A stretch of 64,000 nt of DNA, taken from Paracyclopina nana (lineage: Eukaryota; Arthropoda; Copepoda; Cyclopoida; Cyclopettidae). Made by a program: the position numbers and the translations under genes. The notes under the pieces were generated by a model. It ran no database searches, was not told where the DNA came from, and worked only from the letters and a program-made list of their open reading frames with translations. Positions 1 through 64,000 of this stretch are shown here, one piece after another. The stretch is from assembly GCA_019096065.1 (NCBI GenBank), contig JAGUCH010000001.1, forward strand, positions 2,914,001-2,978,000, in the 5' to 3' direction. The first letter of the stretch is position 1. Each line of letters begins with the position of its first letter.

Positions 1-3000
1 TTTTATGGGCTGACGACGTGTGCCAATTCAGCCGTCCTTCCACTAAACTGGTAATGAAGGAAAGTGTGGTGTAAAAAATCTCGGGCGAATTATTAACGCA
101 CATTCAGCCTTAAATAGGGCTCGACCAACGTCTACGTGGGCTGGCGATAAAAAAAGAGTTCATGGGCAGTTTGCCTGTGAAATGAGATCATTTTTCATCA
201 GACTTTGCAGCATTATTGCTCGTTTTGGGGTAGACTCAGCCGCCCGGAAAGTGGGGCCCGGGGCTTTTCGATACATCACACATCAGCAGGGGAGCAGGGC
301 CAGGCTCATTTTTGCTTAACTCTTTTGTAGCTTTTACTGCAAGATGATGATGATGAAGCAAAAGAATGGAGGGAATTAATAATAGCTAAAAGTTACAATG
401 ACAAAGGAGAAAAAAGGCTGGCTTAGTTGTGTGTGTGTGCCTGTGGCAAAACCGATTACCATGGTTGGAATTTTCATTATCGGGGCCCCATAAAGACTAT
501 GATTGAGGGAGGTGTTTTTTGCCCGCATCTTTGGTATTTGTGATGCAAAGCCAGGCTATAGCGCATATGTGGTACTACCTTGTGCAGGACAAAGATTTTG
601 GCCTGAACTGATTGACCACCCGCAGAGGCAGGAGCCCAGCATTATGAAAGAAGGGCTATGGGATTTTTATTGAAACTACCACGTACACCACCACTGGCAC
701 TAATGGCCTATCAAGCCTGCCAATCGAGATGTAGATCGCACAATGCCCAAATGAACCTTCGGCTTGAGCGCGCCAAGAAAAACCTATACATTTTCAGGTC
801 TCCCCAGAGCTAAAATGCGTTCACCGGACAATAGACCAAAATGGCGAGTCATTTATCATATTCAACCCTTTTTAGCCGGCTATTCATGGACATGCCAGTT
901 GTTTTTTGTACGTGTGCACACTGTAGCAACTTAAAGGCTCAAGAAGACCTACTGCAAGTTTAGATGCTGCTTCGCGTCAGCACAATTTGTCAACAGGGCT
1001 CTTCATTTAATATGGCCAATTTGACCTTTTCCTTTATCTATTGCAATGCCTCGGCTGCTGTGAGTGTGTTGGCTGGCACAATATTTTGACCCCCTGCTGT
1101 TGCGGCTGCGGTTGCGGCTGGGCCCCAGAAAAGTGCGATCGCTCTCTTCTCGCACCACTGCTTTAACCCATTTATGCCTGAATCCAGAGCATGCAGTAGT
1201 ATGGGCCATCCCGGTCTCTTTGTACATGCCAAAATGTGTATGCGAGTGTGTATATATACACCAAAGAAGGGGCCATAATGCTATGTAAATCCTTTGGCTG
1301 TTTTCATTTCTGACTCCCAGCATGTGGCAGCAGCATATACCCGCGTCGAGCTTAACCAAAAATATGTAGGTCTACTGCCTTTGGATGAAAAATTTCGCAT
1401 GTGAATAATCCAGCGGATTCCAGCGCGAGAGCTCCTCAAGAAACTGCAATTAATCCTTCGGCGAGTGTGTGTGCGTCCACCAAGCTGAGCCTCGTTAGGA
1501 CTTAGCCCGAAATCAAGAAACCAGTTCGGCATCATTAATCATATTTTTTGCTTCAACCAGAAAAGAGTTTCAAAAGGCTTTTCTCAAATTCTAAAGAATG
1601 ACTTGACGTCTTTTTCTTCGCAACCAAGTTCTTTGACCCCCGCAAGCATTTTTGTTCTAATCAGCCAAAGAAAATGAACGCATTTTTTACTATCTGCCAG
1701 AGTGCCAACAATGTTGAAAAAGTGCAATAATCCAAGGCTTGTTTTTTCGTCTAAATTGTAAGCTGCAGGGGTCCATCGCGAGACCTAATTACCACTGAAC
1801 TGTGCAACTGTCTTTATGTAGTACATGGAAGTTATAGGCAAAAACTGGCTGATAAATGAGATTGAGCAAACAAATTCTTCGCAGCAGCTGGCAAAAAAAT
1901 GCAATCTAGGCTCCATAAGTAATTAGATCCATCAAGCGATAAGCAAAGCATCCTAAACGAAAGTCAGTACTTTGTCATGTAAGATAATCTTACAATAATT
2001 TCGTGATTTACGATTTTCCAGTTTAAGGAGCCAGACAAGGAGACCATTTTTTAATGGTCATAAAGATGGGCTTGCAGGGCAAAAAGGTGGGGGGAAACTG
2101 GCGCAAATTGCACTTTTATTACGTTTGCCAATTTCGAAGCTGCACTCGCTGTTGTACTGCACTTAGTGGCTTTGAGTTCAATGACGAGCTAATGGTGGTC
2201 ACAAAAGCCATCATCCTATGATCACTTTTTCTCTCAGGAGGAGAAAACCAAAATTGTCAGCCATAAAAAGTAAAAAGGAGTGAGAGGGAAGATTGATTTA
2301 TTCCCTCCTGTCAATAGAAAGAAAAAAGTTAATAATCTTGGCTAATGGCAGAGTCTTGCACAATGTGGAGTTCCACCGATAAAAAGGTTCCACACTAAGG
2401 TATTTGAGATTTGATATTCACTTCATCAAGGCCTGATAAAGTTGCGCACTCAGGGATGAGACTACGATTTTCTTCCATCTTAGTATACATTAGCTGTGGA
2501 GATTTCCACGCGCAAAAAAGCATCTCGTAGGCAAGCCTTTAATCAGGCAGATCCGAGGAGCCATGGCTATTTTTCTCTGTCAACTTTATGGTGGGCAACA
2601 ATTAAAAATATTTAACGTTTTCTTTTTCATCCGCTAATTGCCATCATCGGTTCAAAAGGTCTGGAGCTGAAAATGAATGTGTCGCCGCAAGAATTCACTT
2701 GCGTCGTGAAGTGGGAATTTTACAACCACTTCATGGATGAATTTGGTGATGGAAGAGCACTTTTTCGATTTCCCTCTTCTAACCATCATTTCTGACACCT
2801 CGGGCTGAATGCATTTGCTATTATGGTGTGTTTATGGATGTTGATTGCCTCGGCGGTGGTGCCACCCCACCAGTTCAGCTAATACCGGTGATAATGATGG
2901 TGGTGCCTCTCCACAATAAAGCGGAATTGTTTTCTCGCCGTTTTTTAGGCTGTCCAGTGGGGCATGCAACCGGAGGAGCATTTTGTGGAGCTTTGAAGTG

Positions 3001-3840
3001 GAATTGCGTGCCATGCTAGACCTCATTGCCACTTTAAATCCCAGCTGCTGCGCAGGGAGAATTCATCTCTTCTTGTGGTGATTTCAATTGCCCAAAAAGT
3101 TTTTTCTCATCATGCAGAAGAAGAAGAAGTGGAGGAAGATGATGGTTTTACACGGTATTACTGCACTCACTGCTGCTGCAGCAGTGCAGTGGAAATTTCA
3201 GCAGAAGCATGAAAGTCGGCTGGATGTTCTTATGCAAAGGGAGAAATTGGCGCTGACCTTTGCGCTTCTTCTGGAAAATCAATCGAAAATTCATCATTGT
3301 GGTACGCTCACACACGTTTTGGCATTAGGATCATCATCATGTGCATGGCTTAGCGCAAAAAACGGAAGCCATTTCTCAAAGTGGGAGAAAGAAGCCTATG
3401 GGTGCATTTTTGAGCCGATATTTCGGATCAACGACCTTACGATCATCTCGGAATGGGTTAAGATGCTGCCACAAAAAACCGAGTGAATCAGTAAATCAGC
3501 AGGGGGCCGAAAACTCTCTCTTTGCGCACTTGTGTTTCAAACGGGATCATGGCGCATACAATTGGCCAAGTTTTCCTCACTATTCTCGTTTCACGGCAGC
3601 AGCAGCAGCGTGGATAAAGTATGACCCGAGTCGCAAAGATGGGAGAAACCCCCAGTTTCGTGGTGCGATTTCTTTTATGATTTACAAAGATCTCGGCCGC
3701 TGGCTCGCTTCGGAATTCGGGTCGTTACTTACGCCGCGGGATCCCGGAATAAATAGTACCAACTTTTTGGATATGATGGGGTAGTAAAAACACACGCCCA
3801 ACCAAAGCATGGCCATTTTTGGCCCCAAAACCAAGCGCCG
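1..3840. other. Gene-free desert, first part
   Basis: No coding region can be supported here. Open frames are short (up to about 147 codons), overlap on both strands and show no recognisable domain or splice-bounded exon series. The sequence is moderately AT-rich with short homopolymers and scattered CAG/CTG triplet runs. I see no tRNA-like or tandem-repeat structure. It could be intergenic DNA, cis-regulatory DNA or a long intron of a gene outside the window. Confidence 0.6.
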
Positions 3841-5300
3841 TAATCACCGGGAGAAAATAGCACACGGACCCATAAATTCAACGCAGACAATTGCGGAGCA
3901 ACAACCTCGCCTTAGAAATAACCCTTTCGAACTGGGCGTACGCTGCACTACGTTTTCGCATCGCCCCTGAGTTGCTGAGTCGAGAATTGCTGAGATGCTG
4001 CGTTGAGTCACGCTCTCGGCGACAGCAGTACGCCGGAGAACACGTGGCGATTGTTGTGACTTGAAACGTAAACAAATCCAGTGATCACGCTTCGATTTCG
4101 CGAGAAAAAAGGCAGCGTTTGAAAATTCCCGAGTCATTTGGATTTTGGCGTGGAGAACCAACAACAACAGGGTGACGACGTCGTTCATGTAAGTTTTTGA
4201 CAGAAACTCACTCCATTCACTAATGCACTAATGGGAGGAGGGCGTGACGTGCATTTTTTGTGCATTTTACCGGAAGCCCAGCCGCGGGTAAACGAGAGGC
4301 AATCGGAGGTCGTTCGCGTTAACTGAAATAATGGCAGCCCATTTACCCTCAAGTTGACATGTTACTCGACAGCTTGTACGCACACACTCCGAGTGTCGAT
4401 AATAATTATTGCAACAACGGACAAACGTGTCACAGTTACCATGTTTAGTCCGGAATGCTTAACGAGACAATTTGTGGTTGCGTTCAGCAGGTTTTGGCTC
4501 GCATCTGCAAATAGCCTTAGTGGAACTTAGTTGCGGTATTTTAACACAGAGTGGCGCTACAGTTGCTCATCGGGGCAGTCCGAAAAAAAATGCTCTGAAA
4601 TTCGGTTTACACTTAGCTGAAAATGCTAAACTCCCTTCGATGCGTCGAAATATCATCAAGTTTGCCTCAAAAGTCCATTAAAAACCACTGAAACCCTTGA
4701 ATTACGAAAATAATCTGCCCCGATGGAGCTCCCAGCGCCATCTCGCGTAGGAAATATCCCTACTCAAAACTGTTGTTCCACTAAGGCTATTGCCATGAAG
4801 TTCTCTCCGATTTGAAAAAGAAAAGAATGATAAGACTAGAGAGTTTGCAAAAAGGTTAATGCCATTTTTGAAAAATAGGTTTGTCACTCAGTAGGACTTA
4901 GAGTCGACCTTCTGTAAGGTAGGTTAATTTCCATCCCGAAATACGAGCCACGTTCAATGCTTCATCAGCATTTTCGCATGCTCCCATTTTTCAGTTAGTA
5001 TCCGAGTCTCGGGGAGTTTTGTGTCGTGACAAAAGTAGGTAGTTGATTTATTTCGTATTTTGAGCAGTGTGCATTAGCAGGAAATTTTGAGGTCTAAAAT
5101 AAATGAGGTCATTCGAGTATGTCGTCGCTTCACACGTCTCAAAAGAGCAGACAAAAAAGCGTTCATGTGTCGAATATCGTCGTCGTCATCGACAACCCAT
5201 AGCTCTCTCACACCACTCTTCGCCGTACGTAGCACTTGCTGACAAACTTTGCGGAAAGATTGTAGGCGATATCTCGTCCGGAAACCCCGGCTGATATGAG
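3841..5300. other. CpG-dense segment in the desert
   Basis: This stretch, above all 3,900-4,350 and 5,100-5,290, is visibly richer in CG dinucleotides than the flanking desert (about 19 in roughly 190 bases around 3,935-4,125, by eye). No protein family is recognisable in any frame. It may be a promoter or a first exon of an unseen gene, or simply a local composition change. No TATA box or initiator could be fixed. Confidence 0.3.
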
Positions 5301-8300
5301 AAACTGCGTTTTTGAGCACAAAAATGCCGTTGTCATTAGACTTTTTTCTCCTCGTCTGGGAAACAACTCATATCAGATTATGAGAGGGAAAGAAGGCGAA
5401 AAAAGGCCAATCTTTTTCGCATGTTGAACAACAAACAAACCTGCATGCTAATCTATTTCTCAGAAATAATGACAGAAACACATGTCTCAAGCCATTTACG
5501 TTTTAAAAAAGCACATACACACAGCCCTGCTGCTAGCTACAAAGCGTATGTAACTAGGGACGAAATTACAATTGTGGCTTTTACTACTAGACTTATTATT
5601 AGTTTTCCACAGCTGTAATTTTAACCTCTTTCGAGTTGCTCTAGCTATGCAAAGCTCTTCAAAGGCTTCCCGTGTAATTGGCAAGATAGCCATTAGGAGC
5701 TCTGAAAAGGAGGCTAGCGTTTTGCTGCTGCCACAACTAACCACGTTACATCTATTCCATTATTGTTATCTGGCCATTAGATCAACTTGACCCAATGCTC
5801 CATTCCCATTTTTTCGTTTTATTTTAATCCCAACTTCCATCCATTATTATTGCACACACACATTGAAAATTCAATTTTGAACCAAATCCCATCTGCAGCA
5901 GTCTCGCCAGCCAGCCTACTAGCCAACTGAACTGTGTGTAAAAAAGAGCTCTTTATTTTTTGCCTAATAATTCCCATCTGCCCTCGTTTTAACCCCTTCA
6001 GCAGCAATAGCAGTGAGCCTAAACTAATAATCCAGCTCATAATTTGTCACTAAAAATTCAGAGCCTGTAACAAGATCCTTCCAATATTTCCCCGATTTAA
6101 ATCTGCGACCACGCAAGGGTGAATTCACAATTAAGGCGGTGAATTGAAAATTTGAGAGCCTCTGTGTACTACAACGTATGAACATGTGTTCCCTCGCGTT
6201 AATTTGTTGAACCCATCTGTGAGATTATGTTTTCCCTTTGACAGGGCTGATTTTTTCCAATCTTGCTTACTTCTGCATCAATCCAAAACGGTCGGGTTTT
6301 GAGATTTTCTAAAAATGCGCCGGATTGAAAACACATCAAGCACGTGGCCACTGTTTGGTTTTCATCAGCATTAGCCATTTGTTAAGCCCGCGGTATTGAG
6401 ACCCACTCCATTGAAATTCAGCTGTGTAGTGGCAAATTATGCTAATGATTTGATAGCACTTTTACATGTTGTTCATGCAGCAACAACAGGGGTAGTTGCG
6501 GCAACAAGCAGCCTTGATTCCCTTTACGAGCCATTTCGGCGCTGCAAAATGTCGTACTTACTCCCAAGTAATGAGAGCGTTTACGTGCCCTGCCCACGTG
6601 AGGCTAAAAAAGCCTGCTGACATGGCGTTTTAATGGACTTTCTTGATTTGCCATTTATAGGCTCCGTATTTGAAGCAGGCCTTCTTTCGAGGTGCGCGAG
6701 ACGCTGATGAGATGTGGATAAAACACGCACAAGCTGCAAGAAGGGGGCTTCATTGAAGTGGAATTAATTTGTAGATTTTCACAGCTGATTACATTAGCTA
6801 CAGCGGAGAGAGAGAGATTGGGCTCGTCGGAGCTTGTATGTAGTAGATGAACCCGAGGAGTACTGAGGTAAAGGCTTTTAGGCCACGGTGAATCGCTTTT
6901 TTGTGGAATTTGAATTTATGATTTGCTGCCCCGCTGCGAGTTTTATGAGTTTCGTGCCAAAAATTGTCAGGACCTGCGTGAATTTGTAGATGCCATTTGC
7001 AATATATTTCACTTCACTGAAAAATAGTAAACTTTGGAAATGAGGTAAACGCTGCTGTTCGTCATACATGCTGCGTTCGGTTGACAATTTGACTGTCCAG
7101 CAGCAGCAGGATGAATGGGCTGGTTTATGGGCAAATTTTGCCGTAAAACAGCCTGCATGAATTGAATATCAGCACGCACCACGTTTGATGTGTGCAAATT
7201 TCCAGTAACAAGGCGCGTGATAAAAATGATGCCCTCTCATTCTTTCAGCTGTCTTCTTGTTTCATTTCAGCCTCAAATAATGGTGATGGTGCCTAATATG
7301 ACAACAAATATGCAATCATGCCCAGTCTGTTGTGACTTATGCCATACGTGTTTGGCTTACCTAATCAGAGATTATTTTGCACACACTCACAAATAGAATT
7401 TGTCGTGAGCATGGAAATAGTGACTTTTACTGCTACTACAGCAGTAGAGCTTCGTGGGGGAAGAAAAAACAGAGCCAACAGCTTTACAAGGTAGGCACGA
7501 TGTTTTAATTATTTTCCAAATGATGCCCGTTTTATTGCGTCTCAGCCAAGTTTGATCAGTTTTAATGGCCCTGTTGTTGTGGCCACCTCAAACAGAAATT
7601 ATCGTTAATGTCGCGAAATTAGTGCAGCAGCAGCATCGCGATCGTAAATGTTCGGCGCTGTTCCACCCATTTTGATGGTGCTTGGGTATATCGAACAGGT
7701 TATCTATAATGATCTGGTAGCATCATCATTACAAATTCTTACAAAGACTTATAATTAACGCGGCGGTCTCGAAATCTTGCTCCTCAATTCATGCCAGTGA
7801 CCTTTTCACCGTATAGCAAAAACTGCCATTTGCATTTTTGCTTCTTGCAAGCTTCCATGGTAGTTACCATCATATTTTCTTATTTATGGCCAGATTTAGT
7901 AGCGTAGAGGCACACAAAGGGAGGCAAAAGAAGAATTGTGCCAAGATTCTACAATTGCAGATGAGGTGGGCCTTGACTTTGCTGGGGGTCCGAAATAATT
8001 GAATAGCAGTGGCATGAATTAGGGGTAAGGTTTATTCACACAAATAAGCTGGGGTCCCCCAAAAGGAGCTGAGATCTAGGCCACAACAAAGGCAAAGCTA
8101 CTTTTTCACGCAAGGCTAACCCTTTTTACGGAGTAATGTAGTGCAGCAGCCGAAGATTGCTCGCCTTACCAAATAATGCCAATAACACATCTTGAACGCT
8201 CGTTGCCAATTTTACTGCGTTGCATGAAGGTTTCATCTGCTGCCATCTTTGTATGAGATGCCCAGAAGTGATAATTAACGTTGCTAGCAACCCAGAAAAT

Positions 8301-11300
8301 TGTAGAGAAAACGTGGCTGAACCCATTTTTCTGCTCAAAACAACGCCCTCCAGTGAATTTTTTCCACGCGTACGTATATAGGTGAGAGTGAATTTACGAG
8401 TTTTTCGGCGGAATTAATGACTGCTGCATTTTCAGCAGGAGCCAACTTTTAAAAGGCCCAAAGTGGGCCTGAAAATGTGCAAGTGGGCTGACTTGTTGCA
8501 GACTTTTTTAAAAGCGAGAAAAATTCAGAGTGGTGTGGGCTCTTTGTGTTGCGCCCTGGTTGATAATAATGGTGGCTTCGCATGCACTTTTGAGACAAAT
8601 GATGCTGGTGCTGCTCTCTCTGTAGAGTCGTGGTTTGATTGCTCTCCTGCTGACTTAGCTGGCTTTATAACAGATGAATCCGGTCGAAGCGCCGAGGCCG
8701 AGGCGAGCACAACAACAACCCGTTTTGGTCGGCTTAATGCGCGCAAAAAACACAATCTTCCTCCTCCATATATTGAGACCATTCATATCCAGCTGGACCG
8801 AGCAGAGCGTTTTATCATCGTGGCGTGGAAAATGCTCGAGTCATTTCTCAAAAAAGGATGCTGCTCGCGGAGCATGCTGGTAATGCGGCTTGTCGACCAA
8901 AATTGAGCGCGCCACCTTGAGCTCCTAAATTGTGGTTATTCTTCGTGCCGCTGGCAATAAGATAGGAATGGGTTTGGGTAATCAAGCAACTTTTTGTCAG
9001 CGACGAAAAAAACTCAATACCCATTTTGTTCTTTTGTGAGAGCTAAGGTTAGACGAGAGACAATAAATCAAAGGCCCTGGCTGGCATGCCACGGCATTTA
9101 TCTCGAAAATTGATCTGCGCTATTATTAGTAGTTCTGTGTGTGTTTTTATGCGGTATGTGCGAGCAATCTCATGGAGCGGTGAAAAAGCACAAAAAGATT
9201 TGCCATCAAAAGTCACTGCGCGACTTTTGCTTTACAAAGAAGAGCGCTGCTGTCGTTCTCCTTTTTTTTGGGCTGTCTCACTTGTGTTTTTTGAGAAAAC
9301 ATTACCCGCTCCGAATTCAGCTTTGGGTGGACGACGACAAATTCGAACATACGCGACTTTTATGAACTTTCCGAAAATGCAGCCTTGAGGGGCAAAAAAG
9401 GGCTTGAATAAACATACCTCTATATGCCAGTCTTGAGAGTAGTTTGTTGTCAAAAATAGGGCGGGGAGCATTGGAAAATAACCTGATTTTGACAGGTAAA
9501 AAGGGCCATTTGTGAGCAGACTTTGTTGTCCAAAACGAGTTTCTTTTTTCCGAATTGCCACGCATACTGCTGCTGGCCTAATGTACAAGGTATGCAGACA
9601 AAATTATTGGCCCAGCTCATGAAGCTTTCATTCACGTAAGCGGGGCCATTTTTCAGTACAGCCGAGTGCAAGTTTTCTAGAATTCCGCACACGAGAAGGG
9701 GCAGTGGTGTGTGTGCATATGCTGTTAAGCAAATACTAGCACATTGTTTCTGCAAAAAAGTGAGTGATTTATGCTGGTAGAAATGGCAGCTTTTCATAAT
9801 CCTCGGGAGAATCGAGGCCTGTTTTTTGAGCCAGTCTTCTGTGCACACACATTGTACGGTCACATGATAATGTACGAGCATCTAAGGAATTCTTCAGTAG
9901 TGGGGGAAATAAATCGGTCACTTATGACAAGAAAATGAAAGCTCTCGCTCCGTAGTAGTAGTAGTAGCAGTTGTAGCTGGCTAACCCTAAAAAGATATGG
10001 AGAGTGACAAAAGACATCCGCGACAGCAGCACTGCTACTGCATTCCTCCTTCTCAGCATTCATAAAGTAAAATTCCTCCCTTTTCAAACAACAAAAAAGC
10101 CATTGGCTCCATAATTTTACCGACAAGCTTTTCATACTCGCGAGATCCTACATTAAGATAAGAGCGTTTTTTTCGGACATGCCATTCAATAGAAATAATG
10201 TGTGTTCCATAATAATTCTTGTGTGTTGGAGCAGCGAAGGAGGAAGTCGAAAAAACCGTTCTAGATATGATGGAATTCTTCTTCGCCGCATACAGCTGTT
10301 CCTAATGGATTTTCCAGGCTTGCGGAGTAGTAGTATCATCCGAGATAGCTAGATAAATAGCTGGGAGAAAAATGCTCAAAATGCATCATCCTACTCAGTT
10401 CTTTGGATGGCTTCTTGGAGGTGCATAAAAGAGTGACTGTGCTCTTATGTGACCCAGACATTGTTTCAGATGCATCAGTCCGACCGACTCGTTTCTCGTT
10501 CGGAGCGGATATGGTATCCGAGCAGTATCAGGGCCCTCGAAAAATGCCAGGGCTATCCTGCAGCACAGCCAGGTTTTGCAAAATTCAGCATGCACTTTAA
10601 ACTGCAGGTGGCTCGAGTTGCTTTTAGGGCTTGGCCGAATTCTCGAATATTTGGGTGCATTTTGCCTTGATTTAATTGGCCAAATAAACCGGGCGATTCT
10701 TTTAGGTTTGACTAACTGGCTTGGTGACTTGACATAAAACGTGGCCCTCAACTCTGCATTTTCTGCAACCTGGAGCTTAGTTTAGCTGCACAACTCTACT
10801 TGACTTTTAAAACCTGTGTGAATCCTTTTGTGTCACGCGTAATTAAGCAATTACTCTGTGTGCAATGCGTCATGATATTGAAAAAGTGTCCAAGATTTGG
10901 CTAATGATGATAGCCCTCTCGCTCTTTCGTGCAATTACGTTATTTGAGAAGAATTTTGGCAGAGAAGTTGCCCTCTGGGCTCCCGTGAAAATGAGCACAA
11001 AAATGAATTTCCTGCAACAGCAGCAGCAGCAGTCATTTGCATGGGCTTGCGTGAGATTGAAGCTCCTCAAATTTGCTCCCTAATTCGAGTTGGCCCAAAA
11101 CACCAATTTCGTCTGCCTAAGCCTACTGGGAGAAAAAAAATCTCACTTGGAAACAATTAACCCGTCCTTTACTTTTCAGTGCCTCTAGATAAGTAGCTAT
11201 ACCTAGTAGAAAACTGTGTGGAAACCATGAAAGGTTTCCAAGCCGTATTTTTCCTTTAATTAGAAACTGCCTCCTTGGCTCACATGCAGGAAAAACTCTG

Positions 11301-14300
11301 AACATCAACGTCAAAATTAATTTGCCTGAAAATTCATGACCTGATTCCCTCCCATTCTAATTTTGACCTCTCCTCCTGCATCAGCTTCAGTAGGAGCAAC
11401 TTTCCTGGATTAAAAGCCAAATTAGACAAAAAGTGAGACATCCATTTTTCACACGTCAAGTGAGGTCAAGAAGCCACCGACATTATTTTAGGGTTTGCAG
11501 TGGCTCCTCTGTGTGCATCTTTTTGAGGGAGAGAGACAAAGAGCAATCATGCCATTGCAAATATAGCAAAAAGTGGCTGCTCCTCTCGAAAAGATGATGG
11601 TTTCTCGTGCAAAAGGTCTTTAAAGCTTTAGAGTTCAATTGAAATGAGGGCAAAAAAGCAGGAGCTCCAATTTGTGGGAACACCTCATCATCATTGGGGG
11701 TCATTTTCCCACACAGCCAACCAGCGCAGGCAATGCCATTTGAACAGTAGTGGAAAAAGGAGCAACTATTTACTTCTTCTATTTCTGGTTTCGCAGTAGT
11801 GTGGTACATCTTTCGTCGTGGGAGAATCAAGAAGCCGGGATCGTTTGTCAAAATTATAACCGCATATCCATAACCTCTATATGTGCGTGAGACCTGAGAG
11901 GATGATGATGATACAACTAGAGCTTTTTGAGCAGCAAAAAATCAGAGCCACTTTCTCCTGTAATAAGAAAACTTGAGAAATGACCCGTGTGTCAATAAAA
12001 CACCAGCCAATTTATTGGCTAGAATTCAGCTTATTATTAGAACGCATCATCTTTTTGTTGTGACCTTTCCACATCATTTCCAAATCCTGAACTCATTCTC
12101 ACACAATCATCATTAAGAGCAGTTCCCAATTGTGGGAATATTTGCATATAACCCTTTCTTTTCAATTGTGAAATCTTGCCTGCTTCGAGTTGATGGGTTA
12201 TTGGAACCCACCTCACTCCCTTGGCATTGTCTAAGCCCCATAACTAAATAAGATGACTTATCATATTCCGACGAAAAGAAGCAAAGATTTCCCTATTGTG
12301 TGTTTCGTTGCGGAGCGCAAAAAAGCAACAGCAGCAGTCGAAGAATGATGCTGAAAGTTTTGGAATAGTAGAAGGAAGAAAAGGATTCCCGAAATTTGGC
12401 TGCCATTGTTCAAAGCATTCCCCAGTGTGCATTTTTCGAAAGGGTCACAATTTATGACACAGCTGAATTTTCGAGTACAGCTAAATACCCGAAGCTAACA
12501 ATTCTCACCGTAACAAATGATGAGTCCCCCCTCTACCCTACCTTGTATTTTTCAAAAAACTTATTACTATACACTTTAGAGGCAAAATGATGCTTTTTAT
12601 TTCGTTATTTCCTCTTTCATCTGCCCTCCTTCTCTCTGGAGCAACAGGGGGTCGAAAAAAGTAGGCTAAAAATTCCTCTGCAATAAAAGCAGCACAGGCA
12701 TTGTTTTAAAGCCTTACAAAAATGGTGATGGATGAGACAATCACTGTGCTCTTCGCATCTATTGTGTTGCTATTCTCTTTTTTGTCTTGCTCACAAATTG
12801 CTCTTTGATTCTCCTGGGTAAATTGGAGGCTAGGCAGTTTTTTCAGATACCAAGTACATTTAATATGCCTATAAAGGCAATCAATGGAGATTGTTGTTGG
12901 CTCATTTTTGAAACTGGATCGCACTTTTTAGGAGCAGTGAGTGGTGCTAATTCATGATGGCCATTTTAGCCCCTTTTTAGAGTCCCTATCAATATGTCTG
13001 GCTTCTGCTAAGGTCGTAGCTGGCATCCAAAGGTTAGGCTGATCCAATAGCAGCAGCCTTTTCATCGGAACAAAAAGAGATCTCAGCAGGGAACCAGAAA
13101 TGAAAAGAAAACAAAAAGGATTTTTTTGCTCGCTGCAAAGAGTCTGCTAGCAGCTCGATCCAAATAATGATCCTAACCCCAAAAGTGGCACTTTCTCTCT
13201 TTTTCAGACAAAATTGACCTCATAAATCTTCGAGTTTTGGCACAATTGCTGGCGCCGCAGCCATAAAAAGCGCTGCTGCTTCTTCTTCTTCGTGATTTTC
13301 GGCCAAAATGAGGCCTGTCATTACGGCCGAATTCTGGACATTTTCTGCCTACGAAATCGTGAAGTGGATTGCAGTTAGCCAAGTCTCGTTTTCCCCTGAA
13401 AAATGACGATAGTCGTCGTCTGCTGATGCTGTTATATCACAACCGAAAATCTAATTAGATATGGATTGATAACATTCAGGCTAGAATTCTCTTTTATTGT
13501 GGAATATGTGCAGCAGTAGCACACGCTCCAAGTCATTAATCACTGGGACATTATTGACTACATATCACCTGCTTATTTTTGAAAAATCCTGGCCTCAAGC
13601 AGCCTGGCTTTATCCCATTTTCGGGTTTTTGGACTTTTGATGACAATGCAAGATTTGTTTCACTGCCTTTCAGGAAACATCTGCTTTTTTCCACAATTGT
13701 TAATCCTTAGGATACACATAAAAATTCAACTTTTTCTAGCTGCTGCTGCAGCAGATGAAAAATATGAGCGCGCGCGCAGCATCAAAAGTCCTAAGGGCAA
13801 GGGTGAATTCTCGGGGTTTTTTTTCTACACCGTTTCAAATCCCTTCTTTTTTCACAGAAAAAGTTATATCGCATTGGTAGGAAGCAATAATTCCAAATTC
13901 CATTTCAGACATGGAAAAAAAAGAAACACACATATCAAAAGGGGTGTGAGAAATTCTAGATTTTGGAAAAGAATGGGCACATATTTTGGCCCCCCCTAAA
14001 AAATTACATTTCCTCCCTGTTGATTTTGCAATGAGCAAAAAATAATTTCTGTGACCTACTCGATCTAAAGTGCTGACGAAGATGGCCGAAAATCCTTGGA
14101 TATTCTGAGCAGCACTTAGCCTTTTTAAGCTTTTCATCTATACTTCATGATCCATTGATTCACCACCGTTGTATACTATTTGGGCAGGACAGCAATGCAA
14201 AGCTTGATTGGGCCAGAAAACTTGATGTGGACAAAAGAAAACACAGCTGGAAGCCTGGAAAATTCAACTCTATTTTCATGTAAAATTGTTCAAACTGATT

Positions 14301-16333
14301 TGATATCAGTCGTGGAAGAGTGGGAAATCCGTTATTTTGAAGCCCAATTTTTTGTTGCAATGCTGGACAATGGGAGCTTTAAAGCAGCAGCAGCAGCTGA
14401 TTCGCATGGAAATGGCGACAGAATTTCAATCAGTTTTTAGGAAGCCAGCAGCCCTACACTTTTAAGGTCAGCAAAAAATGGCTTCAAAACCATTAATACT
14501 CATTCACAATGGGTCCTATGGGAAGCGAAAAATGTGCCTGTGAGTAAAAAAAGAAAAAGGGTTGCATACTGATTTCCTCAATCGTGTAGCAACATATTTT
14601 CTCTATTAGCATAGCATACAGTATGCAGGCTAGCAAAAGTGAAATATCTGCATGCAGGTAGTAGCTATCATTTTCTGTGAAACTTGATCAAAAGAGGATT
14701 TTGCCGCGCTCGCGTACATAGCAAAAAGCTCTGGAATTTGCATACTTGAGAGCAGCCACTTTGACATGGAACCAAAAATAGCGCGCATTTTCTGCTGCCC
14801 TGTTTGTTTGCGAAAAAAAAGTAAATGAAAAAATCCTGCACTGTGGCAGCTAGCACTGCAGTAGGTAATCTCATATGCTACTCATATACTGCACAGCAGT
14901 GAGTGAAAACCGTTCGATTTTAAATTACCCCTCATTGTTGTTTGTACACACACGCATTTTAAAATGTCGGACAAAAAAGGCAAAGCCGATGATGGCAGAA
15001 AAAAGAGAACAGCTCAAAAATGCAATTCAATTATGTGAACTAGCAGATGAAATGCTCTGCGAAGCGAAAAGCTGAAAAAAACCTTGCGGGGTTATAACGG
15101 TTGTGAGTAAAAATGCAAAGTTCGAAATAGTAGTCCATTTTTACCCATTGAGACTTGGAAAAAAAGGGAGCAGCAGCAGCAGCAGCTTGCAGCCCAATCT
15201 TTTGTGTTGTTTGTTTCCCCCGAAAAAATGGGGGTTGGAGTTCAGCGCAACAATAAAAAATGCGAAAATAAACGACGCTCGCGCGTTGTCGGTTTCAACT
15301 TATGTCTGATACTGGCGAAAAATAAAAATCCAGCTTTTTCAGGCTACTTTGAATGCACACACGCACCACTGAAAAGTTGCACTTGTTTTCCACTGGCTCA
15401 ATAACTTGTTGAACTTTTGGGTCACATATTAGGCAGATGTTCATTTTTCGCCCCATTTTTCCCAAATTTTCGCGGGAATTTCCCACATTCTGACACAAAA
15501 GCGAAAACCACCTGACTGTTGTTGGGAGAGAGAGAGCCAAATGTCCCTACCAATATTGTTTCTGAAAAGTGTGACGAAACTGGATTGATTGCGCCAATTA
15601 GGCGCAACTTTTCTGCTCGTTATTATCGGCCTTTTACATGCATTGGAGTAGTCGAGTGGAATTTTTCAGATCAGAGCCTGCATGCAAAACGCCCATTTCT
15701 CACAGTTCAAAGGCTTTTTCTAAAGGCTGGGTAGAACCACTAGCCTCGGAAAAAAGCGAAGAAAAATGCTTTTTCAAAATGGGGAACGTGTCCAGTGTGC
15801 CATACGCATGCAATTACTGGCTGGACAATTACTCATAGCTACCCATTGTAGCCGAGTTACTGCTACACAACTAAGATAGGCTTCAAGCTGAATTATCTCC
15901 AATATTATCGACAAGCAACCGGGACTTTTTTGACGATAAAAAGCCGCCGAATGTTACTACTCCGCTAGGGTCTCCTTATCTACTTTTGGAGATCTAAAGA
16001 TTTTTTTGCTCCTCATTTTGGCCCCGAAAGTGACAGCAGAGTCCATTAGGCAGAAGAATTTCATTTCGCATTTTTTACAACAACTACAGCTGACGTGGAT
16101 TCCAATTCTCCTCGTTGGAACTCCCCAAATTGATGGATTATATCAAATGTTCCCGGGTAATCTTCTGGCGTCAAAAAATGAACATTCCATTTGACACAGA
16201 ACAGAGTTGTTGTACTGCTTCTACGTTGCAGCAGGGAAACAGCTAAAATCAAACAAGGTGACTTTTGAAAAACGATCGTCCACCAACCATTCCATCTGGA
16301 TAGAGAGAATTAAATGTAAAAAACGGATGCCAA
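5301..16333. other. Gene-free desert, second part
   Basis: Eleven kilobases with no supported gene. Short frames on both strands have no domain similarity I recognise and no consistent splice sites. Small simple repeats occur, for example a GTA/CAG tract near 9,955-9,975, CAG runs near 11,018-11,035 and CAGCAG near 15,172-15,185. No paired terminal inverted repeats were found by eye. Confidence 0.55.
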
Positions 16334-16406
16334 CAGGGCGTCCCAAAAAATTCACGCCTCAATCCGCTTGACCCTCAGAGCAAGCTTTGCTTTTAGGGGC
16401 GCCCTG
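16334..16406. mobile_element. Possible 73-bp micro-MITE (mariner-type ends)
   Basis: The ends are inverted copies: CAGGGCGTCCC at the left and, read on the minus strand, CAGGGCGCCCC at the right, each followed by an A-rich run. About 14 of 18 terminal positions match. CAGGG-starting ends are common in Tc1/mariner-derived MITEs, which duplicate TA. Here TA follows the right end but the left flank is AA, so the target duplication is imperfect or absent. At 73 bp it would be little more than two termini. A chance inverted repeat is a real alternative. Confidence 0.35.
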
Positions 16407-18280
16407 TACTTGTATGATCGAATGGCCATCTGGTCATCCCATGGAAAATTGTCTACTGGTCTTCAAATTGATGATGCTTCTTCTTCTTCGTTTTGGGGCG
16501 GAAAAAGGAGCTACCGACGAGAGAAGGAGCAATATATCATTAATGATGCCTATGGCCAGGTAAACATGTAATCATCAAGAAAGAACGCTTCAAATGTCTC
16601 GCTTCGTTGCTCGACCACAATTGGAGACCCAAATTCCACACGAAAATGAATCAAACTGTTGTGACTTGGGATCCGCGAGGCAGCTTAGCTAGTGCTTTTT
16701 GCCCAAACAAACACATTTATTCCCACGAACTCTGGCCTGGCTACATAGGTGTGTACAGTGAAATTCTACCTATTTGTTTTCAACCTGATCCGGCATTGGG
16801 AGAGTGGCCATTTTTGGCATTTTTGCAATCCTTCGCACGACTGTGTTTGGTGATATCCCCTCTTTTCTTGCTATGTTTTCCTCGACATGGGAAAACTGGA
16901 GTTAATGGTGGGCAAAAAGGCAAAAACAGCTGGAGAGTTTTAATGAATCTGTCACGTTTACGTCAACTCGGACCCCAACAATTCACAAAAAGCAGGCAAG
17001 CCTTTTTTAATTATGTCTTGACTGGGGAAAAATAATAGTCGCTGAAACGAGTATGACATGGCATCTGGGTTAATTGATTAATCTCTTGATTCGTGCAGTT
17101 GGCGGAAGAAAGAGCTCTTCTATAGCCGAGCACTTGCACTACGGGCTAATTGGCTTGCTTTTGCTCTTTCTCGGAATCCCAGAAAAAGTGTGAAAAGACA
17201 AAGAGTCTTGAGAGCCACTTTAATCCGCAGGAATGCAAGCAAAACTGACCTAAAACAGGCAAAAACGAACTACTCAAGCGCGTAAAAGTCGTGTAAAACA
17301 ATCGTAAACATGCGAGGAATTGTCTTTTCTCTCAGCTCGAAAAATCAACAAGGATGCCAAAATAAACAGCCATTTCTCCTGGGGAGCAAGAGCAGCACTT
17401 GACATTCCCACAAAAAAGGTGTGCACGTCAATAACCCTTTTAGGCAGCTACGCTTAGCAACCGGTAAAATGATCAGATTCAAGTTATCTTCAGATCACGA
17501 AAGTGGGCTGCCAATCAACTTGAAGTTCTTTGCACACTTTTGCAAAAAGCCATTCAGAAATGATGATGGGCTTTTTTATTCATATGCTATGTTGCGTATG
17601 CTCCCAGCTGTGAATAAATGGCTGGGTAAATCTGATAACGTATGATGGATTTTCGAAAAAGGTCTTTGCCTTCTTTGGAATTCTTCATGACTTTGACAAT
17701 CACAATCATCATCGTGGGTTAGTAACCCTTTTTTTGAATGGCGCCAATCAGATAAAATGGCTCAATAGCGGGAGGAGCAAAGGACAAAACTGCTGCTGGT
17801 GAGGGTTTTTTGACCATCACCTTACATCAGCAGCAGCAGCAGTGGAGGAGCATAAAGCTCAGTTGTGACCAGCAATTGGATCTTTGCAGTCCAGCTCCCT
17901 GCTGCGAAGAGGGAGGAGAGATTTCCATGAATTTGGAAAATGCACTCGGAGACTGCACTCGCGCGGTGCAGTCTCTACGTGGCGCATAGCTGCATTTCAT
18001 TGGCTCGCATTCTTCTCTCGGAATTCTCCTTTTTTCCTCCCATACTGCAAGAAATCAGAGACAACTGTTGCTTTGGAAAATCTACTAGCATCTGGAATGT
18101 GTTAGTGGATTTTAGCACTTTTTGCCCTGTTTATTAACAAAACATTTGCTGCTGCCTCTGGCTTGTGAGAGACGAAGAAGGAGAAAAAGTTGGCTTGTCA
18201 AAAATCAAGCAAATAGAAATGGGTAATTTTTTTTTCGAAACACCAGACAAGGCTCCACTTTATCGTATTTCACATCTCAC
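16407..18280. other. Gene-free stretch
   Basis: No gene supported. An open frame of 142 codons at 16607-17035 on the plus strand has no recognisable domain, no splice context and desert-like composition, so it is not called. A short CAG run sits near 17,829-17,842. Confidence 0.5.
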
Positions 18281-18285
18281 CATCC

Positions 18286-18908
18286 CACAGTGGGGACATC
18301 CCGTTGCAAAAAGTGGCGTTTGGAAATCTCGCGAAATGGCAGCATCATTCAAACTCTCTGAAAACGCGGTTGTTTAAAATTGGAAATTTCGAGGCCGAAA
18401 ACAATTCAATCATGATTGTGGGATTAGAATTAAATTTTGGTAACATTACAAATTATGATTACTATAAATGGAAATTTGCGATTCGCTCAATTTTTCCGCG
18501 AAAATGGGATCCTGAAGTTAAGCTATTTTTGATCATTTTCAAATATTGATTTGCTTGTTACTCCTCAAAATTCCTCAACAATTTTTGCATGAAACATTCA
18601 GTTGATTACCTGAAATCATTATGACAAAGTTTTATTTGCACATTTTGGCGCCATTTTGAGATATCACAGTTTTCACTGAGCCCATTTTCCCGGCTTCAGT
18701 GGCCCTTTTTGAATTTTCAAAACAATAACAAACTCAGTAATAGCTGCCAAAACCGTGTTTTAACTTTACAATGAAAAATCACCAATTCAAGCCAAAAAAT
18801 TTAAAACTAGGCCTTTAATCTACGTTTGAAAGGCCTAGGGAATTTAGCACTAGACTTTTTCACTTTGCCGCCAAACGCCACTTTTCGCAAAGAGATGACC
18901 CCACTGTG
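18286..18908. mobile_element. Transib-like non-autonomous DNA transposon (MITE)
   Basis: A 623-bp element with about 38-bp terminal inverted repeats, 34 of 38 positions matching between the left end and the inverted right end. Both ends begin CACAGTGGGG. It is flanked by a perfect 5-bp direct repeat, CATCC (18281-18285 and 18909-18913), which is the expected target-site duplication. Ends of the form CACNRTG and 5-bp GC-rich duplications are hallmarks of the Transib superfamily, the relatives of RAG1. The interior is AT-rich and encodes no transposase fragment I can recognise, so it would depend on an enzyme supplied in trans. Near the right end is an internal hairpin (CTAGGCCTTT paired with AAAGGCCTAG, 18809-18838). 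The TIR plus TSD evidence is strong. The superfamily label rests only on end sequence and TSD length. Confidence 0.8.
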
Positions 18909-18913
18909 CATCC

Positions 18914-21900
18914 ACCAGATGGATACGTCTCGCGTTGGCACAAATGAAGAGCCGTCAACTCGGGAAGAAATAATAGAAAAGAGGCCGAGAGTAAAAAACC
19001 TGGGTTTTGCTAAGTACAACTTGAACCAACTGCATGCACCGTTTTAACCTTTTTCGTAAAGTTATGGCTTCCTCCTCGTGTACTACCATCACATTCCGGT
19101 TCTCGTGAGCTCCAATTCAATTTACATCTTTTGCCAACAAGAAGGCCAAAAAGCGGAGGCTAATGGCGGATTCGTGCGTTAGCAGGCCGAAACTCAGGTG
19201 TTCGGGAAGAGCTGCCTTGTACGAACAAAGTGTGAAAAGAGTTCAAAAGTAGTTTTACGCGAGACCTGCATGACCTCTTCTTATGTAGTAGAAGTGTTGA
19301 GCTACTTGCGAGCCGAGTAGAAAAATCGTGGTAAAAAATGGACTGTCATGCTACAATCCGCAAACCGATATTGCTTGTCAAATTGTTTTCTCCCGACTTT
19401 TTGGGACTGAAAATATCGACTGCAAAAGTCATAAATCTCGTGGGCGGAGTAGTCGTTCTCGTGCCGAAATTTTGGCAAGTTTTTGTTCAAAAGTGCGGTA
19501 ACAGCTTTCTATTTGCTTGGCCCACGTGTGATATGAAGGGTATTTCAGTACTCAAGCAGTAACACCAACCATTAGGCACCACACAAAAGGAAGATAATTT
19601 CGGCTTGAAAGCAATTAACGTCCATTTGGCTTGACATGTTTTCGTTTGGCGAAACCCAAGTACTCACAATAAAGAAGAAAACACAATTGCGGGACAGCTT
19701 GACACCCTCCCTGGAAAGAAAAAACGGAAACTCAATAATGCCTTTTCTGCCTTCACAATAGAATTTTCAATATAAAGTTGTCGTAATAGTTTTCCTATTC
19801 ACTCTGTAATTATACACCCCACAAAGCATATAATTGCACCTACGTAAGTAGTAAAATGGAGCCACTGTAACTTCCAAAGTTCGCGTGATACAAGTCAAGA
19901 AAACTCATCTCCAAATGATGCCTTGGGGGCAGTCACATTTTTTGGTCACATGCAACTCAATTCCCTCAGTTCTGCGACTTGCCATTATAATCATGGCTAA
20001 TGTGTTGATCGGGAAATCAACCAGATTATGACCTTTTCTCATGACGCAGTCTGATGTTTTGCTGCCAAAAAGTCAATTATTTGTGAGAACTGTCACACAA
20101 TTTGAACTTGTAGTAGTATCTACTCTCTAATGAACACACAGACGAATTTTTCAGCTATCGCAGCCAGCAGCTTAATTTGTTATCGCACATTTACATTTTC
20201 CCCCACAAATTGTGACGGGTGCATAAAAAAAAACTACTACGCCCACTGCATTCAGCCTTTTCTCTTTCTCCATCTTCCAATTTTTCTTGTTTTCCTTGAT
20301 GGAAATCTAAATCTGCTGGCAGGGCCAAAATGTATATAGTTAAGCCCTTAACTACGTGCATGTATATAGTAACAAGTTGTGGAAAATAATGCGCATCGCA
20401 ATCCAAATGTGGAGCTCTTGGCCAAAATCTGGACTTGATTTACAGCAATATTAAAGCATATTTTTGCTGAGAAATGAGCACGATTTTTTGGTCTACTACA
20501 TTGTTGGATAACGAAGCTGAGCTGCCACACACACACGCATTATGTCAAAATGCTGGGCTGCCCATAAATAAGTCCAGCAGCTTGCTATGCAAGAAAGAAT
20601 TCATATTTTGCTACTGCTTCAACGAAAACTGGGGAGGATTTTGTTTTGGGGAGCAAAAATAATGGCCACAGACTTCATACATCACATTTAGGTTGTCTCT
20701 ATCCAAAGCATGATAATGGCCTCAACAAAAAACGGCTTTGAGAAACTCTACATGATTAGGGAAAAAATGTGTCATGCTGCTGCTGCTGCTACCTCCGAGA
20801 TATCTGTCATTTTCGAAAATTCGAGTAAATTAGAGTCACATTTTCGATTTCTCTCTCAGCCGGCTGCGATGGGGTCAAATTTACCTGTCTCCATTCAAAG
20901 CCAAATGACAACTTGATTTAGAGGTAGTGCGACGACAGACTGAAAAATAAGCTGCGAGAACCACCATCCTGAGCACTGTGAGCAAGTTGAGCAAAAAGTG
21001 AGGGAAAAATTCGATTTTTTACCGTGTCCATTTGCTCTGACAGTGAGTCTGAATTATGAAATCAAGCCCCATGATATGAAATATCTGAACCATTCCGAGA
21101 GGATTACCCACCCGCCCGCCCGCTTGCCGTCGACACAGCAAAAAAGCTGATTTTACATGCTAAAAGGATTTAAAATTTTAGCTGCAAAATCGCGAGCACG
21201 CATCAGCAGTAATGGTAAAAACATGCTTAGCTCTCGCAATCAATATTTCGGCACAAAAAAGTGTGGTGGGTCGGCATAAAACAGTAATTGTAGTAATGAT
21301 GAGGAAAAAGTGAAAATTGGGTAAACACAGTGCTGTCAGTTCGATTGTGTCGTCATTTCGTGCTGTCGTAACGAATTCAATCCATATGGGACACTCCGAA
21401 CTTTACCACCCTAGGATTTTTCCATGGGATTGATAAATGGAAAGTTGCACAAAAAAGTTTCTATTTGCAGAGTCATGACAACTGCTATGCTAGAAGCAAA
21501 ATTCTCTCATATTATGTGTACAATGATGAACAGCTATTTTTTCGGCCAGTCACAACCCTTTTTTAGCGCAATTGTCCGCCATGTCGACGCTCATATTCAG
21601 CATTCCTTGAGGGGGCAAAGCTACTCATGCAGAAGTGATTATTTTGGGGGAAAAGCTCGTGAAAAGAGATTTCCTCGACAACTGCTCAATAATTACACGC
21701 TTAGAACTTCAACTGCTGTTGTATGTCGCTCCTTGAGATTTTTTTGGTTTTCCGTTCACCCCTTTTTTATGCTACCAAAATTACATGACAATAAGAGGAT
21801 GGCACTATAAGAAGCTTTATGAAGGGGTTGCGTTTTGGACAGATATTCACACGTCAAAAAACTGCGCTCTTCTACAATAATGTGTACTGGGGAGGATCAG

Positions 21901-23371
21901 CTTTCATAGCTTTATTCTTTAAAAGAGCTCATTTATCCATACACACTGGGGCTATTGCAATAAGGGCAAGCGCGCCGTATTATTTTGAGGCTGCTCAATT
22001 GAATAATACTCAATTGATGCTCTAAAGGAGTATGTGCAAAAACTGAAAGAGTTTCACGACAACAATCTGTTTCCGGAATTCATGAAGAGCCCAACAACAG
22101 CTACGTAGTGCTGTATGTTAGTAGTGAAAAATTGTCATGAATGTTGTCGTAAATGATGCACTTTGTGCTCTTGACATAAACTAGATGAAAAATTATGAAC
22201 ACTTCCTCTGGCCTCAGCACAGTGATGCTAACTAAAATGGCCATTATTTTAGGGCCAAAATGATAATGCGATTCCAGCATCACTATCATCATCATTTTTC
22301 CATTTTACTGCTAGACCGTGAGAACTTTGATTGCTTGACCTCTGACAGTTGGTTTCCGCTCACTTGGCCTCTTTGCATACTACAACAGTTTCTCACAAGA
22401 AGCAGTAGTGGCTAAAGTTTAAATTCCACCAGCCTCCGTTGGTGCTTTTGGTTGGTCGGTGGGTGCCGCAACACAATGGGAAAAGGAGGCATTTCATGCA
22501 ATGTCGTTCGTAGCAGTAGAAGAAATTTCGCCGTAAAATTCGCCGCATGCGGTCCATTGTAAATTCGGAGCAAAAATCGAGTGCACCAGTTTTTTCCTGC
22601 AGGAGCAGCACCATTTTCTCTTACTCCTCCTCAAAGCTTTGGACTCACGCTGGCTGAGTGGGCACTCATCGCAGCATGCAAATGAGGCTCTCAGATCCAA
22701 AAACTGGCTTAAATGAGGCAGACTCCCTAGCCTCCTTTTTATCTGCTGATATGGGTGTCATCAGCTACGTACAACCAGCCTTAAAAGCCTTGATACGCTT
22801 TAATTGCGCGAGCACTTGGGGCACCAAAATAATCCTCGCATCTTAGACTTTTCCGGCCACCCACGTACGCCTACAGTGCGGCTTTTTGGGGCTCATTCTC
22901 GATTCTGATTCGGAGTTGATGTTGGGCAAAACCGTGCAGAATTCGCGCGAGCCTCAAAAAGAGTGTGATATAGCCAGCATTCATTAAGGTAGTTTTATGC
23001 TGGGCCATTCTTGCACACTGTGCCCTCGCCATCTGCGAGAAGATTAATCTCAATCATGGTGTACCCAACTCCGCTGCATCAAAACCATTAAAGTGGAGGT
23101 TATATCTAAAATAAGCCAATTTTGCCATACACACTAGGTGCAAAAACAGCCTATTTGTCCTGAGGCCCCAGAAGCTGTCAATTTTCTTGTTTATGCCTCT
23201 TTTTTTCAAAAGTGTACCACCACCTAACAAGGAGCTATGGCAGGCTGCTATCAGATCTGGAAGTCAGCTCAAATGGGTATTTGTTTATGCAGAGGAGCCA
23301 GCTCAGCTGGTCAGGGCAGAAAAGCTCAGGTTGTATGGAAACGTTCGCACATATAAATGAGCGCGGCCATA
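18914..23371. other. Gene-free stretch
   Basis: No supported gene. The longest frames (for example 21424-21810, plus strand) have no recognisable domain. A CTG run lies near 20,778-20,790 and a (CCCG)n-like cluster near 21,110-21,124. Nothing else distinct was seen. Confidence 0.5.
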
Positions 23372-23373
23372 TA

Positions 23374-23946
23374 CAGTCTGTTTCAGAGATTTCTACGCAC
23401 TTTGAAATCAAAAGTTTGTGTTACGGATTTGATAAATGCTAGACATAATGGATATCGTTGGAAACCTTGAAACTCTGGTCTTCTTTTTTATTAATATCAC
23501 TTTTGATAAAAATTAATTAAGATTTGGATTAAAAGCCTAAAATAAAAAAGCACTCAAAAATGGCACCCATTTTTTTGATGGCAATGCACACATTTCAAAA
23601 TGGTCAAAATTGCGAATTTTGACATTGTTTTTTTTTCGATAAAGGATTAATTGTTCTTCTCAGCATTAAAATACTAATGGTTCATCAGTGATTTTGATTT
23701 TATTATGAAAATGCTTGATTTTAGCTGCATTCAGTAGGTGAAAAATTGCACTTTTGCTCTAAAAAAGTTGCCACGGAAAAATTTAATTTTCTTATCTTTT
23801 TTACTTTTATTTTGGGATTTTCACTGCTACAAAATAGATGGCAAAAGATTCAAGCTTTCCAATGATATCCATTTTGTACCGCATTTCTCAAATCCGCAAC
23901 ACAAACTTTTGATTTCAAAGTGCGTAGAATTCTCTGAAACAGGCTG
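23374..23946. mobile_element. Mariner-type MITE, family A (TA-flanked)
   Basis: A 573-bp element with long terminal inverted repeats. The left end (CAGTCTGTTTCAGAG...) and the inverted right end (CAGCCTGTTTCAGAG...) match over roughly 60 bases, including the shared motif AATCAAAAGTTTGTGTT. TA dinucleotides lie directly outside both ends (23372-23373 and 23947-23948), the target duplication used by Tc1/mariner elements. A second pair of inverted motifs, ATATCGTTGGAAA near 23,450 and its complement near 23,855, continues the inverted repeat inward. No transposase frame is visible. The subterminal sequence is shared with the element at 33406-33794, although the outermost ~32 bases differ. Confidence 0.8.
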
Positions 23947-23948
23947 TA

Positions 23949-26900
23949 TAATAAGCTGGCTATATTCTATATGGGGTGATTGGACCCCAGTGAATGGTAG
24001 GAGGGCCACGTCGTCCCAATTTCAATCCTTTTCTCACTGGTCATCATCGCATCCTCTGCAGGAGGTCCCAAATCATTTTCCATATTAAGTACTACAAGTG
24101 GAAAAGATGCGAAAAAAAGGCTCACGGACGATAAATGCGATGATTAGAATTTACGAGGAGGCGGCCAACTTCATCCAGAAGGAGAGGCCAGACCAGCTCA
24201 TTATTTTTGTGAATTCCCGCTGATCCGAACAAAAGAAGCTCGCTGTCCATTAATGTTAACAAATTTTGGAATAGGAGCTTGAAACGATTGAAATCGTCAT
24301 GCCCACAAGCTATGCAGACTACCTTCTAAAGCTGCCAACCCTTTTAAATTTGTGTCCGAAATTCGCTACATTGCATTCACGTCATTCTAGTTTGTCTTCT
24401 TCATCTGCCAACCGGTTCAGGCTGAAAAAGACATTCTTTTTCCCTTAGGTTACTTTTATCGAGATAAGAGTGACAGTAACGAGTGATATCAAGCCAAAAT
24501 GCCAGTCGATCGTGGGCAAAAAATTGTGGCCAAATCCAGCATATTTTGGAACCCTTTGTCGTCGTCAGCATTGTCATCGATTGAATACTTGACATGACTT
24601 CTCTCTTGTCAAGTTCCCTTTTCCAATAATAGAAAGAAATGCTCTTCAAGCTGAAAAGTAAATAGTTTTGTTGGCTTGCCTGCCTGCCTGGTTGCCAGCC
24701 GCAGCCGGATATCAAATTCCGCGCCTCAATTTAATTTTCCAAGAGCTCTGGTTACGAATCTCATCCTACACTGCAAATAGCCTTGATTTTGCTCGAGAGC
24801 TGCTCCAGATAAGCATTCCTTTCTGCAGCGACAAAATAAGTGATAACTCAAGCCTCCTCCACATTATGCTTTTTGTCATGAATTAGCTTTAGCTGGTTCA
24901 CAAAAAATTCATCGACTCGATTCCTGAACTGCATTTTGGACCAATTTTAAATTGAGGCCTTCTCTATTTTTAAGCCTGCGATTTAAAGTGCATCATCTGC
25001 TTGTACCAAAATCTGACGCTCATTATTTGTCTCAGATTGGCAAAGAACGCGAAAGAGGCGATTGTGGCGACCGCAAAAAAAAAAAAAAAAATATGCACTG
25101 CCTTTTTTGCTCGCAAAATTGAGAATTGCAGTGCCACTCTCATTTCAGGATGACTACTTTTTTACCGTTGATATTAATGTTCAACTGAGTCCACACCATG
25201 TACGTACGAATTCTGTTCTCAGTATATCACTGTCACTGGTGACCCAAATAGAATGTCTTATAAAAACTATTGGCTACGCGTACTCTCCTTTATGAAGAGA
25301 GGCTGGCTGCTGCTGCTTACCATGCATTGTCGTTTATTCAGGCATATTTATGTTAATCATAGGTGACAAGGTCTATGAAGCGCATAAAAAAGCTTCCCCC
25401 TTTTGTTGCTATCATATCCCATTTATTAGTCACTACTTTGTTCAAGGAGAAATTCTTGAGTAGTTACTGGTCGCGCCAAACCCCAAATTATGGGGGCTAC
25501 AAAATGCTCGTAATTTTGCACACACTGAGTGCTACTACAGCTATTACTACTTGTACTAACACAAAGGAGTCCTCTCTTTGGAGTATTTGATCGGCCATAA
25601 AAATGTTGTGGGTCTTTTGCTTTTGAGGCATCTAGAAACCAATTGTGTGATAACATTTGATGCCAACTACCACTGGATTGATTTATGCATCAGAGGCTCT
25701 AGATCTGATGTTTACGATCTATTGTCTGCGAAGTATTGATCAAAAGCCGAGTTTTTTCTCCTTCTCGCCAAGAATGCCTTTTTAACCTTATACGCTTAAG
25801 TAATGAGGAATTCGCGTCACGTGCGCTTTGATTTGCGCTCCTAATGTACTTTAATTAATGGACTCGTTAATATACAAATCAATTTATGTCACTGTTTTAA
25901 ATAAAACCAGTCGCGACAGCCGGTCAACTGCACGAAAATCGCCTTGTGTATTATGCGTATTAAGTAGTTAATAAACATAAGCTACACATTATGACAGCCA
26001 CAGCCCATAAATCCATCAAGTAGAATTAGTATTATTTTCTTTTTTTCTGTCGTGATTTACTGATCAGCCGCCATTCAGAACGGCGCCATTCAGTTGTATG
26101 TAAAACACCTGTTTTAATGACACTGGCCTGAAAATGACTTATCAATCATAATGACAATAGAACGCTATCACTGTTATTTCGGGGCTTTTTCTTTTCTCTT
26201 TGAGGCGACGTTAAAACGTATTTCATGGTGATGGGTAATGCAGAAAGCTCATGAGCTCTTTCTTTTATTGTATGCCAAGTAGCTCAACAGCTGGCCAAAA
26301 GATATTTTAGTAGTACAACACATAAGACGTTAAAATATGTGCATGATATGCAAAGACATGCTCAGCAACAATGAAATGTTTTAGGAGCTTCAAGCTGCGA
26401 TGCACACTTGTTTTTAGTCAGATTTGGAGTTGACCCCAACACCAAAAACCGTTGCTAGAATTAGGCTAATTCATAATCGCTAAGCTTCTGTGGGAAACGA
26501 ATTGTTTTTCGCCTAATCGCCTTTTTTAATAGGTTTTATTGCTGCCTTTGTGGAAGCAGAATTGCAGATGTTTTTGCCACTAAAATCGGGGAAAGATTAA
26601 TTCTTTACAGCCATTTTAATTAAAACAAATGCAATGTACTCTTACCAAACAAAAGCAGCTGTGATTCTTTCTCGGCAGCAGTGACAAACAATGCCAGAAG
26701 GATTTATAACAACAAAAGACATGAAAAGTTTGACACCCCCACGCAAAAAAAATTTCTGTAGCTTGATCCAGTTATTGTTTTGGAAAATGTGCAGACGCCG
26801 CAGAATTAGTATCAACCCCAACTAAAAGTAGCTAGCTGCTCCAAAACAGACAATGTACTCTTTGAGAGTGGAAAAAAAGACAGTAAATGTTTTGGCTACC

Positions 26901-29900
26901 AACATTTGGCTCATTAGTTGTGCAACAGCTGAGCACATTTCATTTTTTCCAGCATTATGGTGATCACGATTTTTATAAAAGCAGCAGCGTGGTGATTCAG
27001 TAATCAGGTTATGGTCCTCATTTGTGGATATTAGTGGCTTTAAAGTACTGACATTTTTCCCACGACGACGACGACGTAAGGGGTGTAATAATAACTCCTG
27101 GAAAAAGGGAACCCTTTTCCATGAAACATTTTCCCCAATTTTCCATTGTGAGTAGCTCTTTTAAGCAGAATCCATAAGAGCTTTTAACCTCAAATGATAG
27201 GATCAGAGAGAGAGAGGGGTGCTGCAAAAAGTACCATGCTACGTACTCATGATGGCATTTTTACCCACATTACTTCGACAATGAGTTTGTTCAGCACACT
27301 GCACTGAAGATGAGAGATCAAAGCCCTGATATTGAGGACACTTTTCTCTCACAGCTCTTTTATTTTGCGCTTCAATTCCTCCAGATTTTTTAAAAGGGAT
27401 CACTGAAAAAATACCAACCGTGGCTGTTGTAATTCTCTTGCATGACCGCAATCCTAAACGCAGAAATCGCGCCTCTCTCAAATTCTCAAATTGATTGTTA
27501 TTCAAAATGGTGACTGTGAAGTGACCTGCAGAACTTTACCACGTGCTGCAGTAAGGGCATGACGTGAAATTGGGCACCTTTTCTAGCGGCTGTCAAGAAG
27601 GTCTTGACGAAAATGGCTCGTGCCTCGAGTAGTTGGACACGGTTTGTTAACCAGCCTAGACAATTTGGAGGCAAAAACGGACGCTTTTCGTGTGGTTTCG
27701 CCTATTACACGCCTCGTTGATCTTTCCAGAAAAATTCCACTTTAAATTCCCACGCTCATTTACGCGCTCTCCCAAGTCTCTTTTTTTCCTTCCCACTTTT
27801 TGAGGATTAATTTCGCAATCAGCAAATTGTTGAGCATGAATTATTGACGGTGTTTTTCACAAGCTGTTTAGTGCAGTCTTCCTTCAGCTGCTGGAAAACA
27901 AATTACTTTAGAATTTACCCTTCAAACCTTTGAGTGCTTTCTAAGAAGGGCAGCTTTCGCTTTATTGCCTCGGGCGTTTTTTGACCCAAAATTACCCCAT
28001 TGTTTTGCCAGCACCGAATTTTGTTTTCCTTTGCAATTGGGCAATTGATTATCGGCGTAATGGATGGGCATGGATCGTGTTACATTCACCTCTTTAGCCC
28101 GAAAGAGCCGTTAAGCCCGTAAATTCGAGAGGCGAAAGCAATTTTAAGGCCGAAAAATCCCCTATCCAGTTGTAGCGCGGAATTTGTGACAGCATTACTT
28201 TTCTGCCTAAGTTGAAAACATCTTGTAAAAGACTCGTAGAACAACACTTTGAACAGCAGCACAATGCGACAAGTCTTTCTGAAATTCAAAGAGTGATTTT
28301 TCTCGAGATTTCTCCTCTGCCTACAAAAAATAAGCGAGTTGAAGAAGCAAGGGGAAAGAGAAGTACTTTTGTGGTCAATTAGAGCAACGTATTCTATGCT
28401 CTACTTTGCGGGCCAACTGCAATCTGTTAGATTGTGACAAATAAAATGGCTGGCGGCCTTTATAACAACTTGACATCTTGAGAAAAGTCTACAGACATTC
28501 CTGTACAGAAGACTTGGGATTACAATTTTCTGTGGCTTTCTCTTTCATTTGCCACGACCCTACTGTTTCACAATGACACCTAAAAATATTTGGGTACTTT
28601 GCCTCGCAGCGACTTTAATCCCCGAGGTTTTTCGCCTCATTTTGTGGGCTCGTTAATTTGAGATTGTCTAAGGAAAAAACGGCGGGTAAGCACAAGCCAC
28701 TTTGTTTGCGGGGCTTAAAATCTGATGCATCTTCAAATACTTGTGGTCGATGCATCGCAGCAGGCATGAAACAAATTAGAATGCTTTTTCGCGGATATTC
28801 CCCGATCTTGTGGATTGACATTGTCCAGCAGACGCTGGCTATTTTCAGCGGAAAGAATTTGTAGCAATTTCGGCTTTATTTGCCCCCGAGATGTAGAGGC
28901 GCACAGCGCTGACACTAGCCCACAATTGTGCAAATGACATTACCACGATGTTTACTAATCTTGCAAATTCCTATGTGTAACTCCGCTTGAATTGCTCAGA
29001 TTCCCATGCCACTGTGCCTCGATACTGCTTCTATGAATAATGCAGGAGAGAGAAGGGCACGAATTTCTTATTAATATCATCAACTTTTTTGCTCCTTTGC
29101 TATTAATCGTACGTATAAGCTGAAATACTGCTCAGCGGAGGTCGATGAATAATGAGGAGTAATCTACTCTGCTACATGGTTTTCAGGTAAGGGCAAACGA
29201 GCTCGAAGAGATAATCTTTTTTTATCGCAAACTCGCAGGGCAGCCCACAATAGCATCAACTACAGCTGCAATTTTAATTTCGCCGAGTAGTCGTGCCGTT
29301 GATGAAAATCTCTAATGAATTGCCCAACAACATCTTCACGAGGACATCAGAGATGATTTATGCAAAAAGGCAGTTTTCTCTGAAGGCAAGAACCCAGTTG
29401 AGAGTTGTCCGCTTACCTTCAGTCTTTCAGACTTCCTTATATGCCAAAATGAGGTAGAACATAATTCATGTTGATGCAAATGTAACGCGCCCAATCTAAC
29501 TCTTTGCGATGATAAACTGACTGTGTAGAAAGATATGAATGGTCTCATTTTCGAAGGAGGTTTTTGCGTTCTGAACCTCGTTTGGGTTCCTAGCTTGCAC
29601 TGCGGGATGATGCACGAATAGAAGCAAGAAAACATCAACTTCCAATGAAGCGTACATCATTAACGTTTTTCAACAACCCGGCTAAAATAGTACTCTCTAA
29701 ATCTCCTCGCAAAAAGTGGGGTAAAATTTTTATTCAAAATCCATTTTTCACCGCTTTGTACGAAAGGTCAAAGCCATTAGTCAAGCGCCATTGTTCTGGT
29801 CACGCCTTTCACTCCTCCTAATTTTTGCTGCCTATTTAATGAATAATACTAAGTGCAGCCAAATCGATGGGAGATTTCTCCTCAGGAAGTCATGAAATCC

Positions 29901-30106
29901 AGATCTTCTCAGTGCAACCGCAAACCAAGCAAATCGTTCTCGCAGCTGAAAAAAGGCTGCCTGGCAAAATGCAAATTGGTGAACAAGATGATTCGAGTCC
30001 TGCAGCAAGTGTCAACAGAGCAGAAATGTGACTAAAAAACGAGATGTGTGAGAAAACGAGTTGAGGATAAATTACTCCAAAAGCTCATTTACCTTTTCAA
30101 CGTGTC
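23949..30106. other. Gene-free stretch
   Basis: No gene supported. It contains a 17-bp poly(A) run at 25075-25091, short GAC repeats near 27,063-27,076 and a GA run near 27,205-27,216. Open frames of up to 104 codons have no recognisable similarity. Parts between 25,800 and 27,000 are AT-rich. Confidence 0.5.
25075..25091 (+). repeat. 17-bp poly(A) homopolymer
   Basis: Seventeen consecutive A residues, the longest homopolymer I noticed. It could be the tail of an old retroposed sequence, but the upstream bases show no recognisable SINE, LINE or processed gene and no flanking direct repeat. Replication slippage is just as likely. Confidence 0.4.
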
Positions 30107-31337
30107 CCCCACCAGAATGAAAAGTGTCAATAACGGTTGTATAAGTTAAAGTTATGTGAACCCTTATGAAGCCGTTTGGAAGAAGATACAGTAATAGATA
30201 CGCAAGGTTTTGAAAAAATAACGTTAAGTTAAATGACCATTAGATAAACTTTAAATGAGCCTTCATTCCACCATTTTGATGACTTTAAATAACAATTGAG
30301 TTTAAATTTGAAATATGATTAACCCAGCATTAAATTACAGTTTTTAATCCCATTAAAAGACATTATGATTGACTAAGAAAATGCTAGAAGAAGAATTTAA
30401 AATGTTTGTAGTCTCTTATAACTGCTACTTAAAGGTTGCATATTGCCTGTGGAAGACAAGTTCTGGAAGTGAACTACCAAAACTTAACCAATAGAATATT
30501 TGGACATTTTAAGATGTCCAGACTTTTTTTCATAAGATATCAATTAAGGTTTAGAGATAACTCTAGGAGATAGTTGATTTGCTTAAGAGTAAGTTTTGAA
30601 GACTCAATCTTTTGACAATTGACAATTATATTGGCCATTTTTAATTTATTTTTGTTTCTAAGAAGTATAATTTCTTTTTCGCACTTATTCAAATGAAGGA
30701 ACAGCTTTTTCAACAATATTCATGAATCATTTTTTGGCCAATATTAATTGAAATGAGCATCTTATTAATATTTCTTAATGCAGAATCAATGCATGACTCT
30801 CAGCGCCATCTCTTATTAATTTTAAAAACTATTTTTGAAAAGTTTGTTTAATGGTAAATTCATGGTTCATGATAATGGTAACATAATAAGTAAACTTTTC
30901 TTTTTTTGTTTGAAAAGAGCACTTTTTCAAGAAAAAAAGGTAAGATTATCCTGCCTTTATACAACAGTTTCATTTTTTAATTATAAGCATTTTGGTTTGG
31001 CAAAAAACAGAAATTCTCAAAAGTTATTTAAGGACATTAATTTATAAGTTACTCAAAGTATTATAAAGGTAAAATTTTAAAGGGTATTTAACAGTAGTGT
31101 TACTTTACCTTTCATAACAGTAATTAATAGTAATTTAAAGCGGATTTTAAAAGTTTGTTTCATGGCTTTTTAACTTCAGTTAAATAACTTTTCTAAAATG
31201 TAATATAACGCTTCAGAGCAAAAGGTTTAATGATGATTATATTAAGTTACTTTAAATAACCATTATGTACAGTTACAAATTAATGGGTAAATAACTGTAA
31301 CTTAATCTTACGTTATTTTTCAAATATTCTGGTGGGG
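30107..31337. mobile_element. AT-rich TIR element, about 1.2 kb, non-autonomous
   Basis: A sharply AT-rich block bounded by a perfect 12-bp inverted repeat: CCCCACCAGAAT at the left (30107-30118) and its complement ATTCTGGTGGGG at the right (31326-31337). Subterminal sequence is also inverted: AATAACGGTT...AGTTAAAGTTA near the left is echoed, inverted, by TAACTGTAACTTAATC...AACGTTATT-like sequence near the right. The interior is full of short GTTA/TAAC words. No convincing target duplication is seen outside the ends, so the superfamily is open. There is no transposase frame. An older DNA transposon remnant or MITE is the best reading. Confidence 0.55.
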
Positions 31338-33403
31338 TCTGCCCAGTCTGTGTCACACATTCTTTTCCCTTTTTACGGTGCTCGAAAAATCAATTTGTTT
31401 GTGCCCATAAAAGCCTTTGCCCCCTCCTTTTTTTGTACCTGCTTTCTCTTGAATTCTGAGCTTAATTCCATTGACAGAACACTTTATCATCCCAGCATAT
31501 AGCCATATTTAAGGTGTCAACTGATACGAATCCAAGCGTCAACTTTTGGGATCTGAGCCAATCACTCAACTGGCTCTACCTTTGACGTTATTGTGTTTTA
31601 AAAGTGCAAGGTCAACAATATTACGAGAGCAAACAATTAGTGGCCTTCACTGGTGGAGCACAAAAAGACGAAATGGAAAATGGGTTCTTGTTGTTGGTCG
31701 TATTAATCACTTGAACTTTTTCTTTGCAGGCAATTGTATCTCTCTGAGAACACATCCAATATATATAAGTGCTTTGTCTGGCAAGAAAATCCATTTGTGT
31801 GTGTGGAAATTAGAGGTTGGATCTTCTTTCAGAAAGAGATTAGTTTTTTTCAACTTTACTGCATCTCGAAAAATTGGAATAGCTAGAGGGTAAACCATGA
31901 AGAAGCAGTAGCAGCTGAAGAGAAATCTATAGTTTATGATCACGGTGGCCATCTCTCGTCTTCTTCTCTGGCATTAATGTTATGCAGCATTAGTGATAGT
32001 TGATGGCACCTGAAATCTGTAAACCGCAGTTTATACGTTTTGCCTCAAAGCCCCCCAGAATTTTGGTGGGGAAATGATCATTGTGGCCCCCTGATTATGG
32101 GGGCCAAGAGCTGCCAGAGGGCCCTCAAAACGCCGTTTTCATCATTCTGGAAGAAGATTTTGGGCCATTAATAGCCTTGTTATGGAATACTAATAGATGC
32201 CAGATGATGGCTGCGCGGTGGCTCTTATTCTCTGAAGAAAGCCCCCAGGCCTTTACACCACTCACATTTCGTGGGAAAAACTTTGACATTGTAATTTTTC
32301 TGACCTTTCCGTATACTAATAGAGAGGTATATCAAATTCAACAAACAATTCATTGTTAATGGTCCAAGTTGCCAACTGGAATGTCACCAAATTTCCGTGA
32401 AAGTGTATCTTGCTATGCGAGAATACGCGCTTTTTGCGCGAGCATTTCTGCTTCTTGCCAGAAAAGAGAAAAATGACAAGGAAATGGGATTAATTTAAAG
32501 CTTCCACTTTTTTAAGTGAGTGAGAGTTCCAACACCTCAGTTTGGAGGATCTCTTTGTTAAATGGCTTCTCCAAATTTTGTATGATAAAATGGCCGGAGG
32601 CTTCATCAGTACGAGTAGGAACCATTTTTCTACTTTAATGGCTGCCTGGATGTGACGACTCTAATCTGGGCAGTCAGTTTTCGTTAAGCTGGTCGAGGTG
32701 CGTAAAAAGTAATTTTCATGTCTCTTGCCTCAGCCCCCAAGAACAAGCAAGGCAACTGTGTTGTGAAATGATGGATCTGAGGTAATTTGGTGCAGCCCAA
32801 ACTCACGATGGAAACCATTACTAATCGCACTCTGTTATTTGCCCTCATTTACTACGGACCTCTTGGCTAAAAAGTTTCATATTTATTGTGCTGATACATG
32901 AGGACCATAAAAAAGGTCGACAAATACCCACAATTGCATACTCATGATTATTTTGGAGGTTTTTTTTTCTCCGAAAAGCAGCAAAAGCTTCTTGATCGAA
33001 GGCAGGCTGATTGTTTGTGAGACCTGATTCTTTGTTATCAATGCCGCCATTTAAAAAGGGTGTGTGCGCTACCTGCACTCGAAGAACCAGGTATGAATAT
33101 TTAAAATGCCTTCAGGCAATTCTATTCACTCTGATAAAAACCTATTTCAGGATATTTCCCCTTACTATGCATGTAAGAAAGCTAGCTCGAAGCGGTTCAT
33201 TATTACTATTGAGTTTCCTGGAAAATTTACTGCCAAATTGGCCACAAATTGGCGTCCATTTTTATCTTGGTCACCGTAATTTTCACCACTACTAAAGGTG
33301 GCTTTTACATGATTTATTGGCCAAATACCCGACTACTGGTTTCCTGTTCGATTGAGCTTTGTCTAATCAAGTTGTGCTGTAACAAAGCAGGTTATGTTCG
33401 ATC
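31338..33403. other. Gene-free stretch
   Basis: No supported gene or structured repeat. A G/C-rich local palindrome-like patch lies at about 32,045-32,110, where CCCC and GGGG tracts alternate. Confidence 0.5.
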
Positions 33404-33405
33404 TA

Positions 33406-33794
33406 CCGTCTGACCGTTCAAAATTGGACGGTGCGGGAATCAAAAGTTTGTACTACAAATTCATGAATTTTGTGGCTTAATGGGTATCGTTGGAAAGCTT
33501 GAACCTTTAGACATCTTTTTTGTTTTCTGACAAAATGAAAAATATTATAGTGAATTACCCGTGACATAAAAAAAGCCATGACACACTAGTTTTCACGTGA
33601 CAATTTACCGGATTACCTTGGGTATATTGAATTTTCCTGGTTTTTTCCTCCTTAAATTGATTTTTTCTACTTTAACAAAAAAGATGGAAAAAGGCTCAAT
33701 CTTTCCAACGCTATCATTTAAAAGTCCTGTATTTCGTGAATATGCGACAAAAAGTTTAGATTCCGGTACCGTCCAATTTTGAACGGTCACACTG
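33406..33794. mobile_element. Mariner-type MITE, family B (TA-flanked)
   Basis: A 389-bp element. The left end CCGTCTGACCGTTCAAAATT and the inverted right end CAGTGTGACCGTTCAAAATT match over about 30 bases and continue into GGACGGT. TA lies outside both ends (33404-33405 and 33795-33796). Inside, AATCAAAAGTTTG, then GGTATCGTTGGAAAGCTTGAA, match the subterminal region of the element at 23374-23946 in the same order and spacing. The outermost ~32 bases are unrelated between the two. No coding capacity is visible. Confidence 0.78.
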
Positions 33795-33796
33795 TA

Positions 33797-35918
33797 TACT
33801 GGCCGCGCGCAGGGTAATAATAATAACCGATCGAGCCACACATGCCCAAAAGCATGACTGTTCACTTAACTTTTTTCCACATTTTTCAAGATGAGTTGCT
33901 GTCTGGCTTTTTTGTGGCTTTGCTCGATATCTTTGTTGGTTCAAGCTTCAATCAACTCTATTTACCAAGGAGGTTTCCTTTATTTAGCTCACATTTTTTC
34001 CTATATTATTCTGCATTTATCCATGTGCAAATCCATGAAAACTTGATAGAGCATATTGTGATTAGCAGTGATAGTGGGCAGAAGAATTCTCATCACAACA
34101 GATGCTAGACAGTTTTTTGTCTCCGCTCAAGAAAAATCCATTAAGGTAAGTTTTAAATCTTCTCTTCTCCACCTTTTCTTTGAAAATGCTATTTGAAGAT
34201 GCTTGCCGTATTATTGTTGCCAGTTTGGTGTGTTGCAGCATCGATCACTGTCAGTAGATGACTTTTTTGCACCATCTCCCACTTGCTGAGCCCTTTGAAG
34301 ACTCCACCAAAGTCATTTTTGAGCATCACGGAATTCCACTCTTTTTATCATGGGGCTCAAAATATGTTCTTGCAAATGTGCAAACTCAAAAAAGCAAATG
34401 CAAATTGACAACCATTACGAGTTTGAGCCTCGGCCTCCTGCTTATCAATGATTTGCAGGAATTTGAACTATTCGCTTGTGGTGAAGGATGTGCTTTCCCA
34501 TTTTCGATGGTTTACAGTGTGATGCTCGTTAGCACCTCAAATTGCATTTGATGATGATGACCTCTGGGCTACCACCATCAGCTTTTGCATTTACATACTT
34601 AATCATCATGTTTTAAAATATTGGCTGGGCAAGTAGTGGTTAGCTAATGATAATAGTTCTTGATTTGCGGATCCCAAATGATGCTGCTGCGAAAAGAAAA
34701 ACGAAAAGGGCTCCTCTGGCTTGACGACGACAAATGTGCTTGTTCATTCTCTTCCAACACAACCCGTTTTTTCTAAGCTGCCATCATCATCTGTCTCTTC
34801 TTTGGGGAATGGCCCCGAGCGATATTTATGATGCTTTATGCACCAAATGGGTTCAACCGTTCAAATCACCATTTCACCTTTTGTCTTCCTGCCACCACAT
34901 CTCCCAATACTGGATGCTCCAATTGTAGCTTTTCCTCAAGCAATTTACCAGAGAGTTGGCATGCACCACTATTGTCTTTTTCGGTGTGCGCGCGCCGTTT
35001 TTTGCTACTACCATGAACAACAATTCATATTGATTTTGTATGGTTTTCCAGCCACGTCGAATGTCAGATCTTGGCACTGACTTCTTTGTGCCTCTCTCTC
35101 TCTCTGCTGAGCCATTTGAGCCCCTTCTCGGGTAGAAAGTGCATGGAATGAACTGAGCCTAAAATGGAAATGATGTTGGAAACGCCTCGTGATAGATCCT
35201 CAAAAAAGGGCCAGCTCTTTTTGCCGGGGATCTTATCCATCATGAGGAGCATCAAAAGGCATATGGAAATCCTTGGAATACCTGGTTCCTCAGCAAAAAC
35301 TGCCACTTCATTGTGCCTCAGCCTAATCCACAAAACCGAACACACTTGGATTTGGAGCCCACTTTTTGCGAGGAACGTACAAATGTTGTGGTGGCCAAGT
35401 GGCAAGAATCCACTTTCCACATATCATCGTGACGGCAAAAAGTGAGAAAAATAAACAGTACATTGCCATTAGTGGCTCAGTGTGAAAAACTGGGTCGAGT
35501 TGTAATTAAAAAACAACGCACATTCAATGTACTTTTCTCTCATGTAAATTAAGTGTGGTGAAGCCTTATAGCGAGGCTGGCATTTACGCGTAACATGCAC
35601 TGCTGACCTTCAAGAAGCCCTAGCTGAAGAAAAGCAACTTTGGCGTAACAGGAACGAAACGATTGGGCATAAATTGGATTATTTTTGGCTTGCTGAACCA
35701 GCCATCTTGGAAGAACGAAGGAGGGCCCCAGAGGAGAAAACGTGATGGAAGAATCAAGTTCTCTGATCATGGCTTCAAGAGCCCAAATTGTGCTCATAGT
35801 GAGCGCAAAAAAGCGCCGTGATTCGACAGTTCCGCTTTGTCAAAGTCAACCATTTTCTAAAGGGTTTGCAAGAAACGGCTTCAACGTTGGCTGCTCGAGG
35901 CGGGTCATCTGCGACCCC
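33797..35918. other. Gene-free stretch
   Basis: No supported gene. Short frames of up to 118 codons on both strands show no recognisable domain. A CT-rich run is at 35,090-35,105. Nothing else stands out before the foldback element begins. Confidence 0.5.
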
Positions 35919-37455
35919 CTTAACAGACTGATTTTTTATCGCGGGGCTTCGTTTGATACATCGATTCGGGTTTGATTTTTCAATTTTGGGCCCAAAACCC
36001 TTGTCACCATGTGGTTTGATGGGGTTTCAAGTTTGGCGGCCCCCAGGATGCTCTAAGGGGGTCAAATGGGGCCTGGTCTAATCAGCTGATTGAAACAAGG
36101 CAAATCTTTGCGGGGGCGTGGCTGGAGGAGTGGAGGGCAGCCAAAATCAACTATGCCCCAATTCTTGAGGCCCCTGGGGGGTGTCCAGATGTCAGGGGAA
36201 AAAAGTTGGAAAAAGTCCTCGTCAAGGCCAAAAAAAGCCAAAATTTGCGTTTTCGGACCCGACTTTGAGGCCGATTATCTCCAAAGGCCACGGATGGATT
36301 TTGGATTTTTTTGCTCCAAATGGCAGATAAAGATCCAAATTAGTACCAAGAAAAAATTTGGGAGGGTGTTATTCCTCGTTTGTCCGCTACGAGCTCTCAA
36401 AGTTGGACAAAATTCACTTTTTCACAGTAGTAACAAAATGGCTACTTTTCTTCTGTCAAAAATTCTCGATTGGTCACAGTGGCCAAGTTGATGGCTGGAG
36501 TGTGGGCCATTTGGTCTGGAGGACACCTCTAGGGTCTCAGTGGTTGGTATCAGGTCCAACTTCCTTGGTAGGGCTAGGCCAGGCCCAGCCAGGAGCCTTG
36601 GAGCCGAGCCATCGCGACGGCCATTTCGATTCAGTGGCAATTCCAAGGGCCTTGCTGCCAATTCTGGGGACAGATTGTTAGCCATTTGTCCTTGATCACT
36701 CCTTCAGGGTCCCAGCAGATGATTTCAAGGCTAACAGTCAAGGTACAGCAAGGCCAGCTTGATCCAGGGGGCTTGGAGTTCACTTGTGGCATTGGTGATT
36801 TGGCTACAGAAAGTCTTCGAGGGCCTTGATGGCCAAGATCTCGGATCAGGTGAGGATTTTTTGAGCTGTATCACTCCTTTGGCATCCCATGAGATGATTT
36901 CAGGCTCAACTTTGATGGTGATCATCAGCTGACTGCTTCCAGGGCTACCAGAGCTTATTTGCCAACTCAGCTGCCAATGGTTCAATGAAAGGCAGCATGG
37001 ATCACAGCCAAGACCAAGGCTGGAGAGTGGATTTTTTAGGCTGAATCAACTCAAATGGAAGCAAGGAGATGAAAGACAGTCTATTTTTCATGGTGTTATG
37101 CTCCCTTCTTCAAACAGGAGTGCCAAAGCTTCATGTGAACAAAAGTTGAAAATGGCTACAATAAAGAGCTCCTTTGATTGCAGCCAAGACGAGCGATGGC
37201 AAGTCACTTTTTTGCCCCAGCTCATCTCATTGGGTGCCAAAGAGAATTTAGAAGGTGTATAATTCCAGGTGTTGTGCACCTTTCATGGTTCTGGATGCGC
37301 AAACTTTCCTGTGACAGCCAGAGCTCTTATAATAACAACTGCTACTCGCAAACGGAAAACGCCTCGCGCTCAAAAATTCACGGATGGAACTTGACTTTTT
37401 TGGCCTAGATCACCTCAGTGGGTGCCAAAGAGAATTTAAAAGGTGCAAACCGTCA
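35919..37455 (+). repeat. Left arm of the foldback
   Basis: About 1.54 kb, the inverted copy of 38326-39862. It begins CTTAACAGACTGATTTTTT. An 8-bp insertion (GCGACCCC) just outside this point separates a possible further TCATCT match from the arm. Toward the centre the arm carries motifs such as GGTGCCAAAGAGAATTTA at about 37,231 and 37,424, spaced like the tandem units but in opposite orientation to the core array. Confidence 0.85.
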
Positions 37456-38400
37456 GGTGTTATGCGATTTGCTGCGCGCGAGTCCATTTTCATCCGCGAG
37501 AAGCAGCATAAAGTGGCCATCACTCCATAAAACTTTGCCCAGTCCAGAATCATCAAAAATGGAAAAAACCCGATATTTTTCACATTCTACAGCCTCTTTG
37601 GGACCAATGGAGTTGAGCTGGACCAAAAAATTCGCATTCCACCCGCGATTTGCTGCGCGCGAGCCCATTTTCATCCGCGAGAAGCAGCATATAGTATAAT
37701 AGTGGCTGTCACTCCATAAAACTTTGCCCAGTCCAGAATCATGAAAAATGGAGAACACCCAAAATTTTTCACATTCTACAGCCTCTTTGGCACCAATGGA
37801 GTTGAGCTGGACGAAAAAAGTCAAGTTCAATCAGCGATTTGCCGCGCGCGAGCCCATTTTCATCCGCGAGTAGTAGCATATATTATAATAGTGGCTGTCA
37901 CTCCATAAAACTTTGCCCAGTCCAGAATCATGAAATATGGAGAACACCCGAAATTTTTCACATTCTACAGCCTCTTTGGCACCAATGGAGTTGAGCTGGA
38001 CCAAAAAAGTCAAGTTCAATCCGTGATTTGTCGAGCGCGAGCCTTTTTCATCCGCGAGTAGTAGCATATAGTATAATAGTGGCTGTCACTCCATAAAACT
38101 TTGCCCAGTCCAGAATCATGAAATATGGAGAACACCCGAAATTTTTCACATTCCACAGCCTCTTTGGCACCAATGGAGGTGAGCTGGACCAAAAAAGTCA
38201 AGTTCAATCCGCGATTTGCTGTGCGCGAGCCCATTTTCATCCGCGAGTAGTAGCACTTAGCATAATAGTGGCCATCACTCCATAAAACTTTGCCCAGTCC
38301 AGAATCATGAAATATGGAGAACACCCGAAATTTTTCACATTCCACAGCCTCTTTGGCACCAATGGAGGTGAGCTGGACCAAAAAAGTCAAGTTCAATCCG
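37456..38400 (+). repeat. Central 189-bp tandem array, about 5 units
   Basis: The word CCATAAAACTTTGCCCAG recurs at 37525, 37714, 37903, 38091 and 38280, giving spacings of 189, 189, 188 and 189 bp. Units are highly similar, with scattered substitutions and a 1-bp deletion in one unit. All point the same way as the right arm. On the minus strand each unit is open for 63 codons, so frames run across neighbouring units until the 188-bp unit shifts the frame. I see no protein family in them. Confidence 0.9.
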
Positions 38401-39862
38401 CGATTTGTCGAGCGCGAGCCTTTTTCATCCGTGAGTAGCAGTTGTTATTATTTGAGCTCTGGCTATCACATGAAAGTTTTGCGCATCCAGAACCATGAAA
38501 GGTGCACAACACCTGAAAGTTTACACCTTCTAAATTCTCTTTGGCACCCCCTGAGCTGAGCTGGAGCAAAAAAGTGACTTGTCATCGCTCGTCTTGGCTG
38601 CAATCAATGGAGCTCTTTATTGTAGCCATTTTCGACTTTTGTTCCCATGAAGCTTTGGCACTCCTGGTTGAAGAAGGGAGCATAACACCATGAAAAATAG
38701 ACTGTCTTTCATCTCCTTGCTTCCATTTGAGTTGATTCAGCCTAAAAAATCCACTCTCCAGCCTTGGTCTTGGCTGTGATCCATGCTGCCTTTCATTGAA
38801 CCATTGGCAGCTGAGTTGGCAAATAAGCTCTGGTAGCCCTGGAAGCAGTCAGCTGATGATCACCATCAAAGTTGAACTTGAAATCATCTCATGGGATGCC
38901 AAAGGAGTGATACAGCTCAAAAAATCCTCACCTGATCAGAGAACTTGGCCATCAAGGCCCTCGAAGACTTTCTGTAGCCAAATCACCAATGACACAAGTG
39001 AACTCCGAGCCCCCTGGATCAAGCTGACCTTGCTGTACCTTGACTGTTAGCCTTGAAATCATCTGTTGGGACCCTAAAGGAGTGATCAAGGCCAAATGGT
39101 CAACAATCTGTCCCCAGAATTGGCAGCAAGGCCCTTGGAATTGCCACTGAATCGAAATGGCCGTCGCGATGGCTCGGCTCCAAGGCTCCTGGCTGGGCCT
39201 GGCCTAGCCCTACCAAGGAAGTTGGACCTGATACCAACCACTGAGACCCTAGAGGTGTCCTCCAGACCAAATGGCCCACACTCCAGCCATCAACTTGGCC
39301 ACTGTGACCAATCGAGAATTTTTGACAGAAGAAAAGTAGCCATTTTGTTACTACTGTGAAAAAGTGAATTTTGTCCAACTTTGAGAGCTCATAGCGGACA
39401 AACGAGGAATAACACCCTCCCAAATTTTTTCTTGGTACTAATTTGGATCTTTATCTGCCATTTGGAGCAAAAAAATCCAAAATCCATCCGTGGCCTTTGG
39501 AGATAATCAGCCTCAAAGTGGGGTCCGAAAACGCAAATTTTGGCTTTTTTTGGCATTGCCGAGGACTTTTTCCAACTTTTTTCCCCTGACATCTGGACAC
39601 CCCCCAGGGGCCTCAAGAATTGGGGCATAGTTGATTTTGGCTGCCCTCCACTCCTCCAGCCACGCCCCCGCAAAGATTTGCCTTGTTTCAATCAGCTGAT
39701 AAGACCAGGCCCCATTTGACCCCCTTAGAGCATCCTGGGGGCCGCCAAACTTGAAACCCCATCAAACCACATGGTGACAAGGGGTTTGGGCCCAAAATTG
39801 AAAAATCAAACCCGAATCGATGTATCAAACGAAGCCCTGGCCAAAAAAATCAGTCTGTTAAG
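38326..39862 (-). repeat. Right arm of the foldback
   Basis: The inverted copy of the left arm. It shows a ladder of diverged units: an A-rich anchor preceded by a GAGTTGAGCTGG-like word occurs near 38,561, 38,738, 38,914, 39,087 and 39,263, a spacing of about 173-177 bp. Similarity to the core unit falls with distance from the centre. Confidence 0.85.
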
Positions 39863-42274
39863 AGATGATAAATTTCACGCATCATTTCAGCAACGCAATC
39901 TCCCGAGAGTTCAACTATTTACAGCAAAGCCATCACGCTGGTTTGCAACGCCAACCTTTGTTTCCATTCAGCCCTTAATATATAGAAAACTTTCACAGGC
40001 AGATGAGAAGGCTTGTGGTGGAATATTCGAACTTATCCTCGAAAATGTAGTCATGCACCCGAGGCAAAAAGGCTGACACTAGGTTTTAATCTCTGCCTGC
40101 AATCAAATGAGTTCGACGTTTGCATTCATAATCTGAAAATAGTTTTTTGCCTGCTGATGGGCATCATCTCGTGGAAAATGAACGATCCGCGTCGTTTCGT
40201 GAGGAGCTGTTTCTCTTCGATTTATGCTGATCTCACTATGTAGATCTTTCATTATTGAGGCTGACTTGCAACTCTTTTGGTCAAAAAATGACGGGTGATA
40301 TCAATGGAGATCGCGTGAGAAAACAATAATTCTCAGGCTGTAAAAAAGTTGGACGGATGGTGGTAGTAGTCTAATGTGATGGGATGATGATGGCGGCGGT
40401 GCTCCTGGTGGCACGTGGCCACTGCCCACTCAAGGCAGTTAAGGTGTAATCAAACTGTCAAAAAAGGACTCTCAACAAGCCATCAACCTTTTATGCCGCT
40501 CTGGGGTCGACCTACCCATGGAATCTTCCCCTTTTGAAGGCCCGTCTCTCGTCACAGTGAATGCAGTGCTAAAAGGCTGTTGAAGTGTTGCGGTGGAAAA
40601 TCCGTCAACTTTTGTCCTCAGTGCTTTTAATGCATATGCTTTTAGGTATTCTGGCCAGCCACTTAAATGAGGCCGTATGTATGCAAAATGCGGGCACCAA
40701 TGTGGAGCATGCCTGCATATCCAATTGGCCTGAAATTTTCCTCCTTCAAAGTTTTGTGCGAGGAGCCGTAGCTGTCTGATAGATAAATGGACGTTGTAAG
40801 GCATTGTACACGATGTCCAAAGTTGTCACTATGGGTGAGCCGTGAATGCAGAGGTCGTTATACAATGTGGCACCATCTTCTTCTTCAAGCCAAAAGAAGG
40901 GTTTGATATCAGCCGTTTGTGTCACTCTAATCTCCCTCGATCTGAGGGCCATTCTTTCTGAACTCTGAAGTGAGCGCAAAAAAGGGTTCACCTGCGGTCA
41001 ATCTTCTCTTGGCTGTAGAATCAAAATCCTATGGCAGCTTTTAGCATCAGATTGCCAGATTCTTGATCCAGCCACAAAAACTTGAGCATTCGAACCATTT
41101 CTATTCAGACAGCATCCAGTACAAAAATTCTTAAAGCCCAGCCAGCTAGCCCCAGCCATCAAGCCTGGCTGGCTTGAAAGGTTATTTGTAATCGGATGAT
41201 GAGATCAAAAGCATCTGCAACAAGAGCCAAAACTCTCACGGTGTGTAGTGGTGGAGCCATAATAATGGTGTCACCGTTTTCACACAAATTCGCCTACAAT
41301 CAAGAGGATCCCTAAATAAAGTCACCAACTGGCGCGTTCGCGTGAACACTACTCGACTGTGCCTTTTGTGAGGCGGCAGGCTCGAATGGTAATCTTCACT
41401 ACACCAGCTCCAGCATCCTTTTTGGGGAGGATTTTGATGGATAGTGATTTTGACGACAGCTCAAAAATGAATTTTTCGAGGGGAATTGTTGATGATGATG
41501 CCTTCCTTTCTCTGTGGAAAAAAGTGCATCTGCTCCAATGCACATCACCCTATAGCCAGCAAATGATTCTCCTTCAAAGGGATTTTCAAAATTATAAGTT
41601 GAGTTGTTTCATTTAGTAGCTACTAGGCTAGCTGGTTCTCTCTGACGAATTGCCATTAATCATCAGCCTTTGACAGCTTTTCAGCCATCCATCCACTTTT
41701 TAGCTTTTTCCCCAAGTGAACTTCAATCAAGGCAATTAAAACTAGGAAGACTGCTACGCCTTAACGGTTTGTTGTCATGAATCGGCGAAAAAACGCGAGT
41801 TATTCAATCACTCAAAGGGTTTTCTCCATTGTTCGAGTCCTCGCAGTAGAGTTTTTTGCTTGCTTCTTTTTAAACTTCATTTCACATGAGGCAGAATTTT
41901 CCCCATTGAGCAACAATGAGCAGAAGGAAGGCTGGTGTTTGATCAATGGAAAAAGACAAGCATGCAATTTTCGTTCATATGCTCAACAACATGCTTCGCT
42001 ACGTAAGCTTTTCCTGGCAAAATCAGGTTGTGTGCGTCTCTGTCTGCTGCGCCCTTGACAAATGAGTTGTGACACTCTACTTTCGGTGGCACTTATTTGT
42101 ACAGGTGTGTGTATTTCCTGATCTGCACTTAACCAGTAGCAATAATCAATACCTGGTTACGATTGTCCTTGTCATGCGTCTTCCCTCAACGTTTTCTTTT
42201 AGTAAGGCTTCTTGATCCTTTTCGAATTCAGCCTTCTTGCCTAACTCGATAGTATAATTCAAGCAACTTGTGTG
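39863..42274. other. Gene-free stretch upstream of the opsin
   Basis: No supported gene. Frames of up to 110 codons are unrecognised. This region should contain distal regulatory DNA of the opsin, but only the proximal elements at 42275-42348 could be recognised. Confidence 0.5.
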
Positions 42275-42285
42275 CAATCCAATTA
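42275..42285 (+). promoter_or_regulatory. RCSI/P3-like site of the opsin promoter
   Basis: CAATCCAATTA matches 10 of 11 positions of the palindromic P3/RCSI consensus TAATYNRATTA; only the first base differs. In Drosophila rhodopsin promoters this Pax6- and K50-type-homeodomain-bound site lies just upstream of the TATA box. Here it ends 23 bases before the TATA box, the expected arrangement. Binding has not been shown for this species. Confidence 0.6.
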
Positions 42286-42308
42286 CGAGACCTCTTTGGC
42301 TTCTTGAC

Positions 42309-42316
42309 TATAAAAG
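42309..42316 (+). promoter_or_regulatory. TATA box of the opsin
   Basis: TATAAAAG, a strong consensus TATA box 94 bases before the opsin ATG. A perfect arthropod-type initiator, TCATTC, lies at 42343-42348, with its A 36 bases after the first T of the TATA box. That is slightly longer than the usual 30-31, so the exact start site is uncertain. Confidence 0.7.
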
Positions 42317-42409
42317 CCCTAGGCCTAGTCGAAGGTCCCGAATCATTCTTGGAAACCACCCTTACCAGTCAACTCCATACACACACACAGTTCCCCTTCA
42401 GTCATCAAA

Positions 42410-43762
42410 ATGGAAGTCAAGAAAGGCATCTACATCGACTCTAACTACAAGCTTCACTATCCTGCAGGTAATAGCTCTCTTTTGGCCCTTATTGTTCAAC
42501 TTGTGACACCTGATTGGCTGCAGGGGCCTCCCATTTGGATGGGTTCCCCGAGGACTTGCGAAGTGTAGTGCACGATCACTGGGGCACTTTCCCGCCCCAA
42601 CACCCCATGATCACTGACTTGGTGGCCGTGGCTTACATCTTCCTTTGGGCATGCTCGTTCTTTGGCAACGGCCTGGTCATCTACATCTTCCTCACAACAA
42701 AGAAACTCAGGAGCCCAGTAAGAGGCCTCAGTAGCAAACACAAACACAGATTCTTATATGAAATTGTTTAGACGAACATGTTTATCGTCAACTTGGCCTT
42801 CTCCGACTTGTGCATGATGACAACTCAAGGCTTTCCCGTGATCATCAACGCTTTTGTGGCTGATGTCTGGATGTGGGGAGCAGAAACGTGCAGGGTCTAC
42901 GCCTTCCTCGGAGCTCTCTTTGGTAATTCCTTTCATCGAAAATGCACGCAAAATTCAGGTTGTTCAAGTACCCAAATTATGCAGGGACCACCTCCATCAT
43001 GACGATGGTCGTGATTGGATTCGACAGGTACAACGTCATTGTCAGGGGCATGGCTGGAACCAAGATCACCATCGGAAAAGCCCTCATCATCCTGACAGTC
43101 ATCTGGATCTATGGCGTTGCCAGTTGTGCTCCACCATTCATTGGCTGGGGCGGATATGCACTTGAGGGCCTGTTGTTCACCTGCAGCTATGACTACTTGA
43201 CCGAGGACTGGAACCACAAGTCCTACATGCTGTACGCTTTCTTCTTCAACTACATCTTCCCCCTGACCATCGTGATGTTCTACTACTCGTACATCGTGAA
43301 GGCTGTCGTCTCCCACGAGGCTGCCCTTCGTGCTCAGGCTAAAAAGATGAATGTGGAGAGCCTCAGGTCGAACGCCGTAAGCTTTTCATCATCCCAATTA
43401 TTGGTGACATTTTAGCATAAGCAATTTCGAATTTGCAGGATGCTAACGCTGAAAGTGCAGAAATGAGAATTGCCAAGGTTGCCATCACCAATGTGATCCT
43501 GTGGGCTGGCATCTGGTCTCCTTATGCTATTGTGACCATGATTGCTTGCTTCGGTGACAGGAGTGTGGTTACCCCACTGGTGGCTCAGCTGCCATCCTTC
43601 TTGGCCAAAACAGCCTCTTGTCTCAATCCGATCGTATTTGCGGTGAGCCACCCCAAGTACAGGGAAGCCCTCACCGAGAGGATTCCATGCCTTGGAATTC
43701 GCGAGAAGGGAAGCGACGATGGAGGCACCCAAATGCAAAGCGTCAAGACAGACAACGCTTAA
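42410..43762 (+). CDS. r-type visual opsin (Gq-coupled rhodopsin), 5 exons
   Basis: A light-sensing seven-transmembrane receptor of rhabdomeric photoreceptor membranes, coupling to Gq and phospholipase C. Exons are 42410-42467, 42524-42717, 42772-42922, 42985-43376 and 43439-43762, all joined by GT-AG introns of only 54-62 bp. The product is 372 residues. Visible hallmarks are the TM1 word GNGLVIYIF, DRY after TM3 (GFDRYNVIV), the disulfide cysteines in AETCRVY and FTCSYD, the Gq-type third loop AQAKKMNVESLRSN, SPYA in TM6, and the retinal-binding lysine at about residue 322 in SFLAKTASCLNP, followed by HPKYR. The start fits: it lies 65 bases after the predicted initiator and begins the family's short N-terminus. 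TM2 lacks the lysine typical of insect UV opsins. The blend of features does not fit cleanly into one insect spectral class, so I do not assign a wavelength. A crustacean middle-wavelength or Rh7-like clade is possible. Confidence 0.95.
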
Positions 43763-43835
43763 AAAATATTGCTAGAGAAGAGCGACAGAAAAAAGGAATA
43801 TATTCGTACCACTACTACTACTACTCCATAATGAT

Positions 43836-43841
43836 AATAAA
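43836..43841 (+). terminator. Poly(A) signal of the opsin
   Basis: AATAAA 74 bases after the opsin stop codon, following an ACT triplet run. It implies a 3' UTR of roughly 90-100 bases. Confidence 0.6.
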
Positions 43842-45699
43842 TTGGCCGAAATGTGCGTGCTCTCACGCTATAAGTTGTAAAAGGGGAATTGAAAGGCAGA
43901 AAACAAATTGCTCCATCACAAGGGTGTTTTTGTTGCTGCTCTCTACTAATAAATTGCCGAGAATAATGAGCTGCAATACATTTTGTGACACACCAGGTGC
44001 TCATAATTCTCGCGACAATGTACACACACTGCTTTTTTCATGAATATGCTAACCTGTCTGGCTTTTTAGCAGGAGCGCTGCAGGATTCCCTGCAGCTTTC
44101 TGTTGTACAATTAGCTCTTCCCCAGCTTTCAAGCCTGCTTATGCTTGAAAATTATGATTTTTAGTGTTGTTTTCAAATGTGCATTCTGGCACTATTTTCT
44201 GCCCAGAAATGGGGAACATGATCGTAAAAATGGTAATGAAGAACCAAGCAGAAAATGTGTGTATGGAAGTTAAACAGGTGTGTTGAGGAGGAACTTCCAT
44301 AGTAGACACAATAAACCCCCTTCTTTTTGTAGTGAAATATGGAGGAAAAAGCTGTGTGTCCATGAGCTCCATATCAAAACTAATGAGGTTATTATCGAAT
44401 CTAGCCGAAACTTACTACTAGCTGGAGCACGTGCACGCTATGCTACAGAATGCTGTATGCAGATTTTAACTTGGGGACCAGACAGACGTGATAAATTGAT
44501 GTGCGTTTTTTACGACACGACTTGGTAAACTAGCTCATAAAATTCGTTTTCGCACAAGTAATGTGCATAGTTTATGAGCAAGTTTTCCCTAATTGAATTT
44601 GGCTACGCAAATCACAAAGAAACTACAGATGAAATGAATTTCTGCAGCAATAAGTTTTTTGGGGCATTTCAATGGCATCAATTCAAAAAGTGCAGCAATG
44701 CTGCAAAAAACGCCTATAGAGAATTTTTAAAAGCAGCTGCTAGTGCATATAACTCGCCATGTTCTATACGTAATACTATACTATGTAGCGGTTCTAGAAA
44801 TTCTGTTGAAGATTTTTTGCTCCCCATCGAATCAGCCAGTCATCTATCTTATGGTCGATCATATTTGCATATCATTTTGAAAATATATTTGCAACCGCGC
44901 TCAAAAGTAAACATGAAATAGGGGAGAGGCAATTTCATTTTTATCACTAAATCCACGAGAGAGATGATTTTTTCGTGATGCAATTCCTAGGCAGATTATT
45001 TTATTGTCTTGCTAACGAGCGGCCAAATCGAGATTGTCATGCCGTGAAATGGTAAAAAAGTCGGTGGATTCCTATTCTTCACCAGTTCGAGGGAAAAAAG
45101 CCCAGAATGCCACCATCATCATCTTACTGGAAAAAAAACTACCTGGCGACCCTCAACAATGAGCTGTGGATAAGCCTTTTATAGAATTTTATGCGTCATT
45201 CTCTGCTTCTTTCTGGACTTTTATTGAGACTACTATAAAGGAAATTTTTTTGGATACGGACTTGTCATCAAGGTTGTAGATAAGAGGGGTTGATTGCACC
45301 CTATATGGTCATTGATAGCTCCTATAATTAGAGAGAAACAAAGGAAGTGTTCTTTTCTCCTTTAAATGTGCATTCAAAAATTGATTCATAATGAGCCAGT
45401 AATAGCTTATTTTTAAATTATTCATTTTTTCCTATCCTTGATTGTTTTGCATTTTAAAACCAGTTTAAATGCTAGAAACGACCTTAATTTTTTTAATATG
45501 TCCTCTGCGTGCTAAACGCAATGAAGGCAGTTGAATCACAAAACCTCTCATCCAAGCGTCGGAACTTTCTTTACTGCACGAGGAGTGAGCAAGAAAGGTG
45601 AGCTCTCTCTCTTCCGTCTCCTCGAGAAAGGGACTTTGCTTCGATGTTCTGGTCGTTCTCAGTAGACATCAAGTCATTGGCATAGTCACTGGCGGAGGC
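43842..45699. other. Intergenic region between opsin and spondin
   Basis: About 1.9 kb with no supported gene. Short frames on both strands are unrecognised. The region ends at the spondin TATA box. Confidence 0.6.
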
Positions 45700-45706
45700 T
45701 ATAAAA
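45700..45706 (+). promoter_or_regulatory. TATA box of the spondin gene
   Basis: TATAAAA in a locally GC-richer context, 272 bases before the spondin ATG. Transcription would start near 45,730 and give a 5' leader of about 240 bases, unless the leader itself is spliced (a CTTCAG acceptor-like word occurs at about 45,750). Confidence 0.5.
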
Positions 45707-45971
45707 ACTCTGTGTGAAAAAGTGGACTAAACTCGTTTTTTGTTTTCTCTTCAGCAGCCTCAATCGAAAGTTGAGTGCAATTTCACGCCTGCCAATTCTC
45801 GGTTCAAAAGCATCACTGCTATTCTGGAAAGCCTTCGAGTCGTCATTTCAGTGCAACGACGACGACGATGGCATGCATTTAGAAGGCTCTTGAACGGCAT
45901 TCCTGCATTGATTGAATAAGAAAGAGCTGTTCTCTTGCGTTGTTGGTCTCAGAGAGGCACAAGAATTCGAG

Positions 45972-48900
45972 ATGGCTTATGCTTCTAACTACATTCTGCT
46001 GCTGTTGGTGATATTTGGTTGGTCAAATCAACCGATTTGGGCAAAATGTCTGCTACGTGAGCCGCCAGATATTGTGACTGCTCCGCAGCAAAATGACGCC
46101 GGATTTTACGTAGATGTCAGTGGCGACCCGAAATACTACGAACCAGGACATCTGTACACTGTCAGTCTAAGGGTAAGTTTTCTCCTCTGCTCTGTCTTGC
46201 TTTCAAAAGCTACAGTAGAGGTTGACATGGATTTGCATGTCGACTTAGATCAGGATTTTTTTCCAAGGGAAGAAACGAGAGAGCACAGGACCTAAATATT
46301 CTTCTTAGGGCTGACATGACAAGAAATATGTGCCTTTTGCGGGCCATATTCTCGAAGGTGCAATACAAGTATTGACTTGGCTGCAGTCTTGTAAATGGAC
46401 ACTTTTCATATTCTCCCGAGAGCTCGGGAAAGGCCCGGCCCATGTCCGCCACAGTAGTAAAAATGCGCAAATATTTATTCGTGCGCCTTTCTGGAGTGCC
46501 AGCTTACTCACTTCACTGTTGTTATAGCGCAATATGCTTTGATAAAACCTGCTCGCTTCTATAGTGGCTGCAAAAACCATCGATAACCCCGTTTTTATGG
46601 CTTCCTGTAGCGTCAGTCAACCCTAGGCATTAAATCTCCATATACTGGTTTCATTAGGATGAGTGGCTCTCGCTGTCAAGCTTACCAGTTCAGAAAAATT
46701 CCAATGCTTCCCACATTCTTCCATTATGCGTTCGATTGCTTACCCTGAAAAAGAATGGCGAATTGTGGCAGCCCTTAGTTGAGCAATTGGTGAGCCATCC
46801 TCATTTAGTAGGCGCGATCAAAGCCGGTGGAAGTTGTAGCACTACATGTGCGGTAGAAAGAGGAGGAAGATTTCAATTATGGCTGTTGCACAAAATCCTT
46901 CGACCATTTCACGAGCCAGCCATAAAAGGGAGGAGGGGAGCTTTAGCTCTAAAAAATATGGACTCCCCAGGCTCCCACACAAGCCATTAAGCTAGCTTTC
47001 TTAGTTCACTGCTTTGCAACATTTTGCCTCCATGCAAATGGCTTGGTCAGCAGGTGTCAATCGGCTTTTTTTCTGGCACCACTTTAGTAGGATGCTGAGG
47101 AGAAGCATATTGCGCACGTGTGCTGGTGCCATTAGGACATGGTAAAAGCTATATCCATTCGAAACAAAACGTTTTTTATTGTGATGCCGTTTAGACCTTA
47201 AGTATGGTGTAATGGCCACATGTTGGCCTCAACCGACCCGCGTTGAGTGAGTGCCCTTGGAGCAATTATCAGGAGAAACCTCTTGTTTGAAGTTGTTTTT
47301 TTTTTCAACAAATTAGGTCACGTTGCTATAGCCATAAGTTTTAGTTAACCAACTTTTTCCCCTGTGGAGTCAGTTAGTGCTTGTTTGAAAAGAGAGGAAA
47401 AGGGGATAATTAAAGGGGAAAAATCGTGTACATACATTCCCCCAGAGGGTCATGGGTGTTGACTTCTCGCAGAGCGCAGAACCAGAAGTAGTATGATATC
47501 GAATGTTGTACTACTCCCAACTGACCATGGTGTGCGCAGCTCTCAATATGGTAAAATCAATCTTCATCACTGCTTCAGGGCCAAACGGGCTCGAAAAATA
47601 GATTTCCCCCTTTCCCTATATTATGATGTAGTAGCATATAAATATAGAATTTTGGGAAGAAAAGCACCCTTCTCAAGCAGATATTCCTAGCTTATATAGT
47701 GTAGAGGAGAAGTACAGCTGGAGTGAGGCCTAGGATAAGAAAACAGCTTGTCCTCCCCACCTTTTGTTGATGGTCAAGAATGATGGATGATATATTTTTC
47801 ATGTGTGCACCTGACACACTCGTAACCATCGTACAGCTGCTCCAAAACAATTCATTACAGCACTGCTCATATGCATCATGATTTCCCCAGAGATGAAGTT
47901 GATAGTGAATCGAGGATGACATGGTAGCATATTTGTTCCTCCTCCGCGTACAACAACCACAGCATCATCTCGCACATTTGTTGTCAAGCCAAGCCACTAA
48001 TTTATGCCACTAGCAATTTGTTCCGTCTCCCCTACTAGTACGAGCCTACTTTTAGGCCTTTGTGCGCGAAAAGCAAATTCAATACCAGTGCTGCTTTCTT
48101 TTGATGCAAAAGGCATTAGTAGTTTGTATTGTTGTCCAACTTGAATTCAGTTGGCAGAGGGGAGGTCCATCTTCGTGAAAAATGCAGCAACTCTTTTATT
48201 TGGCCTTTGGACCAGCATTACTCTGTATATATTGCTACTGGCCAAGACTTGCATTGTGAGCTATTTCAAAGCTTTGCTGACAGCAGCCCACGAGCGGATT
48301 GCGTAATCCTGGCCTCTTAAACCTGGCAAAGAAGTACTACTAATATCTAGCAGAGGACTTTTTTCCTACTTCCAAGATTGATGACGCAGAAAGTTAGGCA
48401 GAAACCAGCTGCTAGTACACACCTCAAATATTATACTATGGAGTATCGCGCAAACTTTCTTCTACCATATTTCCTATTATTATTTACTAGGGAGACAAGA
48501 CGCAATTCGTGGAGAAGCAGTTCACCGAGTTCCTTCTGGTCGTGGAGAACACGCCGAGGCCGGAGGATGAAGAGGCCGAGCGCATGGCCGAAATTGTTTC
48601 TCCAATCACAAAAGCATCCATCAAAAGAACGGGAAGTTTTCAGCTTTTGGGCGATGTGCTCACCCGATTTTCGGACCACTGCACGAACACGGTCACTCAG
48701 ACTTCATCTGTGGCAAAGGCCGAAATCCAGGTCCTATGGACTGCGCCGCCAGCTGGCACGGGCTGCATCACTTTCAAAGCCACTGTCGTGGAAAATAGGT
48801 AAAAATTCTTTATGAAGCTACTCCTGTCATAAGATACGTCCTCGATCCTCGTGGATGCGTCTCACAAAGTTTTTTAAAAGCCCCCCACTTATCATCTCTT

Positions 48901-51900
48901 GAGAAAACTCTCGGCAAATTGCGCCTTCCAGTTGCTCTAATTGCTTCTATAGCCCATTTCATCTCGGAATGAACAATTAGCAGTTAATTGCCTTCTCTAA
49001 TATTGCCTGCTTTCACATTTTGCACGGCAGGGACCTGTGGGCCATGGACTCGGGACGACTCAGCTTCGAATTGTGCGAGGCCAAAATTGAGGAGCATCGC
49101 AAGCAAGACGAGGTCACTGAGCCTTGCTGTGCCTGCGAAGAGGCCAAATACGAGGTCACGTTTGAAGGGTTGTGGTCTGAGAAAACGCACCCAAAGGACT
49201 TCCCTGCTAGCAGATGGCTGCTCCACTTTTCCGACATCATTGGAGCCTCACATAGTGCCGACTACAGGTTTCATTGAAAGCATTTTAACCTATGCGAGCG
49301 TAAAGTAATGCATCTTTGTTTAGGGTCTGGGAGTACGGCGGGATAGCCTCCAAAGGGCTCTCGCAGGTTGCCAAGTGGGGGTCGCCTCGGGTGCTGGAGA
49401 GTGAGCTGAAAGCCGAGAGCAACCATATTCGAACCATTATTAAAGCCAGGGGATTATGGTCGCCCAATGTCAACGGCAAGACATTCGCGGTGTTCAGGAC
49501 AGACAAGAAAAATCACTTGGTCTCGTTGGTATGTGAGCAGCGCGAGCTAAATCCAATTTTGAGCAGATATTCTACTTTACATGCTTTTCTGTACATTTCC
49601 TACACTATGTACCACTACACATGGAATGGGCTTTGTGTGGAGAATAATGGTGTGGGAATGAAATGGCTGGTTTTTGAGTCATTGATATGATTTTCGTGAC
49701 TACTTTATGGGCACAAGATTCGAATTTTGTAATTTTCCCTAGATCAAAAAATAGCTAGATTTTCGTCAAAGTTGGCCATAACCTAAAAGCGACAGGCTGT
49801 TTGAAAAATGGTCTGTGCTCTCGAGCTGAACTTTATTGCGAGCTTCCTTATAGAAGGAATAGCAGTGCAACGCTCTTCTTCTATATAGCAAGCCTATGCT
49901 GTAAGGTAGTATATATGGCGTACGTAGTTCGGACAGTTTCCTCAATATCGATGATGGTGAAGCTGTAATTGATCACTATCACATAGTAAAAGTTAGTGCG
50001 AAAAAGGTGCTTTCAAAGCATGGCCGAAGGAAAAGTCAACTTAAAGGCAATTTCGTCAGACATCTGAGTGGCACTAATTAAAATACTGCTGTCAAAAGGT
50101 TTCCATGCTTGGCCCCTCTCCCGACTGGATTGTCGGAGTGTCTGGCCTGGAACTGTGCCAGAGAAACTGCTCATGGTTGGAAAGCAAAGAGCTCTTTTTA
50201 TATCCTTGGGACGCGGGAGTGGATAGTGGCATTTCCTACGAGTCCCCTGATCAGCCCACCGAGCCTCAGCAGAACATAACGAGGTAACAAGGTGTCAAAT
50301 GCCTCCTCGGATATCCTAAAAGAGCATTTTCATTCCCCAGAATAACGAGCCGATATCCAGACGACCCTAGGCAGCCATTCTGGAACGAAACGGGGGCGCC
50401 GATGAAGCCACTAGCTAAATTGACCCTAACTCGTCAGAGGCTGTATAGGAAATCCTGCTCCAACGTGGAAGACGTCCCCTTTGCTGAGACTACTGGCTCG
50501 TCTGACTTTTACGATGATCATGGTAAGTACCCCGACAGCAGCTATTAGAAAGTTTGCTTTCTCTAAACAATGTCAAAACTCGGTCCCCATCACGAGAGCT
50601 AACAAGAAATGCATCTTCCACTACTACATCATTCGCTATATATCTGTGGGAAAACTTTTTTTCAATGTGAAATAGCAACTCATCGGCTACAGTACACTTA
50701 AAGCATAGCCTTTTTTATCCCAACTTTCGTGTCAAAGACTTCTTGTAGCTACAGCTAGAATAAGAAGCATGATGAGAGCTCGGAGTTGTGTTAATTTCCG
50801 CTGCTTAAATTGGAAAACGCTTCGTCGTCGGCTAAAATGTGGAAAGTTTCCCTTCGCACGAGGAGCTCGGCTTTAAATAGTTCATTAGGCAGACTAGCTG
50901 TGACATGGCTCTCCAGCTGTTTGACTTTTTGCTTTCCATGAAGCGGCCATTTTCGAGGATCACGCCACATTGCCAGGTTGCGACGCGTCGGAATGGAGTG
51001 CATGGTCATCCTGCTCGGTCACATGTGGCAAGGGAATTTCAATGAGGACAAGAACTTTTGTCATGCCGGAGAAGGCCCAAATGCTGGGATGTGACAGGCA
51101 AATGGTCCAGCGAGAAATGTGCTCAGCCCTTGTCCTATTATGCGAAGGTAACGTGACTGTAATTGAGAAGCCTCACTGGAATACGCAATTCCCCTTACAA
51201 ATTGTGTTTCGCAGACTCCGGCGGATTCTACTCGGAGGCGCCCGATAATTTTCTCCCCGACGACATGTGCGCCACGTCGGAGTGGTCGAGCTGGTCAGCC
51301 TGCTCGGCCTCGTGTGGCAAAGGCTACGAGTTGAGGACGCGGCGCTTCTACAATCGGATGGGCCGCAAGAAATGCCCCCACGTGGACACGACGGAGCGCA
51401 AGGGCTGCATGGCCTCCCTCTCCGCCTGCCCTCAATCCCAATTTGAGCCTGGAGGCTACCTCGCCAATCCCGACTGTGCCGTGACCTCGTGGAGCGACTG
51501 GTCGCCTTGCTCAGTCAGTTGTGGTAAGCCTCGTTTGCCATTCATCACGTCCCTCGAGGCGCGGCTTCCTCTGAGACAGAGCAAACATCTTGACGTTTAC
51601 TTTGCTTGCAGGGAAGGGGCTTAAGGTTCGGACAAGGCTGTATATGGTCTCTCGGCAGCAGCAGACCAACGTCGAATGCAATGTCCAGCTGATGGAAAAG
51701 GCCTTGTGCGAGGGCACGCGGACGGAGTGCGAGTTCAGCGAGGAGGACGCCCGTTTCATATGCAACCTCGACCCTGAGCCGGGCCCGTGCAGGGCTAACT
51801 ACATGCGCTGGCATTTCGACGCGGGCAAGAAGAAGTGCGCCCAATTCGTGTACGGTGGGTGCAGGGGGAACAGCAACAACTTCGAGCACTACTCGGACTG

Positions 51901-52892
51901 CACCAAGCTATGCGAGTCGAGGTCCCACCAACTTTTCCCCGCTGACGAAAGGCAGGACGACAACACACCTGAGCCCATCGATCTGACTCGCTACGAGCAA
52001 AAAATCACGACAGACGAGTACTACGACGACGATGCGAGCGTTCACGACGACTACCCCGACAGCAGAGATGCTTCTATGCAGAGCAAGTACAGCCAGATGA
52101 TGGCCTATTCTCAGGAGAGCTGGCAGGAGCGAAAACGGCGAATTATGGAGGAGGAACGCGAGCGCCAAATGAAGGATATGATGATGATGGCCTCGAAGGC
52201 CGAACTGCTGCCCCCGGTCGATTGCATCGTGACCGCCTGGTCTCCCTGGAGCGACTGCAGTGCGACCTGCGGTCGCGGCTTTCGCCGCAAGTTCCGCATG
52301 ATCAAAAGGCACCACAGTGGCGAGGGTCAGAAATGCCCCCGAAAGTTAGAGAGACGTCAAAAGTGTGAGTAGCAGCGGCCCGCACCTTATATAATGACAC
52401 TTGCGCGACTGCAAACTTTGCAAAGGTTTTCTTCGGCTTCCCCTTCAAACTTTTAATGCCATGCGCTTTCCGCCACACGGCACACACATATTGAGGTCGT
52501 TTATCCAAATTGAATAATTTTGGCGGAAAATTAGCTAATGGATGAGGCAAAAGCCTCTATGCATACTATATACAGCAAACGTGTCTAATTCCAATTATCT
52601 TCTTGGCAGTTCCCATGTTATACGGCTGTATAGTACTACTAAGCAGTCTGATGAGGCCAAAGGCTTGAGACTAATGATGCACATTTGTTTCTTGATAGGT
52701 AAGCTTCCCGATTGTGAGGAAGATTGCGTATTAAGTGACTGGGCCGAGTGGGGACCCTGCTCGCAGTCGTGCGGATCGGATGGAGTTCAAGAGCGAAAAA
52801 GGGAGGTCGCTAATGAAGTCCGCGAGGGCGGAAGGCCGTGTGGCCCGCGAATAGAGCGGAGAATCTGCCTGCTCGATGCCTGTCCGCAATAA
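45972..52892 (+). CDS. F-spondin/spondin-1-like matrix protein with Kunitz domain
   Basis: A secreted extracellular-matrix protein of the spondin family, known for axon guidance and cell adhesion. Ten coding exons: 45972-46172, 48491-48798, 49031-49267, 49324-49528, 50099-50283, 50341-50522, 50977-51147, 51215-51523, 51612-52364 and 52699-52892. All reading phases agree and give 914 residues. Order of parts: signal peptide (about 1-24, ending IWAKC), Reeler domain (about 25-170), Spondin-N domain (about 200-435, CEEAKYEVTFEGLWSEKTH), thrombospondin type-1 repeats at about 441, 515 and 583, a Kunitz domain (about 650-701) with canonical cysteine spacing 8-15-7-12-3, an acidic and methionine-rich linker, then two more TSRs (about 802 and 857). 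TSRs carry WSxWS, the C-mannosylation motif. The Kunitz P1 residue is Arg, suggesting trypsin-like targets. Intron 1 is 2.3 kb. The acceptor at 50977 is the weakest splice call. The TAA stop lies inside the AATAAA signal. Confidence 0.93.
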
Positions 52893-52893
52893 A
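52888..52893 (+). terminator. Poly(A) signal overlapping the spondin stop
   Basis: The last codons read CCG CAA TAA A, so AATAAA contains the stop codon. If used, cleavage 10-30 bases later falls within or beside the stop codon of the opposite-strand K2P gene. No other AATAAA is seen in the 21 bases separating the two genes. Confidence 0.55.
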
Positions 52894-52913
52894 GAGAATT
52901 TGTGTACCTTGCG

Positions 52914-55115
52914 TCAAAACGAGTAGACTTTATTAGTCTCTGTCCGGTTGAGGCTGGACTTTCGGAGGACCACCGATTCGCTGGTGCTGATGGGATTGAT
53001 GATGACCTGCGTCTGCTGCTCTTGATGGTGGCTTACCGTTGACGCGCAGCACTTCATCTTCATACTATTCTGGTTAATGAGGTCGTCCTCATCCTCTTCT
53101 TGGCTGTAACAGTCATAATTTCTTGGCAACCTTTTAGCATCCGCCCTCGTCGTCGTTGCGACTCTTCTATCACGACGTCTGCTACTACTACCAGCAGCAG
53201 TGGAGAGGCTCATCATTTCTTGATGAGATGGCTTTCTACAAATGCGTGCTTTGGCCACCTTTCTCAAATGTTTCACCCTCTGAGTGTGCGATCGGAGGAA
53301 AAATTGAGGCTGGATCCGAGCCACCTGGAATATTGATAGGGTACCACGCGCGTACATTATACGCGCACTTTAATCAAATGCTACGCACGCCTTTTCCTTT
53401 TCGGTCAAGCGGATCGGATGACTTTCTCATCATTGGACTCTGTGGACTCAAGTCGACGGCCGAGTCAAAGTTCCTCGCGTAGATAATGTCGGCCACATTG
53501 GTGATCCAGGCAGATAGGATTGCAAAGCCCACAGTGAACGAGACCAAAAGGCACCTACGTAATATGGTACACATGCACCACGAGAGTGCGGAAAGTAATT
53601 TTGCATTGCACAAAAGAAGAACCAACCTCAATTTGCCCAAAGTTGACGTCGGAACGACATCTCCCAGTCCAACTGTTGAAAACGTCACCACGGCGAAGTA
53701 GAAAGCTTCGAAAAAAGTTTTCTCCTCGAGGTAGCTCATGATGTATGACATGATGCCCAAGCTCAGAAATGTTACCAACGCCATAAACACAAAGGGCGGC
53801 GTTACAGGTAGGGAGCAGCCCCTGCAAGAAATAAACTTTTCTCAAGCCAAGTAGTTTTTAAAAGCATATGACTGACCAGCCAAAATGAGCAGTGCAGCAA
53901 AAACAGCGAAGCGAGCTCCAAGTCTTGAAGAGCAATAAGTGCAGAAAATATCCGAGCTGAGCAAGGGTGCTGAACCACAGAGGCACACTTGTGACAATGA
54001 ATAAAATGGTGAAGAGCTTTCCACCGGGTGTTCGGCATACCATGTCACCATAGCCTTTTCATGCAGAGAGATAATAGATAAGTAGTTGTTATACACAGCC
54101 TAAACTTTCCTCCTCCTCTTCAGCTGCGAGCATTTTGGCTATCTTTAACAAAGCTGCTACCTTAGGCTCAATTAAGATCTCCTACTCCAAGCGAGCTTGG
54201 GGATAGCACTAAAGAGGAGAACCATCCAGAATGCAGTAAGCTCCTGCTTTGAAAAATAAAAATTGTTTACTTCAAAGACGAATTCTAGATCAGGCTACAT
54301 ACTGGAAGGAAGTAATGGAATTTTTATACCATCACTTGAACGTTTTTTAGCTGGCATCTACATATAGCACTATCTGTTGAGTGGAATGTCGTCGACTAGA
54401 GCAACTAGGGGAATTTTTTTAAGATAGTGCCATTGAAGTGCTCAGCGTCAATCATCGCACTGAAGGAGATTACTTCTTCTAAGCCGTCGCAAAAGACAAA
54501 TTAATCTTCAATGCCGTAGCATATTGTGTACAAGTGGTAGAAAAAATGGCGCTCCTAGCTCAAACTTTGATGCAATTTAAACTTCGGTGCCTCTGAGTAG
54601 CATGTAGTGTACTACTACTTCTATATAACCGTGTAGCATAACTTTCTATATTCTACTGGCATAGTTTCTCGATGCTCAGTTTGATGAAGTAGCCGGGCAA
54701 TATTTTGGAAAATTGAAATTATACCAACAGTGGTGTAGAGCGAGGAGCAATAGTAGAGGCTGTTGACCAAGTCCCAACTTTGGTCCCATTTGGCCTCTAC
54801 CATTAGCTGCGCGGCCTCCATAACCTCATCAATAAGGCGTTGGTGGTGGTCACGATTGCAATCAGCTGAGGCTAATGAGCATGAATGGATTGTGCCATTG
54901 TCAAGGTAGCCAAAGAGCAACTCTTTTGTCCGATTCCACGTTGCTTCGCGGTGATGGCTGCGAGCTCGTTGGTAATCGTCTTCTAGGAGCATAACCAAGC
55001 AGGAGCAGACTCCGACATAGAAGCCAAAGAGGAACCATTGAGTGAGAAATCTAGCGAACTTCTGCCCGAGTTCCGATGATGTTGTCAACCCGTTGCAGCC
55101 AAGCATCATGGCCAA
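52914..55115 (-). CDS. Two-pore-domain potassium (K2P) channel
   Basis: A background K+ channel setting resting potential; two subunits form one pore. Minus-strand exons in coding order: 55115-54725, 54054-53877, 53821-53627, 53554-53389 and 53324-52914. All phases agree and give 446 residues. TM1 is about 23-44, followed by the extracellular cap with N-glycosylation sites (NRT, NGT). Pore loop 1 has TVGYGD (about 129-134, split by intron 1), then TM2 (LFTILFIVTSVPLWF), TM3 (PPFVFMALVTFLSLGIMSYI) and pore loop 2 (YFAVVTFSTVGLGD, about 231-244). TM4 is LLVSFTVGFAILSAW. The cytoplasmic tail is rich in Arg, Ser and Asp/Glu. The GLG second filter resembles TWIK-type channels. The start ATG may not be the true one: an acceptor-like CTCATCAG lies just upstream, so a further 5' exon is possible. 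The last splice (donor GTGCGT) is weak; without it the protein stops at 53374. Confidence 0.88.
52929..52934 (-). terminator. K2P poly(A) signal inside the last codons
   Basis: On the minus strand AATAAA is formed by the codons for Asn-Lys, four codons before the K2P stop. If this hexamer directs cleavage, the mRNA would end at or a few bases after the stop codon. No AATAAA occurs in the short minus-strand sequence beyond the stop, so use of this one is plausible but unproven. Confidence 0.4.
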
Positions 55116-55588
55116 CTGATGAGGATAAGCGCATGAGAAAGGCGAGGTACATGAATTGCTATGTTTGCCTTCTTCATGTGATAAACAACAGTATTTGTAG
55201 AATTATTTTTGGATGTGCATTGGTAATTAAGCAAGGCAAACACATGACACCAATGATATTACGCTTTATCTAGTAATCCTTGTGACTTCTTGCCGCGCAG
55301 CAGCGCATCTGCCATCTAATTAGTTTGACTTAGGGTTTGACAAGTTTGTCAAAGACTTTCTAATTCCTAGCTATTTCAACTTCTGAAAATATGTCATTTT
55401 CTAAAAAAGAAGTAAAATGGAAATAATCATCGCATAAAAGATAATGTGCGCTGGCAATACAAAAAAGGCTGAAATAAAACTCGTGCAATCTGCAACCTCG
55501 AAGCAGACAGAATATCTCGTGCGGCGAGGTTGCGTTATTACTCAAGAGAATAAATTGTTCCGGGAAAAAAGTAAACAAACTCGCACCT

Positions 55589-55615
55589 TCCTTTTCCGCT
55601 CGAATCGTACACACG
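55589..55615 (+). promoter_or_regulatory. TCT initiator and untranslated first exon of RpL27a
   Basis: TCCTTTTC matches the ribosomal-protein TCT initiator (YYC+1TTTYY) with transcription starting at C 55591. The mRNA would open with a terminal oligopyrimidine tract, CTTTTCC, as expected for a translationally controlled (5' TOP) message. A 25-base leader exon then ends at the donor ACACG/GTAAG (55615/55616), and the intron runs to the acceptor TTTGCAG at 55840. Confidence 0.65.
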
Positions 55616-55846
55616 GTAAGAAAACAAATTTTCTCTGCATTTAGCTCTTACGTTTTTCACATCTTTTGCGCAATCCTGCCTTCTTTTTTGAGGCCCACAT
55701 CATATCTCAAGAGTATAGTGGCTCCATTGAATTGGCTATTCTTAATGAAATCTCTCCAAATTGCCCTTAGAAGGCAGCTTTGCTCTTTCGTTTTGTCAGG
55801 CCAATAAGGTTTTTAATTTCTGTCATGTTTTCGGTTTGCAGCCGCC

Positions 55847-56296
55847 ATGAGTACCAACAAAAAGAAGACCAGGAAGCTCCGTGGCCACGTCTCTCACGGA
55901 CACGGCCGTATCGGCAAGCACAGGAAGCATCCTGGAGGTCGCGGTAACGCTGGTGGCCAGCACCATCACCGCATCAACTTCGACAAGTACCATCCCGGCT
56001 ACTTCGGTAAGGTCGGTATGCGCAACTTCCACGTGCACCCCAACCAGCCGAACCAGTACTGTCCGGCCATCAACCTCGACAAGCTCTGGTCTTTGGTATC
56101 TGAGCAGACCAGGGTCAAGTACGAGAAGAACACCAAGAAGGCACCCGTCATCGACATCAGCCGTGCGGGATATTTCAAGGTTCTTGGCAAGGGCAACCTG
56201 CCCAAGCAGCCCGTCATCGTGAAGGCCAGATTCTTCTCGAGGCAAGCCGAGGAAAAGATCAAGGCTGTCGGTGGCGCTTGCATTCTTACAGCTTAA
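55847..56296 (+). CDS. RpL27A: 60S ribosomal protein L27a (uL15)
   Basis: A large-subunit ribosomal protein of the uL15 family, 149 residues, near the usual length. The N-terminal half carries the universally conserved eukaryotic signature: [20 protein letters not shown], then [10 protein letters not shown] and [20 protein letters not shown]. The C-terminal half keeps [15 protein letters not shown] and [18 protein letters not shown]. The coding sequence is a single exon starting 6 bases after a 3' splice site, with an ATG in good context (CCGCCATGAG). The leader exon and 225-bp intron lie upstream. I looked for snoRNA boxes in the intron, since ribosomal-protein introns often host them, and saw none. 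It is divergent from the K2P gene and convergent with the sulfotransferase gene. Confidence 0.98.
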
Positions 56297-56303
56297 GTTG
56301 ATG

Positions 56304-56309
56304 AATAAA
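56304..56309 (+). terminator. Poly(A) signal of RpL27a
   Basis: AATAAA 7 bases after the RpL27a stop codon. Expected cleavage at about 56,320-56,335 touches the stop codon of the convergent sulfotransferase gene. Confidence 0.7.
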
Positions 56310-56331
56310 ACACACACTTTAATTTGCTAGT

Positions 56332-56337
56332 TTTATT
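56332..56337 (-). terminator. Poly(A) signal overlapping the sulfotransferase stop
   Basis: On the minus strand the end of the gene reads CAA AAA TAA AA, so AATAAA contains the stop codon TAA. Cleavage some 15-25 bases later would fall near the RpL27a stop and its own poly(A) signal. Confidence 0.6.
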
Positions 56338-57286
56338 TTTGGAACTGGTCTGCTGAAAGATCATAGAAAGGCTGAGGGTCGTAGTCGAACATCTCGTGGT
56401 CCAGCTTGTAAGCGTTGTGCAATTCCTCAATTGTGCTTCGATTGAGCCTCGAGTAGAATTCTACTAGCCTTAACGAGGTTGAGTGGCCTTGTCTAGAGTT
56501 GGTCCTTGGGAATCTGTTCGAGTATTCTGACAGGCCCAAATCTCCCAAGTACAAATCCAAGTCCTCCCGTATGGTTTCTAACTTCAATATGAAGTGTGGT
56601 CTCAGATTGGGGTCACACACTTGGCATACCCTCCAGTACGGCTCCCAGTGTGATCCGACGTCAGTCTGCATGGCCGTCCACTTGTGATTGCCAGCCGGAT
56701 TGTTGATGATGAGAGACACAAAGTCTTCCCACGAGAGCTCATCGTAGAAATACTTGCCTTCAGTACGGAAAATATACAGATATGCAGACAGCAGTCGCTC
56801 AAGGGGATGTCTCACCAGCAGAACCTTGGTATGCTCGAGTGCACACTGAGGCCAACAATCACTTGTAACAGGAAATACTCCCAATTTGGTTTCTGTCCCT
56901 CCAATTAATAAAGCACTTTCATGCTGCCTGTCCTCCATGAGCTCTTCCGAAAGAACTCGCAAAAAGTTGTGCACTGAATTTGAGCCAACTTTCTGAATTG
57001 AGCAAATCATAGTGAACCGTTGCTTGAATTGGAAATATCCAAAATCATTAATGGCTGAAGTGTTCTGCATAAACAAGGCAGCATATTCTGGCCTGAAAGG
57101 ATTAGAGTACTTTTGGCAAATCCGATCCAAGCGTGACCTTCTCTCAGCTAGAGCGTGTGAATTGTCAGTACAACTTCTTTCTTCAGTGGCTGTTTCTATG
57201 CCATTGCTAGCGAAGAACACAAAGATCACTAATATGGAAGAAAGTGCGACCAAATTGCACTTTAAAAATGCTCGTTTCCATCTCAT
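56333..57286 (-). CDS. Golgi carbohydrate sulfotransferase (HNK-1ST/CHST family)
   Basis: A type II Golgi enzyme predicted to move sulfate from PAPS to a sugar on glycoproteins or proteoglycans; the acceptor cannot be told. It is a single uninterrupted exon of 317 residues. A signal anchor lies at about 11-27 (NLVALSSILVIFVFFAS). The two PAPS-binding motifs of sulfotransferase family 2 are visible: the 5'-phosphosulfate loop at about 95-105 (CSIQKVGSNSV) and the 3'-phosphate loop at about 159-169 (RHPLERLLSAY), the latter canonical. The first loop departs from the usual PKVGSTxW form: the Pro is Gln, and the Thr/Trp positions are Asn and Val. K99 and S102, the key residues, remain. The lumenal domain has Cys pairs (CWPQC, CQVC) that may form disulfides. 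The upstream gap to the next minus-strand gene is about 130 bases. Confidence 0.9.
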   Translation of the reverse strand: MRWKRAFLKCNLVALSSILVIFVFFASNGIETATEERSCTDNSHALAERRSRLDRICQKYSNPFRPEYAALFMQNTSAINDFGYFQFKQRFTMICSIQKVGSNSVHNFLRVLSEELMEDRQHESALLIGGTETKLGVFPVTSDCWPQCALEHTKVLLVRHPLERLLSAYLYIFRTEGKYFYDELSWEDFVSLIINNPAGNHKWTAMQTDVGSHWEPYWRVCQVCDPNLRPHFILKLETIREDLDLYLGDLGLSEYSNRFPRTNSRQGHSTSLRLVEFYSRLNRSTIEELHNAYKLDHEMFDYDPQPFYDLSADQFQK

Positions 57287-57399
57287 TGCGATAATTCACC
57301 ACGCACATGGAATAGCCAGGTAGTGACAATCATGACTGATACGCTATGTGGATGCAAGTGATTACGAGGCATCTTTGAAATCTGCCCTTAGGGGATATT

Positions 57400-57405
57400 T
57401 TTATT
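57400..57405 (-). terminator. Poly(A) signal of the ePHD gene
   Basis: AATAAA on the minus strand, 12 bases after the stop codon of the extended-PHD gene and about 115 bases upstream of the sulfotransferase ATG. The sulfotransferase promoter and the end of the previous gene must share this interval. Confidence 0.6.
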
Positions 57406-57416
57406 ATGTTTTTTTT

Positions 57417-58745
57417 TCAATTTGAATGTTCTTGACATTTGGCAAGAAAAGTGGTTTCGTCTAATGACCAATTCATATCTTGAGCACAGGGGTAGTGAGC
57501 TGACTCGCGGCATCTGATTTGACAGCAAGCAATTGTGGAGCCTTTAAAGTTACACTTGGAGCACACTCCCTTTTGCGACACTTTTATAGCCTCAGAAAGC
57601 CCCAACAGTTGGCTACCAATCAACCGGATCTGGGGCATCCACACTATGCAGTCTTCGTGGAACCATACTTCGCTTTGATCACTTTTGCACGTCTTTGTGG
57701 GCGAATCCACACTCACTGAGCCCAATTTCTTTTTTTGCCGTCTTTTCGCCTTTGCACCGGCCTGATCACTTCCACCAATGATAAATGAAGATGCCAAGTC
57801 TGCTGACTTCTTCACTGGCGATGGCAGGTTGAGACCTTTCCATTGATTGAAAGGTATAAAATATGGACCAAAAAGATCTCCTAGTCCTTCGCAGTGACTT
57901 TGCTTTCGACAAAAAGCGCAAATCCAGGACTCGTCTACGTTCCTTGGATCATACTTGGCACTCAGGGTAGTTAAGGTGTAGCCAAATCCCGTGACACGAG
58001 CTATTTGTTCCAATTGATCAGGCTGCTCCTCAAAAGGTCCAAGAGCGTCTGTGGTGTAGTTGACAACATTTGTCCATCTCGGATCAGCAATTTCTCCAAC
58101 GACTCTCACGAAAGGGCCCTTGAACTTTTCCAAAAGCTGCTCCTGTTTGGAAACATTAGCTGCTCGGTCTTTCGCCTCTTTCTCCTTCTCCTCTCTTTCG
58201 AGCTGCTTCGCTGTTTTCTTACTCGATTTTTTGGCTGCTTTCTTATCTTTAGGCTTCTCCTTTTTCACCTCCTTATTCGCCAAGGGTTTCCTGCCAGGTT
58301 TTTTCTTCACCACAACAGCAGCCTTGGAAGCCTCGGATTCTTTGCAGTCTTCGCTCTCAATTCCGGCAAACATCGCCTCAAGCTCATTTTCAACCTGATC
58401 AAATTTTTTGACTGAGCTTGCACTGGACCTCCTTGGAGCTTTAGAGGCAGGTTTATCCTCGTCATCACTGATCGACTGGCGACCTCTTTTGACGGCCTTT
58501 TTTTCGACCGTAGTTTCAGCTGCGGGCTTGGCTTTCCTATCCTCCACTTCGTCGTCAATGTCAATGACAAGTACATCCGAGTCGGAATCATTTTGCTTAG
58601 CTCCGTCAGCTTCAGGAAACGAGATCACGCGTTTTGGCACTACTTCATTGGGGGAATCAAGTTCGACGATATCATCATCTTCTGCTGTGATTGTTTTAGC
58701 GAGACCATTATGGTCGCCTTTCTTGGAAGCTTCTTCTTTGTCCAT
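57417..58745 (-). CDS. Extended PHD-finger chromatin protein, RAI1/TCF20-like
   Basis: A likely nuclear, nucleosome-associated protein: ePHD modules of the RAI1/TCF20/PHF14 group bind nucleosomes or histones. It is a single uninterrupted exon of 442 residues. Residues 1 to about 200 are disordered and charged, with acidic patches, SDDEDKP and a lysine-rich stretch (KKPGRKP, then KKAAKKSSKK, resembling nuclear localisation signals and an AT-hook-like GRKP). A middle segment (about 205-270) is unfamiliar. From about 274 the zinc module starts (WICAFCRK, GDLFGPYF), continues with EVWFHEDCIVW and ends CSKCNFKG...CCQIRCRESAHYPCA...KCQEH at the C-terminus. This is the Cys/His order of the RAI1/TCF20 C-terminal ePHD. 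A basic linker of about 70 residues interrupts the module between the first zinc pair and the WFHEDC motif, longer than usual. The start ATG precedes an acidic MDKEEA sequence and is the first in frame. Confidence 0.85.
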   Translation of the reverse strand: MDKEEASKKGDHNGLAKTITAEDDDIVELDSPNEVVPKRVISFPEADGAKQNDSDSDVLVIDIDDEVEDRKAKPAAETTVEKKAVKRGRQSISDDEDKPASKAPRRSSASSVKKFDQVENELEAMFAGIESEDCKESEASKAAVVVKKKPGRKPLANKEVKKEKPKDKKAAKKSSKKTAKQLEREEKEKEAKDRAANVSKQEQLLEKFKGPFVRVVGEIADPRWTNVVNYTTDALGPFEEQPDQLEQIARVTGFGYTLTTLSAKYDPRNVDESWICAFCRKQSHCEGLGDLFGPYFIPFNQWKGLNLPSPVKKSADLASSFIIGGSDQAGAKAKRRQKKKLGSVSVDSPTKTCKSDQSEVWFHEDCIVWMPQIRLIGSQLLGLSEAIKVSQKGVCSKCNFKGSTIACCQIRCRESAHYPCAQDMNWSLDETTFLAKCQEHSN

Positions 58746-59738
58746 TTTCGAACTTCATCAAATCATCCCAAGTTCAGCAGATTATCGGTGAATTGGCCAA
58801 TATCATCATCAGAGCTGCTTTTCGGCAAATTTTTGTTTGCTGCCGGGTGATTTAACGAAATAAGCACAAGTTATGTATTAAACAAAAGCGTATTTCAGTC
58901 GATAGTACTCTTTAATGAATAATACATGGCTGCATTTTACATTTTGGACTTTTATCAAAATAGATTTGGATTTCTTCCTTTTCCAAAAATTCTATTTACT
59001 CTAGTCTTACATCAAGCAAAACAGATTAGTGCCTTAGACTCAACAGCTCAGTTTCCCATATCAACAAAACTCAGCTGCTCACTCGGACAAAACTGTAGGT
59101 CGCCCAGCTAACCCACTTAGACTCAAGGAGTTGTTCTCGAACATTAGAAGGCAAGTTCTAGTAACGACGTAAAAGTGGGACTGATGGTTTGGCGACAATT
59201 TCCTTCTTGGTAGAAAAGCACGCTCAACAAAAACAAAAGGTTTGCATAAGGCAATCTTAAAATGATGCGACTTTTTTTCTGTCAAACTGCTGTGAGGTAA
59301 AAATACGTACATACTTTTTGTTCAATTCGCTATGGAAGGCTAGGTGAAAAATTGAAGCTAGCAGTGAAGTGTCGCGTCCCAAATGAGTAGCTCTCGCCGG
59401 GCTGCCTATTTCGTGGCATGGCTCGACTGCAGCCGTTGAGACGAGGCACATATTTGGCGTTTTTCATGCAGTTCCGTCCTCTTCAAAGCCAAAAGTATCA
59501 GCCAGCAGTGACGTTCTACCTCCGCCCACAGAGTGAAAAGAGAATGCAGGCAACTCCAAAAATTCGACTCGTTACCTTCTTTTAGCCAGATGACAACTCC
59601 GATGTCCTCGTAAGTCGACAATCCGACCATCTTACGAATCTCAAAAGTTTTCGCCTCCTCCGCAACCTCTTTACAAGATCTGAGAGCTGGTACCAGACCA
59701 AAAGCGTGGCAGACCCACATTCTTTTAAAAAACCAAAG
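58746..59738. other. Divergent intergenic region and 5' leader of PP2A-B56
   Basis: About 1 kb separating the ePHD gene (minus) from the B56 gene (plus). No coding sequence is supported. A donor GTAAG at 59739, with an acceptor CTTTCAG ending at 59796, suggests a 58-bp intron in the B56 5' leader, so the region just before 59738 is probably untranslated exon. No TATA box was identified for either gene. Confidence 0.5.
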
Positions 59739-59802
59739 GTAAGTCGGTGGAAGAACTGCCAGGAGTCAAGGAAATCTTATGCTCGATCCCTTTCAGATCA
59801 GA

Positions 59803-61858
59803 ATGCCTACAAAAAAGGAGGATAATCCGAGCAGCTCGGAGGAGGGTCAATCGGGCGATGAGCCGCAAAAGGCTGAAATGTCCAACGATGTCGACATGAC
59901 AGCCGACGAGGACGACGCAGAAAAGTCGAACGGCAAGTCGACTGGGGCGCTGGGGGTCGGCCCTCCGCCGCCCACCCAAATCAACAAGTTGAAGTACGCT
60001 GGTGCAAGTCATGTTCTCAAGAAGGAACGGCGCCAGAGCTCCTCGAGGTTCAACATTTCCTCTAACAGAGAGCTCACGAAGCTGCCCCTGTTGAAAGACA
60101 CCCAACAAAGCGAGCGAGAAGAGCTTTTCATTCAGAAGATCAAGCAGTGCCAGGTCCTCTTCGACTTTGTCGCCGATCCGCTTTCCGACCTGAAGTGGAA
60201 GGAAGTGAAACGGGCAGCCCTGCATGAAATGGTCGAATACGTGACCAACAACCACGGGGTTCTCACTGAAGCGGTTTATCCAGAGGTGAGGCATCAGATT
60301 GACTTTAACGATGTTTGAAGGAAATGTTTTGACACTGCATCGCAGTTGTATACATAAGCTTGTTTTCCTGCGTGAACGCGTTGCAGCCGGAAAAAAAGTT
60401 AAAATTGATTTTCCCAATTGCAGATCATAGTCATGTTCAGCGTCAACCTCTTCCGTACTCTTCCTCCGTCGACGAATCCGAATGGCGCTGAATTTGACCC
60501 TGAGGAGGACGAACCGACCTTGGAGGCCGCCTGGCCTCATCTCCAGCTCGTCTACGAGTTCTTCCTGCGCTGCTTGGAATCCAAGGACTTCCAGGCGTCC
60601 CTCGTGAAAAAGCACATTGACCAGAAGTTTGTGCAACAGCTGCTTGAACTTTTCGATTCGGAAGACCCTCGCGAGCGCGACTTTCTCAAGACCACGCTGC
60701 ATCGCATCTACGGCAAATTCCTCGGCCTCCGTGCGTTCATCCGCAAGCAGATCAACAACATTTTCTATCGCTTCGTTTACGAGACTGAGCGGCACAATGG
60801 GGTGGCAGAGCTCCTCGAAATCCTCGGCAGCATAATCAACGGATTTGCCTTGCCCTTGAAGGAGGAGCACAAGATTTTCCTGCTGAAAGTGCTGATGCCG
60901 CTCCACAAAGTCCGTTCCTTGAGTGTGTATCATCCGCAATTGGCCTACTGCGTCGTTCAATTTCTCGAAAAAGATCCCAGCCTCACAGAACAGGTAGGTC
61001 GAGAGCAGATAGCAGGGTGGACAGGTTGTGCTAATCTTCTGCTTGTAGGTAATCATGAATCTGCTACGTTATTGGCCCAAAGTGCATTCCCCGAAGGAGG
61101 TGATGTTCCTGAATGAGTTGGAGGAGATTCTGGATGTGATCGAACCGGCCGAATTCCAGAAGGTCATGGTTCCCTTATTCCACCAGCTTGCGAAGTGCGT
61201 GTCCAGCCCCCACTTTCAGGTGGCAGAACGGGCCCTCTACTATTGGAACAATGAGTACATCATGTCTCTCATCAGCGACAACGCGTCCGGGATTTTCCCC
61301 ATCATGTTTCCGGCCTTGTACAAGAACAGCAAATCCCACTGGAATCAGACGATCCACGGCCTCATCTATAATGCCCTGAAGCTCTTCATGGAGATGAATC
61401 AGAAGCTGTTTGACGAGTGCACTCAACAATACAAGCTCGAGCAGAAAAAGGAGAAGGAGAAGGCCAAGGAGAGGATCGAAGCGTGGAAAAAGCTCGACGA
61501 GCTGGCCAGAAACAATCCGGAGCTGGACCGGCTGTCCAACGACATGCGAGCCCTCATCCTGAGTGACGCCATCGACATGACCCCCAAAGATTTGGCTTTG
61601 GCAGCGGCCATCATGGACTCTTCCGAGAGCTCCGACAGCTTGGCCTCCAAGATCGAGGACAATGCTCTGACCGGGGGTCACAAGATGTCCACAGCTTCTT
61701 CTTCATCTGTGTCCTCGAGCAAAACCAAGCCGGCTGCGAAGCCCTTGTTGAGACGCAAATCAGAGCTGCCCACGGACATGTACACGCAGCAGGCATTGGA
61801 GAGCCACAAGAGGGCCGACGAGTTCCTGCCCACTCCTCCGGACGCTAGCAAAGCGTGA
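59803..61858 (+). CDS. wdb: PP2A regulatory subunit B56 (widerborst/PPP2R5 type)
   Basis: The substrate-specifying B' subunit of protein phosphatase 2A, binding LxxIxE motifs in targets. Coding exons 59803-60285, 60424-60993 and 61049-61858, with introns of 138 and 55 bp, give 620 residues. The N-terminus (1 to about 95) is acidic and disordered. The HEAT-like B56 domain runs from about 105 ([20 protein letters not shown]) to about 480, with the highly conserved [67 protein letters not shown] and [20 protein letters not shown]. The C-terminus ends with [13 protein letters not shown] and [10 protein letters not shown], the tail shared with the vertebrate delta form. The ATG at 59803 lies 6 bases after a 3' splice site. 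An upstream alternative start exon is possible, as in other B56 genes. Confidence 0.96.
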
Positions 61859-62346
61859 TGTGATACACAGTCGCGAAAAATCAATCGATTCGGGGCACCT
61901 GGCTCCTCTGGCCATTTTGGGGGGCCCATGAACTGCCGACAACATTTGTGACGACGATCTTCTACTTTGAAAGAAACAACATCTACAACAAACGATATAT
62001 CATGATAGAGTTATTAGAGAGCCAAAAATTTTAACCTACTTCGACGGCCAGCGCATCTCCATAAAGCCACATCCTGCAATCAATAGAAGTGTCCTCCGCA
62101 AGCTATTGACGGGGCTCCCACACACGCCACACATTGGATGAATCTTATTTTAATCGAACGCATTTAAGATATTTTGTTATCTGTTACGTCAACTACGATC
62201 ATCATCACTTGCATCGCTACTCACCCCATAACGAGAGTTTTGAGGCCTACACAAACGGGCTAACGCGAATTTGTTTATGTCACTGAACAAATACTATTAC
62301 AATTTGAATTTATATGATGATCCGCAACATTAATAGTTGGTGAATC

Positions 62347-62352
62347 AATAAA
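62347..62352 (+). terminator. Poly(A) signal of PP2A-B56
   Basis: AATAAA about 490 bases after the B56 stop. This gives a far longer 3' UTR than the other genes here. I saw no earlier AATAAA in the interval. Confidence 0.55.
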
Positions 62353-63909
62353 AGAAAGAGAATGGTGGTGTATCTTGTTAAATCTCGAATCATGATGGCG
62401 AGATGGTCAGAAATGGGCAACGACTGCTACCGTGATGGTTCTAAAAGGTTGGGCGTGCACCTGACCGATTACCTTCACTCCTCGGGTTTAAGGTGCAACG
62501 TTAGGAGGAATGGCTGCCAAAACCCCTCATGGTGGACTTCAATCCTATTTATTGCTGTCAGATTATTATGCGGGTGTTGGTTCGCCTTTGTGACACAGTT
62601 ATCCTTGGCTTATGCGATTGACCCCCGGTCGTTTTTTGGCCGATTTCGCCCGTTTTCCACACTGTGTGCGTGTGTGTCCGTCCCCGTGAGAGATCTCTAT
62701 CTCGCTCTTCGGACTACTTCACTAGCAAAGCAGCGTATACTGAAATCCTGATAGGAGCCGGCGCTCTTGCAGTGTGCCACGAGAAACAATTAAGGGGGAC
62801 GACTATGGATGATGGTGTTTAAAGTCATTTAGCATGATTGCTTTTCAAAGAATGCTGCTGATTCACAATCATGATGGATTAGTTTTGCCAGCTTATTCTA
62901 AAGATGTGCTCTCTGCACTGGACAAGGGACCACGCTCATTTCAGCGATCATTTGGCCAGATAGTGCGGTAAAAATAAACGCGACAATTTGCTGCTGCTGC
63001 TCAAGTGGTTTTCATTTCACCTTCTTTCCTCATCACTAGTTTTTGCAGATAGATGACGATTGCCAATTTCGGAGCAATGCTTTAAAAGTGTTATTTCGGC
63101 CTGACGACATGCTGCTTTTGTTTCGATTGTGGGCACTTGTGCATATCCTTTGTTGACCAGATTATAATACGCAGGGAAAAAATTGACAATTCTACAAAAG
63201 TTCGAGGACTGCTACTTTCACCAAAAATTACCCAGCAAGGAGCAAAAAGCGGCTGCGCGTCTAAGTACTCAGATAGAGAAGAAGCAAACGAGTTGAGCAG
63301 CCATCGCTGTTTTCGTGAGAGAATTCCAAACTTCAAGCTGCTGCTGCTGCTGTCATAATTGCCATCACTGATGATTGGGTCACCTCGACATTTCCTAGAA
63401 ATTGTTGTGCCCCAACATATAAGCTGTCGGAGCAAGTTTGCAAGTTCAATTAGTGCTGCAAGCATACGCTGAGAAAGTGTATAGGCCCAGCTATGCTCGT
63501 AAGCCTTGGGAGAAGGAGGCTCCTCCTGGTTTTCTCTGCTGGCATCAGGGGTTGCCATGGCTGTGCAGCTTCTATTTCTGTCCACAGTGCAGCAGCTCCT
63601 CCCGTCCGAGAGTGGCGAGGAATTCGAGGATAGCGGCGCTTTGCGTAGCTCAGGTCGGTTGCTTAATGCGGTCCCCGTCGCGCGGCGGCCGAAAATGCCG
63701 TTGCCGCAGCAGCAGCAGCTCACTCTCACTCTCATCCTCTGGAGCTAGTCACCAGCCAAGCCTTGGCCATTCAAGTTGAACAGAGCTCTCGTCGTCAACG
63801 TCGGTGTGCACCAACTCTTCTTCCACCCAGGAGAGACTTTCTTCTTTGCCCGCGAGAAGAGCTTCAACGGCGACTCGCGCCGCAAAAGCCCAGTCACATG
63901 TGGTAAAAC
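62353..63909. other. Intergenic region and probable 5' leader of the last gene
   Basis: No complete gene is supported. Frames on both strands between 63,090 and 63,780 overlap each other and have no recognisable domain. From about 63,500 the sequence turns GC-richer with CAG runs (63,704-63,718), typical of a long 5' UTR in front of the ATG at 63910. A minus-strand CAG run also occurs at 63,340-63,352. Confidence 0.45.
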
Positions 63910-64000
63910 ATGATGCAGGAACACATGTTGGACACGATCAACGGCAACATGCCCAACACCCCCCCGGGGATGATGAATCGGGCCTGGCCCCCTCCGCCCC
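63910..64000 (+). CDS. N-terminus of an unrecognised Met/Pro-rich protein, truncated by window edge
   Basis: An ATG in the context AAAACATGATG opens a frame that runs off the end of the window after 30 codons. It reads MMQEHMLDTINGNMPNTPPG and then a Trp followed by a Pro run. The composition (Met, Asn, Pro) suggests the low-complexity start of a transcriptional or RNA-binding regulator, but no family is identifiable. The preceding GC-rich leader supports a real gene start. It could equally be shadow coding. Confidence 0.4.
   Translation, partial: MMQEHMLDTINGNMPNTPPGMMNRAWPPPP

Follow-up and report, generated by a model that had tools for sequence, protein, structure and literature searches.

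A foldback-type, TTAA-targeting DNA transposon in the copepod Paracyclopina nana, with a variable centre and rows of diverged tandem units in its arms

FB elements make target-site duplications in the range of 7-9 bp, and members of the piggyBac superfamily have TTAA as their target. Tetris is a foldback transposon of Drosophila virilis (PMC4079207), and the tandem units of Galileo are about 210 bp long in one D. mojavensis subfamily and about 140 bp in one D. willistoni copy, with arms-only copies and chimeric copies whose arms come from different lineages also being known (PMC3573991, PMC4168063); the target duplications of the two elements span 7-10 bp overall (PMC4079207, PMC3573991, PMC4168063). 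Around human centromeres, alpha satellite forms a younger array flanked by older layers that are no longer homogenised (PMC2729386). The element described below resembles Tetris in being apparently non-autonomous, without conserved ORFs, and in having long arms composed of an outer flanking domain followed by tandem units, which are of about 220 bp in Tetris; many rearranged forms, and a unit that also occurs in long satellite-like arrays elsewhere, are further likenesses (PMC4079207). With Galileo it shares long arms that are in part made of tandem units (PMC3573991, PMC4168063).

The window, which is the whole stretch of 64,000 nt that was analysed, contains one copy of the element at 35924-39857, bounded on both sides by TTAA. 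The inverted arms of this copy (35919-37303 and 38478-39862) are 1385 nt each and 97% complementary, in agreement with the figure given in the first-pass annotation, and are separated by a spacer of 1174 nt. The left TTAA target-site duplication (35920-35923) is assigned from the position of the tip, the TTAA found at 44/44 tips and the empty site at locus L034 described below. It is followed by the left outer terminal domain (35924-36497, plus strand), which has no detectable units and begins with a tip composed of CAGAC, 23 variable nt and then TTTGATACATC. The left row of arm units A5, A4, A3 and A2 occupies 36498-37197 on the minus strand, with borders mirrored from the consensus arm to within 2 nt (about 36498-36672, 36673-36847, 36848-37022 and 37023-37197, respectively), and leads to A1, the innermost unit of the arm (37198-37373, minus). 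Next come a partial core unit pointing left (37378-37463, minus) and the dyad, an orientation switch at about 37464-37494, between profile matches at 37378-37494 (minus) and 37474-37648 (plus). Five core units (37464-38407, plus), oriented as the row of the right arm, are followed by the right A1 (38408-38583, plus), by A2, A3, A4 and A5 (38584-39283, plus; about 38584-38758, 38759-38933, 38934-39108 and 39109-39283), by the right outer terminal domain and tip (39284-39857, minus) and by the right TTAA duplication (39858-39861). The left side mirrors the right, except that it has one partial core unit only. Core units are 188-189 bp long, A1 is 176 bp, A2-A5 are 175 bp each and the outer domain is about 575 bp. 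Elsewhere in the window there are two short palindromic repeats (23370-23950 and 33404-33796) with arms of 120 and 64 bp that are related to each other (74% alike), and open frames with Pfam matches to 7tm_1, ribosomal L27A, PP2A B56 and Ion_trans_2. From inspection by eye we take the 7tm_1 frame to be an opsin.

Alignment of the units bears out the five near-identical core units of the first-pass annotation, which are spaced at 188-189 bp and are 87-96% alike; at least four or five more diverged units had been proposed for each arm, and there are five. Each unit resembles its neighbour, with identities of 67-72% (core-A1), 50% (A1-A2), 57% (A2-A3), 51% (A3-A4) and 57% (A4-A5), and local alignment against shuffled sequences gives these pairs z values of 34-50, 8-9, 11-17, 11-13 and 10-13, respectively. 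Likeness falls off beyond the neighbour, such that A5 is 57% identical to A4, 47% to A3, 46% to A2 and 30-37% to A1 and the core, and the z values of core units against the outer ones are 2-6 (A2), 1-3 (A3), 1-4 (A4) and 1-2 (A5). The homology of arm and core units that had been proposed is therefore supported pair by pair along the row, with A3-A5 tied to the core through their neighbours only and their likeness to the core at background. When 18 overlapping arm windows, at arm positions -12 to 681 outward from the core border, were scanned against 300 dinucleotide-preserving shuffles, an alignment to the next unit was found at a lag of 171-177 in every arm window except the weakest (n=18); in 14/18 the score was reached by 0/300 shuffles (z 4.1-13.9), and in 4/18, at unit edges, by 1-14 of 300. 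When a profile was trained on units from every locus, it recovered both A2 units of 22/22 two-armed copies, with scores of 64-85 bits. The same local-alignment scan detected no units beyond A5, the outer ~575 nt of each arm having a z of about 0. The suggestion that the whole 3.94 kb was built from one unit thus applies to a homologous ladder from the core to A5 and not to the unitless outer ~575 bp of each arm.

Across the third core unit and A1-A5, identity declines with rank distance (57, 46, 41, 32 and 36%; r=-0.845), and 2/720 permutations of unit order are as extreme, a number that the true order and its reverse alone would give; for A2-A5 alone it is 2/24. The outward fall in similarity to the core that the first-pass annotation read as ageing is thus present, although the chain of neighbours is not that of a simple clock: growth from the centre at a constant rate predicts that A5 should be equidistant from all inner units, with which the observed chain disagrees. 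To arise, such a chain requires that the centre changed faster or that neighbours exchanged sequence in the past. A reading with no directional growth, in which a tandem array was homogenised between neighbours only, by short-range unequal exchange or conversion, and its outer part froze later, agrees with a similarity that tracks rank distance rather than nesting depth. It is also consistent with the lack of a dimeric higher-order pattern in A2-A5, which we looked for and rejected since A2-A4 (46%) and A3-A5 (47%) both lie under the neighbour values. Neighbour homogenisation alone nevertheless leaves unexplained why variation is confined to the centre while the core units are so alike, and the comparison of families A and C (below) shows outer units that are frozen; we consider it unlikely.

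The 92-Mb, 10-contig assembly that contains the window was searched with one arm, yielding at least 114 matches (best 40 of 89 candidates scored), and the copy counts that follow are lower bounds because 40/89 candidates were scored. The genome-wide search for other copies and their target duplications, proposed as a check in the first-pass annotation, revealed both: the family to which the window copy belongs (family A) has at least 24 loci, the window copy and 23 others, some of them truncated, and the outer domain is also present at a 25th place, C2:10621473 (best 40 of 85 candidates scored). TTAA adjoins 44/44 intact tips of the 24 loci, 20 of which have both tips and four have one. This number was reached from 48 matches to the tip pattern by removing four in L035, which are preceded by GGTT, lie 170 bp apart and are away from the element end. 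Not counted in the 44 is the mutated right tip of L025 (L036), which also adjoins TTAA; about 5.1 kb of other DNA lies within the right arm of this copy (C4:2123600-2129900), and the presence of arm positions 64-73 on either side of the insert points to a target duplication of at most 10 bp. One-mismatch tips were also seen at C2:16121035 and C7:6808251, against 7 of this kind in the control of that search. With the shorter tip pattern TTAACAGACTG there were 54 matches, compared with 57 for the backward control, and no pairs among the 12 that lay outside family A.

A natural empty site is provided by L034, the left flank of which is a 146-bp tandem repeat. All 5/5 uninterrupted monomers read CC-TTAA-(A/T)TAATAAC (CC-TTAA-ATAATAAC or CC-TTAA-TTAATAAC), while the inserted monomer reads CC-TTAA-CAGACTG at its left junction, and the nearest empty monomer, GGAAGGGCC, is identical to the inserted one up to that junction. 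Because of this empty site, TTAA is the target sequence and the element starts with CAGAC; at the left end, this rules out a terminal repeat that includes TTAA. The site informs on the left junction of L034 only, its right end being rearranged, and from the TTAA at both ends of 20 other copies we infer that TTAA is duplicated on insertion. The distance from CAGAC to TTTGATACATC is exactly 23 nt in 53/53 matches from families A, B and C, though 14-36 were allowed, and only 7/23 of the intervening positions are common to one family A tip and family C. We note that this stretch (35929-35951 in the window) diverges strongly between families at constant spacing while the neighbouring sequence is 98% identical, and the divergence could possibly reflect a switch of recognition sequence. 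The outer 137 nt were considered as a candidate stable hairpin, which was rejected (z 0.96; 167/200 shuffles fold equally well or better). With long inverted arms, internal tandem units and a flanking target duplication, the element has the structure of a foldback element and is a foldback-type, TTAA-targeting DNA transposon.

The centres of the copies are more variable than their arms. Between the two A1 units there are 1-8 unit matches in 21/22 two-armed copies and 10 in L032, a copy with an extra arm piece, and the orientation switches sit at differing places. L018 and L019 have left arms that are 99.86% alike, yet their centres hold 8 and 7 unit matches. Single linkage of full-length units at 88% produces six clusters, of which the A1 class is the largest, and units of this class are also present in the cores of L018, L019, L025 and L026. 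Among 44 arms, diversity is 0.6-4.0% per 100 nt outside the innermost 184 nt and 8.1-8.6% within them, where the value may include comparison of non-orthologous units; L034 and L035, with one arm each, were excluded from this count and from the permutation test of arm pairing below, and were included in the between-copy mean. The centre therefore differs between copies in the number, type and orientation of its units, and A2 and the outer row in the arms are common to copies at 94-100%. Faster change at the centre, one of the two conditions that would produce the chain, agrees with the higher diversity of the innermost 184 nt. L024 (7.5 kb) and L025 (C4:2114357-2128892) were considered as autonomous elements and rejected, since their extra length comes from a different repeat family, with TCCTACTAAAAGGCACACAATG ends, nested inside their cores (L024:2868-7103 and L025:2271-7327), in L025 together with the DNA of about 5.1 kb in its right arm, and their longest frames matched no Pfam family. 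That other repeat family is abundant (157 first-look candidates, best 40 of 157 scored), is also found at L046:1240-5946, and has internal units of about 189 bp together with GGCACACAAT short repeats. The core unit itself recurs at about 70-79% in arrays elsewhere, for example at C1:8349-8372 kb. The consensus of the 44 arms has 28 CpG compared with 77 predicted from base composition, a shortage that could have arisen from methylation-driven loss.

Two sister families share the ends of family A. Family B tips (CAGACCGTGGGCC...) gave 11 matches at up to 3 mismatches, with 0 for the control, and among the 11 are two inverted pairs (C2:10800132-10804349 and C4:8489283-8496042); the AAAA flanking the second pair was rejected as proof of a 4-bp duplication, for which it is weak support, both sides being A-runs. 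In L048, the one family B copy read to its tip, a row of units leads straight into the same outer domain (91% over 433 bp), A2-A5 being absent, and the tip adjoins TTAA; the array locus L045 continues into A1-A2. A family B tip at C1:8347911-8372324 is followed by blocks of core units (71-77% alike) over about 24 kb, as in a satellite-like expansion. Family C (C3:8907758-8914891, with tips CAGACTAAGCGCC...) has TTAA on both sides, and the outermost 159-211 nt past the tip are 98-99% alike to those of family A. Its left arm (L049) contains A1-A5 in the same order, with identities to the family A arm of 77.0% (core), 85.1% (A1), 92.0% (A2), 96.6% (A3), 95.4% (A4) and 92.6% (A5), and 93.8% for the start of the outer domain. 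As A2-A5 of family A are only 46-57% alike among themselves, positional counterparts are far more alike than neighbours in an arm, and the row of units is therefore older than the split of A and C. In this alignment of one arm of one copy, the change between the families appears greatest at the centre, where low identity may reflect comparison of non-orthologous units, and the gradient is not monotonic (A5 at 92.6% and the outer start at 93.8% are both below A3 at 96.6%).

This conservation of A2-A5 between the families, at 92-97%, could also be expected if the arm units were retained as secondary transposase-binding sites and stabilised by selection for binding rather than by freezing, by analogy with Galileo, the tandem units of which are reported to have multiple binding sites (PMC3573991, PMC4079207). 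Such a role seems improbable, since A2-A5 differ from each other at about half of their positions and have no strongly shared site, with likeness rising only mildly in one part of the unit, from 42-54% to 55-62%. L048 also speaks against it, in that its tip adjoins TTAA although A2-A5 are missing, while L045 does continue into A1-A2.

The two arms of a copy are more alike than arms of different copies. Arms within a copy are 96.6-100% alike (mean 98.8, 22 copies) and between copies 94.2-100% (mean 96.9), and the within-copy mean of 98.81%, compared with 96.92% in shuffled pairings, was equalled in 0/5000 trials. Over the outer ~1150 nt, 16/22 within-copy pairs are at least 99.5% alike, as against 42/924 between-copy pairs. 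This excess of likeness within copies supports homogenisation of the arms, although partner arms are mutual closest relatives in only 10/22 copies; in L018, L019, L024, L027, L028, L030 and L031 most differences between partners lie within the inner 250 nt. The window copy is itself mixed, arms of L013 (99.35%) and L017 (99.64%) being nearest to its left and right arm, respectively, with the partners 97.4% alike, and its tips (ATCGCGG and GGCCAGG) belong to arms with 37 differences scattered along their length. Since each arm is nearer to that of another copy, the 97% is the average of the family and no sign of a recent event; the duplication or conversion between arms that had been proposed thus finds support as homogenisation, and its recency in this copy does not.

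At L033 (C3:5072515-5076477; with flanks C3:5071051-5077941) the two host flanks match each other perfectly in inverted orientation over about 1465 bp and are unrelated farther out, and the arms are identical over their outer 522 nt and differ at 28 positions in their inner parts. The pattern looks like the product either of arm-templated repair continuing past the element or of misassembly. The inverted flanks are what might be expected if the structure were an artefact of assembly, from fold-back reads or a collapsed satellite; a simple fold-back read would not leave arms that differ at 28 positions, however, and 20 copies have both tips and TTAA in differing flanks, sister families B and C share the ends, and an empty site exists. 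We therefore give this explanation almost no weight, and for the family as a whole it is refuted: at least 24 copies, TTAA at 44/44 tips and the empty site identify a foldback-type TTAA transposon.

None of the 11 frames scanned from the window copy, L024, L025 and L049, including three inside the window element, matched a Pfam family. The element appears to be non-autonomous, no coding region being recognised in these frames, and mobilisation in trans would follow. A search of the genome for PF13843 (DDE_Tnp_1_7) gave 0 candidates and its control matched nowhere; with PF13358 as a yardstick in the same genome there were 72 candidates and 0 matches, and no positive control was obtained.

Taken together, the element is probably a non-autonomous TTAA foldback transposon in which each arm carries an outer domain and an old, satellite-like row and the dyad carries a variable array, maintained through growth driven from the centre, freezing, mobilisation in trans and arm-templated repair. 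Units would be gained or lost at the centre through unequal exchange or hairpin-related template switching, and those displaced outward would grow too divergent to recombine and would freeze. A transposase acting in trans on the CAGAC... tips could then move the frozen arm as a block, and one arm may serve as the repair template for the other, so that the palindrome is kept. A live central array with freezing would account for the A/C gradient and the chain of neighbours as well as for the rows common to the copies and a centre that varies. A bolder version, which we offer as a tentative possibility, is that the transposon holds a record of its own growth, units being born at the centre of the palindrome, pushed out pairwise, fossilised, copied intact and kept symmetric by repair between the arms; at L033 such repair apparently went beyond the element and carried about 1465 bp of flanking host DNA to the other side.

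As with Kolobok and T2-MITE, the target is TTAA, although Kolobok ends are RR (AG...) (PMC6004289) and those of this element are CAGAC. Kolobok was rejected by end sequence: all 53 tips start with CA, and though the pattern demanded CAGAC, the empty site fixes CA as the start for L034. The TTAA target is likewise that of piggyBac, for which the PF13843 search gave its 0 candidates without a positive control. A target duplication of the FB or Galileo kind was not found, the flanks viewed having TTAA and nothing longer, with which the empty site agrees; of the FB-like foldback element suggested by the first-pass annotation, the foldback build stands, and membership of FB/Galileo (P superfamily) is excluded by the target duplication. 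Tetris differs in having a target duplication of 8-9 bp, and its units within complete copies are 87% alike on average, compared with 46-57% for A2-A5; the excerpts of its report used here describe no outward series of ageing units like that seen in this element (PMC4079207). Galileo belongs to the P superfamily, with a P-type transposase and a 7-bp target duplication (PMC3573991), and age layering, present here, is likewise not described in the parts of its reports used (PMC3573991, PMC4168063). The nucleosome-sized unit, thought unusual in the first-pass annotation, is less so, as about 180 bp is not rare among units of about 220 bp in Tetris and about 210 or 140 bp in Galileo (PMC4079207, PMC3573991, PMC4168063). 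Centromeric satellites are known for age layering, but replicate examples are hard to obtain there; that of alpha satellite is on the scale of the chromosome and involves no transposon (PMC2729386), whereas here a similar layering occupies the two arms of a mobile element of 4 kb and is copied along with it. Similar layering in a 4-kb element with at least 24 copies and related families makes a centre-out model testable with replicated natural data, and unites a TTAA transposon, a foldback build and satellite-like arrays in one system. Within the literature searched we found no description of a TTAA foldback element with age layering. The nearest known elements are Tetris and Galileo, from which this one is set apart by its TTAA target and its age layering.
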